Positions 1-64,000 of a stretch of DNA of 64,000 bases are shown here, one piece after another; the first letter of the stretch is position 1; every line of letters begins with the position of its first letter. Under the pieces are notes generated by a model. It saw only the letters and a list, made by a program, of their open reading frames with translations. It was not told the DNA's origin and did no database searches. The stretch covers positions 333,021 to 397,020 of the forward strand of contig JAVKGW010000001.1 in assembly GCA_031460175.1 (NCBI GenBank), read 5' to 3'. Source of the DNA: Armatimonadota bacterium (GTDB taxonomy: Bacteria; Sysuimicrobiota; Sysuimicrobiia; Sysuimicrobiales; Sysuimicrobiaceae). A program made the translations under genes and the position numbers.

Positions 1-111
1 GTGGAGGTTGCCCCGTAGCGGAGGTCGGGGCTCATACGGCTCGTCCAGCCACAGGGAGACGGTGGGGCCTGCGGTGGAACCGACGGGTCGAAAGGCAAAC
101 GCGTCCGGCAC
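1..111 (-). CDS. Possible 5' part of a minus-strand gene running off the left edge
   Basis: The minus frame is open from about position 165 to the edge and reads like ordinary protein, with Trp, Tyr and Phe well spread rather than the Arg/Gly/Pro-rich look of shadow frames. A stop lies in frame just upstream. The first usable start is a GTG at 111-109 with a GGGAG 12 bases before it. The gene would diverge from the methyltransferase. Only about 37 codons are visible and I do not recognise the protein. Confidence 0.25.
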   Translation of the reverse strand, partial: MPDAFAFRPVGSTAGPTVSLWLDEPYEPRPPLRGNLH

Positions 112-213
112 ACGAGGATTGTACTCCCAGGGGAGGAGTTTCCAACCCTGCCGAGAACCAATTCAGGGGGAACGCCTGTACGCTATGCGTTCACGACGGA
201 TCGAGGAGCCGAA

Positions 214-1194
214 ATGAGGACTCCCTACATATACAGCAGAGGACGGTGCACCGCCCGCCTGTATGAGGGCGATAGCCTCTCCATGCCCGAGCTTCGGGAC
301 GAGGAAATCGCGTTGACCGTCACCTCTCCTCCTTACTGGAATTCCATTGACTACGATCGCCACGCTCAGGATCCCGGCCAGTGGTACCGAACCCGTTCCT
401 ACGGTCACGAGGACTACGAAAGTTTCTTAAATTGGCTGGTGCGTGCCTTCGGGGAGGTCTACCGTGTCACCAAACCCGGTGGTTATCTCTGTGTGGTCGT
501 CGGTACCGTCCTTTTTCAGGGTCGGCATTACCCGGTGCCGCAGGACCTGGTGAGTCGGTTGTCCCGGAGCGGGTGGGAATTCGAGCAGGACATTATCTGG
601 CACAAGACCACGGCGGGAGTCCGCAGGGCCGGGGTCTTCATCCAGAAACCGTATCCGGGGTATTACCACCCGAACATCATGACCGAGTACATCCTGGTTT
701 TCAGGAAGCCCGGGCCTCCCATTTACAGGGAGAGGACGGAGTCTGAGCGACGGAATGCTCGGGTGCCGGTCACAGACGTATTCACCCGGGACGTGGCCAA
801 CAACGTTTGGCATATCGCTCCGGTCCCTCCCGGTACCCTGGACCACCCGTGTCCGTTCCCCGAGGAAATTCCTTACCGCCTGATCCAGCTCTACTCTTAT
901 CCCGATGAGGTTGTTCTGGATCCGTTTCTGGGCTCGGGTCAGGTGGCGAAGGTGGCCCTGCACCTCGGGCGTCACGCGGTGGGCTACGACATCGTTCCTC
1001 AATACGTGACCTACGCCTACGGCAGGTTATCCGAGCCGCTTCGGGTAAGGCGAAAGCAACTGGTGGTGGAGTTCCGGGCGGTTGGCGTCTTTTCCCCTGT
1101 GGGGGGAGGGTGGAGCGGACGGGGGGAGGCACCGGCTGATGCGCAGCTGGAGCTGCGGACTTCGCATGCCCATCCGATGGATCCCCGCTCCTGA
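214..1194 (+). CDS. Beta-class DNA methyltransferase (N4-cytosine or N6-adenine)
   Basis: This 326-residue protein is a site-specific DNA amino-methyltransferase using S-adenosylmethionine. The catalytic motif TSPPYW lies at residues 37-42. The SAM-binding motif (LDPFLGSGQ) comes near residue 235. Catalytic motif first and SAM motif last is the beta-class order, so the product is N4-methylcytosine or N6-methyladenine rather than 5-methylcytosine. ATG 214 follows a GAGGAG. No restriction enuclease is visible, so it could be an orphan methylase or half of a system cut by the window edge. Codon use is less GC-biased than in neighbours, which suggests transfer. The 3' end overlaps the next gene. 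Confidence 0.88.
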   Translation: MRTPYIYSRGRCTARLYEGDSLSMPELRDEEIALTVTSPPYWNSIDYDRHAQDPGQWYRTRSYGHEDYESFLNWLVRAFGEVYRVTKPGGYLCVVVGTVLFQGRHYPVPQDLVSRLSRSGWEFEQDIIWHKTTAGVRRAGVFIQKPYPGYYHPNIMTEYILVFRKPGPPIYRERTESERRNARVPVTDVFTRDVANNVWHIAPVPPGTLDHPCPFPEEIPYRLIQLYSYPDEVVLDPFLGSGQVAKVALHLGRHAVGYDIVPQYVTYAYGRLSEPLRVRRKQLVVEFRAVGVFSPVGGGWSGRGEAPADAQLELRTSHAHPMDPRS

Positions 1195-1753
1195 CCTGCA
1201 CGCGCGCCTGGCGGAGTTCGTGGAGGCCCTGGGGTTCCATCACGTCCGGCTCGACCGGGTGCGCTGCGTGCGGGCCTACGGAGGGAGGGCCAACGCCTGG
1301 GCCCGCATCTGGGGGCTTCCCCGCATCTTCCAGGAGGCTTTTGGCATCGGTCCCGCCTACGTCATCGAGTTCCTGGAGCCCGGGTTCGGACGCCTCCCGC
1401 CGGACGAGCAGGACCGGGTGATCCTCCACGAGTTGCTGCACATCCCCTCAACCTTCAGCGGAGGCCTGCGGCCCGAGCGGTCCCGATCGTTCGTCATCAA
1501 CCGGCGCACCGTGGAACGGTACTACCGCCGCTACCTCCGCCTCACTGGACGAGGCGGCGCCGCAACAGCACCGCGGGGACGGGGAGGAGGACGGCCGCCA
1601 CGAGAAGGAGCCAGAGGAGGTCCCCCCAAGCCGCGGCGGGATCCCCGAAGGCGAAGGCCCGGGAGGCGCGCACCGCGTGGTACAGGGGTGCAAACCAGGC
1701 AGCCCGCTGCACCCAGTCGGGGAGGGCCTCCAGCGGGAAGAAGATCCCGCTGA
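1139..1753 (+). CDS. Putative zincin-like metallopeptidase (phage/archaeal metallopeptidase family)
   Basis: The protein carries the zinc-protease signature HELLH near residue 97, followed by IPSTFSGG, the typical pattern of a small putative metallopeptidase family found in archaea, phages and some bacteria. The substrate is unknown. The family's usual third-ligand region after FSGGL reads LRPERSR here, so a zinc ligand may be altered. ATG 1139 has a GGGGGAGG nine bases upstream and overlaps the methyltransferase end. ATG 1166 is an alternative. Homology seems to end near RRYLRL. The last 65 or so residues are Arg/Pro/Gly-rich and run antisense over the ABC permease gene, so the original stop may have been lost. 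Confidence 0.65.
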   Translation: MRSWSCGLRMPIRWIPAPDLHARLAEFVEALGFHHVRLDRVRCVRAYGGRANAWARIWGLPRIFQEAFGIGPAYVIEFLEPGFGRLPPDEQDRVILHELLHIPSTFSGGLRPERSRSFVINRRTVERYYRRYLRLTGRGGAATAPRGRGGGRPPREGARGGPPKPRRDPRRRRPGRRAPRGTGVQTRQPAAPSRGGPPAGRRSR

Positions 1754-2303
1754 ACATGAACTGGGGGGTGATCCACAGGGAGAAGTAGTACGTGAAGAGG
1801 TCGATGGAGGGGGTGAGGGCGGTGAAGGCGAGGCCGAGTGCGGAGAACACCAGTCCTGCGACGAAGAACACCGCGGGAAGAAGGAGGCTCCACCAGGACT
1901 GCACCGCGCCGAACAGGGCCGCCACGGCCGAAAAGGCGCTCCCGTAGATCACGCTGCGGGTCGCCCCCCAGAGCACCTCCCCCACCGCTAGGTCCTCCGC
2001 GGAAAGCGGCGTGGTGATGATGGCCTCGTAGGCGCGCTCGTAGGCGAACTGCACGTAGGCGTTGTAGGTACACTCGAAGGTCGCCCCGTACATGGCCGCG
2101 GAGGCCGCGAGCCCCGTGGCCACGAAGGCCATGTACGGAACCCCGTCCACCTCCCGCAGGTAGCTTCCCAGCCCCACCCCCAGGGCCACGAGGTACAGCA
2201 CGGGCTCCAGGAAGTTCTCCGGGAGCGCGGTGAGGAAGATCCGTCGGAAGATGAGGAGGTTGCGCTGCCAGAACCGGAACGCACCCCGCAACGAAAGGTC
2301 CAT
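1542..2303 (-). CDS. ABC-2 type transporter permease (NodJ/DrrB-like)
   Basis: This 253-residue membrane protein has about six hydrophobic segments, including a conserved FSGIFFP stretch in the fifth segment as in ABC-2 export permeases. With the ATPase encoded just upstream it should form an exporter. NodIJ, daunorubicin and lipid-exporting relatives are known, but the substrate here is not evident. ATG 2303 overlaps the ATPase stop as TGATG, so the two are translationally coupled. Its last 212 bases overlap the end of the convergent metallopeptidase frame. Confidence 0.88.
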   Translation of the reverse strand: MDLSLRGAFRFWQRNLLIFRRIFLTALPENFLEPVLYLVALGVGLGSYLREVDGVPYMAFVATGLAASAAMYGATFECTYNAYVQFAYERAYEAIITTPLSAEDLAVGEVLWGATRSVIYGSAFSAVAALFGAVQSWWSLLLPAVFFVAGLVFSALGLAFTALTPSIDLFTYYFSLWITPQFMFSGIFFPLEALPDWVQRAAWFAPLYHAVRASRAFAFGDPAAAWGDLLWLLLVAAVLLPVPAVLLRRRLVQ

Positions 2304-3223
2304 CACTCCCGTAGCCTCCTTCCCGTGAGTCGCAGGAACACGTCCTCCAAGGTGGCCCGCCGCAAGGCCACGCCCTCGATGGGGAGGTCCAGACTTCGCA
2401 CCTGGTGCACCAGCCGCTCCCCGTCCCGGGTGTGGAGCAGGACCCGGTCCCCCGTCACCTCGTGGGCCTCCGCCAGGGCGCGCAGCCGCTCCACCGCGGC
2501 CGCGGGGCCGTCCGGCGCGAGCTGGACCTCCACCACCTCCCGCCCCACGTAGCGCTCCACGAGTTCCCGGGGCGGGCCCTCCGCCACGATTCGGCCACCG
2601 TCCACGATGGCCACCCGGTCGCACAGCTGCTCCGCCTCCTCCATGTAGTGGGTGGTGAGGATCTGGGTGATGCCGGCCCGCTTAAGCTGGCGCAGCCGCT
2701 CCCACACCGCGTGCCGGGCCTGCGGATCGAGCCCCGTGGTGGGCTCGTCCAGGATCAGCAGGCGGGGGTCGCTGATGAGGGCCCGGGCGATCATCAGCCG
2801 ACGCTGCATTCCGCCGCTGAGGCGCGGGATGCGCTCGTGGGCCCGATTTTGGAGCTCCACGAACCGCAACAGCTCCTCCGCCCGCCGGGCCGCCTCCGCC
2901 CAGCTCAACCCGTAGTACCGGCCGTACACCAGGAGGTTCTCCCGGACCGTCAGGGCCTCGTCCAGGGTGGTGGCCTGGTGGACGACGCCGATCCGCTGCT
3001 TGATGCGCCGGGGGTGGTGCCGCACGTCCAGGCCGAAGACCCGCAGGACGCCTTCCGTGGGCCGGGCCGCGCCGTAGATCATCTTCATGGTGGTGGTCTT
3101 GCCCGCGCCGTTGGGGCCCAGGAACCCGAAACACTCGCCCGCGCGGACCTCGAAGGAGATCCCGTCCACCGCGAGGACCGTTCCGAACCGCTTGGAGAGC
3201 TTTTTGGCTTCCACCACGGTCAT
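2303..3223 (-). CDS. ABC transporter ATP-binding protein, ABC-2 export type
   Basis: This 306-residue ATPase has Walker A (GPNGAGKTTT), the ABC signature (LSGGMQRR), Walker B with DEPTTGLDP, and the C-terminal extension common in the CcmA/NodI/DrrA group. It powers export by the permease encoded immediately downstream. ATG 3223 begins MTVVEAKKLSKRFG. The gene starts a two-gene operon. The upstream interval with the hairpin repeats separates it from the divergent rsgA. Confidence 0.92.
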   Translation of the reverse strand: MTVVEAKKLSKRFGTVLAVDGISFEVRAGECFGFLGPNGAGKTTTMKMIYGAARPTEGVLRVFGLDVRHHPRRIKQRIGVVHQATTLDEALTVRENLLVYGRYYGLSWAEAARRAEELLRFVELQNRAHERIPRLSGGMQRRLMIARALISDPRLLILDEPTTGLDPQARHAVWERLRQLKRAGITQILTTHYMEEAEQLCDRVAIVDGGRIVAEGPPRELVERYVGREVVEVQLAPDGPAAAVERLRALAEAHEVTGDRVLLHTRDGERLVHQVRSLDLPIEGVALRRATLEDVFLRLTGRRLRE

Positions 3224-3245
3224 ATGATCCCTCCCGCGCCGGAAA

Positions 3246-3340
3246 CCCCGGACCGAAGCCCGGGGAAGAGGCGAGGAAGTGACCCGGCGCTAGACCATGA
3301 CGGTCTAAGTGTCCGGCAAGCCCCGGACTGAAGTCCGGGG
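3246..3340. repeat. Pair of near-identical 20-bp hairpins flanking a smaller inverted repeat
   Basis: Positions 3246-3265 and 3321-3340 are 20-bp hairpin sequences that match at 18 of 20 positions. Both have a CCCCGGAC arm and a GAAG core, in the same orientation. The second is a perfect 8-bp stem with a TGAA loop. Between them, 3291-3296 and 3302-3307 form TAGACC/GGTCTA. Such GAAG-centred hairpins resemble REP elements or IS200/IS605-type subterminal hairpins. A bidirectional terminator role is also possible, though no U-tract follows. Confidence 0.6.
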
Positions 3341-3383
3341 TGAAGGGATTTCCACCTCCGTCGCCAACTTCCTAGGATGGCGC

Positions 3384-4304
3384 ATGATGGAGGGAATCGT
3401 CACCAAGGCCGTGGGCGGGTTCTTCTTCGTGCACCACGGAGGCCGCACGTATCGGTGCGTGGCCCGGGGCAAGCTGCGCCGCCGGATGGCGGAGGGGGAG
3501 GGTCCCGGTCGCATCGTGCCCGGGGACCGGGTCCGGTTTGGGCTCCTCTCCGGGGAGGAGGGCGTCATCGAGGAGGTGCTGCCGCGGACCCACCAGCTGG
3601 CAAAGCCCGCGGCCGCGGATCCCCACCGCCTCCAGGTCATCGCCGCGAACGTGGACCAGGCCTGCGTGGTCTTCGCGAGCCGCCGGCCAGACCCCGACCC
3701 GCACGCCATCGACCGCTTCCTGGCCTTGGCGGAGGGGAGCGGGCTCCGGCCCTTCCTCTGCTTTAACAAGGTGGACCTGGGCGAGCCCGGGGAGCTCGCG
3801 CACCTGTACGGACGCATCGGCTATCCCGTGCTGCGCACGAGCGCCCTCACCGGCGAGGGCCTGGAGACCCTGCGGGAGACCCTGCGCGGCCACCTCACGG
3901 TGATCGTGGGGCCCAGCGGGGTGGGCAAAAGCAGCCTCCTCAACGCCCTGCTGCGTACCCACCGCCTCCGGGTGGGGGAGGTGAGCCCCCGGACCGGGCG
4001 GGGCCGGCACACCACCACCGCCGCGGAGCTGGTGACGGTGGGGGAGGACGCCTTCGTGGTGGATACCCCGGGGGTTCAGGTCCTGGAGTTCGTGCACCTG
4101 CGGCCCGAGGAGATCGCTCGGTGTTTTCCGGAAATCCGGGAGCGGGCAAGGGGGTGTGCGTTCGGGGACTGCCTGCACCGTGCGGAGCCGGGTTGCGCGG
4201 TCCGGGAGGCCATCGCGGCGGGGGAGATCCCCCTCAGCCGGTACGAGAGCTACCTGCGCATGTTGGAGGAGGCGGAGGAGGCGGAGCGGGAGCGGTACGC
4301 ATGA
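3384..4304 (+). CDS. rsgA: Ribosome small-subunit biogenesis GTPase RsgA
   Basis: RsgA is a circularly permuted GTPase that acts in late 30S maturation. Order of motifs: N-terminal OB fold, G4 (NKVD, about residue 128), G1 P-loop (GPSGVGKSS, about 176), G3 (DTPG, about 226), then the zinc-binding C-C-H-C cluster from about residue 258 (CAFGDCLH...PGC). G4 before G1 is diagnostic. I chose ATG 3384 because the OB fold starts there. An upstream in-frame extension runs through the hairpin repeat and is unlikely to be translated. The stop overlaps the next gene as ATGA. Confidence 0.95.
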   Translation: MMEGIVTKAVGGFFFVHHGGRTYRCVARGKLRRRMAEGEGPGRIVPGDRVRFGLLSGEEGVIEEVLPRTHQLAKPAAADPHRLQVIAANVDQACVVFASRRPDPDPHAIDRFLALAEGSGLRPFLCFNKVDLGEPGELAHLYGRIGYPVLRTSALTGEGLETLRETLRGHLTVIVGPSGVGKSSLLNALLRTHRLRVGEVSPRTGRGRHTTTAAELVTVGEDAFVVDTPGVQVLEFVHLRPEEIARCFPEIRERARGCAFGDCLHRAEPGCAVREAIAAGEIPLSRYESYLRMLEEAEEAERERYA

Positions 4305-4945
4305 CCACCCGGGTGTTCCTGGTGCGCCACGGGCAGACGGAGTGGAACGCCCAGCGCCGCTATCAGGGCCGCTCCGACTCTCCCCTCACGCCCCTCGGGC
4401 AGGATCAGATGCGTCGGCTCGCCGCGGCCCTCGCTCAGGAGCCCGTGGCCGCGGTGTATACGAGCCCCCTCGGTCGGTGCCGGTGGGGCGCGGAGCGCAT
4501 CGCGGCCGTGCACGGGCTAGAACCCATCCCGGAGCCGGATCTGGTGGAGCTGAACCACGGGATCCTCGACGGCTTGCGGGTGGAGGAGATGGAGGCGGAG
4601 GTGGGGGAACTCGTGCGCCGGTGGTGGCGGGATCCGGCCCGGGTGCGCCTGCCGGGCGGGGAGACTCTGGAGGAGGCCCGGGCCCGGGCCATGCGGGCCT
4701 TTGGACGCATCGTGGCGGAGCATCCTAACGGGACCGTGGTGGTGGTTTCCCACGCGGGCATCAACCGTCTGATCCTCCTCACCCTGCTCGGTGCACCCCT
4801 CAGTGCCTACTTCCGCCTGCAGCAGCACAACGGCGCCATCAACCTCATCGAGGCCTCCGGGGAGGAGGCGCGCATCGTCACCCTCAACGACACCTGCTAC
4901 CTCAAGCTCCCCTCGGAGGACCCAGGGCTGATCGGGCAGGAGTAG
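4301..4945 (+). CDS. Histidine phosphatase (phosphoglycerate mutase-like)
   Basis: This 214-residue member of histidine phosphatase branch 1 has the phospho-histidine motif LVRHGQTEWN at the N terminus and the second catalytic histidine in VVSHAGINR. Relatives include alpha-ribazole phosphatase, broad-specificity GpmB-type phosphatases and cofactor-dependent mutases. Sequence alone does not fix the substrate. It overlaps rsgA by ATGA. The window also encodes an ApgM-type phosphoglycerate mutase, so a glycolytic mutase role is not required here. Confidence 0.85.
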   Translation: MTTRVFLVRHGQTEWNAQRRYQGRSDSPLTPLGQDQMRRLAAALAQEPVAAVYTSPLGRCRWGAERIAAVHGLEPIPEPDLVELNHGILDGLRVEEMEAEVGELVRRWWRDPARVRLPGGETLEEARARAMRAFGRIVAEHPNGTVVVVSHAGINRLILLTLLGAPLSAYFRLQQHNGAINLIEASGEEARIVTLNDTCYLKLPSEDPGLIGQE

Positions 4946-4947
4946 CC

Positions 4948-5814
4948 TCAGGCCTCCCGCCGCTCGGCCCCTCCCGGGGTGCGGACGGGCGCGGGAGGGC
5001 GATAGGGGACGGGGATGTACTCCACGGAGGGCCGACGCTGGGGGGCCTGCGGGTAGAGGTCCATGAGGGCGTAGATCTCCCGCGGCATTTCCGTGGAGAC
5101 CCGCAGCCCTAGGCCCCGCACCTCCTCCACGGTGATGGGGTAGTCGTGGGTCCACCGGCCCGAGGACAGCTGCTCCGCCACCTCCTCCGCCCGCTCGGGC
5201 GGGAGCTTGTCGGACAGGAGATCCCGGACCGTCTCCCGGACCTGCCGCAGGGCCTTCTCCGCGATGTCCGCGAGGATGATGGTCTGGTCTTCCACCTCGT
5301 TGAGGTTCTTGGTCTGCAGCACCCGCAGGATGCTGGCCGCGGGGAACTGGCCCAGCTGCGGGTCCACGGGCCCTAGGACCGCGTGGGGGTCCATCACGAT
5401 CTCGTCCGCGGCCAGGGCGATCAGCGTCCCGCCGGACATGGCGTAGTGCGGGACGAACACCGTCACCTTCCCGGGCCGCTCCCGCAACGCCCGGGCGATC
5501 TGCTCCGCGGCCAGCACGAGCCCTCCGGGTGTGTGCAGGATGAGGTCAATGGGCATCTCCGGCGGAGTGAGCCGGATGGCCCGTAGGACCTCCTCGGAGT
5601 CATGGATGTCGATGTACCGCATGAGGGGGAAGCCCAAAAGGCTCATGGTCTCCTGCCGGTGGATGAGGGCGATGACGCGGCTGGAGCGCTTGCGCTCCAG
5701 CTCCCGCATCAGCCGCATGCGGGCCGCCTCGAGCCACCGGCGTTGAACCACGGGCTGCAGCGCAGATATGATAAAGAACAGCCAGAGTACATCGAGGACG
5801 GTCATCGCGCTCAC
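4948..5814 (-). CDS. SDH-family ClpP-fold serine protease, membrane-anchored
   Basis: The 288-residue protein begins with a hydrophobic anchor (VLWLFFIISAL) and continues into a ClpP/crotonase-fold domain. Its motifs HTPGG, YAMSGGT (nucleophile serine) and DPHAVLGPVDPQLG are those of the serine dehydrogenase proteinase (SDH_sah) family. These are thought to be membrane-associated peptidases without their own ATPase, but their targets are poorly known. The start is GTG 5814, with GGGAG five bases upstream. ATG 5805 is in frame. It is convergent with the phosphatase gene, leaving a 2-base gap. Confidence 0.85.
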   Translation of the reverse strand: MSAMTVLDVLWLFFIISALQPVVQRRWLEAARMRLMRELERKRSSRVIALIHRQETMSLLGFPLMRYIDIHDSEEVLRAIRLTPPEMPIDLILHTPGGLVLAAEQIARALRERPGKVTVFVPHYAMSGGTLIALAADEIVMDPHAVLGPVDPQLGQFPAASILRVLQTKNLNEVEDQTIILADIAEKALRQVRETVRDLLSDKLPPERAEEVAEQLSSGRWTHDYPITVEEVRGLGLRVSTEMPREIYALMDLYPQAPQRRPSVEYIPVPYRPPAPVRTPGGAERREA

Positions 5815-5849
5815 CGAGACTCCCTGCGGGGATTCACGAAGAGGATAGC

Positions 5850-7283
5850 ATGGGGACGCGAGATCCCGAGACCCGTCGGTTGGAGATCCGGCTCGGTGCC
5901 CGGGTGGAGACCGCGGACGGGCCTGTGGGGCAGGTCACGCGGGTGGTGGTGAGCCCGCGGGAGCGACGCATCCGGGCCCTCGTGGTCCGAGATCCCCAGG
6001 GTCGGGAGGTCCTCGTCCCCGCGGATCGGGTGGCGGACGCCACGGAGGAGGAAGTCCGGCTGGCCCTGCGGCTGTCGGACCTCGATCGGCTGGAGCCGTA
6101 TCGGGCCGGGGATCACGCGCCCGCGAGCCTTGCGTGGCCCGGCTGGAAAGGGTTGCGCTCGGACGGGGCCCTGTTGCGGCTTCCGGGCTCGTTGCGCCGG
6201 ATGGAGGGGGTGGAGCGGCGGGTGGAGGCGGAGGCCGAAGCCCGGCCCGACGAGTCCTTCGCCACCATCCGCCGAGGGCAGCGGGTGCTGTGTCACGACG
6301 GCCCCATCGGGCAGGTGGACATGGTGCTGGTGGACGCGCAGACCGGGAAGGTCCAGCACCTGGTGATCCGCCGGGGATGGCTGTTTTCCCGGGACGTGGC
6401 GGTGCCCGCGGACTGGGTGAGCACCATCACCCCGGACGCGGTGATCCTGGAGGCTTCCCGGGAGGCGGTGGCGCACCTCCCCCTGTACCGTCCGGACGAC
6501 GAGCTGCGGCGGGACGTGGAGGAGGCCCTGCACCGGGACGAGCTGTTGCGGGTTCTGGGGCTTCCCATCCGCGTGGAGGTGGAGGACGGGGTCGTGCACC
6601 TGCTGGGGCACGTGCACAACCGGGCGCTCGCGGCCCGCGCGGAGGAACTGACGCGTTCCGTCCCGGGCGTCCTGGGCGTGGAGAACCGGCTCGTGGTAGA
6701 CCTCGAGCTCCTCCAGCAGGTCTCCGCGGCGCTGGTGGCCAACCCGAAGGTGCGGCACCTCCCCGTGCACGTGCGGGTTCGGGAAGGCATCGTGGAGCTC
6801 ACGGGCTCCGCTCCCACCCTGGAGGACGCCCGGGAGGTGGAGCGCACCGTGGCAGCGCTTCCGGGCGTGCGGGCGGTCAGCAACCGCCTCGCCGCACCCG
6901 GGATCCCGGAGCGCTGGGCGTGGGTGGTGCAGCCGGAGGTGGGCCAGCCCGTATTCGCCACGGACGTGGAGGTGGGCCGGGTGGAGGCGGTGGTCCTCGA
7001 TCCCGCGAGCCGCCGGGTGGTGGGGGTGGTGGTGCACGGCGAGTTCCCGGATGCGGGTGCCCCTCCGGACGCCGCGGGTCCGCTGTGGGAGCGGAGCGTG
7101 GTGATCCCGCTGGAGCAGGTTGAGCGGGTGACCCTGGGCGGGGTGTTCCTCAACGTGCACGCGGGCGCCGCCGCGGAGAACCCGGACCTGGATCCGGAGC
7201 GGTACCCCCCTCCGCCTCCGGACTGGACGCCCCCGTTTCCCTACCGTGAGGGGGACGTGCGGTTGATGCCGGAGCGGACCTAA
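5850..7283 (+). CDS. PRC-barrel and BON domain protein
   Basis: This 477-residue protein has no signal peptide. It opens with a PRC-barrel-like domain (RLGARVETADGPVGQVTRVVV), then a second PRC-like unit (CHDGPIGQVDMVLVD). Two BON modules follow in the middle (each pattern VRVxxGxVxLxGxV, ending VPGVxxVxNRL), and a third PRC-like segment lies near the C terminus. PRC barrels bind proteins or RNA, and BON domains often bind membranes or peptidoglycan. Together they suggest a stress or envelope-linked adaptor with no known reaction. ATG 5850 follows AGAGGA. The stop overlaps the convergent ParB-like gene by four bases. Confidence 0.8.
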   Translation: MGTRDPETRRLEIRLGARVETADGPVGQVTRVVVSPRERRIRALVVRDPQGREVLVPADRVADATEEEVRLALRLSDLDRLEPYRAGDHAPASLAWPGWKGLRSDGALLRLPGSLRRMEGVERRVEAEAEARPDESFATIRRGQRVLCHDGPIGQVDMVLVDAQTGKVQHLVIRRGWLFSRDVAVPADWVSTITPDAVILEASREAVAHLPLYRPDDELRRDVEEALHRDELLRVLGLPIRVEVEDGVVHLLGHVHNRALAARAEELTRSVPGVLGVENRLVVDLELLQQVSAALVANPKVRHLPVHVRVREGIVELTGSAPTLEDAREVERTVAALPGVRAVSNRLAAPGIPERWAWVVQPEVGQPVFATDVEVGRVEAVVLDPASRRVVGVVVHGEFPDAGAPPDAAGPLWERSVVIPLEQVERVTLGGVFLNVHAGAAAENPDLDPERYPPPPPDWTPPFPYREGDVRLMPERT

Positions 7284-8122
7284 CCCCTTTCCTCCCCGAA
7301 CACCCGCTGCGGGTCCCGCTCGAGTTCCCGGAGCCGCTGGAGGAGCGCGTCGAAGAGGACGTCGAAGGCCACGGGCGTGCGCTTGCGGCGATGCGGGTTT
7401 GCGGCGTTGATGATCTGGTGGTAGACGTAGGGATGCCAGGTGCCCGCCTCCCGCAGTTGGGCCGCCACCGCGTGCACGAGCCGGTCCGCCTCCAGGAGCT
7501 TTGTGGCCCGGCTTCTCCGGATCTCGTAGGCGGTGCGGAGGGGGTCCGGGACAAACCCGTCGCACCTTCGCAGGAGCTGCTCGAAGGCGCTGCCCAGTAG
7601 CTTCTCGTTCTGCTCGTAGGCGATCCCCAGGGTCACGAAGTACGGGTGCTCCAGGGTGTCCACGATCTCGGGATCGCTCTCGGGAAGCTCCGGCCGGGCC
7701 TGGAGGTGCTGGCGGTAGATGGCCAGGGCCACCTGCGCCTTCTCCCGGACGTTGGGCTCCTTCTCGATGTTGAGGTTCATCATGCGCTCCGCCAGGGCGG
7801 GGGGCACCACGACCACGGGGAGCTCCCGGAGCCCCAGCTCCTTGGCCGCCAGGAACCGGTGCTGGCCGTCGATGATCAAATACTCCCCCTGGCGGAGGGC
7901 TTTGGGCACCGCCACCACCGGCACGAGGAACCCCAGCCGCTCGATGGAGGTCACCAGGCGACGCACGAGTCCCGTGCTGGGCTTGCGCTGGTGGGCGATG
8001 ACCTCCAGCCGATCCACGGGCACCACGGTGAACAGGAGCTCCTGACCCCGGTGGGGATCCACAAAGGGAAAGGCCTTCGGGGGCGCTACCGCGCCCGACG
8101 CCGCCGTCCTCCGCTTGGCCAC
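7280..8122 (-). CDS. ParB/Srx-fold domain protein with DGQHR motif
   Basis: The 280-residue protein has a ParB N-terminal-like domain: a substrate-arm segment (VPVDRLEVIAHQRKP), then IIDGQHRFLAAKELG, the nucleotide-binding ParB/sulfiredoxin-fold motif. A helical C-terminal half follows. The usual ParB helix-turn-helix is not obvious and no ParA is adjacent, so classical chromosome partition is doubtful. DGQHR-type relatives often sit in defence or mobile contexts. GTG 8122 is preceded by GAGGAGGTG. The start overlaps the end of the upstream small gene, so the two form an operon. Confidence 0.7.
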   Translation of the reverse strand: MAKRRTAASGAVAPPKAFPFVDPHRGQELLFTVVPVDRLEVIAHQRKPSTGLVRRLVTSIERLGFLVPVVAVPKALRQGEYLIIDGQHRFLAAKELGLRELPVVVVPPALAERMMNLNIEKEPNVREKAQVALAIYRQHLQARPELPESDPEIVDTLEHPYFVTLGIAYEQNEKLLGSAFEQLLRRCDGFVPDPLRTAYEIRRSRATKLLEADRLVHAVAAQLREAGTWHPYVYHQIINAANPHRRKRTPVAFDVLFDALLQRLRELERDPQRVFGEERG

Positions 8123-8352
8123 GGGGCCACCTCCTCGACAAGGTTGGGGGGTGTGGCGTACCGGCATAGGTGCCCCAGGAGCTCCGGATCTCCCAGCTCC
8201 GCGAGTCCCTGACAGATCTCCTCCAGGGAGAGCCCCACGTGCGGGCACGAGAACGCGAGGTGATACCACAGGAGCTTTGCCGCGGCGCTCAGGCGCGCGA
8301 ACCGCTCGTCCTGGAGAAGCCGCGGATCCATGGCCGGACGGTGCTGCCGCAC
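8086..8352 (-). CDS. Small helical protein, possible winged-helix/DnaD-like N-domain
   Basis: This 88-residue protein (81 if started at ATG 8331) contains RLSAAAKLLWYHLAF, a pattern like the first helices of winged-helix replication or DnaD-type domains. It ends in a basic tail (GGRRRRAR). GTG 8352 has an ideal GGAGGT six bases upstream and is preferred. The 3' end overlaps the ParB-like gene by 37 bases, so the two are probably translated together. The function is unknown, and the replication-domain resemblance is only a visual impression. Confidence 0.55.
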   Translation of the reverse strand: MRQHRPAMDPRLLQDERFARLSAAAKLLWYHLAFSCPHVGLSLEEICQGLAELGDPELLGHLCRYATPPNLVEEVAPWPSGGRRRRAR

Positions 8353-8507
8353 GGGCGGACCTCCGCGGTACACGCGCCGGTGAGGGGCTGTAGGAGGGCG
8401 GGTGCGCGACGACGAGGAGGGGATCCGACACCCGTTGCTCGCCGAGGGGCGGCGCACCTCCAGCTTCCACGCGGGCTCCGTTCCGTCAACCCGCTCAGGC
8501 GTTCGCC

Positions 8508-9557
8508 TCATGGCACCACCTCGATCCGTCCCTCCCCCTTCCCCAGGACCTCCCCGACCTCCGCGGCCCGCACGCCCCGGGCCGTGAGGGCATCCCGCAG
8601 GGCTGCCATCCGATCCGGGCCGACCGCGAGGAGGAGCCCGCCGCTCGTCTGGGCGTCGCACAGGAGGAGCTGGCAGATCTCCTCGACTTCGGGATGCCAC
8701 CGCGTGTACCGGGAGGCCGCACGCCGGTTTCGGTGGGTGCCGCCGGGGAAAACGCCCTCCCGGGCGAGATCCCAAGCCTCCTCCAGCACCGGGACCCGGG
8801 AGGCGTAGAGGCGCACGTCCACGCCCGAGGCCGCCGCGAGCTCGTGGAGGTGGCCCACGAGTCCGTAGCCGGTCACGTCGGTGCACGCGTGCACACCGAC
8901 CTCCACCATGGCCTCCGAGGCGGCCCGGTTCAACTCCAGCATCACCCGGGTCGCGGCCTCCGCCGCCTCCGGACTTGCCCGCTCCCGCTTGATCCCCGTG
9001 GTGATTACCCCGATCCCCAAGGGCTTGGTGAGGAGGAGCCGGTCCCCGGGCCGGGCGCCGGCGTTCGTGATCACCCGTTCCGGGTGCACGAACCCTGCCG
9101 CCGCGTACCCGAACTTGGGTTGCGGGTCGTCCAGGGAGTGCCCGCCCGCCACCACCACCCCCGCCTCCCGCATCTTTTCCGTCCCTCCCCGGACGATCTC
9201 CGCCACCACCTCCCGGGGGAGCCGGCCCTGGGGGTAGGCGAGGAGGTTGAGGGCCAGAAACGGCCGGGCGCCCATGGCGTAGAGGTCCGAGAGGCTGTTC
9301 GCGGCCGCGATGGCCCCGTAGGCGTACGGGTCGTCCACCACCGGCGTGAACACGTCCATGGTAAGGACGAGGGCCCGTTGGGCATCGAGCCGGTAGACCG
9401 CGGCGTCGTCCCGGGCCTCCAGCCCCACCAGGAGGTTGGGGTCCGGGGTCGGCGGGATCCACGCCAGGATCTGTTCCAGGTCCTCCGGACCCAGCTTGGA
9501 CGCTCAACCCGCGCAGTCCACGAGGCTGGTGAGCCGTACCCTCTCCCGCTCGGTCAA
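8508..9557 (-). CDS. selD: Selenide, water dikinase, itself a selenoprotein (in-frame UGA)
   Basis: SelD makes selenophosphate from selenide and ATP for selenocysteine and selenouridine synthesis. The frame is split by TGA at 9506-9504. Reading it as Sec gives SLVDCAGUASK, with Sec18 where E. coli has catalytic Cys17 and Lys21 where it has Lys20. Downstream come PNLLVGLEARDDAAVY, AGGHSLDD, TDVTGYGL and CDAQTSGGLL, all typical of SelD. The 17 codons before the UGA start at TTG 9557 with GGAGGGG just upstream. Without them the protein would lack its active site, so a Sec reading is much more likely than a frameshift or pseudogene. It is divergent from a LysR regulator. Confidence 0.9.
9476..9494 (-). 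promoter_or_regulatory. Candidate bacterial SECIS hairpin in selD
   Basis: Nine bases after the UGA the mRNA can fold CUGGGUCC / GGACCUGG, an 8-bp stem with two non-canonical pairs and a GGA loop. The apical G lies about 18 bases past the UGA, within the range used by SelB to bind bacterial SECIS elements. This is a hand-drawn fold; no energy was calculated. Confidence 0.6.
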
Positions 9558-9668
9558 GGACCCCTCCAAAGGGATGAATCCTTCCCCATTATCCCCCGAA
9601 ATCCCGCGAACGCGCGTGGATCCCCCCTGGTGGAGATGGAATTCCCTCGCGTATAGTGCAGGTAGGGG

Positions 9669-10601
9669 ATGCTGAACGTCCACCAGCTCAAGATCTTCCA
9701 CACGGTGGCCCGGGCGGGGTCCTTCTCCCGTGCCGCGGAAGCCCTGGGGATCACCCAGCCCTCCGTGAGCATCCAGGTTCGGGACCTGGAGCGCGCGTTG
9801 GGGGTAGAGCTCTTTGAGCAGATCGGCAAGCGCACCTTCCTCACGGAGGCGGGGAAGGTCCTGGAGGAGTACGCCTCCCGCATCCTGAGCCTGCTGGAGG
9901 AGGCGGAGGAGGCGGTCCGGGAGGTCCGGGGTTCCTCGGGGGGCACCCTGCGGGTGGGCGCGGAGTCCACCGCGGGCACTTACCTGCTCCCCCCCGTCCT
10001 CCGGGAGGTGCGGGCCCGGTTCCCGGAGGCCGTGATCACCCTGGAGATCCAGGGGGCACGCCAGATCCAGGAAAGGATCCTCCGCAACGAGCTGGACTGC
10101 GGCATCGTGGGCCCCAGCCTCCGCCACGAGGCCCTGGTCTACATCCCCTACCGCATGGACGAGCTGGTTCCCATCGCGGCTCCGGACAGCCCCGCGGCGC
10201 GGCGGGGGGGGCTCAGCCCCGCGGAGCTCGCCCGGGAGCGGCTCATCCTCCGGGAGCGGGGGAGCGGTACCCGGGAGGCCACGGAGCAGGCCTTCCGCAA
10301 CCTGGGCCTCCCCGTCAACCCCGCCATGGAGCTGCCCAGCACGGAAGCGGTGATCCAGGCCGTGGCCGCGAACCTTGGGGTAGGCATCGTCTCCCGGATC
10401 GCGGCGGAGGGGGCGATCCGGGCGGGGCAGGTGGTGGTCCTGGAGGTTCCTGACTTCCGTCCCGTGCGTGCCCTGTGGGCGGTCCGGCACGGGGAGAAGC
10501 GGCTGACGGCTTTGCTGCGCACCTTCCTCGACCTGCTCACGAGCACGCAGGTGCCGCAGACCTCGGAGGACACTTCCACGAGCGAGGCGGCGGTCTCGTA
10601 G
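9669..10601 (+). CDS. LysR-family transcriptional regulator
   Basis: The 310-residue protein has an N-terminal LysR helix-turn-helix (FHTVARAGSFSRAAEALGITQPSVSIQVRDL, residues about 10-40) and a two-lobed effector-binding domain. The layout is close to CysB/CbbR-type regulators. The effector is unknown. ATG 9669 follows AGGTAGGGG. A TATAGT at 9652-9657 could be its -10 box, giving a very short leader. It diverges from selD, so selD is a possible target. Archease follows immediately after the stop. Confidence 0.9.
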   Translation: MLNVHQLKIFHTVARAGSFSRAAEALGITQPSVSIQVRDLERALGVELFEQIGKRTFLTEAGKVLEEYASRILSLLEEAEEAVREVRGSSGGTLRVGAESTAGTYLLPPVLREVRARFPEAVITLEIQGARQIQERILRNELDCGIVGPSLRHEALVYIPYRMDELVPIAAPDSPAARRGGLSPAELARERLILRERGSGTREATEQAFRNLGLPVNPAMELPSTEAVIQAVAANLGVGIVSRIAAEGAIRAGQVVVLEVPDFRPVRALWAVRHGEKRLTALLRTFLDLLTSTQVPQTSEDTSTSEAAVS

Positions 10602-11015
10602 ATGCCGTTCGAGGTCCTGGAGCACACCGCGGAAGTGGGTCTGCGGGTGGAGGCGGAGAGCCTGGAGGGCGTGTTCCGGGACCTGTGTGCGGGCCTGTTT
10701 TCCCTCATCACGGATCCCTCCGCGGTGCGCCCGGAGCGTACGTGGGAGGTGACCGTGGAGGCACCGGACCGGGTGGCCCTGGCTGTGGAGTGGCTCAACG
10801 AGCTCCTTTACCTCAACGCCCGGGACGGCATGGTGGCCCACGGGGCGGAGGTCCTGGAGGTGTCCGATGGTCGCCTGCGGGCCCGCCTGCACGGGGAACC
10901 TTTCGATCCGAAGCGCCACCCCCGGGGCATCGAGGTGAAGGCCGCCACTTACCACCAGGCCCGGGTCGAGCGGGAGGGGGATCGGTGGGTGGCGGTGGTG
11001 TACGTAGACGTGTGA
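10602..11015 (+). CDS. Archease (RtcB RNA ligase cofactor protein)
   Basis: The 137-residue protein matches archease: it starts MPFEVLEHTAEVGLRVEAES, has the FxxLCAGLFSLITDP stretch, and ends in the beta strand VAVVYVDV. Archease speeds guanylylation and turnover of the RtcB tRNA-splicing/RNA-repair ligase. No rtcB lies in the window, but rtcA at 58864 shows that RNA end repair is present. The gene starts at the base after the LysR stop, so the two are probably co-transcribed. Confidence 0.9.
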   Translation: MPFEVLEHTAEVGLRVEAESLEGVFRDLCAGLFSLITDPSAVRPERTWEVTVEAPDRVALAVEWLNELLYLNARDGMVAHGAEVLEVSDGRLRARLHGEPFDPKRHPRGIEVKAATYHQARVEREGDRWVAVVYVDV

Positions 11016-11061
11016 ATCCCCGCTCCCATGCCAAAGGCGTCAGGGCCGGGAAGTCCGTAGG

Positions 11062-12036
11062 ATGGAGCGACTGAGCCGTCGGATCTTCCTTGGGCGAGCC
11101 GTCGCGGGGCTTGCGGGCGCGTTCCTGGAGAGCCTGTGGCCGGGCGTGGTCCACTCAGCCCCTGCACGGGGGCGGTGGGCGTCGCGGGCGCCTCTCCCCT
11201 TTCCCCGGACCGAGGTCAGCGTGGCTGCCCTGGACGGAAAGGTGTACGTGATCGGCGGGTATGCGCTCGGCCGGGTGGACCAGCCCCTGAACCAGGTGTA
11301 CGATCCGGGCACCGACACCTGGAGCGACCTCACCCCGATGCCCCGGGGCTTGAACCACGTCGCCGTGGTGGGTTTTCAGGGTCGGATCTATGCCTTTGGG
11401 GGCTTCGTGGAGCAGAACCGCAGCGCGGTAGAAGACGCCTACGTGTACGACCCGCGGGAAAACCGGTGGGAGCGCATCGCTCCCCTCCCCGGCAAGCGGG
11501 GGGCCGCTTCTGCGGCTGCCCTCGGCGGGGTGATCCACGTGGTGGGTGGAAGAGACGTGCAGAGCGTGGGCACCCACGAGGTGTACGATCCTCAGCGGGA
11601 CCGTTGGGAGGTCCGGGCGCCGTTGCCGGATCCGCGAGACCACATGGGGCTTGTGGTGCTCAGAGGGCGGATCCACGCCATCGGTGGCCGGTTCAACACC
11701 TTCGCTCGGAATCTCGCCAGCCACCACGTGTACGATCCATCGCGCGACCGGTGGGAGCGCCTCGCACCTCTTCCCCACCCGCGTAGCGGGGTCGCGGCGG
11801 CGGTTTTGAGGGATCGCATCTACGTGTTCGGCGGCGAGGAGGTGGGTCGGGTGTTCGCGGACGCTGACGCCTACGATCCCGAGCAGGACCGGTGGGTTCC
11901 CGTGGCCCCCATGCCCACTCCCCGGCATGGCACAGGGGCCGCCGCGGTGGGGGAGTGGATCTACGTCCCCGGCGGTGGCCTCACCGTGGGCGGAAGCCGC
12001 CCCTCTGCGGTTCACGAGGCCTTCCGGCCGGATTGA
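11062..12036 (+). CDS. Tat-exported Kelch-repeat beta-propeller protein
   Basis: The N terminus has a twin-arginine signal (SRRIFLGR followed by a hydrophobic stretch and a cleavage-like VVHSAPA), so a folded protein is exported by Tat. The remaining 290 or so residues are six Kelch repeats, each with the pattern GRIYxxGG ... VYDPxxDxW ... PLPxxR. This makes a six-bladed propeller, probably for protein or carbohydrate binding outside the cytoplasm. There are no catalytic residues to assign. A tatA gene lies at 46635. Confidence 0.85.
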   Translation: MERLSRRIFLGRAVAGLAGAFLESLWPGVVHSAPARGRWASRAPLPFPRTEVSVAALDGKVYVIGGYALGRVDQPLNQVYDPGTDTWSDLTPMPRGLNHVAVVGFQGRIYAFGGFVEQNRSAVEDAYVYDPRENRWERIAPLPGKRGAASAAALGGVIHVVGGRDVQSVGTHEVYDPQRDRWEVRAPLPDPRDHMGLVVLRGRIHAIGGRFNTFARNLASHHVYDPSRDRWERLAPLPHPRSGVAAAVLRDRIYVFGGEEVGRVFADADAYDPEQDRWVPVAPMPTPRHGTGAAAVGEWIYVPGGGLTVGGSRPSAVHEAFRPD

Positions 12037-12110
12037 GACCACAGGCGAGCATGTGCTCTTCCAGAACTGAGTAGGGGCCTCCGGGACCCGGTGGTGGGCT
12101 GCGGGGGAAT

Positions 12111-12139
12111 TTGACGGCCGGGGCGGTTGGTCCTATCGT
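12111..12139 (+). promoter_or_regulatory. Sigma-70 promoter of the serine operon
   Basis: TTGACG (12111-12116) and TATCGT (12134-12139) are separated by exactly 17 bases. Transcription would start near 12146, at the beginning of the T-box leader. Confidence 0.7.
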
Positions 12140-12145
12140 ACTTTA

Positions 12146-12391
12146 GGGAAGCGGCGAGGACGGAGCCGGCCCCGCGCCCGCCACGGTCCAGCGAGCCGGG
12201 AAGGGTGGAATCCGGCCGGCGGGTGCGGTGCTTCTCCAGCTCCGGAGCCGCGGCCGAGACCGCCTTGTGGTCGAAGGCCGCCGGGAGCGCCCGATACCGC
12301 GGATCAAGGGCCGGCGCAGGCGCGCCGGAAGCAGAGTGGCACCGCGGGATGCTCCTCCCGTCTCTGGCAGGCGCGGAGGATTTTTCATTTT
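12146..12391 (+). promoter_or_regulatory. T-box leader, probably serine-specific
   Basis: The leader contains the T-box core UGGCACCGCGG (12337-12347), a GAGCCGGG ... GGUGGAA Stem I-like region around 12191-12210, and a terminator-like fold (CCGCG 12342-12346 with CGCGG 12372-12376) ending in a U-rich tract at 12380-12391. Uncharged tRNA should stabilise the antiterminator and switch on the operon. The UGGC end pairs with a tRNA ending GCCA, i.e. discriminator G. The best specifier is UCC at 12235-12237, with AGC next to it; both are serine codons. The downstream serA and serS genes support serine. Confidence 0.85.
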
Positions 12392-12406
12392 GGTAGGGAG
12401 GATGCC

Positions 12407-13558
12407 ATGGAGGATCTGCTGCTGATTCCGGGACCCACCCCGGTTCCGCCGTCCGTGCGGGAGGCCTCCGCCCGCCCCATGGTGAACCACCGGAGCCCGG
12501 CCTTCGCCCGCATCCTGCAGGAGGTGCTGGAGGGGATGCGGTGGGTGTACCGTACGCGTGCCCCGGTGCTCCCGTACGCCTCCTCCGGGACCGGGGTTCT
12601 GGAGGCCGCGGTGGTGAACACCCTCTCCCCCGGGGACCCCGTGCTGGCCCTGGTGTGCGGGGCCTTCGGCGAACGGTTCGCGCGGATCGCGGAGATCTAC
12701 GGAGCCCACGTCACCCGGGTCGAGGTGGAGTGGGGGAGCGCGGTTCCGCCGGAGATGGTGGCGGAGCAGCTGCGCCGCCGCCCGGATGTCCGGGCGGTGC
12801 TGGTGACCCACAACGAGACCTCCACGGGCATCGCCAACGACCTCGAGGCCATCGCGCGGGCGCGGGGTGACCACCCGGCGCTCCTGCTGGTAGACGCGGT
12901 CTCCTCCCTGGGCGCCATGCCTCTGGAGATGGACGCATGGGGTCTGGATGTGGTGGTGACCGCCTCTCAGAAGGCCCTGATGTGTCCCCCGGGGGTGGCC
13001 TTCGTGGCCGCGAATGGGCGGGCCTGGGAGGCCCACCGGACGGCCCGCATGCCCCGCTTCTACTGGGACTTCACCCTGCTCCGGGCTTCTCTCGAGCGGG
13101 AGATCCCGGAGACGCCCTTCACCCCCGCCATCTCCGTTTTCTACGCCCTTCAGGAGGGGCTGCGGTTGCTGCGGGAAGAAGGGTTGGAGGCCAGCTTCGC
13201 CCGCCACCGCCGGCTCGCCCGGGCGGTGCGGGCCGGGGTTGAGGCGCTGGGGCTTCGCCCCGTGGCGGATCCTGCCCACGCCAGCAGCGCGGTCACCGCG
13301 GTGTGGGTTCCGGAGGGCGTGAGCGCCCGGGCCCTGGTGGATGCCGTGTACGAGCGCCACCGCATCGTGCTCGCAGGAGGCCAAGGGAAACTCAGCGGCA
13401 GGATCTTCCGGATCGGGCACCTCGGCTACGTACGGCCGGAGGACGTCCTCCGTTGCATGGAAGCTCTGGAGGACGTGCTCGCCCTCCTCGGCGTGCCCCT
13501 TGAGCGGGGCTCGGGCGTGCAGGCCGCGGAGGAGGCCCTGCAGGAGGTGGCGGTCTAG
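12407..13558 (+). CDS. Class V PLP aminotransferase (serine-pyruvate/phosphoserine type)
   Basis: The 383-residue protein is of the alanine-glyoxylate/serine-pyruvate aminotransferase group: N-terminal LLIPGPTPVPPSVREA, ASSGTGVLEAAV for phosphate binding, DAVSSLG, and the PLP lysine in ASQKAL. Between a serine T-box and serA it most likely supplies the transamination step of serine synthesis, standing in for SerC. A glyoxylate or alanine aminotransferase role is possible. GGGAGGA precedes ATG 12407. serA follows two bases after the stop. Confidence 0.88.
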   Translation: MEDLLLIPGPTPVPPSVREASARPMVNHRSPAFARILQEVLEGMRWVYRTRAPVLPYASSGTGVLEAAVVNTLSPGDPVLALVCGAFGERFARIAEIYGAHVTRVEVEWGSAVPPEMVAEQLRRRPDVRAVLVTHNETSTGIANDLEAIARARGDHPALLLVDAVSSLGAMPLEMDAWGLDVVVTASQKALMCPPGVAFVAANGRAWEAHRTARMPRFYWDFTLLRASLEREIPETPFTPAISVFYALQEGLRLLREEGLEASFARHRRLARAVRAGVEALGLRPVADPAHASSAVTAVWVPEGVSARALVDAVYERHRIVLAGGQGKLSGRIFRIGHLGYVRPEDVLRCMEALEDVLALLGVPLERGSGVQAAEEALQEVAV

Positions 13559-13560
13559 CC

Positions 13561-15147
13561 GTGGAGGCGCGGCCAAAGATCCTGGTGGCGGACGGCCTCA
13601 GCGAGGCGGGGTTGCGCAGGCTGCGGGAGGCCGCGGAGGTCGAAGTGTACCGGGGCCTGGACGAGGCGGCCCTCAGGGATCGCATTCGGGGCGTGGACGC
13701 CCTCATCGTGCGCAGCGCCACCCGGGTCACCGCCTCCATCTTCCAGGCCGCGGACCGGTTGCGGGTGGTGGCGCGGGCCGGGGTCGGGACCGACAACGTG
13801 GACGTGGAGGCCGCCACCCGGGCGGGTGTTCTGGTGCTCAACACCCCGGAGGCCAGCGTGCGGGCCACCGCGGAGCATACCCTGGCCCTCCTCCTGGCCC
13901 TGTGCCGGAACATCCCCCAGGCCAACGCGGCGCTCCGGGAAGGGGAGTGGGCGCGGGAGCGGTTCGTGGGCACGGAGCTGTACGGGAAGACCCTGGGCAT
14001 CGTGGGGCTTGGCCGGATCGGGAGCGAGGTGGCCAGGCGGGCGCAGGCCTTCGGCATGCGCGTCATCGCCCACGACCCCTATCTCAGCGACGAACGGGCA
14101 GCTCAGCTGGGCGTGACCCTGGTCCCGTTCGAGGTCCTGTTGCGGGAGGCCGACCTCATCACCCTGCACGTCCCCCTCAACCCGCAGACCCGCGGGATGC
14201 TGAACGCGGAGGCCCTTCGGAAGACAAAGCGGGGGGTGCGGATCGTGAACTGCGCCCGGGGCGGGCTCGTGGACGAGGAGGCCCTGCTGGGCGCCCTCGA
14301 GGAAGGGCACGTGGCGGGAGCGGCCCTGGACGTCTTCGAGACGGAGCCGCCTCGCGATCTGCGCCTGGTGCGCCACCCCCGGGTGGTGGCAACCCCCCAC
14401 CTGGGAGCCTCCACCCGGGAAGCCCAGGAGGCCATCGGGTTGGAGGTGGCGGAGCAGGTGCTGGAGGCCCTGGCGGGTCGGCTGCCCCGGGGCGCGGTGA
14501 ACGTGGCCGCGTACCGCACGGAATCCTGGGAGCGCGTCGCCCCGCACCTGGAGTTGGCTCGCATCCTCGGAGCCCTCAGCCGTCAACTCGCCCGGGGTCG
14601 GATCCGCTCCGTGGAGGTGCGACTGGAGGGGGAGCTGAGCCGCGTGGAGGGACAGCTCCTCAGCGCCTCCTTCCTGGTGGGGCTGCTGGAAGGGGTGGTG
14701 GAGCGTACCGTGAACCTGGTGAACGCCCACGTGGTGGCCACGGAGCGGGGGCTACGGGTGGTGGAGGTGCGGCAGGAACAGGCGGAGGACTTCAGCAGCC
14801 TCATGCTGGCCACCACGCACACGGACGAGGGCACCTGGGTGCTGGGCGGGACCCTGTTCGGCCGGCGGGAGCCCCGGATCGTGCGCATCAACGAGCACAC
14901 CATCGATCTCGCGCCGGCCACCCACATGCTCTTCGTGTGGAACCTGGACCGGCCGGGCATGATCGGTAAGGTGGGCACCATCCTGGGCCGGCACGCGGTG
15001 AACATCGCGGGGATGTACCTGGGCCGGGCCGCGCCGGGCGGGGTGGCGGTGATGGTACTCACCACGGACCAGCCCACGCCCCCAGAGGCCGTAGAGGAGA
15101 TCCGGCGGGTGGATGGGATCTACGGCGTCCAGCCCGTGCAGCTGTAG
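13561..15147 (+). CDS. serA: D-3-phosphoglycerate dehydrogenase, long ACT-domain form
   Basis: SerA oxidises 3-phosphoglycerate to phosphohydroxypyruvate, the first step of serine synthesis. The 528-residue protein has the NAD fold (GIVGLGRIGSEVA, about residues 145-157), catalytic Arg in NCARGGLVDE, catalytic His in PHLGASTREAQ, then the intervening domain and a C-terminal ACT domain (VWNLDRPGMIGKVG) for allosteric serine binding. The start is GTG 13561. It sits between the aminotransferase and serS under one T-box. No serB is present nearby. Confidence 0.95.
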   Translation: MEARPKILVADGLSEAGLRRLREAAEVEVYRGLDEAALRDRIRGVDALIVRSATRVTASIFQAADRLRVVARAGVGTDNVDVEAATRAGVLVLNTPEASVRATAEHTLALLLALCRNIPQANAALREGEWARERFVGTELYGKTLGIVGLGRIGSEVARRAQAFGMRVIAHDPYLSDERAAQLGVTLVPFEVLLREADLITLHVPLNPQTRGMLNAEALRKTKRGVRIVNCARGGLVDEEALLGALEEGHVAGAALDVFETEPPRDLRLVRHPRVVATPHLGASTREAQEAIGLEVAEQVLEALAGRLPRGAVNVAAYRTESWERVAPHLELARILGALSRQLARGRIRSVEVRLEGELSRVEGQLLSASFLVGLLEGVVERTVNLVNAHVVATERGLRVVEVRQEQAEDFSSLMLATTHTDEGTWVLGGTLFGRREPRIVRINEHTIDLAPATHMLFVWNLDRPGMIGKVGTILGRHAVNIAGMYLGRAAPGGVAVMVLTTDQPTPPEAVEEIRRVDGIYGVQPVQL

Positions 15148-15156
15148 GGGAGCCCC

Positions 15157-16425
15157 ATGATTGACCTCAGGAAGCTGCGGGAGGATCCGGAGTTCTTCCG
15201 CTGGGCGCTGCGGCACAAGAACCGTGACCCCGGCCTTGTGGATCGGGTGCTGGAGCTGGACCGCGCCTGGCGCGCCGCCCAGCATCGGGTAGACGAGCTG
15301 CGGGCCCAGCAGAACCGCCTGAGCGAGGAGGTTCCGCGTCTGGGGGAGGCGGAAAGGCAGCGCCGCATCCAGCAGCTGCGGGAGCTCGCGGCGTCCATCC
15401 GGGCGGCGGAGCAGGAGGCCAGGACGCGGCGGGAGGAGCTGGACCGGCTCCTCCTGCAGCTCCCCAATCCCCCTCACCCCTCGGTCCCCGCGGGCGCGGA
15501 CGAGCGCGACAACGTGCCGGTCCGGTACTGGGGCGAGAAGCCCCAGTTCGATTTCCCGCCCAGGGACCACATCGAGCTCGGCCTCGCGCTTGGAATCCTG
15601 GACTTCGAGCGGGCCAGCGCCACGAGCGGCACCCGCTTCTACTTCCTCCGGGGCGACGGGGTACGGCTGCAGCTGGCCCTCACCCACTTCGCCATGGACT
15701 TCCTCGTCTCGGAGGGGTTCGTGCCCGTCTACCCGCCCACGCTGGTGCGCTCCAGAGTGGTGCTGGGCGCCATGGGGGGAGCGGAGCTCGACGAGCAGAT
15801 GGTCTACCGGGTGGCCCAGGACGACCTGTGCCTCATCGGGACCTCGGAGCATCCCCTCGTGGCCATGCACATGGACGAGGTGCTGGATGCCGGGCGGCTT
15901 CCCCTGCGGTATGTCGGACTCTCCACCTGCTACCGCCGGGAGGCGGGCACCTACGGCCGGGAGAGCCGGGGGCTGTATCGGGTGCATCAGTTCGAGAAGG
16001 TGGAGATGGTCTCCTTCGCGCACCCCGACCGGTCCTGGGAGGAGCACGAGTACCTGGTGAGCCTGGAGGAGCGCTTGGTGCAGCGGCTCGGTCTGCATTA
16101 CCGGGTGGTCCTCATCTGCGGCGGGGACCTGGGGGATCCCGCGGCGAAGAAGTACGACCTGGAGGTCTGGATGCCGGGCCGCGGGGACTACGGGGAGACC
16201 CACTCCTGCAGCAACTGCACGGACTTCCAGGCCCGCAGGCTCGGTATCCGGTTCCGGGAGGGAGGTCGCACGGACTACGTCCACACCTTAAACGGCACCG
16301 CCCTCGCCATGACCCGCACCCTCCTCGCTCTCCTGGAGAACTACCAGCAACCGGACGGGAGCGTGCGGATCCCACAGGCCCTGGTGCCCTACACCGGGTT
16401 TGAGGTCCTGCGCCCGGTGCGCTGA
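15157..16425 (+). CDS. serS: Seryl-tRNA synthetase
   Basis: The 422-residue class II synthetase has an N-terminal coiled-coil arm (about residues 30-100, rich in QxxL and Glu/Arg heptads) that grips the long variable arm of tRNA-Ser. The catalytic core includes TSEHP, STCYRREAGTYGRESRGLYRVHQFEK (motif 2) and the motif 3 region NGTALAMTRTL. A serine T-box controlling the synthetase with the biosynthetic genes makes a direct response to uncharged tRNA-Ser. The start is ATG 15157 after GGGGAG. Confidence 0.96.
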   Translation: MIDLRKLREDPEFFRWALRHKNRDPGLVDRVLELDRAWRAAQHRVDELRAQQNRLSEEVPRLGEAERQRRIQQLRELAASIRAAEQEARTRREELDRLLLQLPNPPHPSVPAGADERDNVPVRYWGEKPQFDFPPRDHIELGLALGILDFERASATSGTRFYFLRGDGVRLQLALTHFAMDFLVSEGFVPVYPPTLVRSRVVLGAMGGAELDEQMVYRVAQDDLCLIGTSEHPLVAMHMDEVLDAGRLPLRYVGLSTCYRREAGTYGRESRGLYRVHQFEKVEMVSFAHPDRSWEEHEYLVSLEERLVQRLGLHYRVVLICGGDLGDPAAKKYDLEVWMPGRGDYGETHSCSNCTDFQARRLGIRFREGGRTDYVHTLNGTALAMTRTLLALLENYQQPDGSVRIPQALVPYTGFEVLRPVR

Positions 16426-16432
16426 AGACCGT

Positions 16433-16942
16433 ATGGGTGGGGAGGGAGGATTCGAGGAACTCCTGGCCCGCGGAGAGCGGCTCCTGGAGGCGGGAGCGCT
16501 CCGGGAGGCGGAGGCGGCCCTTCGGGAGGCGGTGGCGCAGGAGCCCCGCTCCGCCCGGGCGCACAGCAAGCTAGGAGCCGCGCTCGCGCAGCAGGGAAGG
16601 TACGAGGAGGCCGTGGCGGCCTTTCACCGCGCCGTGGAGCTGGATCCCCGCTACGCGCCCGCCTACACCAACCTGGGGGCCGTCTACCACGAGCAGGGGC
16701 GCCTGGAGGAGGCCCTCCAGGCCTACCGGAAGGCCCTGGAACTGGACCCCGAGTACTGGGTGACCCACCAGAACCTCGCGGCCCTCTATAAGCGACTCGG
16801 GGATTACGGGGCGTTTTTGCGGCACATGAAGCAGGCCACCCGCCTCATGGCCCGCACCCAGAGCCCCGAAGGCCGGGCGGGTTGCCTTCCCGTGGTCCTC
16901 CTGGTCGTACTGGCCTTTCTGGGCCGACGGGCCACGGGCTAG
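16433..16942 (+). CDS. TPR-repeat protein with C-terminal membrane segment
   Basis: The 169-residue protein has three consecutive tetratricopeptide repeats (patterns A...L...G....A...... and Y...G.....G....A) covering about residues 25-130. It ends in a short hydrophobic segment (LPVVLLVVLAFLG). It is probably a cytoplasmic scaffold anchored by its tail. The start is ATG 16433, seven bases after serS, so it may be the last gene of the serine operon. The role is unknown. Confidence 0.75.
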   Translation: MGGEGGFEELLARGERLLEAGALREAEAALREAVAQEPRSARAHSKLGAALAQQGRYEEAVAAFHRAVELDPRYAPAYTNLGAVYHEQGRLEEALQAYRKALELDPEYWVTHQNLAALYKRLGDYGAFLRHMKQATRLMARTQSPEGRAGCLPVVLLVVLAFLGRRATG

Positions 16943-16993
16943 TCCACGCCCGACGCATTGTCCAGGAATACCTCCAGCGGCACGGTGGGATGG

Positions 16994-18952
16994 TTACCTG
17001 AATTCCTGTTGTTGCCCGGGAGGGAGTGTGGAGACCAGCTCGGGCGTAGGCTCAAAGCGGCGGCGCCAGCTGCGTAGTCCCAGCACCACCGCTCCTCCCA
17101 GCCCAACGCCCTCCACAACCCAGGAGAACATCCACCCTGCCCCCCCCTCCGGTGTGAGCACCGCCAAACCGGTGACGGCCACCAGTAAGCGCTCCACCGG
17201 CCCCAAGGGAGCGAACCAGTAGCCCACCAGGGCTACCGCCAGAAGGTAGGCACCCAGCGCGGCCGTGACGAACGCCGTCCCTACCCGCAAGGGATCCGCT
17301 TTCCCGATCAGGGCGGGGTCCAGGGCGAACAGGAAGGGCACTATGTACGATACCGCTGCAAGACGCATACCTGCCCACCCCGCCTGCCAGAAGTTGCAGC
17401 CTCCGATTGTGGCCGCGGTATACGTGGCCAGACACACGGGCGGAGTGATCATGGAGAGCATCCCGAAGTAAAAGACGAACAGGTGGGCAGCCAAAGGGGG
17501 CACTCCCAGCTGTACGAGGGCGGGCGCTACCAGGGTAGCCAAGAGCACGTACACCGCCACCGTAGGCATACCCATGCCCAGCAGCATGGCTGCTGCGGCG
17601 GTGAGCAGCAGGAGCAAAGGCAAGTTGCGGCCTGCTACCTCCGTAAGCAGTAAGGCCAGTCGGAAGCCTAGACCCGTGTACTGCAGCACCCCGATGACGA
17701 TTCCCGCCACCGCGGTAACCGCCACCAAGCCCAGTAAGGAGCGCCCCGTCTGCTCGAGCACACCCAGGACGCTCCAGCCCCGCACTCTCAGGACTACGGC
17801 CACCAGGGCGGCCAGCGCCGCAGCCACCACACCCACATGCTCCGCCTGCCACTTCAGCCCGTACAGGCCGAACACCACCGCCCCCAATGCCACTCCGAAG
17901 ACGCTGCCCTGTGGGAGGACCTCTCGCAGCCGCGGGAGCTGGTCAGGAGGAAGACCTCGTAACCCGCGCTTCGCGGCCTCCAGGTCTACCTGGAAAAACA
18001 GGCACACGTAGTACAGCAGTGCAGGCAGAAGGGCCGCGGCCGCCACCTCCGCGTACCGGATGCCCAGGAACTCCGCCATGAGGAAGGCCGCAGCCCCCAT
18101 CACCGGCGGCATGATCTGTCCGCCCGTGGAAGCTACCGCCTCCACCGCGGCGGCCACGGGAGGGGGATAGCCTGCCCGCTTCATTAGGGGGATGGTGATG
18201 GGGCCGTCCACGGCTACGTTGGCCACCGCACTTCCCGAGATGTTGCCGAACAAGGACGACGCCACCACAGCCATCTTCGCGGGTCCACCCCGGAAACGTC
18301 CCACCGTCGCCAGAGCGAAGTCTCCCAGGAAAGCCGCACCGCCCGTAGCCGCCAGGACCTGTCCCATGAGGACGAAGCTCAGCACCACCGTGGATGCCAC
18401 TCCGAGCGGAGTGCCGAGGACTCCGTTGAGGTCCAGGTAGAGGTAGGTAAACAAACGCTCCCACCGGGCGGGCGTGCCCGCCAGAGGCTCCGGGAACAGG
18501 TCTGCAAACCGGCCGTACAATACGAACGCGAGCCCCAAGAGGGCCACCGATGGGCCCGCTAGACGGCGGGTGGCCTCCAGGAAGAGGAGCACCGCCACCC
18601 CGCCCAGTGCCCATCTTTCTGGGCTGAGCACCGCTAGGCGGTCTGCGATGAGGGGAAAGTAAACGGCCACGTAACCGCCTACGGCAAGGCCAGCAGCGAA
18701 GAGAAGCCAGTCGTACCAGGGAATACGTCCGGCCTGGGAGGGGGAAGCCGGGACTCCCAGAAAGGTAGCACCCAGACTGAGAGCCAGCACAAGGCCCATG
18801 TACTGCTCGCGGAACACGGCCACCTTAAAGTAGGAGGGAACCTGAAAGATGAACAGTACACCTGCTACCGGGATGGCCACCAGGATCGCCCGTTGGACCC
18901 GACGGCTGACCCCTTGAAGTCGACGGACCGGTCCGAGTTCTCCTTCACCCAT
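16994..18952 (-). CDS. TRAP transporter fused permease, TAXI type (DctQM fusion)
   Basis: This 652-residue, very hydrophobic protein fuses the small and large TRAP permease subunits. Conserved features include GNISGSAVANVAVDG, STGGQIMPPVMGAAAF, LLGMGMPTVAVYV and MLSMITPPVCLATY. It uses an ion gradient to import a substrate delivered by the TAXI receptor encoded at 20900-21940. It is the last gene of a five-gene minus-strand operon. The enzymes between receptor and permease (Rieske protein, amidohydrolase) suggest an aromatic or other carboxylate substrate. That is inference. Confidence 0.92.
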   Translation of the reverse strand: MGEGELGPVRRLQGVSRRVQRAILVAIPVAGVLFIFQVPSYFKVAVFREQYMGLVLALSLGATFLGVPASPSQAGRIPWYDWLLFAAGLAVGGYVAVYFPLIADRLAVLSPERWALGGVAVLLFLEATRRLAGPSVALLGLAFVLYGRFADLFPEPLAGTPARWERLFTYLYLDLNGVLGTPLGVASTVVLSFVLMGQVLAATGGAAFLGDFALATVGRFRGGPAKMAVVASSLFGNISGSAVANVAVDGPITIPLMKRAGYPPPVAAAVEAVASTGGQIMPPVMGAAAFLMAEFLGIRYAEVAAAALLPALLYYVCLFFQVDLEAAKRGLRGLPPDQLPRLREVLPQGSVFGVALGAVVFGLYGLKWQAEHVGVVAAALAALVAVVLRVRGWSVLGVLEQTGRSLLGLVAVTAVAGIVIGVLQYTGLGFRLALLLTEVAGRNLPLLLLLTAAAAMLLGMGMPTVAVYVLLATLVAPALVQLGVPPLAAHLFVFYFGMLSMITPPVCLATYTAATIGGCNFWQAGWAGMRLAAVSYIVPFLFALDPALIGKADPLRVGTAFVTAALGAYLLAVALVGYWFAPLGPVERLLVAVTGLAVLTPEGGAGWMFSWVVEGVGLGGAVVLGLRSWRRRFEPTPELVSTLPPGQQQEFR

Positions 18953-19008
18953 TTGGTCTCTACCTGTGCGCAGACGTGTTCCTAGCGGGCTGCCCCTTGG
19001 AGGTTTTG

Positions 19009-20169
19009 TTATTCAGTAAGCCGGAAAACCCGCAAGGCGTTCTCTCCAAGAATTGCCCGTTTCTCTTCCTCCGTGAAGCACCGAAGGTCCCAAATCCGCC
19101 AGGGAGGGTCAAAATCCCAGTGCGGGTAATCAGAGGAGTATAGAAGCCGGCTGGGGCCTCCAATCCGATCAACTACCCATCGCAGGGCTGCCTCGTCTTC
19201 GAACATCTCTAAAGGCTGCGTGCTGTAGTAAAATTCTGCCATATACTGACTAGGCAGCTTCCTGAGCAGGGGAGCCTCGGAGACCCGCATGAGATACTCG
19301 CTGTCCAGCCGGTACCGGAGAAAAACGAGGTATGTAAGACCGCATTCCAAAAAGATCCAACGGAGACCGGGGAAGCGCTCGGGGAGGCCATTGACGAGTA
19401 TGTTCGTCATATGAATCATGTTGTAAAAGGGGAATCCGAGCGCATGCACCCCAAGAAAACGGTTAAGTTGCTCAAAAGCCCGTTCCTGCCAGTACGCCAC
19501 CGGATGGAGAGCAACGGGAAGCCCTCGCTCCTCGATGGCCCGCAGCACCTTTAGGAAATGTCGCTGCATAAGGGGTGTGTAGCGCACCCCGGTAATCATG
19601 ACGCCTACAATTCCCTTTCGCCCGGCAAATTCTTCGACAATTTGAAGACTTTCTTCCGGGTCTCCTACAGGAAGGTAGAGCATACTGCGGATTCCGTATC
19701 GGTAACCATCGGGAAGAATTCGCTCTGTCATCCAACGTGCATACGCACGGGCTACCGCGACCTCTACCTCTGTGGAGGGATGGACACCTAGGGTAAGCAT
19801 CGCTGTCGGGAACAAAATGCAGTAGTGGATCCCCAGCTTCCGGTTGGCCCACACCACCTTCCGCACAAGGGGTGTCTCTGCATCAACGCCGGGCTCTGTC
19901 GGAACATCCCGCTTGATCCGGCCCCCTAACCGTCGTACGCCCACTTGCCCCGGCAGCACCTGATCCAGACTCCCTGGCTCTTGAATGACCCTACGCAGAA
20001 GTGGCCTATCCACGTATGAGGCAATTTCCTGCCAGGACTCCTGCTCGAAATGATGCGCATCTACATCCACAACGGTGAGCCGGTGCAACTGGCGGGCTTG
20101 AACCTCGCGTTCCGCGTTGTCAAGCAGGGAAGCCTCTGAGACTCGTGGTGCGGTTCGAATTTTACCCAT
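19009..20169 (-). CDS. Amidohydrolase-2 family metal-dependent hydrolase/decarboxylase
   Basis: About 386 residues. It has the DVDAHHFE entry motif, where the family usually has D-x-H, HPVAYW in the middle and LLYSSDYPHWDFD near the end (Asp metal/proton ligand). This is the ACMSD/gamma-resorcylate-decarboxylase branch of amidohydrolases, which hydrolyse or decarboxylate ring acids. ATG 20169 has gene spacing of 13 bases from the upstream stop and a nearby GAGG. TTG 20220 and ATG 20196 are in frame but would overlap the preceding gene. Codon use is more AT-rich than the window average. Confidence 0.8.
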   Translation of the reverse strand: MGKIRTAPRVSEASLLDNAEREVQARQLHRLTVVDVDAHHFEQESWQEIASYVDRPLLRRVIQEPGSLDQVLPGQVGVRRLGGRIKRDVPTEPGVDAETPLVRKVVWANRKLGIHYCILFPTAMLTLGVHPSTEVEVAVARAYARWMTERILPDGYRYGIRSMLYLPVGDPEESLQIVEEFAGRKGIVGVMITGVRYTPLMQRHFLKVLRAIEERGLPVALHPVAYWQERAFEQLNRFLGVHALGFPFYNMIHMTNILVNGLPERFPGLRWIFLECGLTYLVFLRYRLDSEYLMRVSEAPLLRKLPSQYMAEFYYSTQPLEMFEDEAALRWVVDRIGGPSRLLYSSDYPHWDFDPPWRIWDLRCFTEEEKRAILGENALRVFRLTE

Positions 20170-20182
20170 ATCCTCATGCACC

Positions 20183-20485
20183 TCAATACACACCATACTG
20201 GCGGAATAGACCAAGTTCAAAAATATCTATATCTGCATATTTAAGCAATTCGTTGGCAACGATAAGACAATCGGTGGCGGTGAAGGAGGCGGTAAGTGGC
20301 AGGGGCGGGGGAACCTCATGGTCTTCAGCCCTATGCGCTACGGCAGAAAGGTACAGACGCATGGCATAGGCAAAAATTTGTTGAGCAAATTCTACCTCCC
20401 ACGAGTCAAAAACCTCCTTGGATTCCCATGCGCGACAGAGCTCCTGAAGCTGTGCGAGAAGGCGGGGGAGGTGCTCCTCTTTCAT
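20183..20485 (-). CDS. Small helical protein of the TAXI/Rieske operon, unknown function
   Basis: A 100-residue, mostly alpha-helical acidic protein (starts MKEEHLPRLLAQLQELCRAW, with one central Cys and no clear metal site). It starts at ATG 20485, just five bases after the Rieske stop, and ends 13 bases before the amidohydrolase start, so it is a real operon member by spacing. No family is recognised. A small subunit or chaperone of the neighbouring enzymes is possible. Confidence 0.6.
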   Translation of the reverse strand: MKEEHLPRLLAQLQELCRAWESKEVFDSWEVEFAQQIFAYAMRLYLSAVAHRAEDHEVPPPLPLTASFTATDCLIVANELLKYADIDIFELGLFRQYGVY

Positions 20486-20490
20486 TGCCG

Positions 20491-20874
20491 TTATTCCGGG
20501 GTTACACGGATATACACAACGCCATTCTCTACCCAGCATGGGTACTGGCGCAAGCGAAGGCGAGGATCTGCGATGCACTTTCCAGACGAAAGATCGAACT
20601 CAAGGCCATGCCAGGGACAAGCCAGGTGCCAGCGGCCTGGCACAACGCGCTGCTCTATGACGAGGCCTTCTGGATCCACCACTTCCTCTACCCATTCCAC
20701 AACTTCTCCCTGGCATACCGGGCCGCCCATGTGAGGACAGACGTTCTCATAAGCCCGTACGGACTCGCCTATTCGGTATACCCCGATCCGCTGGCCGCCA
20801 ATTTGGACCAGGAGGGCTCTTTGTAGAGGAAGGTCTTCCAGAGGACCCACGATGTAGTCCTCTTGGTGGCTCAC
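20491..20874 (-). CDS. Rieske-type 2Fe-2S ferredoxin
   Basis: About 127 residues with both Rieske cluster motifs, CPHMGG (Cys-x-His) and CPWHGLEFDL (Cys-x-x-His). The protein is small and lacks a membrane anchor, so it is a soluble ferredoxin like those serving ring-hydroxylating dioxygenases, or nitrite-reductase small-subunit-like. The loop between the two motifs is longer than usual. GTG 20874 follows GGAGGG and is preferred. TTG 20910 would overlap the receptor gene. No oxygenase alpha subunit is nearby, so its redox partner is unknown. Confidence 0.88.
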   Translation of the reverse strand: MSHQEDYIVGPLEDLPLQRALLVQIGGQRIGVYRIGESVRAYENVCPHMGGPVCQGEVVEWVEEVVDPEGLVIEQRVVPGRWHLACPWHGLEFDLSSGKCIADPRLRLRQYPCWVENGVVYIRVTPE

Positions 20875-20899
20875 GACCTCTTCCCTCCCGGCTCCTGGT

Positions 20900-21940
20900 T
20901 TATCGGGCAACTTCTTGGAGCAGGCGGGCCTGCGCCTGCTCCATCTGTGGGGTCCATGCCCCCTTTTCCCGGTACAGGCGGATGGCGCCTGGATGATAGG
21001 GGATTGTGACCCCGGGATCCACGTAGCGCCGCGTGGCCCACTCCTCGAAGGAGGAGTGCAAGGGCCACAGCCTGCGGTTCTGCTCCCACAGGGTTCTGGT
21101 TACTCGGTACGCCACTTCTTCCGGTAGATCCTTGTGGGTGACGAGATAGATATCCTTAGCGACCACCCAGGTGTCCTGAGTGATTTCGGGAGAGCGGCCG
21201 GCCCTGAGCAGGGCAAGGTAGTACCCTGAAATCCGCTCCTGAAGGCGCCTGCGGGCTGGTTCGTCGGAACAGGCGGAGAGGCCGCGAAGGCCGATGGCAG
21301 CGTGAATCTCCAAGGAGCGAGCGCTCCCAAGTGCGTAGGGAGCGGCCTCTGCTCTTCCCTGCAGCAGGGCATCCAATCCTTCATTGGAGGTAGAAACAGG
21401 AACGACTTGAACGTCCTCCCAGCTTAGACCGCAGGTGGTCAAAAGGGCATACTGATCCAGCCAGACGGCGAAGTGTGCAGAGTAAACGCCTGTTACACGT
21501 CTCCCACGAAGATCTGCAATGGTCCTGAAGGGGCTATCTCGGCGAACGCCCTCCACGACGTAAATCGGTCCACCCCGCACCACCAGTCGCAGGTGCGGAG
21601 AACTCTGATAGGGGTTCCTTCCGCCGATCTTGAGGCGGTCTGGACCCCGGTAGGCCATGGCTAAATCCACAGCGTTGACCACACCCAGCTGGAGCTCCCC
21701 GGAATTTAGAAGAGGAAGGAAGGTGCTGCTTCCACTATAGGGCTGCACCACCGCCCGAACCCCCGCATAGTCAGAGAGCACCCGGGCGATCCCACTCCCG
21801 ATGGCGTAGAAGAGGGTACCTGGTGGATTGGTTCCGATGGTGAGAGTCACTGGACTTCTTGGCGCTCCGAGAGCTAAGGGAGTTTCGGGAAGCGTCAGGG
21901 ATACAACGAACATTATAAATATGCCCACACCCCGAACCAT
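20900..21940 (-). CDS. TAXI-family TRAP transporter solute-binding protein
   Basis: The 346-residue protein has a signal peptide and then TLTIGTNPPGTLFYAIGSGIARVL, the standard start of TAXI receptors, plus a domain of the LysR/ABC type II fold. It captures the substrate outside the inner membrane for the fused permease. ATG 21940 is preceded by GGGGGAGT. It is the first gene of the operon, with a strong promoter and palindromic operator about 35 bases upstream. Confidence 0.9.
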   Translation of the reverse strand: MVRGVGIFIMFVVSLTLPETPLALGAPRSPVTLTIGTNPPGTLFYAIGSGIARVLSDYAGVRAVVQPYSGSSTFLPLLNSGELQLGVVNAVDLAMAYRGPDRLKIGGRNPYQSSPHLRLVVRGGPIYVVEGVRRDSPFRTIADLRGRRVTGVYSAHFAVWLDQYALLTTCGLSWEDVQVVPVSTSNEGLDALLQGRAEAAPYALGSARSLEIHAAIGLRGLSACSDEPARRRLQERISGYYLALLRAGRSPEITQDTWVVAKDIYLVTHKDLPEEVAYRVTRTLWEQNRRLWPLHSSFEEWATRRYVDPGVTIPYHPGAIRLYREKGAWTPQMEQAQARLLQEVAR

Positions 21941-21974
21941 TGCGGACTCCCCCTTTTTCTGTCTTCTTGACAAA

Positions 21975-22003
21975 TGTATATACAATCACACAGGTTCCGT
22001 CAA
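21975..22003 (-). promoter_or_regulatory. Promoter with overlapping palindromic operator for the TAXI operon
   Basis: On the minus strand, TTGACG (22003-21998) and TATACA (21980-21975) are 17 bases apart. The -10 box lies inside the perfect 10-bp palindrome TGTATATACA (21975-21984), a symmetry typical of GntR-type repressor sites. Transcription would start near 21968. No GntR regulator is encoded next to it. Confidence 0.7.
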
Positions 22004-22040
22004 GTCAAGAGGGAGCAGAGGAAGTGGACTTGTCCCGGTT

Positions 22041-22070
22041 TCGTGGACGGCCTCGGAGAGGAGTCCACGA
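22041..22070. repeat. Perfect 8-bp inverted repeat
   Basis: TCGTGGAC (22041-22048) and GTCCACGA (22063-22070) form a perfect inverted repeat with a 14-base loop, ending at the ATG of the transposase-like fragment. It could be part of an insertion-sequence leader or a terminator without a U-tract. Confidence 0.5.
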
Positions 22071-22129
22071 TGCCGAGAAGCAGGCCCCCTTGCCCTGGGG
22101 AGGAGGCGGTCCGGCTGGTCCGGAGATGG
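22070..22129 (+). pseudogene. Possible IS3-family transposase OrfA N-terminal remnant
   Basis: The plus-strand reading starts MPRSRPPCPGEEAVRLVRRW, which resembles the N terminus of IS3-family OrfA proteins (pattern MPRSRPPYPPEFRxEAVRLVR) with an internal deletion. Similarity stops after about 20 codons. No OrfB, terminal repeats or target duplication are seen. If real, it is a relic marking the edge of the AT-richer operon. Confidence 0.4.
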
Positions 22130-22189
22130 GAAGGATGCCCTAAAAGCGTAGGAGCAAACGGAAGTGCTGGAAATTGGACTCCGCCGTGC

Positions 22190-23305
22190 TTACTCTCCGC
22201 CCAACTCCGTGCGCACCCGGATCAGGTGCATGAGGTCGCTGCGGGTCACCAGTCCCACCAGCTCCCCGCCCTCGTCCAGCACCAGGAGGCGTCCCACCCC
22301 GTCCTGCAGCATGCGGGCCAGGGCCTCGTAGGCGCTGAGATCCGGTCGCACCGCCTTCGCCTGCGCGATGGGCGTCATGACCTCCCGCACCCGGGCGGTG
22401 CGCCACCGCTCCCGGGGCACCCGTCGGAGATCGTGGAGGGTGAGGATGCCCACGAGCCGGTCTCCGTACACCACCGGGTATCCGCCGTGCTTGTGGGGGA
22501 GAAAGTAGTCGTGTACCGCCTCCTCCAGGGTGAGCTCCGCGGGCATCACCCGCACCTCCCGGGTCATGATGTCCGCCACCCGGATCCCGCCCAGGATCCT
22601 CCGCAGGACCGCCTGCTGGTAGGAGGCGGAGGCCGCCTGCTCCAGGAACCACCCGATGAGGATGAGCCACAGCCCGTTGAGCACGCGGCCCGTGAACACG
22701 CCCACCACGCCGAGGAGGATGAAGGCACCCGCGGTGACCTGCCCCAGAAGGGTGACGATCCTCGTGGCCCGTTCGTATCCGTAGAAGGCCCACAGGACCG
22801 CCCGCAGCACCCGCCCCCCGTCCAGGGGAAAGGCGGGGAGCATGTTGAAGGCCGCAAGCAGGAGGTTGGCCCACGCCAGGTACCCCATGAGGGCGGTGGC
22901 GGGCACGGGCTCCCCGCGGGGGGTGAGCGCCCAGAAGATCCCAGCGAGGCCGAGGGAGGTGACGGGTCCCGCGATGGCCACCGAGAACTCGTGCGTGGGC
23001 CGCTCCGGTTCCCGGGCGATGTGGGCCACTCCTCCGAAGAGGAAGAGGGTGATGCTGCGGGTGGGGATCTGATAGAGACGGGCCACGAGGGCATGTCCCA
23101 GTTCGTGCACCAGCACGGAGGTGAAGAGCAGCACCGCACCCACCACCCCCATGGTCCAGTACGTCTCGGGCGGTTGCCCCGGGATCTGCTCCGGGAACAC
23201 CCCGCGGGCCAGGGAGAAGGAGAGGGCCCAGAGGGCCACGAACCAGGTGTAATGCACCTGAACGGTGATCCCCAGGATCTTCCCGAGCCGAATGGATCCG
23301 CCCAC
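22190..23305 (-). CDS. Site-2 protease family zinc metalloprotease with CBS pair
   Basis: The 371-residue membrane protein has the S2P zinc motif HELGHA in an early transmembrane helix and the second metal motif NMLPAFPLDGGR. After the last membrane segment come two C-terminal CBS domains (DIMTREVRVMPAELTLEEA and EVMTPIAQAKAVRPD), which usually bind adenine nucleotides and may gate proteolysis. Targets are unknown; relatives cleave membrane-bound anti-sigma factors. I prefer GTG 23305 because GGAGG sits about seven bases upstream and the conserved GSIRLGKILGI starts there. Confidence 0.9.
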   Translation of the reverse strand: MGGSIRLGKILGITVQVHYTWFVALWALSFSLARGVFPEQIPGQPPETYWTMGVVGAVLLFTSVLVHELGHALVARLYQIPTRSITLFLFGGVAHIAREPERPTHEFSVAIAGPVTSLGLAGIFWALTPRGEPVPATALMGYLAWANLLLAAFNMLPAFPLDGGRVLRAVLWAFYGYERATRIVTLLGQVTAGAFILLGVVGVFTGRVLNGLWLILIGWFLEQAASASYQQAVLRRILGGIRVADIMTREVRVMPAELTLEEAVHDYFLPHKHGGYPVVYGDRLVGILTLHDLRRVPRERWRTARVREVMTPIAQAKAVRPDLSAYEALARMLQDGVGRLLVLDEGGELVGLVTRSDLMHLIRVRTELGGE

Positions 23306-23322
23306 CCGGGCCTCCGGCCCTA

Positions 23323-23331
23323 TGGTACGAT
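23323..23331 (+). promoter_or_regulatory. Extended -10 promoter, likely for trxA
   Basis: TGGTACGAT is an extended -10 box (TGn plus TACGAT) with no clear -35 box. Start of transcription would be near 23338, giving an 82-base leader. That leader includes an imperfect palindrome at 23353-23372 centred on GAATTC. Confidence 0.5.
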
Positions 23332-23419
23332 AGAAAGCCGACGCGGGTCCGTCCCGGGGGAATTCTCCCGGGGCATTCCGCGTTCTCTGCCGTAGAACCA
23401 CGCACAGGAGGGTACGCGC

Positions 23420-23758
23420 ATGGCCGCAAAGCCGGTGGAGGTCACGGAGGCGACCTTCGAGCAGGAAGTGCTGCAGTCCGAGATCCCCGTGGTGGTGGAC
23501 TTCTGGGCGGTGTGGTGCGGGCCCTGCCGCATGATCGCGCCCATCGTGGAGGAACTCGCGGCGGAGTACGAGGGCCGCATCAAGTTCGTGAAGGTGGATG
23601 TGGACCGCAACCCGAATCTGGCCGTCCGGTACAACGTGATGTCCATCCCCACCCTGGGTGTCTTCCGGGGCGGGGAGATGGTCGGCCGGCTCATCGGCTA
23701 CATGCCCAAGGCGGAGCTCCGCCGGCGCATCGAGGCCGCGGTGGGGGCCGCGGTGTAG
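23420..23758 (+). CDS. trxA: Thioredoxin
   Basis: A 112-residue thioredoxin with the active site WCGPC, the cis-proline segment SIPTLGVF and a typical length. It reduces protein disulfides in the cytoplasm and is itself reduced by the thioredoxin reductase encoded 340 bases downstream on the other strand. GGAGGG precedes ATG 23420. Confidence 0.95.
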   Translation: MAAKPVEVTEATFEQEVLQSEIPVVVDFWAVWCGPCRMIAPIVEELAAEYEGRIKFVKVDVDRNPNLAVRYNVMSIPTLGVFRGGEMVGRLIGYMPKAELRRRIEAAVGAAV

Positions 23759-23762
23759 GCCC

Positions 23763-24071
23763 CTACTGGCCCGCGCGGCCGCGGGCGGCCAGCTCCTGGA
23801 CGTGCTCGTGGATCCGGAAGATCACCACGAGCACCTCCAGGAGGACGCGGGTATAGGTCACCGCCACGAGAAACCCGAGAAGGGCGAGCACGAGGCTCAA
23901 CAACCCGGCGCCGCCGCCCCGGGCCAGGCCTGCCAGAAGGAAGAGCAGGCTCCAGATGCCCGTGAGGACCACGGTGAGGATGTAGAGGACCCGGACGAGC
24001 CGGGTGGTGACGAGGGAGGTGAACGAGAAATCGAAGAGGGCCTCGAAGAACCCCCGGGGTTCCGTGTGCAT
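23763..24071 (-). CDS. DUF4282-type small membrane protein
   Basis: A 102-residue protein with two transmembrane helices (LVRVLYILTVVLTGIWSLLF and LLSLVLALLGFLVAVTY). The N-terminal FFEALFDFSFTSLVTTRLVRVLY and the ending TRVLLEVLVVIFRIHEHVQEL are the DUF4282 pattern. The function is unknown. ATG 24071 lies 30 bases after the trxB stop on the same strand, so it may be co-transcribed with it. Confidence 0.8.
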   Translation of the reverse strand: MHTEPRGFFEALFDFSFTSLVTTRLVRVLYILTVVLTGIWSLLFLLAGLARGGGAGLLSLVLALLGFLVAVTYTRVLLEVLVVIFRIHEHVQELAARGRAGQ

Positions 24072-24100
24072 TGCTCTGCCTCCTCGGCTGAGGTCTGGGC

Positions 24101-25024
24101 TTACGTCGCCTGAGCGCTGAGCCAACGCTCCGCCTCGATGGCCGCCTGGCATCCGTAACCCGCGGCCGTCACCGCCTGCCGGTAGGTCCGGTCGTGCACG
24201 TCCCCCGCGGCGAACACCCCCTCCACGCTGGTCATCATGCCCTGCTTGAGCACGATGTAGCCCGCCTCATCCAGCTCCAGCTGGTCCCGGAACAGCTCCG
24301 TGTTCGGGATGTGGCCGATGGCCACGAAGACCCCCTCCACCTCCACCACCCGTGTCTCGCCCGTCTGCACGTGGCGCAGACGAACGCCGGTCACGCGGCC
24401 GTCCTTCCCCAGGATCTCCTCCACCACGTGGTTCCAGACGAAGGAGATCTTCGGGTTGCGGAAGGCCCGGTCCTGCAGGATCTTGCTGGCCCGGAGCTCC
24501 GCCCGGCGGTGCACCACGGTGACGGAGCTTGCCAGGTTCGCTAGGTACAGGGCCTCCTCCATGGCCGTGTCCCCACCGCCCACCACCAGCACGGGCTTGC
24601 CGCGGAAGAAGTAGCCGTCGCAGGTGGCACAGGTGGAAACTCCGTAGCCCAGGTACTCCTGCTCGGAAGGCAATCCCAACATCCGGGGCCGGGCGCCCGT
24701 GGCCACGATGACCGCCCGGGCCTCGTACGTCTCCCCGTTCCCCACGGTGACGCGGAAGGGTCGCCGGGAGAAGTCCACGGCCACCGCGTCGTCCGGGACG
24801 AACTCCGCACCCACCCGCTCCGCCTGCTGGCGCATCCGCTGCATGAGCTCCGGCCCCAGGATGGGATCCGCGAAGCCCGGGAAGTTCTCCACCTCCGTGG
24901 TGAGCATGAGTTGTCCCCCCGGGGCGCTCCCCTCGATCACGAGCGGCTTGAGGTTCGCGCGGGCCGTGTAGATGGCTGCGGTGAGCCCCGCAGGCCCGCT
25001 CCCCAGGATGATTACGTTCCGCAT
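24101..25024 (-). CDS. trxB: Thioredoxin-disulfide reductase
   Basis: A 307-residue flavoprotein. It has the FAD fold (VIILGSGPAGLTAAIYTARA), the redox motif CATC with DGYFF, the NADPH fold (VLVVGGGDTAMEEALYLA) and the C-terminal FAD motif GVFAAGDVHD. It reduces thioredoxin with NADPH. Length and motif order are standard for the low-molecular-weight bacterial type. The start is ATG 25024. Confidence 0.96.
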   Translation of the reverse strand: MRNVIILGSGPAGLTAAIYTARANLKPLVIEGSAPGGQLMLTTEVENFPGFADPILGPELMQRMRQQAERVGAEFVPDDAVAVDFSRRPFRVTVGNGETYEARAVIVATGARPRMLGLPSEQEYLGYGVSTCATCDGYFFRGKPVLVVGGGDTAMEEALYLANLASSVTVVHRRAELRASKILQDRAFRNPKISFVWNHVVEEILGKDGRVTGVRLRHVQTGETRVVEVEGVFVAIGHIPNTELFRDQLELDEAGYIVLKQGMMTSVEGVFAAGDVHDRTYRQAVTAAGYGCQAAIEAERWLSAQAT

Positions 25025-25130
25025 GGGGTCCTCCTCGTCGCGGTTTGTTCACCCGCCGGAAACGCCGGGCCGGACCCGGCGATTCCCACTGGCAGGAATT
25101 TTGCTTTCCCCGACGGATTCCTGGCAAGGG

Positions 25131-25922
25131 ATGGCAGAGGAGTTCCGGAAGGACGTGGACTACTACGAGGTGCTGCAGGTGCACCCGCGGGCCCACCCGC
25201 TGGTGATCCAGAAGGTGTACCACGTGCTCATGCGGGACCTGCGGCACCATCCGGACCTGGGCGGGGACGTGCGGACGGCCCAGCTCATCAACGAAGCCTA
25301 CCGGGTGCTCTCGGACCCCGTCCGACGGGCGGCCTACGACCGGTTCCGGGCGGAGGCGGGGATCCGCACGGAGCTGCCGGGTCAAGGTCAGACGGTCACG
25401 ACCACCGTGGAGACCCCCGCGGTTCACGCGGAGCTGCTCGCGGAGCTCACGGATGCCCTCCGAACCCTGAGCGCCTGGCCGCCGCGGAAAACCCCTCCCC
25501 CCTTCTGCCGGACCCAGGTGGGGGTGGTGGAGGTGGGCCCCCTCATCCAGGGCTACCGGTTCCGGTTCACAGGCGCCGTGCGCACGGAGGATCGGGTCTG
25601 GGAAGGACTGGAGCTCCGCACCTACAGCCAGCCGGACCGCGGGCTGTGGCTCCTGCTGGTCTGTTCGGGGGGCGTGGTGGGAGGCGGGATGCTCTCCGGC
25701 CCCCGGCAGGCCGTCTCGGAGGAGGGCCTGCTCACCACCCTCCTCAACGAGGTCACGGGGGGATCCGTGGACCCCAAGGAGGTGTCCCGGCTTCTCCAGG
25801 CGGTGGAGTACCTGGATCAGGGGGAACGCCGCCGCCGGACCCGGGCCTTCGGGTTGTGGCTGATATCGGTCACCCGGACCCCGGACCACACCACCCTCAC
25901 CCTCGTGCCCTATCCCCTCTAG
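25131..25922 (+). CDS. J-domain protein with unrecognised C-terminal domain
   Basis: The 263-residue protein starts with a J domain (DYYEVLQVHPRAHPLVIQKVY, the HPD motif at HHPDLGG, then INEAYRVLSDPVRRAAYDRFR), so it should stimulate a DnaK-type ATPase. The remaining 180 or so residues lack the Gly/Phe and zinc-finger regions of DnaJ and are not a family I know. The start is ATG 25131, in a clear gap after the trxB start. It ends just before the sigma-54 site of the flagellar operon. Confidence 0.8.
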   Translation: MAEEFRKDVDYYEVLQVHPRAHPLVIQKVYHVLMRDLRHHPDLGGDVRTAQLINEAYRVLSDPVRRAAYDRFRAEAGIRTELPGQGQTVTTTVETPAVHAELLAELTDALRTLSAWPPRKTPPPFCRTQVGVVEVGPLIQGYRFRFTGAVRTEDRVWEGLELRTYSQPDRGLWLLLVCSGGVVGGGMLSGPRQAVSEEGLLTTLLNEVTGGSVDPKEVSRLLQAVEYLDQGERRRRTRAFGLWLISVTRTPDHTTLTLVPYPL

Positions 25923-25930
25923 CGCGGTTG

Positions 25931-25946
25931 CGGCACCGAAGTTGCA
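25931..25946 (+). promoter_or_regulatory. Sigma-54 promoter of the flgF operon
   Basis: CGGCACCGAAGTTGCA fits the sigma-54 -24/-12 pattern (TGGCACG-N4-TTGCA). GG (25932-25933) and GC (25944-25945) have the required 10 bases between them. Transcription would start near 25957, ahead of flgF at 25985. Confidence 0.7.
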
Positions 25947-25984
25947 AGCCCTTAGGCCGGAGCCAACCGGCCCGGGAGGTGTGC

Positions 25985-26692
25985 ATGCTGCGCGTGTTGC
26001 AATCCGCGGCCGCTGCCATGACCGCGGAGCAGGTGCGGACGGACCTGATCGCTCACAACCTCGCCAACGCGCAAACCTCTGGCTTCCACCGGCTGGTGGT
26101 GGCTGTGCGGCCCGGACAGGAGGCGGTCCTCCACCGCCGGGACACGGGCATCGGGCTCGGTTCCCTCGCCGGAGCGCCGCCAGCGCCGCAGGCCGCGGTG
26201 GATCCGCGGCCCGGAGTGCTGGTGCCCACGGGGGATCCCCGGGACCTCGCGGTGGAGGGAGACGGGTTCGTGGTGCTCGAAGGCGGCCGACTGGCGAGCA
26301 GTGGCCGGCTCGGGGTGGACACGGAGGGCTACCTCACCCTTCGGGGGATCCGGGTGGAGGGGCGGGAAGGGCCCATCCGGGTGGGAAGCGCGGCCTTTAC
26401 GGTGCGGTCCGACGGAGCCGTGGCGGTGGAGGGCCGGGTGGTGGGCCGGTTGCGGGTGGTCCGCACCGCCTCCCTCTCCCCGGCCGGATCCTCGCTGTAC
26501 CAGGCGCCGCCCGCATCCCTGCAGGAGGTCTCGAGCGCGGTGCGCACGGCCTTCCAGGAGCAGCCCGCGATGAATCCTGTCCAGGAGCTCGTGCAGCTCC
26601 TCGCGGGCCTGCGGGCGTACGAGGCCGCGGCGAAGTGCGTGCAGGTGGCGGACGAGACCATGGGCCGGTTATCGGAAGTCCTGCGCCTATAG
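25985..26692 (+). CDS. flgF: Flagellar proximal/distal rod protein FlgF-like
   Basis: The 235-residue protein has the flagellar rod N-terminal motif (LIAHNLANAQTSGFHR), the mid-domain DLAVEGDGFVVL, and the C-terminal helix motif NPVQELVQLLAGLRAYEAAAK. Next to flgG this is best read as FlgF, a rod component. It is more divergent and shorter than FlgG. ATG 25985 follows GGGAGGTGTGC. It is the first gene of a run of late flagellar genes. Confidence 0.88.
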   Translation: MLRVLQSAAAAMTAEQVRTDLIAHNLANAQTSGFHRLVVAVRPGQEAVLHRRDTGIGLGSLAGAPPAPQAAVDPRPGVLVPTGDPRDLAVEGDGFVVLEGGRLASSGRLGVDTEGYLTLRGIRVEGREGPIRVGSAAFTVRSDGAVAVEGRVVGRLRVVRTASLSPAGSSLYQAPPASLQEVSSAVRTAFQEQPAMNPVQELVQLLAGLRAYEAAAKCVQVADETMGRLSEVLRL

Positions 26693-26706
26693 GGAGGTGA
26701 TGTCAC

Positions 26707-27495
26707 ATGATCCGCGCGCTGTGGACCTCCGCGACGGGGATGATGGCCAAGCAGGCGGAGATCGACGTGATCGCCCACAACCTCGCCAACGTGAGCACTC
26801 CGGGCTTCAAGAAGGCCCGGGCGGAGTTCCAGGACCTCATGTCCCTGGGCTTCCGGGCCGCGGGAGCCCCCGCGGATAACGCCGCGGTGGTGCCCACCGC
26901 GGCCCAGGTGGGGCTCGGAACCCGCGTTTCCGCGGTGCAGCGGCTGTTCGCCCAGGGTGACTTCCAGTACACGGGAAACCCCCTCGACCTCGCCATCGAG
27001 GGCGATGGGTTCTTCCAGGTTCGGCTCCCCGATGGCACCCTCGCCTACACCCGGGATGGCACGTTCAAGCTGGACGCGGAGGGGAGGCTCGTCACCAGCG
27101 ACGGCCTGCTCCTCGAGCCCAACCTCACCATCCCCCCGGGCGCCTCCAAGATCACCATCAGCGCAAACGGCATCGTCTCCGCGGTGCTGCCCGGTGAATC
27201 CGCACCCACGGAGATCGGCCGGATCGAGATGGCGCGGTTTGCAAATCCCGCGGGGCTTGAGGCCATCGGCCGCAACCTCTTCGTCCCCACGCCCGCGAGC
27301 GGGGATCCCATTACGGGCCAGCCCGGCGCGGAGGGGATGGGGACCCTGGCCCAGGGGTTTCTGGAGTCCAGCAACGTGCAGGTGGTGGAGGAGATGGTGC
27401 GGATGATCGCGGCCCAGCGGGCGTATGAGGCCATCAGCAAGGTCGTGAGCACCGCGGACGAGATGATGGCCCAAGCCAACAACATGCGGAGGTAG
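26707..27495 (+). CDS. flgG: Flagellar distal rod protein
   Basis: The 262-residue FlgG has the N-terminal motif (VIAHNLANVSTPGFKKARAEF), the LAIEGDGFFQV mid-motif, and the C-terminal ESSNVQVVEEMVRMIAAQRAYEA. It forms the distal rod through the peptidoglycan and outer-membrane rings. GGGAGGTGATG lies just before ATG 26707, which is itself tightly spaced after flgF. Confidence 0.95.
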   Translation: MIRALWTSATGMMAKQAEIDVIAHNLANVSTPGFKKARAEFQDLMSLGFRAAGAPADNAAVVPTAAQVGLGTRVSAVQRLFAQGDFQYTGNPLDLAIEGDGFFQVRLPDGTLAYTRDGTFKLDAEGRLVTSDGLLLEPNLTIPPGASKITISANGIVSAVLPGESAPTEIGRIEMARFANPAGLEAIGRNLFVPTPASGDPITGQPGAEGMGTLAQGFLESSNVQVVEEMVRMIAAQRAYEAISKVVSTADEMMAQANNMRR

Positions 27496-27497
27496 CC

Positions 27498-27998
27498 GTG
27501 AAGCCCCTCGCCCTTGCAGGTCTCCTCCTGGCCCTGGCCACACCTCCGGCCACCGTCACGGTGCGGTTGCGGGGAAGCGCCGTGGTGGAAAGCCCGGAGG
27601 TCACCCTGGGAGAACTCGCCGCCCTCTCGGGCCCGGAGCGCATGGTGCGGGCTCTGGAGCGGATGGTGGTGCGCACAGACCTCCGGCCCGGACAACTCCT
27701 GCGGATCTCCGCCCGCGAGATCCTGGACGCCCTCGCGCAGGCGGGGTTTGACACCACCCGCCTCCGCCTCACGGGGGCCCGGGAGGTGGTGGTGCGACGC
27801 ACGGACCGGTCCGCCGCGGTGCGTCGGGGGAGCGCGGTGCGGGTGGTGGCCGCGGTGGGCCTCGTTCGGGTAAGCGCGCCCGGCGTGGCCCTGGAGAGCG
27901 GGGACCTGGGACAGGTGATCCGGGTTCGGGTGATTCCCACGCGGAAGGAGGTGGCGGCCCGTGTGGTGCAGGCGGAGCAGGTGGCGGTGGTGTTCTGA
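27498..27998 (+). CDS. flgA: Flagellar P-ring assembly chaperone
   Basis: The 166-residue protein has a signal peptide and a C-terminal SAF-like domain (VSAPGVALESGDLGQVIRVRV) as in FlgA, which helps FlgI polymerise in the periplasm. It is shorter than many FlgA proteins. Its place between flgG and flgH supports the call. The start is GTG 27498. The last 38 bases overlap flgH. Confidence 0.85.
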   Translation: MKPLALAGLLLALATPPATVTVRLRGSAVVESPEVTLGELAALSGPERMVRALERMVVRTDLRPGQLLRISAREILDALAQAGFDTTRLRLTGAREVVVRRTDRSAAVRRGSAVRVVAAVGLVRVSAPGVALESGDLGQVIRVRVIPTRKEVAARVVQAEQVAVVF

Positions 27999-28578
27999 GA
28001 TCGCATGCCTCGTGGCGCTGCTGGCCGCACCCGCCTCCGCGCGCTCCCTGTGGCCTTCGGACAGCCCCTCTCTCTTCACGGACCCGCGGGCCGGAGCGGT
28101 GGGGGATCTCGTGACCGTGGTGGTGACGGAGGGCATCTCCGTCCAGACCCAGAGCCGCACCAACACCTCCCGGTCCGTCTCCCTGGATCTGGGCGGCGGG
28201 AGCGGGGCGTTGAGCCTCTTTCCCGCGGCGGGGTTCGAATCCGGGCAAGGCGCGAGCAGCAGCCGGGCGGTGGGGAGCACCGTGGGCGTGCAGGCCCGGA
28301 TCACCCTGCGGGTGGTGGAGGTGCTGCCCCAGGGCGTGCTGCGGCTCGCGGGAGAGCGGGAACTTCTGCTGCGGGATGAGCCATATCGGTTGCGGATCAC
28401 GGGGTTCGTGCGGCGGGTGGACATCCAGGGCGACAACACCGTCCCTTCAGACCGGCTCTCGGACGTGCGCATCGTGCTGGAAGGGCCGCGGCGTCCCTTT
28501 TCGGGCAACAACCCGCTGCAGTGGGTCCTCGACGGGTTCGGGGCACTCCTGCGGTTCCTGTTCAGCTGGCTGGAGTAG
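27961..28578 (+). CDS. flgH: Flagellar L-ring protein
   Basis: FlgH builds the outer-membrane ring around the rod. The 205-residue protein has the family core (DPRAGAVGDLVTVVVTE, then TNTSRSVSLDLGGGSG, and VLPQGVLRLAGERELL ... ITGFVRRVDIQGDNTVPSDRL). The N terminus is a Sec-type signal ending ASA. No lipobox cysteine is in the expected place, unlike E. coli FlgH. GTG 27961 has GGAGGT upstream and overlaps flgA. Internal GTG 28012 would remove most of the signal peptide. Confidence 0.92.
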   Translation: MWCRRSRWRWCSEIACLVALLAAPASARSLWPSDSPSLFTDPRAGAVGDLVTVVVTEGISVQTQSRTNTSRSVSLDLGGGSGALSLFPAAGFESGQGASSSRAVGSTVGVQARITLRVVEVLPQGVLRLAGERELLLRDEPYRLRITGFVRRVDIQGDNTVPSDRLSDVRIVLEGPRRPFSGNNPLQWVLDGFGALLRFLFSWLE

Positions 28579-28587
28579 GAGGGGTCT

Positions 28588-29700
28588 ATGCGGCGCGGTT
28601 GGATTTTGCTGTGCGCGCTCCTCGGGGCGGTGGCCCTGGGCGTTCCGGGGGCCGGGCAGGAGCCGGAGGTGCGCATCAAGGACATCGCGCGGCTGAGCGG
28701 AGTGCGCGCCAACCAGCTCTTCGGCTACGGGCTGGTGGTGGGGCTCGCGGGCACCGGGGACACGAGCGGGGCCTTTTTCACCGTGCAGTCCGTGGCCAAC
28801 ATGCTGAACCGGCTCGGCATCGTGGTCCCACCCTCCCGGCTGCGGGTGCGGAACGTGGCCGCGGTCATGGCCACCGCGGAGCTGCCCCCCTTCGCCCGGG
28901 AGGGAGACCGCCTGGACGTCACCCTCTCCTCCATCGGGGACGCCCGCAGTCTCGTGGGCGGGGTGCTGCTGCAGACGCCTCTGCAGGCCGCGGACGGGAA
29001 CGTCTACGCGGTGGCCCAGGGCCCGGTGGCCGTGGGCGGGGCCGGGGAGAGCGCGGGCGGCAGCAAGGCCCAGATCAACCACCTCACCGTGGGTCGGGTG
29101 CCGGGCGGAGCCGTGGTGGAGCGGGCGGTTTTGAGCGCCGTGGCCGAGAACCACGTGGTGAGCGTGGTGCTCCTGCAGCCGGACTTCTCCACCGCGGTGC
29201 GGGTCGCGGAGGCCATCAACCGGGGGCTGGGGCGGAACCTGGCCACCGCGGTGGATGCGGCCCGAGTGGACGTGAGCGTCCCGCCGGACTACCCCGGTGG
29301 GCTTGCGGCCTTCGTGGCCCGGGTGGAGTCCTTACGGGTGCGGCCAGACGTGAGCGCCCGGGTGGTGGTGAACGAGCGCACGGGCACCGTGGTGATCGGC
29401 GGCGCGGTGCGCATCCTGCCCGTGGTGATCGCCCACGGCAACCTGCGCATCGAGGTGCAGTCCGAGCCTCAGGTGTCCCAGCCACCGCCCCTCTCCCGGG
29501 GCGAGACCCGGGTGGTCCCCCGGACCCGGGTCACCGTGACCCCGGAGCCCGGAGCTCTGGTGCCCATCCCCGGCACCAACTCCGTGCAGGATCTCGCCCG
29601 GGCCCTCAACGCCCTCGGGGTGACCCCCCGGGATTTGATCGCCATCCTGCAGGCCCTGAAGGCCGCGGGCGCACTCCAGGGGGAGCTGGTGATCCAGTGA
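28588..29700 (+). CDS. flgI: Flagellar P-ring protein
   Basis: The 370-residue protein has a signal peptide and the conserved start IKDIARLSGVRANQLFGYGLVVGLAGTGD, followed by TVQSVANMLNRLGI and RNVAAVMATAELPPFAREGD. FlgI forms the ring in the peptidoglycan layer. With FlgH it shows a diderm-type flagellar basal body. The stop overlaps the next start by one base (TGATG). Confidence 0.96.
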   Translation: MRRGWILLCALLGAVALGVPGAGQEPEVRIKDIARLSGVRANQLFGYGLVVGLAGTGDTSGAFFTVQSVANMLNRLGIVVPPSRLRVRNVAAVMATAELPPFAREGDRLDVTLSSIGDARSLVGGVLLQTPLQAADGNVYAVAQGPVAVGGAGESAGGSKAQINHLTVGRVPGGAVVERAVLSAVAENHVVSVVLLQPDFSTAVRVAEAINRGLGRNLATAVDAARVDVSVPPDYPGGLAAFVARVESLRVRPDVSARVVVNERTGTVVIGGAVRILPVVIAHGNLRIEVQSEPQVSQPPPLSRGETRVVPRTRVTVTPEPGALVPIPGTNSVQDLARALNALGVTPRDLIAILQALKAAGALQGELVIQ

Positions 29701-29963
29701 TGCGCGCCGAACCGGTGTATGCAACGGGGGAGGATCAGAAGCTGGTGCGGCTCCGGCGGGTCACCCAGGAGTTCGAGGCGGTGCTGCTCACCCACATGCT
29801 GCGGACCATGCGCCGGGCCGCGGAAAGCCTCGGTTCGCACGAGCCCTTCGCGGGCCGGAGCACCTGGCAGGAGCTGCTGGACGAGTCCTTCGCCCTCGCT
29901 TTGGCTCAGGCGGGAGGACTGGGCCTCGCCCGAATCCTCGAGGAGGCCCTGCGGAGGCGATGA
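29700..29963 (+). CDS. Rod-binding protein (FlgJ N-terminal domain only)
   Basis: The 87-residue protein matches the rod-binding domain of FlgJ (TQEFEAVLLTHMLRTMRRA and ESFALALAQAGGLGLARIL). It lacks the peptidoglycan hydrolase domain that proteobacterial FlgJ carries. It likely caps the rod during assembly, with a separate hydrolase elsewhere. It is coupled to flgI by TGATG and to the next gene by ATGATG. Confidence 0.85.
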   Translation: MRAEPVYATGEDQKLVRLRRVTQEFEAVLLTHMLRTMRRAAESLGSHEPFAGRSTWQELLDESFALALAQAGGLGLARILEEALRRR

Positions 29964-30376
29964 TGCCCGCGGTGAACTGCCCCCGCTGCGGCCGGCTGGC
30001 GGCCTTCCTGCTGCGGGGGCAGTGTCCCGCGTGCGTGGAGGAGGAGCACGCGCAGCTGCGGCAATTGCGGGCCTACCTCAACGAGCACGGTCCGCTCCCC
30101 GCGGAGGAGCTCGCCCAAGAGACGGGCATCCCCCTGGACCGGATCCTCCGGTGGCTCCGGGAGGGGAGGCTCATGGTGGCGGAGGCGGAGATGCGGTGCC
30201 GGCGGTGCGGCCGGCGGGTCGCTCTGGGCGTGCTCTGTCCGGGGTGCCGCGCGGAGTTCCTCGTGGCCCTCCGTGAGCTGCGCTCGGCCCTGGAGCGGCT
30301 GCGGGAGAGCGCGCCACCCCCCAGGCGGAGGAGGATCCGGAGGGAGAGGGTCCCGGAGCGGTTCGACTTGCGGTAG
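29960..30376 (+). CDS. YvyF-like flagellar operon zinc-ribbon protein
   Basis: The 138-residue protein has two zinc-ribbon cysteine pairs (CPRCGR ... CPAC at the N terminus and CRRCGR ... CPGC in the middle) around a helical segment (LAQETGIPLDRILRWLREGRL) that resembles a MerR/phage-excisionase helix. This is the TIGR03826/YvyF family known from Bacillus flagellar operons, where the gene lies next to flgM as here. It is probably regulatory. Confidence 0.8.
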   Translation: MMPAVNCPRCGRLAAFLLRGQCPACVEEEHAQLRQLRAYLNEHGPLPAEELAQETGIPLDRILRWLREGRLMVAEAEMRCRRCGRRVALGVLCPGCRAEFLVALRELRSALERLRESAPPPRRRRIRRERVPERFDLR

Positions 30377-30377
30377 C

Positions 30378-30404
30378 TCAAGGGAGCGGGAGAGGCGCCG
30401 ATAA
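30378..30404 (+). promoter_or_regulatory. Sigma-28 promoter of the flgM operon
   Basis: GCCGATAA (30397-30404) is an exact sigma-28 -10 box. TCAAGGGA (30378-30385) is a partial -35 match with the standard 11-base spacer. It would drive flgM-flgN-flgK-flgL-fliW-csrA. Confidence 0.75.
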
Positions 30405-30437
30405 GACTTTCGGAAGGATGCGCGCGCGGAGGAGAAC

Positions 30438-30701
30438 GTGGAGATCCATCCGGTAGGTCCGCCGGGAGTCCCGCCCGGAGGAGGGAGGCCGAAGAGCACG
30501 GGTCCGCGGGAGGCCGCCCGGGAGCCCCAGGACCGGCTGGAGCTGGGCGGGGATCCGGGCCGGACCGTGGATGGCCGGAAGGTGCGGTTGGAGGCCCTGC
30601 GGGAGGCCATCCTCCAGGGCCGCTACCACCTCCCGGAGGACGCCATCGCCCGGGCCATCCTCCGCGCCGCCACCGGGGGCCGCCATGAACGATCCGTTTG
30701 A
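30438..30701 (+). CDS. flgM: Anti-sigma-28 factor
   Basis: The 87-residue protein has a Pro/Gly-rich disordered N terminus and the FlgM C-terminal helix motif (VRLEALREAILQGRYHLPEDAIARAIL) that binds sigma-28 and is exported through the flagellum when the hook is finished. GTG 30438 has GGAGG five bases upstream. A sigma-28 promoter precedes it, giving feedback. The end overlaps flgN by 17 bases. Confidence 0.88.
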   Translation: MEIHPVGPPGVPPGGGRPKSTGPREAAREPQDRLELGGDPGRTVDGRKVRLEALREAILQGRYHLPEDAIARAILRAATGGRHERSV

Positions 30702-31143
30702 GACCGTGGTCGGGCTGCTGGACGAGGAGATCGAGGCCCACCGGAGGCTGCTGGAGCTCGCGCGGGCGGAGCAGCGGGCCCTGGTGCGGGGGGATGCGGA
30801 GGCCGTGGGAAGGCTCGTGGCGGAGCAGGAGCGGTTGAGCGCGGAGATCCGGAGCCTGGAGCGGGCCCGGCTGCAGCTCCTGGAGCTGCTGGCGGACCGG
30901 GAAGGGCGGCCCGTGCGGGAGCTCACCCTCGCGGAGCTCGCCCGCCTCAGCCCGCCGGAGGTGGCCCGGCGGTTCGAGCACCAACGGGCGGTGCTGGCGC
31001 AGCTGTTGCGGGAACTCGCGGACGTAAACAAGGCGAACGCGCTCCTCATCTCCTCCCACCTGCAGTACGTGCGGACCGTGGTTTCCCTGCTCGCGGGCAC
31101 CCACGATGGCCCCGTGAGCCTCCGGGTGGACCAGGTGGTCTAG
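30685..31143 (+). CDS. flgN: Flagellar FlgK/FlgL export chaperone
   Basis: The 152-residue all-helical protein (VVGLLDEEIEAHRRLLELARAEQRALVRGDAEAV, then VNKANALLISSHLQYVRTVV near the end) fits FlgN, the chaperone that delivers FlgK and FlgL to the export gate. flgK lies 9 bases after its stop and flgL follows. The start is ATG 30685 inside the flgM end. Confidence 0.88.
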   Translation: MNDPFETVVGLLDEEIEAHRRLLELARAEQRALVRGDAEAVGRLVAEQERLSAEIRSLERARLQLLELLADREGRPVRELTLAELARLSPPEVARRFEHQRAVLAQLLRELADVNKANALLISSHLQYVRTVVSLLAGTHDGPVSLRVDQVV

Positions 31144-31152
31144 GAGGGGTCC

Positions 31153-32529
31153 GTGACGTCCTTTGCCACCCTGGAGCTGCTGCGGCGGGCCCTTGCGGCC
31201 CAGCAGCAGGCCATGGACGTCACCGGCCACAACATCGCCAACGTGAACACCCCGGGCTACACGCGGCAGGAGGTCGTGCTGAGTAGCCAGCCGCCTCCCG
31301 GTGGCCTGTCCCGATTCGGGGCCACCCTCCTGGTGGGAGGCGGGGTCCGGGTGGCGGCCCTCCGGCAGGCCCGGGATGCGTTCTTGGACCGGCAGCTGCG
31401 CGGGGCCCAGCAGAGCTCCGCGGAATGGAAGGCCCGGGCGGACTTCTGGTCTCAAGTGGAAGCGATCTTCCCGGAGCCTTCCGACAGCGGCCTCGGAGAG
31501 CTTCTGAGCCGGTTCTGGAACGCGTGGCAGGAGGTGAGCCTGAATCCGGAGTCGCTCGCGGCCCGCACCTCCCTCGCGCAGCAGGCCCAGATGCTGGCGG
31601 ATGCCCTGCGGCAGTCCGCGCAGCGCCTCGTGGAACTCCGCCAGCATCTGGACGCGGTGGCCACGGGCCACGTCCAACGCGTAAACCAGATCGGCCGGGA
31701 GCTCGCGAACCTCAACACCCAGATCAGCCGTCTGGAACTTTCCGGCCAGCGGGCCCTGGACCTGCGGGACCACCGGGACCAGCTCCTGGCGGAATTGGAG
31801 GAGCTCGTGGACGTCACCTACACGGAGACGGAGACCGGAGAGCTCCTGGTGTACCTGCAGGGGCGGGAGCTCGTGGGGCCCGGTGGCCGGGCCACGGAGA
31901 TCGGAATCGAGCCTCCGCCGCCCGGCGGGGTGCACGGGTTCCGGTGGCCGGACGGGGAGGCGCTGGCGGTCCGCCGCGGGACCCTGGCTGCGGTGCTGCA
32001 GGCGAGGGACGGGGACATCGGGACGCTCCGCGAACGGCTCGATCAGTTGGCCCGTAACCTCATCGAGCGGGTGAACGACCTGCACGACGACGGGTTTGAC
32101 CTGGACGGTCTCCCCGGAGGGCCCTTCTTCGAGGGCTCCGACGCCGGCACCATCCGGGTGGCGGATGCCATCCGGGAGGATCCCCGGAGAATCGCGGCCG
32201 CCAGCACCTGGACCGGGGACGGCGAACCTGGCAACGGCGGGGTCGCCCTCCGGATCGCGCAGCTGCGGGGCAGCGAGGACCTCGACGGGCTTTACCGGAT
32301 GCTGGTGACGGAAGTGGGCGTGCGGGCCCAGGAATCGGACCGCCAGGTGGCCTACCGGGACCTGCTGACGGACCAGCTGCGGCTGCGGCGCGAGGCCACG
32401 AGCGGCGTCTCCCTGGATGAGGAGATGACCAACATGCTGCGCTACCAGCACGCATATGAGGCCGCGGCCCGCATGGTGCGGACCGTGGACGAGATGATCC
32501 GGACCCTGCTGGGGATGGTGGGCGGCTGA
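31153..32529 (+). CDS. flgK: Flagellar hook-associated protein 1
   Basis: The 458-residue protein has the rod/hook family N-terminal motif (DVTGHNIANVNTPGYTRQEVVL) and the C-terminal motif (SGVSLDEEMTNMLRYQHAYEAAARMVRTVDEM). FlgK joins the hook to the filament. The start is GTG 31153 after GGAGGGG. Its stop overlaps flgL's start by one base. Confidence 0.95.
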   Translation: MTSFATLELLRRALAAQQQAMDVTGHNIANVNTPGYTRQEVVLSSQPPPGGLSRFGATLLVGGGVRVAALRQARDAFLDRQLRGAQQSSAEWKARADFWSQVEAIFPEPSDSGLGELLSRFWNAWQEVSLNPESLAARTSLAQQAQMLADALRQSAQRLVELRQHLDAVATGHVQRVNQIGRELANLNTQISRLELSGQRALDLRDHRDQLLAELEELVDVTYTETETGELLVYLQGRELVGPGGRATEIGIEPPPPGGVHGFRWPDGEALAVRRGTLAAVLQARDGDIGTLRERLDQLARNLIERVNDLHDDGFDLDGLPGGPFFEGSDAGTIRVADAIREDPRRIAAASTWTGDGEPGNGGVALRIAQLRGSEDLDGLYRMLVTEVGVRAQESDRQVAYRDLLTDQLRLRREATSGVSLDEEMTNMLRYQHAYEAAARMVRTVDEMIRTLLGMVGG

Positions 32530-33395
32530 TGCGGGTCACGCTCCATAGCCTCACCCTGAACTTTTTGCGCAACCTGAACGCGGACCTGGAGCGGCTCCTG
32601 AAGCTTCAGGAGCAGCTCGCCACCGGCAAGCGCATGCACCGCCCCTCCGACGACCCCCCCAACCTCCCACCCGTCCTGGGCATGCGGGATGCCCTCAACG
32701 CGGTGCAGCAGTACGGCCGCAACCTCCAGGACACCAAGACCCTCCTCGATGCGGGCCAGCGGGCCCTTCAGGACGCGGTCCAGGGAGTGCACCGGCTCCG
32801 GGAGCTCGCGATCCAGGGCGCGAACGGTACCCTGTCGGCCCCGGACATGCAGGCCCTCGCCAAAGAGGTCAGAGAGCTCCGGGAGGAGCTCGTGGCGTTG
32901 GGCAACACGCAGGTGGCCGGGAAGTACCTCTTCGGCGGCACCCGCACCACCCAGCCGCCCTTCGACGCGGGCGGGAATTACCTGGGGAACAGCGACCGGG
33001 TCCGCCGGGAGGTGGATCGGGGGATCGAGATCGAGGCCACGGTGCCGGGAGACCTCGCCTTCTCGCAGGCCCTCTCCGCGGCGGAGGCCCTGCAGAGCGC
33101 CCTGGAGTCCGGAGAACACGATGCGGTGCGGGCCACGCTCTCAGGGCTCGACGGCGCCCTGGATCAGCTCCTCGCGGCCCTGGCGGAGCTGGGTGCCCGG
33201 GCGAACCGGGTAGAGGTGGTGCAGTCGCGCATGGAGGAGCTGGAAGTCGGGCTGCGAGAACTGCTGAGCGTGCGGGAGGACGTGGACATCGCGGAGGTGG
33301 TGGTTCGGTTGCAGACGGAGGAGAACGTCTACCGGGCGGCCCTGGCCGCGGGTGCGCGCTTGATCCAGCCCTCCCTCGTGGACTTCCTGAGGTAG
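32529..33395 (+). CDS. flgL: Flagellar hook-associated protein 3
   Basis: The 288-residue protein shows flagellin-like coiled termini (LNADLERLLKLQEQLATGKRMHRPSDDP at the start, EDVDIAEVVVRLQTEENVYRAAL at the end) and the FGGTRT motif typical of FlgL. It forms the second junction layer between hook and filament. It is translationally coupled to flgK through TGATG. Confidence 0.94.
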   Translation: MRVTLHSLTLNFLRNLNADLERLLKLQEQLATGKRMHRPSDDPPNLPPVLGMRDALNAVQQYGRNLQDTKTLLDAGQRALQDAVQGVHRLRELAIQGANGTLSAPDMQALAKEVRELREELVALGNTQVAGKYLFGGTRTTQPPFDAGGNYLGNSDRVRREVDRGIEIEATVPGDLAFSQALSAAEALQSALESGEHDAVRATLSGLDGALDQLLAALAELGARANRVEVVQSRMEELEVGLRELLSVREDVDIAEVVVRLQTEENVYRAALAAGARLIQPSLVDFLR

Positions 33396-33397
33396 TC

Positions 33398-33820
33398 GTG
33401 GAGATCCGGACCCGCCACTGGGGACTGCAGGAGGTCGCGGAGGACCGGGTGATCCGCTTCCCGGAAGGGATCCCGGGCTTTCCGCACTGTCGGCGGTTCG
33501 TGCTCCTGGGGGAGGAGGGGAGCGCCTTCCTGTGGCTGCAGGCGGTGGACGATCCGGAGGTGGCGTTGCCCGTGACCGATCCCTTCCGTCTCTTCGTGGA
33601 CTACGAGGTCCCCCTGGAGGAGGAAGACGTGGAGACCCTCGGAGTCTCGGATCCCCGGGAGGTGGCGGTGCTGGTGGTGATCACCGTGCGCACAGATCCC
33701 CTCCAGGCCACCGCAAACCTCGCGGCTCCTCTCCTGATCAACGCCGCCTCCCGGATCGGCCGCCAGAAGATCCTGGCGCACGCCTCGTACTCGGTGCGCG
33801 AGCCCATTCCTCTCGGCTGA
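33398..33820 (+). CDS. fliW: Flagellar assembly factor FliW, CsrA antagonist
   Basis: The 140-residue protein has the FliW signatures IRFPEGIPGFPHCRRFVLL, FLWLQAVDDPEVALPVTDP and LINAASRIGRQ. FliW binds either flagellin or CsrA, so flagellin build-up releases CsrA to block its own mRNA. The gene lies two bases after flgL, directly before csrA and the flagellin gene, the arrangement expected for this switch. The start is GTG 33398. Confidence 0.93.
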   Translation: MEIRTRHWGLQEVAEDRVIRFPEGIPGFPHCRRFVLLGEEGSAFLWLQAVDDPEVALPVTDPFRLFVDYEVPLEEEDVETLGVSDPREVAVLVVITVRTDPLQATANLAAPLLINAASRIGRQKILAHASYSVREPIPLG

Positions 33821-33828
33821 GGCGTCCT

Positions 33829-34062
33829 GTGCTCGTGCTCACCCGGAAGCTGAACGAGGCCGTCCGCATCGGAGCGGAGGTGGAGGTCCGGGTGCTGGGC
33901 ATCGAGGGGGGGCAGGTGAGGTTGGGCATCCAGGCGCCCCGCTGGATCCCCGTGCACCGGGAGGAAGTGTACCGGGAGATCCAGCTCGAAAACCGCGAGG
34001 CCGCGCAGACTGCACCAGAGGCCCTGCGCACGGCCCTACGAGCTGCGGCCCCCGACCCTTAA
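33829..34062 (+). CDS. csrA: Carbon storage regulator, flagellin translational repressor
   Basis: The 77-residue protein has the CsrA core (LVLTRKLNEAVRIGAEVEVRVL, VRLGIQAPRWIPVHREEVY) with the basic and hydrophobic RNA-contact residues kept. It binds GGA motifs in hairpin loops and Shine-Dalgarno sites. The start is GTG 33829. The Ala/Arg-rich tail is not conserved. The stop lies inside the sigma-28 site of the flagellin gene. Confidence 0.94.
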   Translation: MLVLTRKLNEAVRIGAEVEVRVLGIEGGQVRLGIQAPRWIPVHREEVYREIQLENREAAQTAPEALRTALRAAAPDP

Positions 34063-34085
34063 GGTTCTCCCTCACCCGCCGATAC
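34059..34085 (+). promoter_or_regulatory. Sigma-28 promoter of the flagellin gene
   Basis: TTAAGGTT (34059-34066), an exact 11-base spacer, and GCCGATAC (34078-34085) match the sigma-28 consensus TAAAGTTT-N11-GCCGATAA. Start of transcription would be near 34093, making a leader of about 150 bases. Confidence 0.85.
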
Positions 34086-34198
34086 CCGTAGGTGGAGACG
34101 CGGAAGGAAAGGCGGGTGAGAGCAGGGGAGACGGTGGAGGAGGAAGACCCGAAAGGGCGGCGCCGGCCCGCCGTCCGTTGAGCCGGCACCCAAAAACT

Positions 34199-34235
34199 CC
34201 GGGCAGGGAGGCCCGGAAAACCCAGTTCAAGGAGG
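34199..34235 (+). promoter_or_regulatory. Probable double CsrA site in the flagellin leader
   Basis: A 6-bp hairpin CCGGGC/GCCCGG (34199-34216) shows GGA in its six-base loop (AGGGAG). A second GGA lies in the Shine-Dalgarno AAGGAGG (34229-34235), nine bases before the ATG. Bacillus hag has the same layout, a hairpin GGA plus a Shine-Dalgarno GGA, for CsrA repression. Confidence 0.75.
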
Positions 34236-34244
34236 AACGAGGTC

Positions 34245-35417
34245 ATGGGACTCAGGATCAATCAGAACATCGCCGCGCTCAACGCCCACCGGAACCTGGT
34301 GGCCACGGACAACGCGTTGAGCAAGTCGCTGGAGAGGCTCAGCAGCGGCTTCCGCATCAACCGCGCCGCGGACGACGCAGCAGGGCTCGCCATCTCGGAG
34401 AAGCTGCGGGCCCAGGTGCGGGGGCTCGCGCAGGCCATCCGGAACGCCCAGGACGGCATCTCCATGATCCAGACCGCGGAAGGAGCCTTGAACGAGGTCC
34501 ACGCCATGCTCCAGCGCATGCGGGAGCTGGCACTGCAGGCCGCCAACGACACCCTCTCGAACGAGGACCGGGCCGCCATCAACCAGGAGATCCAGCAGCT
34601 ACGTGCGGAGATCGATAACGTCAGTAGCCGGACCACCTTCAACGGCAAGAAGCTGCTGGACGGCTCCCTGGTCACATCCCTGAACGCCTCCAGCGAACTT
34701 CGGGACAACCTAGCGATCACGGGCGGCACGGAGTCCGCGTTTGTGACCAAAGTGGACGTGAGTGCGGCCAGGCCTGGAACCACCTACACGCTGACGGGCA
34801 GCGGCACCTCCCTCACCCTGACCCGGGCGGATGGGGTCGCGCAGACCATCACCGTGAGTGGAATCAGCGCGGGTGGGAGTCAGGTCCTGGACTTCAGCCA
34901 GCTGGGCGTGAAGATCACGGTGGCCTCAAGCGGCGGGATTACGGGAGCCAACTTGGTGACGGCGCTGACCAACACGGCGAACGACACCATCACGACGGCC
35001 GCAGGGTCGGGGAGCGCCAACTTCCAGGTGGGGCCGGCGGCAGGCGACTCCATCAGCGTGTCGTTCGCGAAGGTGGACGTGGCGGCCCTCGGGTTGACCA
35101 CCGCGTTGGACAACTTCAACACGACCCAGAGCGTGGCCAACGCACAGGCGCTGGTGACGGCTCTGGACGCGGCCGTGAACACGGTGTCCACGCAGCGGGG
35201 GAAGTACGGAGCGGCCCAGAACCGGCTGGAGCACACCGTGGCGAGCCTGGGCGTGGCGCAGGAGAACATGAGCGCGGCGGAGTCGCGGATCCGGGACGTG
35301 GACATGGCGCAGGAGATGGTGCAGTTCACCCGCAACCAGATCCTGCTGCAGGCCGGCACCGCCATGCTGGCGCAGGCGAACGCCGCGCCGCAGGTGGTCC
35401 TGCAGCTGCTGCGGTAG
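34245..35417 (+). CDS. fliC: Flagellin
   Basis: The 390-residue filament protein has the conserved N-terminal domain (MGLRINQNIAALNAHRNL, LSSGFRINRAADDAAGLAISE) and C-terminal domain (NRLEHTVASLGVAQENMSAAESRIRDVDMAQEMV ... ILLQAGTAMLAQANAAPQVVLQLL). The Thr/Ser/Ala/Gly-rich middle (about residues 165-285) is the variable surface region. It is the only flagellin in the window. It is expressed from sigma-28 and likely controlled by CsrA/FliW, with a large hairpin terminator behind it. Confidence 0.96.
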   Translation: MGLRINQNIAALNAHRNLVATDNALSKSLERLSSGFRINRAADDAAGLAISEKLRAQVRGLAQAIRNAQDGISMIQTAEGALNEVHAMLQRMRELALQAANDTLSNEDRAAINQEIQQLRAEIDNVSSRTTFNGKKLLDGSLVTSLNASSELRDNLAITGGTESAFVTKVDVSAARPGTTYTLTGSGTSLTLTRADGVAQTITVSGISAGGSQVLDFSQLGVKITVASSGGITGANLVTALTNTANDTITTAAGSGSANFQVGPAAGDSISVSFAKVDVAALGLTTALDNFNTTQSVANAQALVTALDAAVNTVSTQRGKYGAAQNRLEHTVASLGVAQENMSAAESRIRDVDMAQEMVQFTRNQILLQAGTAMLAQANAAPQVVLQLLR

Positions 35418-35429
35418 CGCGGAGGGTTC

Positions 35430-35458
35430 GGGGGCGGGGCCGGGTAGGCCCCGCCCCC
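35430..35458 (+). terminator. Strong GC hairpin after the flagellin gene
   Basis: A perfect 12-bp stem (GGGGGCGGGGCC / GGCCCCGCCCCC) with a GGGTA loop starts 12 bases after the flagellin stop. No U-tract follows, so it may act more as an mRNA 3' stabiliser or a partial terminator than a standard intrinsic terminator. Confidence 0.65.
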
Positions 35459-35477
35459 GGGCGGGGAGGTGGTGAGG

Positions 35478-35765
35478 ATGCAGGTCCCTCCGCCGGGTCC
35501 GGGAAGCCCGAGGAAACCCGAGCGGCCGGAGCCGAAACCCACGGAGGAGCGAAAGGTCCAGGGTGGGAACGGGCAGGAAAGCGGGCGATCGAAGGCGCCG
35601 CCTTCGGCCCTGGACGTGGCCGCACAGTTCATCGTGGACGACCGCACGGGCCGGGTGCTGGTGCGCATCTACGACACGCGCACCGGGGAGACCATCCGGA
35701 CCATCCCCCCAAGTCAAGTGGTGGAGTTCCTGCTGGGGTCCGGCGGCTTTGATGTGCGGGTGTAG
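35478..35765 (+). CDS. flaG: FlaG-family flagellar protein
   Basis: The 95-residue protein has a Pro/Lys/Glu-rich disordered first half and a conserved second half (LDVAAQFIVDDRTGRVLVRIYDTRTGETIRTIPPSQVVEFL), which is the FlaG pattern. FlaG affects filament length in several bacteria. ATG 35478 has GGGGAGG eight bases upstream. It sits directly before fliD as usual. Confidence 0.88.
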   Translation: MQVPPPGPGSPRKPERPEPKPTEERKVQGGNGQESGRSKAPPSALDVAAQFIVDDRTGRVLVRIYDTRTGETIRTIPPSQVVEFLLGSGGFDVRV

Positions 35766-35777
35766 GAGGCAGGGGGC

Positions 35778-37118
35778 GTGTCCACCTTCAGCATCGACGG
35801 CCTGATCTCGGGCCTGAACACCACGGAGGTCATCAACAAGCTCCTGGAGATCGAGCGGGCGCCGATCCAGAAGCTGGAGGCCCGCAAGAGCGAGGCCAAC
35901 CTGAGGCTTTCCGCCTGGCGGACGCTCAACACGAAGCTGACGACCCTGGAAGAGCGGGCCGGGGCCCTGGCCCTGTCTTCGACCTACCAGGCCGCGAAGG
36001 CCACCACGAGCGACCCGAAGGTGGCCGTGGCCTCCGCCGCGGTCGGCGCGGTCCCCGGGACGTACACCCTGACGGTCAACCACCTCGTATCCACCCACCA
36101 GCTCAGCACCGACACGTATGCGGACAAGGACGCTCAGGTGTTCGGGACAGGGACGGTCACCATCACGGTGAACGGGGTTTCCACGGACGTGGCCATCGCG
36201 GACGGTCAGAACTCCCTGAGCGGGATCGCCGCGGCCCTCAACGCCTCCGGCGCCGGCGTGTACGCGGCGGTGATGCAGGTGGACGGCGGCTACAGGCTCG
36301 TGCTCACCTCCCGCACGTCCGGGGCGGCGGGTGCCATCTCCGTGGACACGAGCGGGCTGGTGGGCGGAAGCGAGGTCCTGAGCTTCCCCCACGAGCTGAG
36401 CCCGGCCCAGGACGCGGAGGTGGTGCTGGGCAGCGGTGCGGGAGCCGTGGTCGTGCACAGGCCTTCGAACGTGGTCACGGACCTGCTGCCCGGGGTCACC
36501 CTCGCCCTGGCGGCTACCGGCACGGTCACCGTGACCGTGGAGCAGGACCTGGAGGCCGTGAAGAAAGCGGTGCGGGACTTCGTGGCCGCCTACAACGACG
36601 TGGCCGACAGCCTCGCCCAGTACGGGCGGTACAACCCGGAGACGAAGCAGCGCGGGGCCCTGCAGGGCGACGGGACCCTCCAGCGGATCCAAGCCGAGCT
36701 CCCGGACGCGGTCCTGCGCACCGAGGTCACCGGCCAGGCCCTCAAGCGCCTGAGCGACCTCGGGGTGCGGATGGGAAGGGACGGGAAGCTCACCCTGGAC
36801 GAGTCGAAGCTCGCCGACGCCCTGCAGGGCCGGCTGTCCGAAGCCCGGCGGGTCCTGGAGGCCGCGGGCGGCAGGCTGCGGGATGTGGCGGACAACCTGA
36901 CCAAGGTGAACGGGCCCGTGTGGCTGGCCATCGACGCCCTGAACAGCCGCATCCGCGGCTACGACCAGCAGATCACGCGGTGGGAGGACCGGGTGGAGCG
37001 CAAGCGGGAGCAGCTCGTACGGATGTTCACGGAGCTCGAAAAGGCCCTGGGCCAGCTGCGCAGCCAGGGAGACTGGCTCGCTCAACAGATCCGAAATCTG
37101 GGAGGAAGCAACCGATGA
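35778..37118 (+). CDS. fliD: Flagellar filament cap protein
   Basis: The 446-residue protein has the FliD N-terminal domain (TFSIDGLISGLNTTEVINKLLEIERAPIQKLEARKSE), the mid-domain and the C-terminal coiled coil (SRIRGYDQQITRWEDRVERKREQLVRMFTELEKAL). FliD caps the growing filament and folds flagellin subunits. The start is GTG 35778. The end overlaps fliS by ATGA. Confidence 0.94.
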   Translation: MSTFSIDGLISGLNTTEVINKLLEIERAPIQKLEARKSEANLRLSAWRTLNTKLTTLEERAGALALSSTYQAAKATTSDPKVAVASAAVGAVPGTYTLTVNHLVSTHQLSTDTYADKDAQVFGTGTVTITVNGVSTDVAIADGQNSLSGIAAALNASGAGVYAAVMQVDGGYRLVLTSRTSGAAGAISVDTSGLVGGSEVLSFPHELSPAQDAEVVLGSGAGAVVVHRPSNVVTDLLPGVTLALAATGTVTVTVEQDLEAVKKAVRDFVAAYNDVADSLAQYGRYNPETKQRGALQGDGTLQRIQAELPDAVLRTEVTGQALKRLSDLGVRMGRDGKLTLDESKLADALQGRLSEARRVLEAAGGRLRDVADNLTKVNGPVWLAIDALNSRIRGYDQQITRWEDRVERKREQLVRMFTELEKALGQLRSQGDWLAQQIRNLGGSNR

Positions 37119-37492
37119 GGTCCGCCGCGCTCGCCTACAAAGCTTCGCACGCCTCCACCGCCACGCCCGGCGAGCTCGTGGTGATGCTCTACGACGGCGC
37201 CCTGCGGTTTCTGGACGAGGCCATCCGCGCCTACCGCTCGGGCGACGAGGCGGCCGCCCACCAGGCGGTGGTTCGGGCGGAGCAGGTGGTGCTGGAGCTC
37301 ATGGCCTGTCTTGACCTCCGGTACGAGCTCGCGCAGCGGCTCCTGAGCCTCTACCGGTACCTTTTCGAACGGCTGGGCGAGGCCCGGCGCAACCGGGATC
37401 CCGTGGAGCTCGAGCGTCTGCGGGGGTGGTTCGGGGAGCTGCGGGAGGCGTGGGCTCAGGCGGAGCACAAACTCCGGACAGGGGTGCACTGA
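37115..37492 (+). CDS. fliS: Flagellin export chaperone
   Basis: The 125-residue helical protein has the FliS motifs ATPGELVVMLYDGALRFLDEAIRA and RYLFERLGEARRNRDP. It keeps flagellin unfolded and delivers it for export. It is coupled to fliD by a four-base overlap. Three bases separate it from the next, FliT-like gene. Confidence 0.94.
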   Translation: MRSAALAYKASHASTATPGELVVMLYDGALRFLDEAIRAYRSGDEAAAHQAVVRAEQVVLELMACLDLRYELAQRLLSLYRYLFERLGEARRNRDPVELERLRGWFGELREAWAQAEHKLRTGVH

Positions 37493-37495
37493 CCC

Positions 37496-37807
37496 ATGGA
37501 AGCTCACCGCGAGGCCTACCGGGAGATCCTCCGTTGGACGGAGGGGGCCGCGACCGCGGCGGAGCAGGGGGATACCGGGCGCCTCGTGGAGTGCCTGCGC
37601 CGCCGGCAGGAGCTCATGGGGGTCGTGGAGTCCCTCCCCCCGCCGGACCTTGGGGAACGCGCACGGTTGCGGGAGGAAGCCCTGCCGCTCCTGGAAGCGG
37701 CCCTTCGGATCAACCACGGGATCATCGCCCTCCTCGCAGCCCGCCGGGCACGGCTGGCCCGAATCCTCATGGGGGGTACGAGCCGGTTCGTGGATACCCG
37801 GGGCTAA
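37496..37807 (+). CDS. FliT-like flagellar chaperone candidate
   Basis: The 103-residue all-helical protein (EAYREILRWTEGAATAAEQGDTGRLVECLRRRQELMG, then LLEAALRINHGIIALLAARRARLARIL) has the size, helix pattern and position after fliS expected of FliT, the FliD chaperone. Identity to FliT is low by eye, so no symbol is given. ATG 37496 follows the fliS stop by three bases, so it belongs to the fliD operon. Confidence 0.6.
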   Translation: MEAHREAYREILRWTEGAATAAEQGDTGRLVECLRRRQELMGVVESLPPPDLGERARLREEALPLLEAALRINHGIIALLAARRARLARILMGGTSRFVDTRG

Positions 37808-37884
37808 CGGGCCCTGCGGTACAACACCGAGTGCAGGACCTGAGGCGCACACAGGAGCTCAGCCTGCTGGACGGTCCCATCATG

Positions 37885-37900
37885 TGGCACGCCTCTTGCA
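37885..37900 (+). promoter_or_regulatory. Sigma-54 promoter upstream of the HD-GYP gene
   Basis: TGGCACGCCTCTTGCA is an exact match to the consensus TGGCACG-N4-TTGCA, with GG at 37886-37887 and GC at 37898-37899. Transcription would start near 37911, just ahead of the short ORF at 37923. Confidence 0.85.
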
Positions 37901-37922
37901 TATCCCGGACGAGGCGGCTGGG

Positions 37923-38102
37923 ATGGCGCGGGGGGCTTGGGTGAAGATGGACGTGGCGCCGCAGGCGGTGGAGATGCGAAGGCGGCCCGCACTCGTATAT
38001 GCGTCCCCCCCCCCCCCCCCCCCGGGGGGGGGTACCTTCGGAGCGGCACGGCTCCCGCTTCTCCAACAGACTCTGGGTGAGCTCTTCTGTCCGCTCCCAT
38101 GA
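37923..38102 (+). CDS. Short upstream ORF containing a C19G9 tract, coupled to the HD-GYP gene
   Basis: This 59-codon frame starts at ATG 37923 (GAGG eight bases upstream; ATG 37947 is an alternative) and ends in TGA that overlaps the HD-GYP ATG as ATGA. It crosses a run of 19 C and 9 G, read as six Pro and three Gly. Any change in run length that is not a multiple of three would shift the frame and move the stop, breaking coupling. The peptide resembles no known family. Whether it is translated is unproven. Confidence 0.4.
   Translation: MARGAWVKMDVAPQAVEMRRRPALVYASPPPPPPGGGTFGAARLPLLQQTLGELFCPLP
38005..38032. repeat. Homopolymer tract C19 followed by G9
   Basis: Nineteen C followed by nine G, which can also fold as a hairpin. 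Runs this long are slippage-prone and are classic phase-variation sites. They are also common assembly artefacts in GC-rich genomes, so the exact length is uncertain. It lies 66 bases before the HD-GYP start. Confidence 0.8.
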
Positions 38103-40297
38103 GGCCCGTGTTCCGCACGCTCCAGTCCCGCCTGACCCTCCTCGTCTTTCTGGCAACTCTTCCCACCGTAGGCATCGGGCTTCTCCACGCCCTGCATGCA
38201 CGCAGAGTTGCTGATCAGGAAGTCCGCGGCATGGCGGAGCGGCTGGCCCGGTTCGTGGCCCATGAGAAGGAGCTCGTGGCCGAGACCACCCGCCAGCTCC
38301 TCGCGGGCCTCGCCCACGTCCCCGCTCTTTCCGGAAACGATTCCAAGGCGTGCTCCGACCTTCTGGGAAGTCTGATCCGGGAACACCCCCTCTACGCAAA
38401 CCTCGTGGTGGTAGACCCCTCCGGGAACCTCCGGTGCAGTGCGCGCCCTTCCCCGGGCCCGATCTCCTACGCGGACCGGGAGTGGTTCCGGGCGGCGGCG
38501 CGGACCCGCCGGTTCGTGCCGGGCCGCTTCGTGTGGGGGCGGGTGATGCGGCGGCCCATCGCCACCTTCGCGTATCCCGTGGTGGACGGCCGCGGTCGCC
38601 TCGAGCGCATCCTCGCCGCGGCCGTGGACCTGCGGTGGCTCAACGCTTTCCTGGACCGTCTGCCCCTGCCCGAGGGCGGCGTGGCGTTTCTCGTGGACCC
38701 ACGAGGGGTGGTGCTGGCGGGCACCCGGGAGGCCAGGGCATGGACAGGACAGGACCTCCGCTCGGCTCCCCTCGTGCGGGGGCGATTCACACGGGAACTT
38801 TCCGGGATCGTGGAGGGGACAGGGCCGGACGGGGTGCTCCGCCTGGCGGCCTTTGCCCCGGTGCTTGCGGGAGGGCCGGCGGGGTACGCGGTGGTGGCCA
38901 TCCGGACCTCGGAGGCGTACGCCCTCTCCCGCTCCGCTCTCCGGGACCACCTGGTGGCGTTGGGGCTGGCGGTGGCGCTCGCCCTGGCCGTGGGCTGGGG
39001 AGCGAGCCGGAGGCTGATCGGCCGGCACGTGGAGGCGGTGGCGCGGGCGGCCCGCCGGATCAGCGCCGGAGACCTCTCCGCCCGCGCGGCCCTGGTAAGC
39101 CCCCTGCGGGAGTTGGAGGTGCTCGGGCAGGCCTTTGACGAGATGGCCGAGGCTGTGGAGCAACGGGACCGGGAGATCCGGCGAGCGGCGGAGGAGACCG
39201 CGCGGAGGTTGCGGCAGGTGCAGGCCCTGCGCAACATCGACCTCGCCATCACCGCGAGCCTCGACCCCCGGGTCACCATGCAGGTGCTCCTGGAGCAGGT
39301 CACCGCCCAGCTGGGGGTGGACGCGGCCGCGGTGCTCTTGCTGAGCCCCGACACGCTGGAGCTGGAGTGCGCGGCCCATCGGGGATTCCGCACCCCCCTC
39401 CTGGAACGGGTCCGGCTGAAGGTGGGCCGGTGCTACGCCGGCCGGGCGGCCCTGGAGCGCCGCATCTACACCTTTGCGGATCTCCCCGGACCCGAGGACC
39501 CCCTGCGGCGCCGGATCTTCGAGGAGGAAGGGATCCGGGCGTACTACGCGGCCCCCATGATCTCCCGGGGAAGGGTGCTGGGGGTTCTGGAGACCTACCA
39601 CCGGGCGGAGGTGGAGGCGGACGGGGACTGGCTGGAGATGCTGGAAGCCCTGGCAGGCCAGGCGGCCATCGCGGTGGACAACGCCCGGCTGTTCGACGAC
39701 CTGGAGCGGTCTAACCTCCAACTGCGGATGGCGTACGAAGCCACCATCGAGGGGTGGGCCCGGGCCCTGGAGCTGCGGGAGCGGGAGACGGGCGCCCATA
39801 CCCAGCGGGTGGCGGACCTCACGGTGCAGGTGGCCCGCAAGCTCGGGGTGCCGGAGCACGAGATCGTCCATCTCCGCCGGGGCGCCATCCTGCACGACAT
39901 CGGGAAGATCGCGGTCCCCGACCACATCCTCCTCAAGCCCGGGCCCCTCACGGAGGAGGAGTGGGCGGTGATGCGGCGGCACCCGGAGTACGCGTACGAA
40001 CTCCTCTCCCCCATCGAGTACCTGCGGCCAGCCCTGGAGATCCCCTACGGCCACCACGAGCGGTGGGACGGGAGCGGGTATCCGCGGGGACTGCGGGGGG
40101 AGGAGATCCCGCTCGCGGCCCGGATCTTCGCGGTGGTGGATGTGTACGACGCCCTCACCTCGGACCGCCCGTACCGCCGGGCGTGGAGCCACGAGCAGGC
40201 CGTGGCCTACCTCCGGGAACAGGCCGGAAGGCAGTTCGATCCCAGGGTGGTGGAAGCCTTCCTCCAGGTCCTCGAGGAGGGAACCGAAAAAAGTTGA
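38099..40297 (+). CDS. Membrane HD-GYP c-di-GMP phosphodiesterase with HAMP and GAF domains
   Basis: The 732-residue sensor has an N-terminal transmembrane helix (LTLLVFLATLPTVGIGLL) and an extracytoplasmic double-Cache-like sensor (about 35-275). A second helix (LVALGLAVALALAVGWG), a HAMP domain, a GAF domain (about 385-540), then the HD-GYP domain follow: HDIGK near residue 599 and HHERWDGSGYP near 654. The catalytic HD and GYP residues are intact, so it should hydrolyse c-di-GMP and favour motility. It starts at ATG 38099 within ATGA of the short ORF and lies behind a sigma-54 promoter. Confidence 0.93.
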   Translation: MRPVFRTLQSRLTLLVFLATLPTVGIGLLHALHARRVADQEVRGMAERLARFVAHEKELVAETTRQLLAGLAHVPALSGNDSKACSDLLGSLIREHPLYANLVVVDPSGNLRCSARPSPGPISYADREWFRAAARTRRFVPGRFVWGRVMRRPIATFAYPVVDGRGRLERILAAAVDLRWLNAFLDRLPLPEGGVAFLVDPRGVVLAGTREARAWTGQDLRSAPLVRGRFTRELSGIVEGTGPDGVLRLAAFAPVLAGGPAGYAVVAIRTSEAYALSRSALRDHLVALGLAVALALAVGWGASRRLIGRHVEAVARAARRISAGDLSARAALVSPLRELEVLGQAFDEMAEAVEQRDREIRRAAEETARRLRQVQALRNIDLAITASLDPRVTMQVLLEQVTAQLGVDAAAVLLLSPDTLELECAAHRGFRTPLLERVRLKVGRCYAGRAALERRIYTFADLPGPEDPLRRRIFEEEGIRAYYAAPMISRGRVLGVLETYHRAEVEADGDWLEMLEALAGQAAIAVDNARLFDDLERSNLQLRMAYEATIEGWARALELRERETGAHTQRVADLTVQVARKLGVPEHEIVHLRRGAILHDIGKIAVPDHILLKPGPLTEEEWAVMRRHPEYAYELLSPIEYLRPALEIPYGHHERWDGSGYPRGLRGEEIPLAARIFAVVDVYDALTSDRPYRRAWSHEQAVAYLREQAGRQFDPRVVEAFLQVLEEGTEKS

Positions 40298-40323
40298 AAA
40301 AACTCGAGGAGAGGGTCGCGGGT

Positions 40324-41412
40324 TCAGGGGAAGGAGGGACCTCCTTCCCCTGTGGGAGATCCCCCATCGGGGTGTTCGGAGGCCCGCAGCATCATGGCGA
40401 TGGTGGTGGCCAGGGGGGCGGCCAGGAACACGCCCGCGAGCCCGAAGAGGTCCGCGCCCATCAGGATGGCGCCCAGGATCACCACGGGGTGCAACCGAAG
40501 GAGGTTGCGGAGCACGAGAGGGGCCAGGATCACGTCGATCACCGCCCGAATCCCGAGCAGGATCCCCACGACCACCACCGCGGTCCCCACCCCCCGCATG
40601 AGGGCCACGCTGCCCAACGTCAGCACGCCAAAGGCAGGGCCCAGGTACGGTACGGTCTCCGCCAGACCCACGAGCACGGACCATCCGAAGGCATTGGGCA
40701 TTCCCACCGCCACCAGTCCCATCCACAGCAGGGCGGTCCCCACGAGGGCGATCACCACCAACCCCCCCAGGTACCGGCGCAGGGCCCAGGCGGCGACCGC
40801 GCCCGCGCGGCGGGCCGGCTCCCGCCAGGTAGTCGGGAGCCGCCGGAGTACGGAAGCGCGCAGGATCTCCGTGTCCTTCATGAAGTAAAAGGCAAGAAAG
40901 GGTACCACGATCACCACGTAAGCGTGGGCCCCTACCGCCACGGACCGGCCCACCAATTGCTGGAGCACGCCCACGGCAAAGGAAGTCAAGACGCGCGCCG
41001 TTCCGCCCTCTCCGGAGGCCAGGAAGGGGAACCAGGCCGCCTCAAGCCGCTCCAACTCCTGGGCGGCCAGCCGCAGGTACTCGGGGAGCGCCGCCAGGAG
41101 GCGTGAGGTCTCCCGCACGAGCGGAAGGCCAAGGGACAGGGCGCCAACGAGCACCACGCCCACCAGCACCCCCACCGCGAACAGCGCGCCGACGGCCCGC
41201 CGGCCTCCACTCCACCGGGTGGCCCAGTCCGCCACCGGCGCGAGCACCACCGCCACCAGCACCCCCGCGAGGAGCACGAGGGCCGCGGATCGGACCTGGC
41301 GTAGGCCCCACAGCGCGGCCCCCGTCGCCACGATCCAGTCCACGACCCGGTCCCCTCGGCTCCACCGCACCGCCGCGCCTTCCCGCATTCGCTCCGGCTC
41401 ATTTGGACTCAT
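40324..41412 (-). CDS. AI-2E (PerM) family transporter
   Basis: The 362-residue protein has eight or so transmembrane helices and the AI-2E family features VPFLAFYFMKD, ETVPYLGPAFG and the C-terminal DLFGLAGVFLAAPLATTI. Members export autoinducer-2 or act as sodium/proton antiporters. The substrate cannot be told here. I chose ATG 41412 (MSPNEPERMREG), because an upstream extension has no homology. The last codons form one arm of the terminator hairpin shared with the HD-GYP gene. Confidence 0.88.
   Translation of the reverse strand: MSPNEPERMREGAAVRWSRGDRVVDWIVATGAALWGLRQVRSAALVLLAGVLVAVVLAPVADWATRWSGGRRAVGALFAVGVLVGVVLVGALSLGLPLVRETSRLLAALPEYLRLAAQELERLEAAWFPFLASGEGGTARVLTSFAVGVLQQLVGRSVAVGAHAYVVIVVPFLAFYFMKDTEILRASVLRRLPTTWREPARRAGAVAAWALRRYLGGLVVIALVGTALLWMGLVAVGMPNAFGWSVLVGLAETVPYLGPAFGVLTLGSVALMRGVGTAVVVVGILLGIRAVIDVILAPLVLRNLLRLHPVVILGAILMGADLFGLAGVFLAAPLATTIAMMLRASEHPDGGSPTGEGGPSFP
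40325..40352. terminator. Bidirectional hairpin between the HD-GYP and AI-2E genes
   Basis: A perfect 12-bp stem (CAGGGGAAGGAG / CTCCTTCCCCTG) with a GGAC loop lies at the 3' ends of the two convergent genes. On the plus strand no U-tract follows; on the minus strand a weak A/T-rich stretch (40299-40304) lies beyond it. Confidence 0.6.
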
Positions 41413-41567
41413 TTGTACCTCGGATCCGTGGGGTCCTGCTTCCAGGTGTAGCCTTCCCAAAGCGTCTCGAGACCCGAACATCGGCCACGGGTGCGATTCC
41501 TGGTCCCCGTGCAGCTCCGGCGCGTGCCCTGGCGGTGAAGGGGGAGCGGGCGGACGCTTCTCCCACG

Positions 41568-42704
41568 CTACCGCATGTTCCCCGTGTGACCAAGAGAATA
41601 GCGGCCAGGTTGAGGCCAGTAGGTGAGGCCGTGAGGTCCAGCCCCCGCCGGGATGCGGGCGAGAAGCGTTCCGGTGCGGGTGTCGAAGACATAGACCTCT
41701 CGGTCGTACCGGCCGCTAAGCCACAGCTCGCGGCCGTCGGTGGAAAGGTTGCCCATATCGGGGCTGCCACCCCCGGGAACGGGCCAGGTGGTGAGGACCC
41801 GCAGGGTCACCGGATCCACCACGGATACGCTCCCAGGACCGCGCGGCCCCCCGTTCGGCGTATGCCATCCTCGGTTCGCTACGTACAGGAGCCGTCCGTC
41901 CCGGCCCACCGTGATCCCATGTGCCCCTTTCCCCGTCCGCAGGAACGCCACCTCCCGCAGGGTCTGGGCCTCCACTACGTGGAGGCCGTCCTGAACCATG
42001 TCCGCCACGAAGAACCGGCGGCCATCCGGCGAGAGCCGCACGTCCTGAGGCATGCCGCCCACATGCCGCCTGGCCACCACACGGCGGCTGGACGTATCCA
42101 CCTGAAGCAGGTCCCCGCTGAACTCGCAGGAGAGGAGGAAGACCCGTCCGTCCGCGGAGAAGTCCAGATGGTTGGGGCCAAGACAATCCACCCGGACGGC
42201 TTCCACGAGGCGCCAGCTGTGGGGGTCCCGGAAATCCAGGCGGCGCAGGGCCTCCGCCACGACCACCGCAAACCTCCCGTCGGGCGTGAAGTACAGGTTG
42301 TAGGGATCTTCCACGGGCACGGCGTGGCCGGGACGCCCGGTGAGCGGATCGATGGGAGTGAGGCTCCCTCCGCCGTTGTTGTTCACCCAGAGGGTGCGCA
42401 GGTCGTAGGCGGGGGCGACGTGCTGAGGGCTTTTGCCTACCGGGAACGTAGCGATCACCCGGAACCGGAGGGGATCGATGACGCTCACGGTATCCGAGAG
42501 ACTGTTGGGGACGTACACCCTCGGAGGAAGTTGAGCGAGATCCGGCCGAAGGTGTACGGCCGTGGTTTCGCGATAGACGCTCGTGAGATTCCCTGCCGAA
42601 GAATGGGGCCGGGCTCCGGAAGGCGGCGGGCCCACCATGGGCCTGCACGCCGCAGCGAGCAGCAGGGCCGCCCCCAAGAGTATGCAGTGTTTCCACCGTT
42701 CCAT
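41568..42704 (-). CDS. YVTN-type beta-propeller lipoprotein
   Basis: The 378-residue protein has a lipoprotein signal (LLGAALLLAAAC, so Cys20 would be lipidated) and then six or seven YVTN-like repeats (RVYVPNSLSDTVSVIDP, TLWVNNNGGGSLTPIDP, LLYVANRGWHTPNGG). It should form a propeller on the outer face of a membrane. No enzymatic residues are recognised. Such proteins often bind metals or pair with redox or surface-layer systems. Confidence 0.82.
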   Translation of the reverse strand: MERWKHCILLGAALLLAAACRPMVGPPPSGARPHSSAGNLTSVYRETTAVHLRPDLAQLPPRVYVPNSLSDTVSVIDPLRFRVIATFPVGKSPQHVAPAYDLRTLWVNNNGGGSLTPIDPLTGRPGHAVPVEDPYNLYFTPDGRFAVVVAEALRRLDFRDPHSWRLVEAVRVDCLGPNHLDFSADGRVFLLSCEFSGDLLQVDTSSRRVVARRHVGGMPQDVRLSPDGRRFFVADMVQDGLHVVEAQTLREVAFLRTGKGAHGITVGRDGRLLYVANRGWHTPNGGPRGPGSVSVVDPVTLRVLTTWPVPGGGSPDMGNLSTDGRELWLSGRYDREVYVFDTRTGTLLARIPAGAGPHGLTYWPQPGRYSLGHTGNMR

Positions 42705-43038
42705 CTCAAGCGCCTCGATCGTTCGCAGCCTCCGGCGGGTTCCCGAGGAGGAAGACGGCCGCTCCCCCGGGCTATCCGTCGGACGGAAGTGTACCGGGTT
42801 TCAGGGGCCGAGTCGATGGAGGGGCGTGGCGCATCGGCTCCGGTAGGCCGTCTCCTCGTTCGTGTACCAGACCTTCAGGAGCCGTGATCGTTCTCTCCAG
42901 GGCCTCGGAGGCGCCCAGCAGGGTCCCCCAGCTCGTGCCGTCGTGGTCCCGGGCCCACTTACGGCCGCGCGTACGTTGGCGTATTCGCCCAGGCCCTGCG
43001 CGCTGGTAAGATTTCAGACACACAGCGGGAGGTGCGTG
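42705..43038. other. Intergenic region with one promoter-like site
   Basis: The 334 bases between the divergent propeller and DUF1003 genes hold no convincing gene. One minus frame near 42772-42960 is open but has no start, Shine-Dalgarno site or recognisable motif. The only signal seen is an extended -10 box (TGGTAAGAT, 43014-43022) close to the DUF1003 start. Confidence 0.6.
43014..43022 (+). promoter_or_regulatory. Extended -10 promoter of the DUF1003 gene
   Basis: TGGTAAGAT has the TGn plus TAAGAT extended -10 form, without a clear -35 box. Start near 43029 gives a leader of about 10 bases that carries the GGGAGGTG ribosome-binding site. Confidence 0.5.
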
Positions 43039-43581
43039 ATGATCTGGGAAGATTTTCTGCGGCGGTTTCAGAATGAGGTGGAGCTCGTGGAGCACGTGCT
43101 TGCGGACGGAGCTCGCCGACTCGTCCCGCACTGGAAGCACGTCCATCCCCCCGTGCGGGACGTGAACCAGGAGTTCCAGCAGAGCTTCACCCTGTTGGAG
43201 CGGCTGGCCCTGATGGTCACCACCCGGGTGGGCAGCCCGGGGTTCTTCCTCCTCATCGCCACGTGGACCGTCGTATGGCTGTTCTGGAACACCGTAGGGC
43301 CCAGGCACCTGCGGTTCGATCCGGCCCCTGCCTTCGTGCTGTGGCTGTTCATCTCCAACATGATCCAGATCCTCCTGATGCCGCTGATCATGGTGGGTCA
43401 GAACCTGCTCAGCCGTCACGCGGAGCTGCGGGCAGAGGCAGACTTCGAGATCAACCAGAAGGCGGAGCGGGAAGTGGAGGCGATCCTCCTGCACCTGGAG
43501 CACCAGACCGCGGCCATCGAGCACCAGAACGAGCTCATCCTCCGGATCCTGCGGCACTTGGAGCCGCAGATCCTCTCCTGA
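43039..43581 (+). CDS. DUF1003 membrane protein
   Basis: The 180-residue protein has the DUF1003 signature (TTRVGSPGFFLLIATWTVVWLFWN ... PAFVLWLFISNMIQILLMPLIMVGQN), two transmembrane helices and a Glu/His-rich coiled-coil C terminus (REVEAILLHLEHQTAAIEHQNELILRIL). The function of the family is unknown. It lies 30 bases before the ABC permease gene, so it may be co-transcribed. GGGAGGTG precedes ATG 43039. Confidence 0.85.
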   Translation: MIWEDFLRRFQNEVELVEHVLADGARRLVPHWKHVHPPVRDVNQEFQQSFTLLERLALMVTTRVGSPGFFLLIATWTVVWLFWNTVGPRHLRFDPAPAFVLWLFISNMIQILLMPLIMVGQNLLSRHAELRAEADFEINQKAEREVEAILLHLEHQTAAIEHQNELILRILRHLEPQILS

Positions 43582-43611
43582 AGGCCGCTTTTTCGGGCCC
43601 GGAGCGGTGGG

Positions 43612-45333
43612 ATGTCTTGGCTTCTTGTTCTCCGGCTGCTGCGCCTGCCACGACCCCGCCTCGCGGACCTCGTGGTGCTGGTGCTGGGCGCCGGCCTGCT
43701 GTGGGGGCTCGTGGCCCTGGCTCCCGCGGAGCTGCGGCAAGTGGCCCCCTCGGCGGCCCTCGACCTGCGTCCCCAGGCCCTTCCGGGATACGCCGGGCTC
43801 TCCCTGCTGCGCATGGCCGTCGCCTACACCCTCTCCCTGGTCTTCACCCTGATCGTGGGCTATGCGGCAGCCCGCAACCCCGCCGCGGAGCGGATCCTGA
43901 TCCCCGTCCTGGACATCCTCCAGTCCATCCCCGTGCTCTCTTTTCTGCCCGCGGTCCTCCTGGCCATGATCGCCCTCTTTCCGGGCCGCATCCTCGGCCT
44001 GGAACTTGCCAGCGTCCTCTTGCTCTTCACCGGGATGGTCTGGAACATGACCTTTCACTTCTATCACGCTCTCCTGACGATTCCCGAGGATCTCTTGGAG
44101 GCGGCCCGGATGCTGCGACTCTCCTGGTGGCAGCGATTCACCCGCCTGGAGCTCCCCGCGGCAGCCATCGGACTTGTGTGGAACAGCATGATGTCCTGGG
44201 CGGGTGGGTGGTTTTTCCTGATGGCGTGCGAGAACTTTACCCTGGTGCATCGTTCCTTTACCCTCCCCGGGCTCGGTAGCTACTTGGCAGAGGCCAGCAG
44301 CCGCGGGGACCTACGCGCGGTGGGTTGGGGACTCCTCGCCCTGTTGTCGGTCATCGTTGCCCTGGATCAGCTGGTGTGGCGGCCGCTGGTGGCGTGGAGC
44401 CAGAAGTTTAAACTGGAACTCACCGAGGACCTGCTCCCGCCCCGCTCCTGGTTTCTGGACCTCCTCCGGCACTCCACCGTGGTGCGATGGGTCCACGCGC
44501 GGCTGTGGGTGCTCCTTACGGGAGCGCTGGATCGGTCCATGCGCTTTCCCGGAGAATCGCAAACGGTGCTCTCTCGGTCTCCGTCCCGACGGAGGTCTCT
44601 GCCCCGGACCATCGCAGGCGTCCTGATCGTCGGTCTCGCCGCGGGAGGAGCCGTTCTGCTGACGCAGCTGATCGCCCGCGTTCCATCGGTGCAGTGGCAG
44701 AACATCGCGCTGGGTGCCGGGGCCACCACCCTGCGGGTCGCGATCGCCCTTCTCCTCGCCGGCGCGTGGGCCATCCCGGTGGGGGTGACCGTAGGGCTCC
44801 GGCCACGGGTGGCCCGCGTCGTGCAGCCCCTCGCGCAGATGGCCGCCTCCGTACCGGCCACCGCGCTGTTTCCGGTGGTGCTGCTCCTGTTGTTGCGGCT
44901 TGGTGGAGGGCTAGAGGTGGCCTCCGTGGCCCTGATGCTGCTCGGCACCCAGTGGTACATTCTCTTCAACGTGATCGCCGGAACCATGGCTCTTCCCCGG
45001 GACCTCCTCGAGGCCGCTCAGGTGCTGCGGCTTCGGGGATGGCTGTGGTGGCGGAAGGTTCTCCTTCCCGCCCTCTTTCCCTACCTTGTCACTGGCGGGC
45101 TTTCGGCGCAGGGCGGAGCCTGGAACGCCAGCATCGTCTCGGAGTTCATCACCTTCGGAGGCCGAACGCTGCGGACCACGGGGCTTGGGGCGCTCATCGC
45201 CTCCGCAGCCACGCAAGGCGATATGCCGCTGCTGGCGGCTTCTACCGTGGCCATGGCCGCGGTGGTGGTGGGGCTGAACCGGCTGGTGTGGCGGCGGCTG
45301 GCGCATCTTGCTGAGACCCGCTACCACGTATGA
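43612..45333 (+). CDS. Fused two-domain ABC permease, NitT/TauT type
   Basis: The 573-residue protein joins two BPD-type permease domains. Each has the EAA-like loop: LTIPEDLLEAARMLRLSWWQRF in the first half and MALPRDLLEAAQVLRLRGWLWWRKVLLPALFPYLVTG in the second. Nitrate, sulfonate and taurine importers use one such domain per chain as a dimer, while this protein carries both. No substrate-binding protein is encoded beside it. It forms an operon with the ATPase that follows 12 bases later. Confidence 0.88.
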   Translation: MSWLLVLRLLRLPRPRLADLVVLVLGAGLLWGLVALAPAELRQVAPSAALDLRPQALPGYAGLSLLRMAVAYTLSLVFTLIVGYAAARNPAAERILIPVLDILQSIPVLSFLPAVLLAMIALFPGRILGLELASVLLLFTGMVWNMTFHFYHALLTIPEDLLEAARMLRLSWWQRFTRLELPAAAIGLVWNSMMSWAGGWFFLMACENFTLVHRSFTLPGLGSYLAEASSRGDLRAVGWGLLALLSVIVALDQLVWRPLVAWSQKFKLELTEDLLPPRSWFLDLLRHSTVVRWVHARLWVLLTGALDRSMRFPGESQTVLSRSPSRRRSLPRTIAGVLIVGLAAGGAVLLTQLIARVPSVQWQNIALGAGATTLRVAIALLLAGAWAIPVGVTVGLRPRVARVVQPLAQMAASVPATALFPVVLLLLLRLGGGLEVASVALMLLGTQWYILFNVIAGTMALPRDLLEAAQVLRLRGWLWWRKVLLPALFPYLVTGGLSAQGGAWNASIVSEFITFGGRTLRTTGLGALIASAATQGDMPLLAASTVAMAAVVVGLNRLVWRRLAHLAETRYHV

Positions 45334-45345
45334 GGAGGATGTCCC

Positions 45346-46662
45346 GTGCAGCATCCCGAAGCCTTCCTTGCCCAACTCCCCCCACCCGTGGTCCTGCTGG
45401 AGGCTCGGGAGGTCACCATCGCCTTCGAGCGGCCCGGGGGCACTCGGGCCGTGGTGCTGGACCGGATCTCCCTGGCCCTCCGGGACATGGAGATCCTGGC
45501 CATTGTAGGGCCGAGCGGCTGCGGCAAGTCCACCCTGCTGCGGGTTATGGCCGGGCTGCTTCCGCCCACCCAGGGAGAGGTGCGCTACCGGGGGGAGGTG
45601 GTGCGCGGTCCCCGTCCGGGGATCGCCATGGTGTTCCAGACGTTTGCCCTTTTTCCGTGGATGACGGTGCTGGAGAACGTAGAGCTGGGGCTCCGGGCCC
45701 AAGGCGTGCCTCCTGCCGAGCGGCGGCGCCGGGCGCTTGCGGCCATCGACCTCATCGGGTTGGATGGGTTCGAGTCCGCCTATCCCAAGGCGCTGTCGGG
45801 CGGGATGCGGCAGCGGGTAGCCTTTGCCCGGGCCCTGGTGGCGGAGCCGGACGTGCTCCTGATGGACGAGCCGTTTTCCGCCCTGGATGCCCTCACCGCC
45901 GAAAACCTCCGCACGGACCTCCTGGAGCTGTGGCTCGGGCGCCGCATCCCCACCCGGGCCATGGCCCTGGTTACCCACAACATCGAGGAGGCCGTCTTCC
46001 TCAGCGACCGGGTGGTGGTCCTGAGCACCACTCCCGCCCGCATCCTCGGAGAGGTGCGCCCCGAACTTCCGCACTGGCGGGATCGGGAAGCCCCGGAGTT
46101 CCGACAGCGGGTGGAGGAGATCTACGAGCTACTCGCCGGGGACCGCCAGCGGCGGCTGGTACACGCCCGCCCCCTCATCCCCCGGCTTCCTCCGGCACCC
46201 GTGGGGCTCATCACGGGGCTCGTGGAGCGGGTACACGACGCGGATGGCCGGGTGGACCTTCCCGAGCTCGCGGCGGAGCTGCGGATGGACATCGAAGACC
46301 TCCTCCCCGGGGTGGAGGCCGCGGAGCTCCTGGGATTTCTGAGTTCCGAGGAGGAGGCTCTCGTGCTCACGGAGGAGGGGAGGGCTCTCGCGGAAGCCTC
46401 CGTGCAGGGCAAGAAGGAGGTGTTCCGCAAGGCCCTCCTAAGCCGGGTACGGACCGCCCAGGAGGTCCTGGGGACCCTGCGACGACGACGGCCGCCCCGC
46501 ATCTCCGCGGAGTTCCTCCTGGACCTCCTGGAGCGGCACTTCAGCGGGGAGGAAGCCCGCCGCCAGCTGGGCGTGCTCATCGACTGGGGCCGGTATGCGG
46601 AAGCCTTTGCCTATGACGAGGCCACGGGGGAGTTCTACCTGGAGCCGGACATGGTCCCGTGA
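45346..46662 (+). CDS. ABC ATPase with C-terminal AAA-associated domain
   Basis: The first 260 residues are an ABC ATPase of the nitrate/sulfonate group (Walker [10 protein letters not shown], signature [15 protein letters not shown], Walker [15 protein letters not shown]). The last 150 residues match the AAA-associated C-terminal domain ([62 protein letters not shown]) seen on ATPases paired with two-domain permeases of this type. The start is GTG 45346 after GAGGAGG. The end overlaps the convergent tatA by 28 bases. Confidence 0.92.
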
Positions 46663-46811
46663 TCGTCCTCCTCCTGCAGGCTCCTCCGGAAGTCCCGGAT
46701 GGCCTTGCCGAGCGAGTGACCGATGTCCGCCAGACGCGCAGGTCCGAAGATCAGCAGGGCGATCAGGAGGATGACCACGAGCTCTCCGGTTCCGATGCTC
46801 CCGAGTCCCAT
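46635..46811 (-). CDS. tatA: Tat translocase subunit TatA/E
   Basis: The 58-residue protein has the short N-terminal helix and amphipathic helix of TatA ([43 protein letters not shown]), with the FGP hinge. It forms the Tat pore, needed for the twin-arginine Kelch protein at 11062. AAAGGAGGGG precedes ATG 46811. tatC is not in the window. Confidence 0.93.
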
Positions 46812-46826
46812 CGCGCACCCCTCCTT

Positions 46827-46897
46827 TATAAGCGTATCGCAGTCCTGGATCGGTTCCAACGTACTTGGGAACCCCAGGACGCGGAGAGACGCTTGTA
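46827..46897. promoter_or_regulatory. Divergent ECF-type promoter pair between tatA and the sigma operon
   Basis: On the plus strand, GGAACC (46868-46873), 16 bases, CGCTTGTA (46890-46897). On the minus strand, GGAACC (46857-46852), 17 bases, CGCTTATA (46834-46827). GGAAC is the usual -35 core of ECF sigma promoters, and the two -10 regions match at seven of eight positions. The minus start would fall at the very edge of tatA's ribosome-binding site, so that copy is less certain. Confidence 0.5.
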
Positions 46898-46931
46898 GGG
46901 TGAAATCACACCGCAGAAAGGAGGGAGATCC

Positions 46932-47315
46932 ATGCGGACCTGGACCGTGCTGCTCGTCAGCGCCTTGCTGGCCCTGACCCTTGCACCGGTAGGGTGGGGG
47001 GCGACGAGCGCCCCTCCGGTGAAGCAGGCGTCTTCGGGATCCCCGGCCTCGTTTGAGGTGGAGGGGAAGGTGATGGGCGTTTCAAAGGGCGGGTTTTCCC
47101 TCTCGGTGACGGAGGTGCGGCAGGGCAACCTCCGGAAGGGCGCCCGGTTGCAGATCCAGTACACCGCCCGCACCAGGTTCACCCAGGCCGGGAAGGCCAC
47201 GAGTTCGAAGGCGCTCAAGGCCGGGGAGACCGTACGGGTTCTGGGAACCATCCTGCGCCCAGGGAAGCGCGTGGCCTACCGGGCGACCCAGGTCACCATC
47301 CTGCAGTCGCCATGA
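46932..47315 (+). CDS. Small secreted protein, possible OB-fold (DUF5666-like)
   Basis: The 127-residue protein has a signal peptide (LLVSALLALTLAPVGWGATSA) and a beta-rich mature region (SFEVEGKVMGVSKGGFSLSVTEV ... TRFTQAGKATSSKALKAGETVRVLGTI) that resembles DUF5666-type OB-fold domains. Its role is unknown. It is the first gene of the ECF sigma operon, with AAAGGAGGG before ATG 46932, and overlaps the sigma gene by four bases. Confidence 0.75.
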   Translation: MRTWTVLLVSALLALTLAPVGWGATSAPPVKQASSGSPASFEVEGKVMGVSKGGFSLSVTEVRQGNLRKGARLQIQYTARTRFTQAGKATSSKALKAGETVRVLGTILRPGKRVAYRATQVTILQSP

Positions 47316-47893
47316 CACCGGAAGGCGTGGTGGCGGTGGAGGATGCGGGGAGGTCGGAGGATGCGGCCTCGCAGTTCGGCCGACTCCTCGCGGAGCACTG
47401 GCCCCGCGCCTACCACTTCGTCTACCGGCTGTGCGGAGACCCCGATCAGGCGGAGGAACTCCTCCAGCAAGCGGCGGAGGAAGCCTTTCGGTCCTTCCAC
47501 CGGTTCCAGCCGGGCACCCGGTTTGACCGGTGGTTCCTGCGCATCGTTTACCATACCTTCGTGGACGCCGTCCGTCGCGCGCGGCGGCGGTCCCTGTTTT
47601 CCCTGGACCAGCTCCCCGCCGGTCGCCTGGTGGCGGGGAGCTGGTCCGATCCGGAGGCCCTGGTGGAGGCCACCCTGGACGGCCCGGTGCAGCGGGCGCT
47701 CAACGCCCTCTCCCCGGAGTACCGCAGCGCGGTTGTGCTGGTGGACCTGTTGGGCTATTCGTACGAGGAGGCCGCGGAGGTGCTGCGGTGTCCGGTGGGG
47801 ACCGTGCGCAGTCGGCTTCACCGGGGCCGGCTTGCCCTCCGGGAGTGGCTGAAGCCGTACGTGGACGCCCTCCGGCGAGGTGCGCTGGGATGA
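47312..47893 (+). CDS. ECF RNA polymerase sigma factor
   Basis: The 193-residue sigma factor has region 2 (FVYRLCGDPDQAEELLQQAAEEAFRSFHRFQPGTRFDRWFLRIVYHTFVDAVRRARR) and region 4 (ALSPEYRSAVVLVDLLGYSYEEAAEVLRCPVGTVRSRLHRGRLALREWL), separated by a short linker, as in RpoE-type ECF factors. It is coupled by ATGA to an anti-sigma gene and is likely released by a regulated inhibition step. It probably recognises the GGAACC-type promoters just upstream, giving autoregulation. Confidence 0.93.
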   Translation: MTPEGVVAVEDAGRSEDAASQFGRLLAEHWPRAYHFVYRLCGDPDQAEELLQQAAEEAFRSFHRFQPGTRFDRWFLRIVYHTFVDAVRRARRRSLFSLDQLPAGRLVAGSWSDPEALVEATLDGPVQRALNALSPEYRSAVVLVDLLGYSYEEAAEVLRCPVGTVRSRLHRGRLALREWLKPYVDALRRGALG

Positions 47894-48336
47894 GACACCC
47901 GCAAGACCTGCTGAGCGCCTACGTGGACGGAGCCCTCTCTGCGGAAGAGGCAACCCGGCTCGCGGCCCACCTCGCGGTCTGTGCCTCCTGCCGGGAGGTG
48001 GTGGAGGATCTTCTGGCCGTACGGGCCCTCCTCCGTCAGGTACCGCAACCCCACCCACGCCCTGGGGCCCTGGCCGGCACCCTCCGGCGGCTTGAAGGAA
48101 AGGCCTCCCCGGCGCCACGGATCCGCCGCCTCCTCCCGGTCCTCCTCGCTGCCTCCGCCCTCGCCCTGCTCCTGTACCTCCCCTGGCCCTTCGTCCCCCC
48201 GGGCATCGATCGGACCACGCACCTCCAGCACCACGCCCGGATCACCCTCACGCACCCTCTCGCGGATGCCGCGCTCAACGCCTTTCTCGCCGTCCCCTTC
48301 CCGGATCTCTTCCCGGAGGAGCCGTGGGATCGCTAG
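47890..48336 (+). CDS. Zinc-finger anti-sigma factor
   Basis: The 148-residue protein has the anti-sigma zinc motif (LAAHLAVCASCREV, the H-x3-C-x2-C pattern) in its first 40 residues, one transmembrane helix (LLPVLLAASALALLLYLPW) and a short external part. It should hold the sigma factor at the inner membrane until a signal releases it. It overlaps the sigma gene by four bases and the RseB-like gene by 13 bases. Confidence 0.92.
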   Translation: MRHPQDLLSAYVDGALSAEEATRLAAHLAVCASCREVVEDLLAVRALLRQVPQPHPRPGALAGTLRRLEGKASPAPRIRRLLPVLLAASALALLLYLPWPFVPPGIDRTTHLQHHARITLTHPLADAALNAFLAVPFPDLFPEEPWDR

Positions 48337-49379
48337 CCCGCGTCCTGGGAGCCACCGCGGCCGCGCTGCTCCTGACCGCGCCCGCGGGAGCCGCAGATCC
48401 CACCGACCAGCTGCAAAAGCTCTTGCGGGCCCGGGCCCGGGCGGCCTACGCCGGGAGGCAGCTCATCGTCACCCGGGACACGGGGCCGGTGCGGACCCTG
48501 GTGGTGCGGGTGGAGCGGGATCCTGTGGGATGGACCCGGCTCGTGTACCGTCCGGTGGGGGCCCGGGGGCGGTTCGTGGTCTTTCAGCGGGGGACCACCC
48601 AGTTCACCTACGATCCTCGACGTGGCCTCGCCCGGCGCTCCACCCTCCCCCGCTGGGAAGCCTTCCCCTTGGAGGACCACCTCGCCTGGCTCCAGGAAAA
48701 CTACCGGATTCGGGCGAGTCCAGGCAGGACGCTGGGCCGGCCTACCCTGCGCCTGGAACTGATCCCGAGGTTCACGGACCGTCCCCGCGCCCGGTTCGAG
48801 ATTGACCTGGAGACCGGAGTCTTCCTGCGGTCCGAGCGGTTCACCCCGGATGGACATCTGGGAGACCTCACCGCCTTTCTGACCTTTGAGCCCCGGCCAC
48901 CCGGCTGGCGTCGGAACCTCTCGGTTCCGCGGGGCGCCCGGCTCATCGTGGACCCCGTCCCGCACGTGGTGCGGGAGGAGGAGCTGGCCGCCCGGCTTGG
49001 CGTCCGGCCGGTCACCTTCCCCCCTCCCCCCGGGTTCCATCACGTGGTAGACCTCCTGGTGCCGGGGCGGGAAGTGATGGTCCAGCGGGTGTACTCCGAC
49101 GGGCTGAGCGTGCTCGTGGTGCACCAGCGGCGGGGGAGCATCCCACGTCCGGCTGCTGGAAGCCGCATGGTGCAGCGGGCGGGCGGGCCGGTGTGGGTGC
49201 AGCGGGCGGGGACCCGGACGGTGGTGCACTGGTCGCGCGGGGGATGGCTCCTGACCGCTACGGGAGATCTGGCGCCGGAGGCCCTCCTGCGGATCGCGGA
49301 GGCCACAGGGGTGGATCCGGGTCCACGGCTTGTGGACCACCTCCTCGCCTGGCTTCGGTCCCTGGGTCTCCCGATCTAG
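48324..49379 (+). CDS. MucB/RseB-like sigma-regulatory periplasmic protein
   Basis: The 351-residue protein has a signal peptide ending near AGAADPTD and a two-part layout like MucB/RseB: a lipoprotein-localisation-like beta domain (about 25-210) and a smaller C-terminal domain (about 220-345). RseB-type proteins bind the anti-sigma factor and block its cleavage. The neighbouring anti-sigma gene makes that role likely. The start is GTG 48324 inside the anti-sigma gene. The stop codon overlaps that of the convergent epimerase within CTAG. Confidence 0.8.
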   Translation: MGSLARVLGATAAALLLTAPAGAADPTDQLQKLLRARARAAYAGRQLIVTRDTGPVRTLVVRVERDPVGWTRLVYRPVGARGRFVVFQRGTTQFTYDPRRGLARRSTLPRWEAFPLEDHLAWLQENYRIRASPGRTLGRPTLRLELIPRFTDRPRARFEIDLETGVFLRSERFTPDGHLGDLTAFLTFEPRPPGWRRNLSVPRGARLIVDPVPHVVREEELAARLGVRPVTFPPPPGFHHVVDLLVPGREVMVQRVYSDGLSVLVVHQRRGSIPRPAAGSRMVQRAGGPVWVQRAGTRTVVHWSRGGWLLTATGDLAPEALLRIAEATGVDPGPRLVDHLLAWLRSLGLPI

Positions 49380-50290
49380 TGGCTCCGTTCCGCCAGGACA
49401 GCCCGGAGGGCACCCTCAAGCTCCGGGAGATCGAACCGGAAGCCGACCTCCAAAAGTCGCCGTGGAACCACCCGCTGCCCGCCCAGCAGGACCTCTTCCA
49501 CCATCTCCCGGCCGAAGGCCAGCCGGAGGGCAGGAGCGGGCGCCCGGAAGGGCGCAGGCCGGCGCAGGACCCGGGCCAGGGTCGAGGTGAACTCCGCGTT
49601 GGTCACGGGATGCGGGGCCGTGAGGTTCACGGGTCCGGCGAGGTCCGGGTGATCCAGGAGGAACTCCACCGCTCGCACGTAGTCCTGGAGCGCGATCCAG
49701 CTCAGGACCTGCCGCCCGTTTCCCATCTGTCCCCCGAGCCCCAATCGGAAGAGCCGCACGAGAGGCGGCAAGAACCCTCCCCGCAGGGTGAGCACCGTGC
49801 CCGTGCGCATCAGAACCGTGCGGATCCCGCTCGCCCGGGCGGGTTCCGTGGCCGCCTCCCACGCCACGCACACCCGGGCGAGAAACCCTTCCCCGGGAGG
49901 GCTTTCCTCGTCCAGCACCTGGCGCGGGTCCCGGTTGCCGTAGTAGCCCACCGCGGAGGCCGAGAGCAGCACCCGGGGCTTTCGATCCAGGCGTGCCAGA
50001 GCCTCACAGAGGAACCGGGTGGCCTCCACGCGGCTGCTGTAGATCAGGGCCTTGTAAGCGGGAGTCCAGCGGGCCGGTGCGATGCGGGCGCCCGCGAGGT
50101 TGATCACCGCCTCGCATCCCTCCAGCCGTTCCGCGTCGAGCACCCCCCCGGCGGGGTCCCACAAAATGCCGCCTTCCGCGGTGATCCGCGGGTTACGGCT
50201 CAGGGGCACCACTTCGTGCCCCGCGGATCGGAAGCGCTCCGCGAGCGCGGTACCCAGCAGTCCGGAAGCCCCCGTGATGGCGATGCGCAT
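49376..50290 (-). CDS. TIGR01777-family SDR epimerase (YfcH-like)
   Basis: The 304-residue NAD(P)-binding protein begins MRIAITGASGLLGTALAERF, with VINLAGARIAPARWT and SASAVGYYGNR as in the TIGR01777/YfcH family of putative sugar epimerases. The C-terminal DUF1731-like part (FGREMVEEVLLGGQRVVPRRLLEVGFRFDLPELEGALRAVL) is present. Its substrate is unknown. Confidence 0.9.
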   Translation of the reverse strand: MRIAITGASGLLGTALAERFRSAGHEVVPLSRNPRITAEGGILWDPAGGVLDAERLEGCEAVINLAGARIAPARWTPAYKALIYSSRVEATRFLCEALARLDRKPRVLLSASAVGYYGNRDPRQVLDEESPPGEGFLARVCVAWEAATEPARASGIRTVLMRTGTVLTLRGGFLPPLVRLFRLGLGGQMGNGRQVLSWIALQDYVRAVEFLLDHPDLAGPVNLTAPHPVTNAEFTSTLARVLRRPAPFRAPAPALRLAFGREMVEEVLLGGQRVVPRRLLEVGFRFDLPELEGALRAVLAERSH

Positions 50291-50334
50291 GCTCAGGCTG
50301 ATCTTCGGCGTCCCCCGCGGAATTCCCCCCGCCG

Positions 50335-51003
50335 TCACGGGGGGCCCTGCGCGTGAAGCCCCAGCAGCGCCTCCCGCAGCCGCTCCAGGGCCGCGGAGAC
50401 CTCCGCGGCCGAGGGATCCCCGGGCGGAGGGAGCGGTGGCCCGAACCGGACTCCCACGGGGGCCAGACGGGGGATCACCTCCCCCAGCGGCAGGGCCCGG
50501 TCGGTCCCGAAGATCCAGGCGGGAAGGATGGGGGCTCCCGCGCGGGCCCCCAGCAGGGCCACCCCCGGTTTCAGGGGCGCGAGGGGCTCCCCGGTACGGT
50601 TGACGCCCCCTTCCGCGAACACCGCGAGAACCCCGCCTCCCCGCAGGACCCGCAGCGCCGCGCGGAGGGCGGCGCCGGTGTAGGCCCCCGGCTCCACCTC
50701 CGTGCGGCGCACGGGGATCATCCCGAACCACCGCACGAGGGGTGCGATCACCCGCAAAAGCCCCTTCCACGGTACGAATCCCTCGCTGACCCGCTCCCCC
50801 AGGAGGTCCTCCGCCCCGAGGAAGACGGCCTGCCGGGGAAGCGCGGCCCCCAGCACGATGGGGTCCAGCCACGACCGATGGTTGGCGGCCACCAGCACGG
50901 GCCCCGTGCGGGGGCAGTGCTCTCCGCCCGCCACGCGGAAGCCGAAAATCCCCCACAGGAGAACACGGGCCGCCCACCAGGCCGTGCGGTAACCAGGGGT
51001 CAT
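50335..51003 (-). CDS. 1-acyl-glycerol-3-phosphate acyltransferase family protein
   Basis: The 222-residue protein has the PlsC catalytic motif NHRSWLD and, about 65 residues later, GGVNRTGE in the place of the usual EGTRS motif, a variant. There is one N-terminal hydrophobic segment. It likely adds the second acyl chain to make phosphatidic acid, or acylates another lipid. The start is ATG 51003, 17 bases after the apgM stop. Confidence 0.88.
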   Translation of the reverse strand: MTPGYRTAWWAARVLLWGIFGFRVAGGEHCPRTGPVLVAANHRSWLDPIVLGAALPRQAVFLGAEDLLGERVSEGFVPWKGLLRVIAPLVRWFGMIPVRRTEVEPGAYTGAALRAALRVLRGGGVLAVFAEGGVNRTGEPLAPLKPGVALLGARAGAPILPAWIFGTDRALPLGEVIPRLAPVGVRFGPPLPPPGDPSAAEVSAALERLREALLGLHAQGPP

Positions 51004-51019
51004 GCGGATCGCGGGAGGT

Positions 51020-52279
51020 TCACCCCCGGCTCAGGCGCACGAGGAGCGGGAGGAGGTCTGTCCCTCGGAGCCGACCGAGGGCTCCGCGGCTCCCGCTGCG
51101 TTCGCTAAAGGGTCCCGCCCCGTCCGGCTGGATCCCAGGACCCACCACCAGGAGCGGCACGGGGTCGTCCGTGTGCGCACGGACCGGGCAGGGGGTGGCG
51201 TGGTCCGCGGTGACCGCGATCACCGCCCCGTGGAGGGCCGGGCGCAGGGGGCCGAAGAAGTGGACGTCGATCCGCTCGATCACCGCGCGCTTGGCCTCCC
51301 AGTCCCCGTCGTGCCCGGGCTCGTCCGGTCCCTTGAGGTGGATGTACAACCCATCCCAGTCCGCCAGGGCCTCGAGGGCCTTCTGTGCCCAGGCGGTGTA
51401 GATCGTGGGGTCCCCGTGGCTCGGGGGCACGGGAACCTCGCCCATCCCGAGCACCCGGGCGATGCCCCGCTCCACGGGCATCTCCACAAAGCACCCGAGC
51501 CGTACCCCGAACCGCTCCGCGATCCCGGGCACCCGCGGGAGGTGATCGCTCGCGTCCCGGAGCAGGATAAGGTTGGCCGGAAGTTTCCCCTCTGCCCGGC
51601 GCCGTTGGTTTACGGGATGGCGTTCCAGGACCGTGCGGCTGCGCCGGGTGAACTCGTTCACGAGGTCCGCCGCCCGCCGGGCCTGCGGGGCATCCACGAG
51701 GGGCACGCAGGTCTCCACCGTGTTCCCTGCCACCGCCCGGGCAACCCCGAGTCCGCCCACCCGGGCGTAGGCGGGATCCGTGTTGCTGATCTGCGCGGAA
51801 AGCCGGATCTCCGGATCCGAGAGCACGAGCACGCACCGGTGCCCGACGCTCGCCGCGAACCGGAAGCGGGCACCCTCAAGTCGCACCTCCTGCTGGACGG
51901 CCTCCGCCAGGGCCCGGGCCTCCGCGCTCGTGAGATCCCGCCCCACCCGCCGGTCCACGATGCGGTCCCCCTCTGCGGTGGCGAAGTTCCCGCGGAGGGC
52001 GAGATCCCCGTCCCGAAACGGCAGGTCCAACCCCAGGGCCTCCAGCACTCCCCGCCCCGCATGGTACCGGTGGGGGTCGTAACCGAGGACGGCGAAGACC
52101 GCCACGTCCGACTCCGGCGCGATTCCTTCTCCCACGGTCACCACCAGCCCCTGCTGCCCCTGTCCGGCCAGGGCATCCAGGTGGGGGGTGTGGGCCGCCT
52201 CCAGCGGGGTTCGGTTTCCGAGCGCGGGGATGGGGCGGTCCCCGAGTCCGTCGAGGATCACGTAGAGGATCTTGGCCAC
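51020..52279 (-). CDS. apgM: 2,3-bisphosphoglycerate-independent phosphoglycerate mutase, archaeal type
   Basis: The 419-residue protein belongs to the ApgM branch of the alkaline phosphatase superfamily: ILYVILDGLGDRPIP with the metal-binding Asp, PESDVAVFAVLGYDP with the nucleophile Ser, and the late HLKGPDEPGHDGDWEAK and VTADHATPC metal sites. ApgM interconverts 3- and 2-phosphoglycerate and is common in archaea and some deep bacterial lineages. The start is GTG 52279 after GGGGAGG. Confidence 0.92.
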   Translation of the reverse strand: MAKILYVILDGLGDRPIPALGNRTPLEAAHTPHLDALAGQGQQGLVVTVGEGIAPESDVAVFAVLGYDPHRYHAGRGVLEALGLDLPFRDGDLALRGNFATAEGDRIVDRRVGRDLTSAEARALAEAVQQEVRLEGARFRFAASVGHRCVLVLSDPEIRLSAQISNTDPAYARVGGLGVARAVAGNTVETCVPLVDAPQARRAADLVNEFTRRSRTVLERHPVNQRRRAEGKLPANLILLRDASDHLPRVPGIAERFGVRLGCFVEMPVERGIARVLGMGEVPVPPSHGDPTIYTAWAQKALEALADWDGLYIHLKGPDEPGHDGDWEAKRAVIERIDVHFFGPLRPALHGAVIAVTADHATPCPVRAHTDDPVPLLVVGPGIQPDGAGPFSERSGSRGALGRLRGTDLLPLLVRLSRG

Positions 52280-52298
52280 CGTATACCTCCCCTTCTGC

Positions 52299-53114
52299 TC
52301 ACGGAGGGCTCTCAGGCTTAGGCCATCGGGCGATGAGGTCCGGGAGGTCACGCACCACGAGGTCCGGGGGCGCTCCTCCCTCCCCGGTTTCCCGCGAGAC
52401 CCCGGAAAGCACCAGCACCGTCCGCATGCCCATGCGAACCCCTCCCGCGATGTCCGTTCCGACCTGGTCCCCGATCATGAGGGCCTCCGCGGCCGGGACG
52501 CCGAGCCGCCGCAGGGCGGCCTCCAAGAGGGGGCGCTCGGGTTTGCCCACCACCACGGGGGTTTTGCCCGTGGCCACCTCGATGGCGGCCACGAGGGCCC
52601 CCGCGCCCGGCCACAGTTCCTCCCCCACGGGGAGCACGGGGTCCCGATTGGTGGCGACGAACTCCGCTCCCCGCCGGATGGCCCGGCAGGCGGCCCGAAG
52701 CTTCGGGTAGGTGAACTCCACATCGAGCCCCACCACCACGAACGCCGCCGCTTCTGGGTCCTCCGAGAGCTCCATCTCCGCCTCCCGGAGCGCGCTCCGC
52801 AGGCCCTCCCCACCGATGGCGTACACCGGGGTCCCCGGCCGGGCCCGGGCCCGCAGGTACTCCGCGGCCACCTGGGCGGAGGTTACGATCCGGTCCGGTG
52901 CCACGGAGATCCCCATGCGGCGCAACCGCTCCGCGTACTGCTCCGGGGTCTGCGTGGCGTTGTTGGTGGCGAAGACGAAGGGCAGCCCAAGACGCCGCAG
53001 GTGATCCAGGAACTCCGCGGCTCCCGGCAACACCGTCTCCCCCCGATACACCACCCCGTCCAGGTCCAGCACCACGCCCCGGATGGTTCCGAGCCACGGA
53101 ACGGGATTCCTCAC
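52299..53114 (-). CDS. HAD-superfamily phosphatase (NagD/PGP-like, class IIA)
   Basis: The 271-residue protein has HAD motif I (VVLDLDGVVYRGE), motif II in the ATNNATQTPEQYAERL region, a C2-type cap and motif IV (MIGDQVGTDIAGG). This is the 4-nitrophenylphosphatase/NagD group, which acts on small phosphates such as nucleotides or phosphoglycolate. The start GTG 53114 overlaps the DapF stop (GTGA), so the two are coupled. Confidence 0.88.
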   Translation of the reverse strand: MRNPVPWLGTIRGVVLDLDGVVYRGETVLPGAAEFLDHLRRLGLPFVFATNNATQTPEQYAERLRRMGISVAPDRIVTSAQVAAEYLRARARPGTPVYAIGGEGLRSALREAEMELSEDPEAAAFVVVGLDVEFTYPKLRAACRAIRRGAEFVATNRDPVLPVGEELWPGAGALVAAIEVATGKTPVVVGKPERPLLEAALRRLGVPAAEALMIGDQVGTDIAGGVRMGMRTVLVLSGVSRETGEGGAPPDLVVRDLPDLIARWPKPESPP

Positions 53115-53965
53115 CGCAGCGCCTCCACGAACTCCGGGGAGAACTCGCCCCGGTAAACCTCCGTGGCGGGACCCGTCATCCGCAGGAGGAAACCCTCCCC
53201 CACGTGAATCTGCAGAGTTCCCCCCGGCATCTCCACGGTCACGTCCCGCCCTGTGAACCCACAGCGCACGCAGGCCGCGGCCACCGCGCACGCGCTGGAT
53301 CCGGAGGCCAGGGTCTCCCCGGCTCCCCGCTCCCAGATGCGGATCCGCACCTCGCCCCGGCCCACCACCTGCGCGAACTGCACGTTCGTGCGTTGGGGGA
53401 ACGCGGGGTGCCGCTCGAGGGCCGGCCCCAACCGCCGGAGGTCCACTCCTTCCAGGTCCTCCACGAACACCACGCAGTGCGGGTTCCCCACCGTCAGGGC
53501 GGTGATCCGCACCGCTTCGCCCTCGACCTCCACCGGCTCGTCCACCACCTCCCGGGGAGGACCCACCATGGGGATGTGGGGGCTCCAGAAGCTCGCCTCG
53601 CCCATGTCCACGGTGATCTGCCCGACCCGGCCGCCCACCACTTCCAGTTCGCACGTGACGATCCCCCCGGGCGTCTCCACGGTGAAGCGGGTGCTCCGGG
53701 TGAACCCGTGGTCGTACAGGTATTTCGCGAAGATCCGCAGCCCGTTCCCGCTCTTCTCCGCCTCGCTGCCGTCTGGGTTGTAGATGCGCAGCCCGAAGTC
53801 CGCGCGGTGGCTGGCCACGTGGACCAGCATCCCGTCCGAGCCCACGCCGAGGTGCCGGTCACAGATCCGTCGGATCGCTTCCGGGGTGAGGGGGAAGGGG
53901 AGGGCCTGGGATTCCACCACGAGGTAGTCGTTGCCCAGCGCGTGGGCCTTCACGAACCGGCTCAT
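53111..53965 (-). CDS. DapF-fold epimerase-like protein lacking both catalytic cysteines
   Basis: The 284-residue protein matches diaminopimelate epimerase over its length (KAHALGNDYLVVE, SEAEKSGNGLRIFAKYL, VGNPHCVVF, ERGAGETLASGSSACAVAAA). The two catalytic Cys of DapF, in CGNG and ACGSGACA, are both Ser here (Ser72 and Ser221). It may be a DapF variant or an isomerase for another substrate. It is encoded between ddl and the HAD phosphatase. Being next to Ddl favours a cell-wall role. I do not give the symbol dapF because activity is uncertain. Confidence 0.8.
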   Translation of the reverse strand: MSRFVKAHALGNDYLVVESQALPFPLTPEAIRRICDRHLGVGSDGMLVHVASHRADFGLRIYNPDGSEAEKSGNGLRIFAKYLYDHGFTRSTRFTVETPGGIVTCELEVVGGRVGQITVDMGEASFWSPHIPMVGPPREVVDEPVEVEGEAVRITALTVGNPHCVVFVEDLEGVDLRRLGPALERHPAFPQRTNVQFAQVVGRGEVRIRIWERGAGETLASGSSACAVAAACVRCGFTGRDVTVEMPGGTLQIHVGEGFLLRMTGPATEVYRGEFSPEFVEALR

Positions 53966-55050
53966 CTCATCCCTTCCTTCCGGGCGAGGATCTCTCCGCC
54001 CGCGTAGGTGGTCCGCAGTGCGCTTTTCTGCCGCCACCGTTCCAGGGCGAGGTCCACGAGCCGCGAGATGAGCTCCCGGTAGGGAATCCCGGAAGCCTCC
54101 CACAGCTTCGGGTACATGCTGATGGGGGTGAAGCCGGGGATGGTGTTCACCTCGCTCACGTAGGCAGCACCCCCCCGCTCCACCAGGAAATCCACCCGGG
54201 CCATCCCGCACAGCTGGAGGACCCGGTAGGCCTCCAGGGCCAGGAGCCGTACGCGCTCCGCGAGCTCCCGCGGGAGGGCCGCGGGGATCACCAGCTCCGC
54301 GCCGTGCGGATCCAGGTATTTCGCCTCATACGTGTAGAAGGCATGGGTCGGCCGGATCTCCCCCGGGACGGATGCGATGGGGTCGTCGTTCCCGAGCACG
54401 CTCACCTCCACCTCCAAGGGCTGCGGGACTGCCCGCTCCACCAGCACCGCGAGGTCGTACTGGAGGGCGTCCTCCACCGCCTTCCCGAGTTCCTCCTCCG
54501 CCTCCACCCGGTGGATGCCCACGGAGGAGCCCAACCGGGTGGGCTTGACAAAGCAGGGATAGCCGATCCGCTCCCGGATCTTCCGCCGCACGCCCTCCGG
54601 ATCCCTCCGCCACCGGCTCGCGGGGAACATCTGGAAGTCCACCACGGGAAGGCCCGCGGCCCGAAGCAGGGTCTTCTGCACCCCTTTGTCCATGCCCACC
54701 GCGGATCCCAGCACGTCTGCGCCCACGTACGGGACGTTCAGAAGCTCGAACAGCCCTTGAACCGTGCCGTCCTCCCCGTACGGGCCATGCAGAACCGGGA
54801 ACAGGACGTCGCAGACCACCTCCCCTCCCGGTACCAGGAAGACCGCCCGTCCGGGTCGGTCCAACCGAAGGGCCGCGGGCTGGCCCGCCACGAACCAGGA
54901 ACCGTCCCGGCCGATGAAGATCTCCACCACGGAGAAGCGCTCGGGATCCGCGGCCCGGATCACGTTGCGGGCGGAGATACAGGATACCTCGTGCTCCCCG
55001 CTCCTCCCCCCGTAGACCACCCCAAGCCGGATCCGTTCCGTCTCCGCCAC
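53962..55050 (-). CDS. ddl: D-alanine-D-alanine ligase
   Basis: The 362-residue ATP-grasp enzyme has the N-terminal VVYGGRSGEHEVSCISA, the middle FVKPTRLGSSVGIHRV, the metal-binding ARVDFLVERGGAAYVSEVNTIPGFTPISMYPKLWEASG, and YVGADVLGSAVGMDKGVQK. It makes D-Ala-D-Ala for peptidoglycan. The stop overlaps the DapF-like start as ATGA. The start is ATG 55050. Confidence 0.95.
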   Translation of the reverse strand: MAETERIRLGVVYGGRSGEHEVSCISARNVIRAADPERFSVVEIFIGRDGSWFVAGQPAALRLDRPGRAVFLVPGGEVVCDVLFPVLHGPYGEDGTVQGLFELLNVPYVGADVLGSAVGMDKGVQKTLLRAAGLPVVDFQMFPASRWRRDPEGVRRKIRERIGYPCFVKPTRLGSSVGIHRVEAEEELGKAVEDALQYDLAVLVERAVPQPLEVEVSVLGNDDPIASVPGEIRPTHAFYTYEAKYLDPHGAELVIPAALPRELAERVRLLALEAYRVLQLCGMARVDFLVERGGAAYVSEVNTIPGFTPISMYPKLWEASGIPYRELISRLVDLALERWRQKSALRTTYAGGEILARKEGMR

Positions 55051-55074
55051 GCGGCCGCCTCCGGGGAGGGCGCC

Positions 55075-56223
55075 CTAGACGCCCGAGGACGCCGGGACCG
55101 GGCGATAGGACGGTCCCTCGTACCGCACCCGGGGTCGGAACAGGCGGTTGTCCTCGTGCTGTTCGGTGACGTGCGCCACCAGCCCCGCGATCCGGGCGCA
55201 GAGGAAGATGGGCGTGTACAGGGGGATGGGAACTCCCAGGAGGTACAGCAACAGCCCGATGGGGTAGTCCACGTTGGGGTAGATGCCCTTCTCCCGGGCC
55301 ATGACCTCCTCCACGACGCGGTAGATGGCAGCGAGCTCCCGGCCTTCGGGACGGCGGTCCGCGAGCTGCGGGAGATACCGCTGGAGCAGTACGGCCCGGG
55401 GGTCGTGGCGCCGCATGTACACCCGATGCCCGAACCCCATGATGCGTGCCCCCCGCTGCAGCCTCTCCATCACGTACGCCTCCGCCCGGGCGGCCCCACC
55501 CTGTTCCAGGATCTCCAGGAGCATGTGCATGGCGGCCTCGTTGGCCCCCCCGTGGAGGGGTCCCTTCAGGGAGGCCGCGGCTCCCGTCACCGCGCCGTAG
55601 AGGTCCGATAGGGTGCTGGAGATCACCCGGGCCGCGAAGGTGGAGTTCGGCATCTCGTGCTCGATGTAGCAGGTGAGGATGGCGTCGAAGACCCGGAGGG
55701 CGGTGGGATCCGGTTGATCCCCCAGGATCATCCGGAGGAACCCGCCCACGAACCCCGCCTCCCGGTCCGGTCGCACGGGCTGCTGTCCGTTCAGGATCCG
55801 GTAGGCGTTCGCCGCGAGGGTGGGGGCTTTCGCCAGCAGGCGCAGACCTTTTTCGCGGTTCGCCTGCGGGCTGGGATCCTCCAGGACCGCGGGGTCCTCG
55901 TACCCCGCCAGGAACGAGATCCCGGTGCGCAGGGCGTCCATCACGGAGGTGGCGCGGGGCAGGAGGGCCAGCATCTGGTACGCCTCTGCCGGGACCTCCG
56001 CCGCCTCGCAGAGCCTCCGCTCGAATTCCGATGCCTGCTCGGGCGTGGGCAGTTCCCCGTAGAACAGGAGGTAGGCGGCGTCCACGTACGTGCGGTGCCG
56101 CGCCAGCTCGATGAGGTCGTAGCCCCGTACCAGGATCCTCTCGTGGTCCGTGTCGAGGTAGCTGATCCGGGTGACGGTGGCGATGACGCCTTCCAGTCCG
56201 GGACTGTAGGGGATCTCCGTCAT
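55075..56223 (-). CDS. prpC: 2-methylcitrate synthase / citrate synthase
   Basis: The 382-residue citrate synthase fold has the catalytic His in LKGPLHGGANE, the second His in MGFGHRVY, and the Asp region near YPNVDYPIG. Placement behind prpD and prpB points to the methylcitrate route, condensing propionyl-CoA with oxaloacetate. Dual citrate synthase activity is possible. It overlaps prpB by ATGA. Confidence 0.9.
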   Translation of the reverse strand: MTEIPYSPGLEGVIATVTRISYLDTDHERILVRGYDLIELARHRTYVDAAYLLFYGELPTPEQASEFERRLCEAAEVPAEAYQMLALLPRATSVMDALRTGISFLAGYEDPAVLEDPSPQANREKGLRLLAKAPTLAANAYRILNGQQPVRPDREAGFVGGFLRMILGDQPDPTALRVFDAILTCYIEHEMPNSTFAARVISSTLSDLYGAVTGAAASLKGPLHGGANEAAMHMLLEILEQGGAARAEAYVMERLQRGARIMGFGHRVYMRRHDPRAVLLQRYLPQLADRRPEGRELAAIYRVVEEVMAREKGIYPNVDYPIGLLLYLLGVPIPLYTPIFLCARIAGLVAHVTEQHEDNRLFRPRVRYEGPSYRPVPASSGV

Positions 56224-57113
56224 GCTTCACCTCCGGCCAGCCTGCGATCCAGGGCCTCATACTCCTCGTACCGGATGAGCTCGTAGAGGGCCTGCCGGGT
56301 CTGCATGCGGGGGATCCAGTCCGCCTGGCTGCCTTTCTCCCGCAGGTCCTCGAACAGCGCCTCCACCGCCCGCATGGCCACCCGCAAGGCCGTCACGGGG
56401 AAGATCACGAGGCGGTAGCCGAGACGACGAAACGTCTCCACCGGGAGGAGCGGGGTGCGGCCGAACTCCGTCATGTTGGCGAGGAGCGGCACCTGCACCG
56501 CCTCCGCCACCGCCCGGAACTCCTCGGGGCTTTCGAGGGCTTCCGGGAAGAAGACATCCGCCCCCGCCTCCGCGTACAGCCGGCCCCGTCGGATCACCTC
56601 CGCGAGCCCGTGGGTGGCCCGGGCGTCCGTGCGGGCCACGACCAGGACATGCCGGCGCGCCTGAACCGCGGCCGCGACCTTCTCCGCCATGGCCTCCGCG
56701 GGGATCACCTCCTTGCCGCCGAGGTGGCCGCACCGCTTGGGCATCACCTGGTCCTCGATCTGCACCGCGGCCGCGCCCACGGCCTCCAGCTCCCGGACCG
56801 TGCGCACCACGTTCAGGGCCTCCCCGAAGCCCACATCCGCGTCCACGATCACGGGAAGCCGCGTGGCCCGCACCACCCACCGGACCGCCTCCACCACCTC
56901 GGGCAGGGTCACGAGCCCCAGATCCGGGAGGGCGAGGCTTGCGCTGTAGGCGGCCCCGGAGAAGTACAGGACCTCAAACCCCGCTTTCTGTGCGAGGAGC
57001 GCCACCAACGCGTTGAACACGCCGGGAACGGCCAGGACCTCCCGGGTCTTGAGGAGCGCCCGCAGCCGCAGGGCGGGATGCTCCTCGGTCGGTGGTTGCA
57101 CCAGCCACGTCAT
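56220..57113 (-). CDS. prpB: 2-methylisocitrate lyase
   Basis: The 297-residue protein belongs to the isocitrate-lyase/PEP-mutase superfamily: DADVGFGEALNVVRTV (metal-binding), the catalytic loop KRCGHLGGKEVIP, and ARTDARATHGLAEVIRRG. PrpB splits 2-methylisocitrate to pyruvate and succinate. It is preceded 7 bases earlier by prpD and overlaps the citrate synthase gene by four bases. Confidence 0.95.
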   Translation of the reverse strand: MTWLVQPPTEEHPALRLRALLKTREVLAVPGVFNALVALLAQKAGFEVLYFSGAAYSASLALPDLGLVTLPEVVEAVRWVVRATRLPVIVDADVGFGEALNVVRTVRELEAVGAAAVQIEDQVMPKRCGHLGGKEVIPAEAMAEKVAAAVQARRHVLVVARTDARATHGLAEVIRRGRLYAEAGADVFFPEALESPEEFRAVAEAVQVPLLANMTEFGRTPLLPVETFRRLGYRLVIFPVTALRVAMRAVEALFEDLREKGSQADWIPRMQTRQALYELIRYEEYEALDRRLAGGEA

Positions 57114-57120
57114 GGAAGCC

Positions 57121-58500
57121 TCACACGTACAGGAGCCGCACGAGCTCCTCTAGGTCCTCCTGGGCCTCTAGCCGCCACACCCATTCCGCGACCCGCTCCG
57201 CCTGGGCCGGGGTCCACACCTCCGCCACGTTCCGGCGGAACTTCTCCATCACCTCCTCGTCCGTCATGGGGTTGCGGGCATGCCCCCGGGGGAACCGCAC
57301 CTCCTCCTCGTACGTGGCCCCATCCTGGGTACGGACCGTGATGCGGTTGGGAATCCCCTCCGGGTAGCCACGGGTGAGCGCGGGATCCTCCTGGAGGGTC
57401 ACCCGGTCCTTGAGGAACGCCCGGAGGTCCGGATCCCGGAACCGGGCCGGGATAAAGGAGGACCGGTTCACCTCGCCGTCCAGCAGGGTCACGGCCACGA
57501 TGTAGGGGAGGGAGTGGTCCGCGGTCTCCCGCGTCTTCGGTTCCCACTTCTCCGGGTCCTTGGCGATGATCTCGTAGGCGGCCCGGAAGGTTTCGATGTG
57601 GACGGAGGCGATGCGGGCGGGATCCTGGATCCGCTGCCGCAGCCGCAGGGCCGCGTCCACCGCGCTCTGGGCGTGGTACTCCACAGGCCAGAACTTGATG
57701 TACGTGTCCCGGATGCGGGAAGGCGGTGCCTGCTCGGCAAGGGGTCTCAGGGCCGCCTCGTCGAACCGCTCTCCCCGCAGGAGCTGCGCGAAAATCCCCA
57801 TCTCGCCCTCGAAGGGCCGGGATGGCCCCGTCATCCCGCAGGCGGCCAGGAGCGCCGCCTCCAGGGCATTGCGCGTGGCCTCTGCCGCCGCCGCGCCCTT
57901 CCACATGGAGAGCTCCCCGGCCCGGGTCTGGCGCATGGCCGCGTGCGGCACGGCGGTGATGGCCAGGGCGTGCTCGGTCTGCGGCGGCGTCAGCCCGAGG
58001 AGGTAAGCGGCTCCACACGCGGTCCCCAGAGCCGTGTAGTTCACGTGATCCCACCCGTGCGCCCGCAGGCTGGCCGCGTCGCACAGGCACACCCCCACCT
58101 CGTACGCCAGGGCGATGGCCGCGATGAGATCGCGCGGGTGACACCTCCGCCACTCCGCGAGGGCGAAGAGGGCAGGGATCATGTCGCTGGGGTGGAGGGG
58201 TTCCCGGGAGAGGTAGGTGTCGTTGAAGTCCAGGTAGCGCACCATCACCGCGTTGGCGAACGCCGCCGTGCCGGGCGAGGCCTTCACGGGGGTCCCCCAC
58301 AGGGTGGCGCCGTTCGGGGTGGACAGCTCGTAGGCGTACGCCCGCGCCGCCTTCGGCGCGTCCTCCGCGAAGGCCGCCAGGGCCACGCCGAGGCTGTCGA
58401 GCACCCGGCGCTTCACCTCGTGCACCACCTCCGGGCTCAGGCGTTCCCACCGGACGGATGCGGTGTATTCTGCCAGGAGGCGGCTGTAGCGGTCCGACAC
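57121..58500 (-). CDS. prpD: 2-methylcitrate dehydratase
   Basis: The 459-residue MmgE/PrpD protein has LDSLGVALAAF, VMVRYLDFNDTYLSREPLHPSDMIPA and AHGWDHVNYTALGTACGAAYLLGL, which are family hallmarks. It dehydrates 2-methylcitrate to methylaconitate. The start is GTG 58500 with GGAGGA five bases upstream. It begins the prpD-prpB-prpC operon, which lets the cell use or detoxify propionate. The next steps (acetyl-CoA-synthetase type, aconitase) are not in the window. Confidence 0.92.
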   Translation of the reverse strand: MSDRYSRLLAEYTASVRWERLSPEVVHEVKRRVLDSLGVALAAFAEDAPKAARAYAYELSTPNGATLWGTPVKASPGTAAFANAVMVRYLDFNDTYLSREPLHPSDMIPALFALAEWRRCHPRDLIAAIALAYEVGVCLCDAASLRAHGWDHVNYTALGTACGAAYLLGLTPPQTEHALAITAVPHAAMRQTRAGELSMWKGAAAAEATRNALEAALLAACGMTGPSRPFEGEMGIFAQLLRGERFDEAALRPLAEQAPPSRIRDTYIKFWPVEYHAQSAVDAALRLRQRIQDPARIASVHIETFRAAYEIIAKDPEKWEPKTRETADHSLPYIVAVTLLDGEVNRSSFIPARFRDPDLRAFLKDRVTLQEDPALTRGYPEGIPNRITVRTQDGATYEEEVRFPRGHARNPMTDEEVMEKFRRNVAEVWTPAQAERVAEWVWRLEAQEDLEELVRLLYV

Positions 58501-58541
58501 CGAATTCCTCCGCAAGGGTTGCGTGGGTGCGGCCAGGACTA

Positions 58542-58550
58542 TGGTACGAT
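58542..58550 (+). promoter_or_regulatory. Extended -10 box upstream of tRNA-Ser
   Basis: TGGTACGAT has the TGn plus TACGAT form. Transcription would start near 58557, about 130 bases before the tRNA. The stretch up to the second promoter has no open frame. It could be a tRNA precursor leader or a small RNA. Confidence 0.45.
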
Positions 58551-58663
58551 CCGGGACTCTCCTGGGGAAGCCCGCCCGTGGCGCCGGTCTGCTCTTGAGA
58601 GCTCGCCCTGGGCTTGCCGTTCGGCGGCCAGTTCGGTCATGGGTGCCTCCCCCCGGCCCGCTC

Positions 58664-58672
58664 TGGTATGCT
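58664..58672 (+). promoter_or_regulatory. Extended -10 promoter of tRNA-Ser
   Basis: TGGTATGCT, an extended -10 box, lies 14 bases before the tRNA start, giving a start of transcription near 58679. No -35 box is clear. Confidence 0.6.
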
Positions 58673-58686
58673 AGGAAATGCGACGT

Positions 58687-58782
58687 GGAGGGGTGCGGGA
58701 GCCTGGTTGATCCGGCGCGCCTGGAGAGCGCGTAGGCAGGCCAAAACCTGCCTCGTGGGTTCAAATCCCACCCCCTCCGCCA
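58687..58782 (+). tRNA. tRNA-Ser (anticodon GGA)
   Basis: A 96-base class II tRNA with encoded CCA. The acceptor stem is GGAGGGG/CCCCTCC with discriminator G. The D arm has a 3-bp CGG/CCG stem and the anticodon stem is CGCGC/GCGCG around CTGGAGA (anticodon GGA). A long 7-bp variable arm AGGCAGG/CCTGCCT and the T arm GTGGG-TTCAAAT-CCCAC follow. GGA reads UCC and UCU. The long variable arm excludes all but Ser, Leu, Tyr and Sec tRNAs, and the anticodon fixes Ser. Confidence 0.95.
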
Positions 58783-58863
58783 GGCACGGCCACAGGGGCA
58801 TTTCAGGGCGGTTTCCCCTCTCCGTTTGCCTCCGGGCCGGGACCTCCGTATGGTGGGGACGGG

Positions 58864-59904
58864 ATGGTGGAGGTGGACGGGGCCCAGCGAAGCGGGAGCG
58901 GGACCATCGTGCGCACCGCCGCGGCGCTCGCGGTCCTGCTGGGACAGGACCTGCGCGTGACCAACGTCCGGGCCCGGCGGGAAGAGCCGGGCCTGCGCCC
59001 CCAACATCTGCGGGCCCTGGAGGCGGTGGCGGAGCTGTGCGCGGCACGGCTCGATGGGGCCCGGGTGGGCTCCCGGGAGTTCACCCTCCACGCGGCGCGG
59101 CGTCCGGAGGGTGGCCGCTACCACTGGGACATCGGGAGCGCGGGCTCCACCACCCTGCTGGCCCTGACGGTGCTCCCCGTCGCCGCGTTCGCCTCAGAAC
59201 CCAGCGTATTCCGCATCGAAGGGGGGCTCTTTCAGGACTTCGCGCCCTCCGCCTTCCACCTGCAGCACGTGGTGCTCCCCACCCTCCGGCGCATGGGCCT
59301 CCGGGCAGAAGTGGAGATCCTCCGGCCCGGGTACGTGCCGAAAGGGGGAGGGATCCTCGAGGTGCGGGTGGAGCCGGTGGAAGGGGCCTTGCGCCCCCTG
59401 CGGCTCCTGGAGCAGGGGCAGGTCACCCGGGTCTGGGGGATCGCCCTCTCCTCCCACCTCCAGCAGCGGCGGGTGAGCGAGCGGATGGCGGAGCGGTGCG
59501 CGGCGAAGCTCAGGAGAGCGGGCCTGTGGCCGGAGATCGAGGTGATCTACGACCGCACGGCCCTCCAGCCGGGAGCCGCGCTCGCGGTCTTTGCGGAGAC
59601 CAGCACGGGATGCCGCCTGGGCGCGGACCGTGCGGGGGTGAGCGGACGGCCCTCGGAGGCCATCGCGGACGAGGTGGCCCGGATGTTGCTTCTGGACCTG
59701 CGGAGCGGTGCGACCGTGGACCGCCACCTCGCGGACCAGCTGGTGGTGTACGCGGCCCTCGCGGAGGGGACCACGGAGTTCGTCGTGCCGGAGGTCACCG
59801 ACCACGTGACCACCAACCTGTGGCTGGCGCAGGAGATCGCGCATGCGGAGGTCTCCCTCGACCACCGACGGGTGCGCATCCGGGGGATCGGGTATCGGCG
59901 TTAG
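58864..59904 (+). CDS. rtcA: RNA 3'-terminal phosphate cyclase
   Basis: The 346-residue protein has the RtcA start (VEVDGAQRSGSGTIVRTAAALAVLLG), the R-x-x-PGLRPQHLRALEAV segment, GSAGSTTLLALTVLPVA, and the adenylylation His in VTDHVTTNLWLAQEI. It turns RNA 3'-phosphates into 2',3'-cyclic ends, the substrate form used by RtcB. Archease at 10602 fits the same pathway. ATG 58864 lies 81 bases after the tRNA. Confidence 0.93.
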   Translation: MVEVDGAQRSGSGTIVRTAAALAVLLGQDLRVTNVRARREEPGLRPQHLRALEAVAELCAARLDGARVGSREFTLHAARRPEGGRYHWDIGSAGSTTLLALTVLPVAAFASEPSVFRIEGGLFQDFAPSAFHLQHVVLPTLRRMGLRAEVEILRPGYVPKGGGILEVRVEPVEGALRPLRLLEQGQVTRVWGIALSSHLQQRRVSERMAERCAAKLRRAGLWPEIEVIYDRTALQPGAALAVFAETSTGCRLGADRAGVSGRPSEAIADEVARMLLLDLRSGATVDRHLADQLVVYAALAEGTTEFVVPEVTDHVTTNLWLAQEIAHAEVSLDHRRVRIRGIGYRR

Positions 59905-60823
59905 GGTCCGCGGCATCTACACCACCGCCCTCACGTCCCTGCTGCTGCAGAACGGCTTCCGCATCGCGGATCCTTCTCCCGTCATCCGGCAGCGGTTCCG
60001 CCTTCCCGAAGACCCCGTTTTGCCGGAGGTGCGCATCAGCGACCAAGGAGACCGCCAGGGGATCCTCGTGATGGGCTCCCCGGAGGCGGCCCGGGCGGTG
60101 GTGCAGGCCCTGCGCCGGGCGCTCCCGCTCGTGGTGGTCCGGAGGAGATCCCGACTTGAGGGATTGATCTGCACCGTGGACTTCCCCGCGCCCGTGAAGG
60201 CGTTCCTGGACCAGGTGCGGGCCCGTCACGCCCCGACCCTCCCCGGACACCACCGGTTGCGGACCTGCGACGATGGCCGGCTGCGGGAGGCGGAGGCCCT
60301 GGGTGGAGGCGCGGATCGGGCTCAAGCCCTGGAGCGCGCGCTGATCTGGGACCGCTTGGTCCCCGGCGCTCCGTACCGGATCCACCACCGCAAGCCCGGA
60401 GCCCGTACCCTGGTGCTGCGGGGCACCGTGGAGCGCGTGGAGCCGGGCAGGATAGTGATGCGCCGCACCTTCCGCCCCGGCGGCACCTACGACAGCTTGG
60501 GCGCGGAAAAACGCGTGGGGGACTGGGGACTCGTGGAGCTGGAGCAGGGCGCGTGGTGGACGCGGCGCCGGTATTTCCGGGAGGGGGGAGAGGAGTTCGG
60601 CGAGATCTACAACGTGAACACGCCCGTGGAGATCTACCCGGAGTTCGCCGCCTACGTGGACCTGGAGGTGGACGTGGTCCGGTTCCCCGACGGACGGGTG
60701 GAGATCGTGGACACGGAGGAACTGGAAGTCCGGGTTCGCCAGGGGGTACTTCCCCGGGCCCTGGCCCACCTCGCCCTCCACGAAGCTCAGGACATCGCCC
60801 TCCGGCTCGCGGGGAGTCGCTAG
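59843..60823 (+). CDS. FAU-1-like RNA-binding/RNase protein with DUF402 domain
   Basis: The protein resembles archaeal AU-1/FAU-1. Its N-terminal part has an RNase E/G-like S1-related fold (GVRVRGIYTTALTSLLLQNGFRIADPS). The C-terminal DUF402 domain (IYNVNTPVEIYPEFAAYVDLEVDVVRFPDGRVEIVDTEEL) binds RNA or di-phosphates. In archaea FAU-1 is linked to rRNA maturation. ATG 59843 is the only standard start and overlaps rtcA by 62 bases. Homology begins about 20 codons later, near the rtcA stop, where no ATG, GTG or TTG exists, so a non-standard start is possible. Confidence 0.8.
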   Translation: MRRSPSTTDGCASGGSGIGVRVRGIYTTALTSLLLQNGFRIADPSPVIRQRFRLPEDPVLPEVRISDQGDRQGILVMGSPEAARAVVQALRRALPLVVVRRRSRLEGLICTVDFPAPVKAFLDQVRARHAPTLPGHHRLRTCDDGRLREAEALGGGADRAQALERALIWDRLVPGAPYRIHHRKPGARTLVLRGTVERVEPGRIVMRRTFRPGGTYDSLGAEKRVGDWGLVELEQGAWWTRRRYFREGGEEFGEIYNVNTPVEIYPEFAAYVDLEVDVVRFPDGRVEIVDTEELEVRVRQGVLPRALAHLALHEAQDIALRLAGSR

Positions 60824-60840
60824 CTGCTGCCGTTTTCCGG

Positions 60841-60849
60841 TGGTATACT
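60841..60849 (+). promoter_or_regulatory. Extended -10 promoter of the SRP RNA
   Basis: TGGTATACT (TGn plus a near-perfect -10, TATACT) ends six bases before the RNA's 5' end at 60855. No -35 box is clear. Confidence 0.65.
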
Positions 60850-60854
60850 GGGGT

Positions 60855-61135
60855 GCGCGGCCGTGCTAGGCGGGGAGCTGGCGGTTCCCTGTAACCCCCA
60901 ACCCGCCACAGGGGGGCGGAAATCCCGACCTGAGGCGGCGTGCCTACGGGTTCCGGCCCGCGCGGACGGTGAGGAGGGCTGGGTCCTGCGCAACGGGAGC
61001 CTGTGAACCCCGCCAGGTCCGGAAGGAAGCAACGGTAAGCAGTCCCTCCCGTGTGCCGCAGGGGCACCTGGCCGGAGCCGCGCCCTGCGGAAACCGCCGC
61101 GGGTGCGTCCGTCGAGGGCGGGTGCACGGCCGCGC
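60855..61135 (+). ncRNA. ffs: Signal recognition particle RNA, long bacterial (Bacillus-type) form
   Basis: The central domain carries CCAGGTCCGGAAGGAAGCAACGG at about 61014-61036, the conserved SRP RNA apical hairpin with its GGAA tetraloop. The 5' part (GCTAGGCGGGGAGCTGGCGG ... CCTGTAACCC) matches the Alu domain of long SRP RNAs. The first 12 bases pair perfectly with the last 12 (GCGCGGCCGTGC with GCACGGCCGCGC). At about 281 nt it is of Bacillus type, not the short E. coli form. The end overlaps the CPBP gene stop by one base. Confidence 0.93.
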
Positions 61136-62040
61136 TACCGTCCCGCGTACGCGGAGACCAGGGCCACCAGGTTGTTGGCCGCGTGGATCACCACGGACGG
61201 GAGGAGGGAGCCCGTCCGTTCATACACCTCCGCTAGGGTCCACCCGAGCAGCAGGATGGGGAGGAAGTTCACCACCTGAAGGTGCACGGCGGCGAAGAAG
61301 GCGGCGGAGAGCAGGGCCGCGGATCGCGCCCCGTAGTGCCGCCGCAAGGGAGGGTACACGAACCCCCGGAAGAAGGTCTCCTCCGCCACGGGCACCAGGA
61401 CCGCCACCAGGAGCGCGAACCCCACCACCCGGCCGGGATCCGAGAGGGGGGGCAGGGCCTGGAGGATGGGATTGGCGGCCTCCTCCTGCTCCGCGAGCCA
61501 CCGCGCTTGGTCGTGCCCGATGAGAAGTCCCAGGAGGTATATGGACGCGGGCTGCACCACGTAGTGCACCGCGGGGATCACCGCCGCCGCCAGGAGGAGG
61601 CCCGTGCGGAGCTGGGCGGGCCAGCGGGCCACCTCGTACCCCAGGGCCCGGAGGGGAAGATCGTAGCGGACACGGGCCACGTACGCGCAGCCACCGAGGA
61701 ACACCGCGCTCTGCACCACCACCGCCCCCGCCAGGGACGGGAAGTCGAGCGCAAGGCCTCCGGTAAGGCTCACCAGGAGCGGCAGCGCCACAATCACGAG
61801 GCAGGCGATCCCGAACACCTCCAGCAGGTCCCAGGTCCGCTCCTCCGCGCGGCGGGGCCGGACGCGGAGGGCGTAGATCGGGAAGAGGGCAGGGAAAAGT
61901 GCGGCCGTGGCCAGGGCCCAGGCAAGGGCAGCGGTTCCCATGCCCCGCCGCCGTCCGTCCCGGTACACCCACACCGCCCCCGCGGCCGCTCCCGCCGCGA
62001 GGAGGGCCACGAAGCCCAGCCGGAAAACCCCCTCCATCAA
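61135..62040 (-). CDS. CPBP-family intramembrane metalloprotease
   Basis: The 301-residue membrane protein has the CPBP (CAAX protease and bacteriocin-processing) motifs: EETFFRGFVYPPLRR, FFAAVHLQVVNFLPI and HAANNLVALV. These give the Glu-Glu, Arg and His metal/catalytic set. Roles range from prenyl-protein processing to bacteriocin self-immunity; here it is unknown. ATG 62040 is at the 5' edge of the intergenic space before dnaX. Confidence 0.9.
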   Translation of the reverse strand: MMEGVFRLGFVALLAAGAAAGAVWVYRDGRRRGMGTAALAWALATAALFPALFPIYALRVRPRRAEERTWDLLEVFGIACLVIVALPLLVSLTGGLALDFPSLAGAVVVQSAVFLGGCAYVARVRYDLPLRALGYEVARWPAQLRTGLLLAAAVIPAVHYVVQPASIYLLGLLIGHDQARWLAEQEEAANPILQALPPLSDPGRVVGFALLVAVLVPVAEETFFRGFVYPPLRRHYGARSAALLSAAFFAAVHLQVVNFLPILLLGWTLAEVYERTGSLLPSVVIHAANNLVALVSAYAGR

Positions 62041-62096
62041 AGCCCCCGGAAGCCGCGGTCGTTCTCCAGGTAGAATAACAGTGTTTGGGGCCTCCC

Positions 62097-63833
62097 ATGG
62101 GACAGGTCAACGGACACCTCACCCTGTACCGGAAGTGGCGTCCCGGGACGTTCGAGGAGGTGGTGGGGCAGGAGCGGGTGACCCGCACCCTCCAGAACGC
62201 CATCGCGCAGGGCCGCATCGTCCACGCGTACCTCTTCAGCGGCCACCGGGGAACGGGCAAGACCACCACGGCCCGGATCCTGGCCAAGGCGCTGAACTGT
62301 GTGCAGGGGCCCACGCCGCACCCGTGCGGGGAGTGTGTCCAGTGCCGCACCATCACGGAGGGAACTTCCCTGGACGTCATCGAGCTGGACGCCGCGAGCA
62401 ACCGCGGGATCGACGAGATCCGGGAGATCCGGGAAAAGGTGCGGTTGCTGCCCGCTCAGGGTCGCTACAAGGTGTACATCCTCGACGAGGCCCACATGCT
62501 CACGGACCAGGCGGAGAACGCGCTGCTGAAGACCCTGGAAGAGCCTCCACCGCACGCGGTGTTCGTGCTGGTGACCACGGAGCCACATCGGCTCCCCGCC
62601 ACCATCCTCTCCCGGTGCCAGCGGTTCGAGTTCCGGCGGGTGCCTCCCCCCCTCATCGTGCAGCGTCTCCGCATGCTGGCGGAACGGGAGGGGATCCGGA
62701 TCGAGGAGGCCGCGCTGCACCTGATCGCCCGCAGCGCGGACGGTGCCGTGCGGGACGCGGAGGCGATCCTGGATCAGCTCATGGCCTTCGCCGGCGGACG
62801 CATCACGGAAGAGGACGTGGTGCGGCTCCTCGGAACCCTCGAGGAGGACCTGGTGGACCGGGTGGTGGCGGCGCTGCAGGCCCAGGACGTCTCCGCCGCG
62901 CTGCGCATCGCCGCGGAGGTGGCGGAAAGCGGTCGGGACGTGCGGCAGGTACTGCGGCGGCTTCTGGAGCACTTCCGGGATCTCCTGGTGGTGCGGGTGG
63001 CCCCGGACGCGAGGACCTTGGTGGAGGCAGGGGAAGAGCGGTACCGGACGATGCGGGAACAGGCCGCGGGCTTTCCCGAAGAAGAGCTCCTTCGGGCCAT
63101 CACCGTGCTCTCCGCGGCGGAGGCCGAAGCCCGCTGGACCACCCAGCCCCGCCTGAGTCTGGAACTCGCCCTGCTGCGCCTCGTCCGGCCGGAGGTGGAT
63201 CCCGGACTCGAGGGCCTGCGGGCCCGGGTGGCACGACTGGAGCGGATTCTGCAGGCAGACTCCGGGAAGACGGCGCCGGGAAAGCCCCTGCCCGCACCGG
63301 CACCGGACCCCAAACCCGGCAGCCCCCCGGAGCCTCCTCTCCGGGAGGAGGGGGGAGTCTCGCTCGATCGGGTGGTCAGCCGGTGGGAGGAGATCCTGGA
63401 GAGGATCCGGCGACGCCGAGCCTACACGTACGCCCTCCTGAGCGATGCGCGGCCCGTGGCCCTGGAAGGGAACGGCCTCGTGGTGGAGGTTGCCACGGGT
63501 GGATCCTTCGCAGCCACCACGTTGGGGGATCCGCGGCACCGTTCCCTCGTGGAGGAGGTCGTCCAACAGGTCCTGGGCGTGGCCCTGCGGGTGCGGTTTA
63601 TCGCCTCTCCGAGGGAGGATTCGCCGCCTCCGCCAGAACAGGACCCTCTGGTCCGGCAGGCCACGCACCTGCTCGGCCCGCTCGTGGAATTCCGGCCCTT
63701 CGGCCCCCCGAGTCCCGCGGAGGAGGGATCCCGTGTGGAACATGAGCAAGGTGGTCAAGCAGGTACAAAGGGTCCAGCAGGAGATCGCCCGGATTCAGGA
63801 GGAGCTCGCCCGCGAGCGGGTGGAGGGGAGTAG
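62097..63833 (+). CDS. dnaX: DNA polymerase III gamma/tau subunit
   Basis: The 578-residue clamp-loader ATPase has YRKWRPGTFEEVVGQERVTRTLQNAI, Walker A (GHRGTGKTTTARILAKALNC), the zinc-binding cysteines (CVQ ... CGECVQC), Walker B with DEAHML, and the sensor motif LSRCQRFEFRRV. The C-terminal third is the variable tau part. ATG 62097 is preferred over TTG 62085. The last 101 bases overlap ybaB in another frame, so the tail is poorly conserved by its nature. No obvious slippery A-run for gamma frameshifting was seen. Confidence 0.94.
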   Translation: MGQVNGHLTLYRKWRPGTFEEVVGQERVTRTLQNAIAQGRIVHAYLFSGHRGTGKTTTARILAKALNCVQGPTPHPCGECVQCRTITEGTSLDVIELDAASNRGIDEIREIREKVRLLPAQGRYKVYILDEAHMLTDQAENALLKTLEEPPPHAVFVLVTTEPHRLPATILSRCQRFEFRRVPPPLIVQRLRMLAEREGIRIEEAALHLIARSADGAVRDAEAILDQLMAFAGGRITEEDVVRLLGTLEEDLVDRVVAALQAQDVSAALRIAAEVAESGRDVRQVLRRLLEHFRDLLVVRVAPDARTLVEAGEERYRTMREQAAGFPEEELLRAITVLSAAEAEARWTTQPRLSLELALLRLVRPEVDPGLEGLRARVARLERILQADSGKTAPGKPLPAPAPDPKPGSPPEPPLREEGGVSLDRVVSRWEEILERIRRRRAYTYALLSDARPVALEGNGLVVEVATGGSFAATTLGDPRHRSLVEEVVQQVLGVALRVRFIASPREDSPPPPEQDPLVRQATHLLGPLVEFRPFGPPSPAEEGSRVEHEQGGQAGTKGPAGDRPDSGGARPRAGGGE

Positions 63834-64000
63834 CGGTGGAGGGGCGGTGCGGGCCGTGGTCACGGGGCAGGGAGAGCTCGTGGAGCTCCGCATCGCCCCG
63901 GAGGCCGTGGATCCCGCGGACCTCTCTCTGTTGGAGGACTTGGTGGTGGCCGCGGTGAACGAGGCCCTGCGCCGGGCCAGGGAGTTGGCGGCGTCCCGGC
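63733..64000 (+). CDS. ybaB: YbaB/EbfC nucleoid-associated protein (5' part, cut by window end)
   Basis: The visible 89 codons read VWNMSKVVKQVQRVQQEIARIQEELA, then VRAVVTGQGELVELRIAPEAVDPADLSLLEDLVVAAVNEALRRARE, the pattern of YbaB/EbfC, a small DNA-binding dimer. It is usually found directly after dnaX and before recR, as expected here. GTG 63733 has GGAGGG just upstream. The gene runs past the right edge. Confidence 0.92.
   Translation, partial: MWNMSKVVKQVQRVQQEIARIQEELARERVEGSSGGGAVRAVVTGQGELVELRIAPEAVDPADLSLLEDLVVAAVNEALRRARELAASR

What the first reader, a model, noticed from the sequence alone, without database searches (positions are those of the whole stretch)
8508..9557. selD is itself a selenoprotein with Sec at the catalytic position
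The selD frame is interrupted by TGA at 9506-9504, at the position of the catalytic cysteine (E. coli Cys17). Upstream codons keep the SelD N terminus in frame from TTG 9557, and a SECIS-like hairpin follows the TGA. Automatic annotation would call a truncated protein beginning at 9428 and lose the active site. It implies a full selenocysteine system (selA, selB, selC) elsewhere in this genome.
Basis: partly seen in the sequence, partly recalled or inferred. Interest (0 to 1): 0.75.

Follow-up and report, generated by a model that had tools for sequence, protein, structure and literature searches.

The report
Selenium-containing SelD enzyme gene
The gene for the enzyme that activates selenium (SelD) itself contains a selenocysteine codon at its active site, as in many bacteria; the case is real and complete but ordinary, apart from the RNA signal that makes the codon work, which sits about 16 bases closer to it than in sister families of this phylum.

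Summary
The selD frame runs from TTG 9557 through TGA 9506-9504 to TGA 8510-8508 (349 aa). It scores 380 bits against TIGR00476, and the TGA aligns with E. coli SelD Cys17. All 36 Sysuimicrobiota genomes (own included) whose main SelD match reaches the active site carry one in-frame TGA. In a wider set of 66 SelD genes, 55 have Sec there and 11 have Cys. A second selenoprotein is present: FdhA (RT-U-HAPSV).

A hairpin at 9494-9476 meets the published criteria for a bacterial SECIS. Its codons are the least synonymously variable six-codon run of the gene. In sister families that signal lies elsewhere: the conserved hairpin is about 16 nt further downstream, and some genes carry both.

SelD with Sec is long known and the second commonest bacterial selenoprotein. 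This is therefore a new member of a known kind. The only modestly new point is the within-phylum shift of the SECIS hairpin.

The parts
8508..9557 (-). selD, selenide water dikinase, 349 aa with Sec18 (= E. coli Cys17); TTG start, TGA stop at 8510-8508
   Evidence: (TIGR00476 379.6 bits, cut-off 125)
9561..9567 (-). Shine-Dalgarno-like GGAGGGG before TTG 9557
   Evidence: relatives L016, L017, L019, L021 have a similar purine-rich motif (GGAGG or GGGAGG) in the same place
9504..9506 (-). UGA read as selenocysteine, catalytic position
9476..9494 (-). SECIS hairpin CUGGGUCC-GGA-GGACCUGG: 8 bp, 3-nt loop starting with G, 17 nt after the UGA, -9.7 kcal/mol; codons of peptide LGPEDL
   Evidence: lowest synonymous variation of 174 six-codon runs in the family

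Best explanation
The gene encodes selenophosphate synthetase SelD in which selenocysteine replaces the catalytic cysteine. SelA on tRNA-Sec makes Sec-tRNA from selenophosphate. SelB binds the hairpin 17 nt after the UGA and delivers Sec at that codon. SelD then uses the Sec in its flexible N-terminal loop to handle selenide and makes selenophosphate from selenide and ATP. SelD therefore depends on its own product, a feedback expected for every Sec-containing SelD. The product serves at least SelD and the Sec-containing formate dehydrogenase FdhA; a selenouridine synthase (YbbB) was not found. Shown by sequence: frame, homology, machinery genes, hairpin and its conservation. Inferred: Sec insertion in the cell and enzyme activity.
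For: SelD family match and alignment of UGA with Cys17. selA, selB and tRNA-Sec in one cluster. Sec at this position in all active-site-covering main copies of the phylum (one extra Cys-type paralogue apart), and in 55 of 66 SelD genes in a wider set. Coding continues on both sides of the UGA: amino-acid difference 19% before and 31% after, versus 34% for the rest of the gene, with synonymous differences of 62% and 45% versus 49%. Hairpins pass the bSECIS energy rule (at most -7.5) in 60 of 68 distinct Sec genes and 0 of 6 Cys genes. Synonymous sites are most conserved exactly in the hairpin. FdhA with RT-U-HAPSV is a second selenoprotein.
Against: For this gene alone the hairpin is only modestly better than synonymous recoding of the same peptide (z -1.94, p 0.067), because the peptide GPEDL itself favours it. 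There are no protein data, and the efficiency of UGA reading is not tested at the bench.
Confidence: 0.97

Rival explanations
1. The TGA is a sequencing or assembly error in a Cys-encoding selD (TGC or TGT).
For: Metagenome assemblies can hold single-base errors.
Against: The same TGA occurs in other genomes at 92%, 80%, 69% and about 60% identity, and a SECIS hairpin plus the full Sec machinery accompany it.
Confidence: 0.01
2. A decayed gene or a real stop, with the functional product starting at GTG 9428.
For: The 306-aa frame is open under table 11.
Against: Residues before and just after the TGA are under protein-level constraint at least as strong as in the rest of the gene; the product would lack the Sec/Cys and Lys of the active-site loop; the homologues are full length.
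Confidence: 0.01
3. UGA is reassigned genome-wide (for example to Trp) and the match with Cys17 is accidental.
For: The frame is open when UGA is read through here.
Against: selD itself ends in TGA at the conserved end of the protein, other searched genes (thioredoxin, peroxiredoxin, selA, selB) have no inner TGA, and tRNA-Sec is present.
Confidence: 0.005

Closest known systems
Sec-containing bacterial SelD (for example Moorella, Carboxydothermus, Pasteurellales; PMC1794560, PMC4561486)
   Same: Sec at the Cys17 position, full Sec machinery, SECIS inside the coding region
   Different: Only in detail: Ser instead of Cys at the Cys19 position (CAG-U-ASK); hairpin 17 nt from the UGA
E. coli SelD (PDB 3u0o), Cys form
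   Same: Same family and active-site loop
   Different: Cys17 instead of Sec
Bacterial SECIS model of bSECISearch (as given in PMC13188914)
   Same: All listed criteria met
   Different: Loop GGA, not the GGUC(U) loop of E. coli fdhF, which this genome's own fdhA keeps

Membership tests
SelD (selenide, water dikinase) | Match to curated equivalog model over the cut-off | tested here: met
   TIGR00476 379.6 bits, cut-off 125; NF002098 365.7, cut-off 299
SelD (selenide, water dikinase) | Cys or Sec plus Lys in the N-terminal catalytic loop | tested here: met
   U18 and K21 align with Cys17 and Lys20 of E. coli
SelD (selenide, water dikinase) | Selenophosphate synthesis | not testable with these tools
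   needs an enzyme assay
Bacterial selenoprotein | In-frame UGA aligned with a redox Cys of homologues | tested here: met
   55 Sec and 11 Cys genes at this position
Bacterial selenoprotein | selA, selB and tRNA-Sec in the genome | tested here: met
Bacterial SECIS (bSECIS) | loop 3-9 nt, stem 4-16 bp, G in the first two loop positions, spacing 16-37 nt, energy at most -7.5 kcal/mol | tested here: met
   loop GGA, 8 bp, spacing 17, -9.7 kcal/mol; model from PMC13188914
Bacterial SECIS (bSECIS) | SelB binding and Sec insertion | not testable with these tools
   needs a reporter or binding assay

The most novel reading that the evidence does not exclude
Within Sysuimicrobiota the selD SECIS has moved. 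The window's family uses a hairpin 17 nt after the UGA, while most sister families use a different hairpin 32-33 nt after it. Genes with both hairpins suggest a handover through a double-signal stage. The conserved peptide LAQVLR of many other Sec-SelD proteins would then be dictated by the RNA hairpin, and is released once the hairpin has moved.
Probability: 0.75. Interest if true: 0.4.

Novelty: new member of a known kind. Interest (0 to 1): 0.27.

Why it matters
It shows that Sysuimicrobiota, a phylum known almost only from metagenomes, decode selenocysteine, and it warns that its selD is truncated by ordinary gene calling. The paper describing the phylum does not contain the words selenium or selenocysteine (PMC11604079). 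The shift of the SECIS hairpin between sister families gives a natural experiment on how much distance between UGA and hairpin SelB tolerates, and on how an RNA signal inside a gene dictates amino acids.

Tried and rejected
Simple folding with dinucleotide shuffles did not single out the SECIS. RNAalifold on 7 Sysuimicrobiota sequences gave no compensatory pairs, because that set mixes the two hairpin positions; separating them resolved this. A fold z-score in a fixed 38-nt window was uninformative for the window gene (z -0.16), since that window covers both positions. Sequencing error, decay and code reassignment were rejected as set out under the rivals.

Full report
Observation. On the minus strand the frame TTG 9557 - TGA 8510-8508 contains one inner TGA at 9506-9504. 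Read as Sec, it gives a 349-aa protein that matches SelD models far over their cut-offs and E. coli SelD (3u0o) at 6.8e-80. The UGA lies on Cys17 and Lys20 is kept; the E. coli Cys19 position is Ser. Relatives start at the same place with GTG, and two have stops a little upstream. Table 11 alone gives a 306-aa frame from GTG 9428.

Machinery. The window lies in G000:C1:333021-397020, a 2.49-Mb genome, 98.9% complete. On contig C3 lie, on one strand and in the order selA (570 bits), selB (352 bits), tRNA-Sec (82 bits, anticodon TCA), closely spaced. The genome has one SelD, with 1 TGA; two further, much weaker hits (31% and 28% identity) have none and are likely other kinases or ligases of the same superfamily, which was not checked. 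A second selenoprotein is FdhA: a TIGR01591 match of 688 bits with 1 TGA, in the motif RT-U-HAPSV. Its own hairpin lies 18-19 nt after the UGA with a GGUC(U) loop like E. coli fdhF (the E. coli comparison is from general knowledge). Peroxiredoxin and thioredoxin matches hold no TGA. YbbB was not found.

Relatives. Of 66 SelD genes readable at the site (the window's own counted), 55 have UGA and 11 Cys. In the window's phylum 43 genomes were searched and 38 have SelD. In 36 of them the main copy covers the active site, and all 36 carry one TGA; the other two are partial matches that start at residues 198-200. One genome has an extra Cys-type or other non-TGA paralogue at 43% identity. Named records among the nearest are Armatimonadota/CSP1-3 MAGs; CSP1-3 is now Candidatus Sysuimicrobiota. 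This excludes a sequencing error.

Coding test. Among seven Sysuimicrobiota genes, amino-acid difference is 19% before the UGA and 31% in codons 18-43, against 34% for the rest, with high synonymous difference throughout, so both sides of the UGA are translated in one frame.

SECIS. The published bacterial model asks for a loop of 3-9 nt, a stem of 4-16 bp, a G in the first two loop positions, 16-37 nt from the UGA, and at most -7.5 kcal/mol (PMC13188914). The window's hairpin CUGGGUCC-GGA-GGACCUGG (9494-9476) has a loop of 3, 8 bp, loop GGA, 17 nt and -9.7. Across distinct sequences 60 of 68 Sec genes but 0 of 6 Cys genes reach -7.5. Mean z against synonymous recoding is -1.83 for Sec and +0.26 for Cys; the window alone has z -1.94, p 0.067.

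Hairpin position. The best hairpins fall into two groups, 16-17 nt (24 genes) and 32-33 nt (37 genes), with few between. The window's family (window, L092, L016, L017, L018, L096) uses the near position. There the codons CTG GGT CCG GAG GAC CTG form the least synonymously variable six-codon run of 174 in the gene (0.06 against a mean of 0.41), while the codons of the far position vary even in amino acid. In 11 sister-family genes the least variable run of 170 is GAC CTG GCG CAG GTC CTG, followed by CGC (0.00 against 0.45), that is the far hairpin, while the near codons vary. Compensatory changes back the far hairpin: in 35 far genes 6 of 9 pairs show a change on both sides, reached in 2 of 300 shuffles, and 85% of cells pair, against 24-44% for slid registers. 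The near hairpin in 24 genes has 90% of cells paired, against 32-58% slid, but only 2 pairs with a double change. Six genes have both hairpins at -7 kcal/mol or better (L021, L096, L105, L108, L113, L117). On a tree built without the SECIS codons the window's family is a supported clade (SH-aLRT 99) inside a phylum clade that otherwise uses the far hairpin, and near and far need at least 4 changes over the whole tree. Caveats: quick tree, rows are related, thresholds were chosen here, the direction of the shift rests on parsimony, and the few literature searches made found no paper on such a shift.

Comparison with the known. Sec in SelD is long described. [quoted passage not shown] Bacterial SECIS structures in Sec-containing SelD genes were reported (PMC4561486). 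The finding is thus a new member of a known kind; the shift of the hairpin is an evolutionary detail of modest novelty.

Mechanism. Shown: frame, homology, presence of machinery, conserved hairpin. Inferred from the known pathway: Sec insertion by SelB, dependence of SelD on its own product, supply of selenophosphate for FdhA.

Noticed in passing
L019-L021, L097-L120 and other loci, codons +8 to +14 after the UGA: Sister families and several other phyla use a different SECIS hairpin (GCGCAG-GUC-CUGCGC) 32-33 nt after the UGA that encodes LAQVLR; six genes carry both hairpins.
   Followed up: yes
G000:C1:434276 (L137): FdhA of this genome is a second selenoprotein (RT-U-HAPSV) with an E. coli fdhF-like SECIS loop.
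   Followed up: yes
G000:C1:429812-430006 and 432645-434504 (L137): The formate dehydrogenase looks split: its N-terminal 4Fe-4S domain (CPYCGVGCNLELHV) ends a NuoG-like gene downstream, while the Sec-bearing catalytic part is a separate gene upstream, with a NuoF-like gene between.
   Followed up: partly
G030:C34:3959-4951: One Sysuimicrobiota genome has a second SelD-like gene (43% identity) without an inner TGA, beside its Sec-SelD.
   Followed up: no
L025, L033, L035, L042, L069: Cys-type SelD with an open frame continuing upstream of the N terminus, perhaps fusions of the kind reported before (NifS-like or other N-terminal partner).
   Followed up: no

What the first reader, a model, noticed from the sequence alone, without database searches (positions are those of the whole stretch)
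12146..12391. Serine T-box whose sequence matches the tRNA-Ser(GGA) gene in the same window
The leader's UGGC is complementary to the GCCA end (discriminator G) of the tRNA at 58687-58782, and the candidate specifier UCC (12235-12237) pairs with its GGA anticodon. The operon holds an aminotransferase, serA and serS, so synthesis and charging would respond together to uncharged tRNA-Ser.
Basis: partly seen in the sequence, partly recalled or inferred. Interest (0 to 1): 0.65.

Follow-up and report, generated by a model that had tools for sequence, protein, structure and literature searches.

The report
Serine T-box riboswitch before serine operon
The stretch is a genuine T-box riboswitch, an RNA switch that senses uncharged serine tRNA and controls genes that make serine and load it onto tRNA; it is a well-known kind of switch, found here in a poorly studied bacterial group with a slightly rebuilt codon-reading loop.

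Summary
Window 12146-12391 is a long-stem-I transcriptional T-box, although Rfam RF00230 sees only its 3' part (27 bits, cut-off 93). Comparison settles it. The same leader precedes the orthologous aminotransferase in 22 of 30 relative loci. In 21 aligned leaders 25 of 53 pairs change on both sides; no shuffle of 500 matches that. UCC and UGGC are present in all 21 and in two more leaders at serS. Of 44 distinct tRNA predictions in the genome, 13 end in GCCA and one has anticodon GGA: tRNA-Ser of this window. Downstream lie a class-V aminotransferase, serA and serS. In two genomes the T-box sits directly before serS instead. Serine T-boxes on serA/serC, with UCC specifiers, are in print (PMC8002221), so this is a new member of a known kind. 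Less ordinary: the window's family lacks the specifier-loop AGUA/GAA motif and has one extra base pair below the specifier, shifting UCC by one place. The tRNA gene lying in the same window means nothing by itself.

The parts
12111..12139 (+). promoter-like site TTGACG-17-TATCGT
   Evidence: consensus scan, 9 of 12, shuffle mean 0.0; same site in the sister species L007 by reading
12146..12391 (+). T-box leader as a whole (start inferred from the promoter)
   Evidence: orthologous leaders, covariation
12151..12251 (+). stem I: base 12151-12155/12247-12251, kink-turn-like GAGGAC/GGAG, helix 12162-12166/12239-12243, helix 12172-12182/12218-12228, distal helix 12195-12199/12212-12216 with AGCGA bulge and GGUG-containing loop
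   Evidence: written from the sequence and counted on 21 leaders
12235..12237 (+). specifier UCC
   Evidence: present in 21 of 21 leaders and in L244 and L245
12252..12300 (+). stem II (12252-12255/12276-12279) and stem IIA 12282-12285/12290-12293 with possible IIB pseudoknot 12287-12289/12298-12300
   Evidence: helix counts 71.6%, 97.6%, and 36.8% to 71.4% of cells paired
12311..12328 (+). stem III 12311-12317/12322-12328
   Evidence: 6 of 7 pairs with two-sided change
12333..12365 (+). antiterminator: 12333-12336/12362-12365 and 12344-12348/12357-12361 around the bulge UGGCACC 12337-12343
   Evidence: 100% of cells paired, two-sided changes in both helices; RF00230 partial match
12353..12385 (+). 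terminator hairpin 12353-12358/12375-12380 and 12359-12362/12370-12373, T run 12381-12385
12407..13558 (+). class-V aminotransferase, probable phosphoserine transaminase (inferred)
13561..15147 (+). serA, phosphoglycerate dehydrogenase
   Evidence: TIGR01327 664.5 bits
15157..16425 (+). serS, seryl-tRNA synthetase
   Evidence: TIGR00414 478.4 bits
58687..58782 (+). tRNA-Ser(GGA), predicted ligand, GCCA end encoded
   Evidence: ARAGORN

Best explanation
A serine-specific, transcription-attenuating T-box leader controls the operon aminotransferase-serA-serS. Stem I reads the GGA anticodon of tRNA-Ser through UCC 12235-12237, and its distal end probably docks on the tRNA elbow. If the tRNA is uncharged, its GCCA end pairs with UGGC 12337-12340 in the antiterminator bulge. 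This holds 12357-12365 in the antiterminator, the terminator 12353-12380 cannot form, and the operon is read. Seryl-tRNA cannot make the second contact, so the terminator wins. Shown here: the elements, their conservation and covariation, the operon and the matching tRNA. Inferred: the switching itself.
For: Core upstream of the orthologous aminotransferase in 22 of 30 loci; 25 of 53 pairs with two-sided change, 0 of 500 shuffles as high; UCC in 21 of 21 and UGGC in 21 of 21; RF00230 full-length match over cut-off in the orthologue L012; single GGA tRNA ending in GCCA; serS and serA downstream, and the T-box placed directly before serS in G014 and G038; mutually exclusive antiterminator and terminator, -9.3 and -14.7 kcal/mol as written; promoter-like site.
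Against: RF00230 in the window is only partial and far below cut-off. The specifier loop lacks AGUA and GAA. In strict column register the triplet would be CCA. The terminator's covariation is weak (122 of 500 shuffles reach the number of two-sided pairs). The unconstrained minimum-energy fold of the leader contains stem I and the terminator, not the antiterminator, as expected without tRNA but no proof. No expression data.
Confidence: 0.94

Rival explanations
1. A T-box reading CCA (proline, tRNA-Pro(UGG)): in the window's family this is the triplet one nucleotide before CUCC, the register used in the other families.
For: CCA is also present in all six leaders of the window's family; strict column alignment would choose it.
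Against: The three tRNA-Pro found have discriminator A, which does not pair with UGGC; the extra pair C-G, G-C or A-U in all six restores the one-base spacer for UCC; UCC is present in every other leader; serS and serA lie downstream.
Confidence: 0.03
2. A decayed T-box or a plain terminator leader without tRNA response.
For: Low RF00230 score; relatives L028 and L033 show leaders without stem I, or without the T-box core.
Against: All elements tested are intact in the window, and the sister species L007 keeps them; covariation is strong across 21 leaders.
Confidence: 0.02
3. A translational T-box that hides the ribosome binding site rather than stopping transcription.
For: Such T-boxes exist (PMC7583486, passages seen).
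Against: The competing hairpin ends in a T run at 12381-12385 and lies before the likely ribosome binding site near 12396-12401; long stem I.
Confidence: 0.01

Closest known systems
Serine T-box of serA, Paenibacillus polymyxa WLY78 (PMC8002221; abstract and passages seen)
   Same: Transcriptional T-box with three stems before serA, shown to respond to serine starvation
   Different: Specifier AGC and UGGU there; here UCC and UGGC, with aminotransferase and serS in the same operon
Predicted Ser(UCC) T-boxes of Clostridium acetobutylicum and C. tetani serA, and of C. thermocellum and Desulfitobacterium hafniense serC (as cited in PMC8002221)
   Same: Same specifier and same pathway
   Different: Different group of bacteria; operon and leader details not compared here
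T-boxes of serS in Firmicutes (PMC2494555; passages seen)
   Same: serS is among the tRNA ligase genes under T-box control in at least 29 of 34 Firmicutes there
   Different: Here one T-box precedes synthesis and charging genes together, or serS alone in two relatives

Membership tests
T-box leader (RF00230) | T-box sequence with UGGN in a 7-nt bulge between two antiterminator helices | tested here: met
   12333-12365; both helices 100% paired over 21 leaders
T-box leader (RF00230) | Specifier codon in the internal loop of stem I matching a tRNA of the genome | tested here: met
   UCC 12235-12237 and tRNA-Ser(GGA)
T-box leader (RF00230) | N of UGGN pairs with the discriminator base of that tRNA | tested here: met
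   UGGC and GCCA
T-box leader (RF00230) | Terminator that excludes the antiterminator | tested here: met
   shared strand 12353-12365
T-box leader (RF00230) | Amino-acid gene of the same specificity downstream | tested here: met
   serA and serS
T-box leader (RF00230) | Kink-turn, AG bulge and distal loop of stem I | tested here: inconclusive
   Sequence counterparts are present and conserved; three-dimensional folds not tested
T-box leader (RF00230) | Stem IIA/B pseudoknot | tested here: inconclusive
   IIA 97.6% of cells paired; IIB pairs 36.8% and 71.4% in this alignment
T-box leader (RF00230) | Specifier-loop AGUA/GAA motif (typical, not taken as defining: absent in 15 of 21 orthologous leaders) | tested here: not met
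T-box leader (RF00230) | Rfam gathering score (a detection threshold, not a biological feature) | tested here: not met
   27 of 93 bits in the window; the orthologue L012 passes with 101.9
T-box leader (RF00230) | Read-through induced by uncharged cognate tRNA | not testable with these tools
   needs transcription assays

The most novel reading that the evidence does not exclude
In the family of the window the specifier loop was rebuilt: the AGUA/GAA motif is missing on both sides, one base pair was added below the loop, and UCC moved one position so that a single spacer base still separates it from the helix. This would be a natural test of a fixed codon-to-helix distance in T-boxes, in an order where all 43 genomes searched carry T-box matches and which may be a little-studied phylum.
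Probability: 0.4. Interest if true: 0.4.

Novelty: new member of a known kind. Interest (0 to 1): 0.22.

Why it matters
It extends serine T-box control to an order that is probably outside the groups named in the surveys seen here (Firmicutes, Actinobacteria, Chloroflexi, Deinococcus-Thermus, a few Deltaproteobacteria), if my placement is right. It also shows that Rfam's cut-off misses GC-rich T-boxes: the genome has 5 matches, none over the cut-off. The relation between spacer and extra pair gives a concrete rule for placing specifiers in divergent T-boxes, where a plain column count would name the wrong amino acid.

Tried and rejected
RF00230 on the window alone could not place the specifier, so orthologous leaders were used. 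The named loci L036-L115 were only scanned for TGGNACCNCG; the matches printed in 9 of these 80 were not followed up and enter no count here. A proline (CCA) specifier was considered and rejected. The pattern hit in G039 contig 10 (L256) and the second hit in G032 (L257) are not T-boxes: no RF00230 match and no leader structure visible by reading. L244 also has no RF00230 match at E 0.01, although it carries the exact core and a leader by reading. The serS upstream regions of nine genomes (L246-L254) gave no RF00230 match at E 0.01. L255 (183 bases) and L258 (136 bases) were cut by contig ends; L255 showed no core, L258 was fetched but not scanned, and neither went. The organism could not be identified: the 16S search of the genome found nothing. 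I built no covariance model of my own and ran no structure prediction.

One script stopped with an error after the 21 aligned rows. The two remaining leaders were read; one search anchored L244 at a wrong copy of GGACGGAG, and one search corrected this.

Full report
Observation. The leader 12146-12391 carries AGAGUGGCACCGCG at 12333-12346, with UGGC at 12337-12340, and UCC at 12235-12237. The window has one tRNA gene, tRNA-Ser(GGA) at 58687-58782, ending in GCCA. Allowing one mismatch, the T-box core is expected 0.36 times by chance in a window of this composition, so the core alone would be thin evidence. A promoter-like site lies at 12111-12139, and a terminator-like hairpin is followed by the T run 12381-12385. 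RF00230 does not reach its gathering score in the window. With a permissive threshold it matches 12303-12365, model positions 156-216, at 27.0 bits.

Comparative proof. The aminotransferase was searched in 61 genomes: the own genome, 42 relatives of the same order, and 18 others of the same domain; 51 of 61 had a match. I examined the 30 loci returned. 22 of 30 carry an exact [ACG][GC]AGTGGCACCGCG upstream. The eight without it are L015, L016, L020, L022, L023, L032, L033 and L035. L028 has the core but no stem I, so 21 leaders were aligned. For the structure that I wrote from the window, 81.6% of cells pair, 25 of 53 pairs change on both sides (shuffle mean 17.7, none of 500 as high), and versions slid by 1 to 3 columns pair at most 48.5%. 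The structure comes from one of the sequences, which favours the unslid version on cells paired; the shuffles ignore relatedness. Stem III, the long helix of stem I and both antiterminator helices show two-sided changes. The distal helix of stem I pairs in all cells but varies only by G-U. The base of stem I pairs in 71.4% of cells and the long helix in 61.0%, partly because the alignment there is loose. The terminator pairs in 82.9% of cells with weak covariation: 4 of 10 pairs with two-sided change, reached by 122 of 500 shuffles.

Specifier. UCC stands just before the CUCC-type strand in 21 of 21 leaders and in two more, L244 and L245. RF00230 aligned to relatives puts UCC in the specifier loop, for instance in L012 (101.9 bits) and L018 (70.2 bits). 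In the six leaders of the window's family (f1) UCC lies two nucleotides before that strand instead of one. There the base after GGAG and the base before CUCC pair: C-G twice, G-C three times, A-U once. In the 15 other aligned leaders, where the spacer is one, these bases do not pair. L244, from another family, has spacer two and U-A; L245 has spacer one and C with C. So the extra pair forms in 7 of 7 leaders with spacer two and in 0 of 16 with spacer one. The codon keeps one spacer base above the helix, which favours UCC over CCA. The AGUA and GAA motifs of the specifier loop are both present in 6 of 21 leaders and both absent in 15, the window's among them.

Ligand. RF00005 found 43 places in the genome. 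ARAGORN on these regions gave 44 distinct predictions, a few of them doubtful (an odd 98-nt Phe; no Asn or Asp seen, so the list is not complete). 13 end in GCCA: Arg 5, Gln 2, Ser 4, Trp 1, SeC 1. Only the window's tRNA has anticodon GGA. Neighbouring frames fail: CUC would need tRNA-Leu(GAG) and CCA tRNA-Pro(UGG), both with discriminator A.

Genes. The class-V aminotransferase, serA and serS follow; a TPR protein comes next. In 20 fetched operon regions aminotransferase-serA-serS is complete in 15; four have aminotransferase and serS without serA between, and one was cut by the contig start. The aminotransferase is not a canonical SerC by NCBIfam. The genome has no serC_1 match over cut-off, and this gene is its only, weak match; it does have seven other class-V aminotransferase matches. 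Its best solved relatives are named serine-glyoxylate, serine and alanine-glyoxylate aminotransferases. That it makes phosphoserine is inferred from the operon. The core pattern occurs in 25 of 43 genomes of the order and in 0 of 18 outside it. The G039 hit and one of the two G032 hits are unrelated stretches by reading without RF00230 match, leaving 24 genomes, one of them (G027) without stem I. In G014 and G038 the leader sits directly before serS; the aminotransferase of G014 has no T-box (L015), and that of G038 was not examined. No core was found upstream of the aminotransferase in the five f2 loci examined (L016, L020, L022, L023, L032).

Mechanism. The shared strand 12353-12365 can join the antiterminator or the terminator. 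As written, the terminator is the more stable, -14.7 against -9.3 kcal/mol. Uncharged tRNA-Ser(GGA) would tip the balance through UCC-GGA and UGGC-GCCA. This step is established for T-boxes in general (PMC7583486, passages seen) and is inference here.

Setting. All 43 genomes of the order have RF00230 matches at E 0.01, 2 to 15 each. The own genome has five: this one and leaders before a DAHP synthase (UUC in the loop), an acetolactate synthase (CUC), metG (AUG by reading), and one followed further on by a prephenate dehydratase. No genome between order and domain level appeared among the relatives. That fits Sysuimicrobiota (CSP1-3), described with one class and one order (PMC11604079, passages seen), but it is a guess and not an identification. 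A search for papers with both T-box and Sysuimicrobiota found none.

Known and new. A serine T-box on serA is experimentally shown (PMC8002221), and UCC-reading ones on serA and serC are predicted in Clostridia and a relative according to the same paper. T-boxes outside Firmicutes are reported for Actinobacteria, Chloroflexi, Deinococcus-Thermus and a few Deltaproteobacteria (PMC3766115 and PMC2494555, passages seen). The finding is therefore a new member of a known kind. Its local curiosity is the rebuilt specifier loop.

Noticed in passing
L012, L024-L027, L029-L031, L034, L159, L162, L165 and others; column pair 307/328 of alignment A1: The wobble G-U pair at the base of antiterminator helix A2, described as a conserved part of the aminoacyl sieve (PMC7583486), is G-C in 19 of 47 distinct T-box cores from this order and in 9 of 21 serine leaders. 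The window keeps G-U.
   Followed up: partly
L028 (G027) and L033 (G039), upstream of the aminotransferase: L028 has the T-box core and terminator but no stem I; L033 has the start of the leader joined to the terminator without the core. Natural deletion or assembly fault is not decided.
   Followed up: no
L001 45-326 and 1501-1733 (own genome, contig 3): Two T-boxes about 1.4 kb apart, before a DAHP synthase (UUC) and an acetolactate synthase (CUC); the same arrangement is in the sister species (L172).
   Followed up: partly
L002 1501-1738, minus strand (own genome, contig 2): T-box with CCC in the loop by RF00230 alignment and UGGU; the frames just downstream have no Pfam match, and a prephenate dehydratase follows. 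Specificity unclear.
   Followed up: partly
L245 (G038) and L244 (G014), before serS: The two leaders placed directly before serS have a different, in L245 clearly shorter, stem I.
   Followed up: no
window 60861-61129: Bacterial large SRP RNA, 161.3 bits, the only Rfam family over its gathering score in the window.
   Followed up: no
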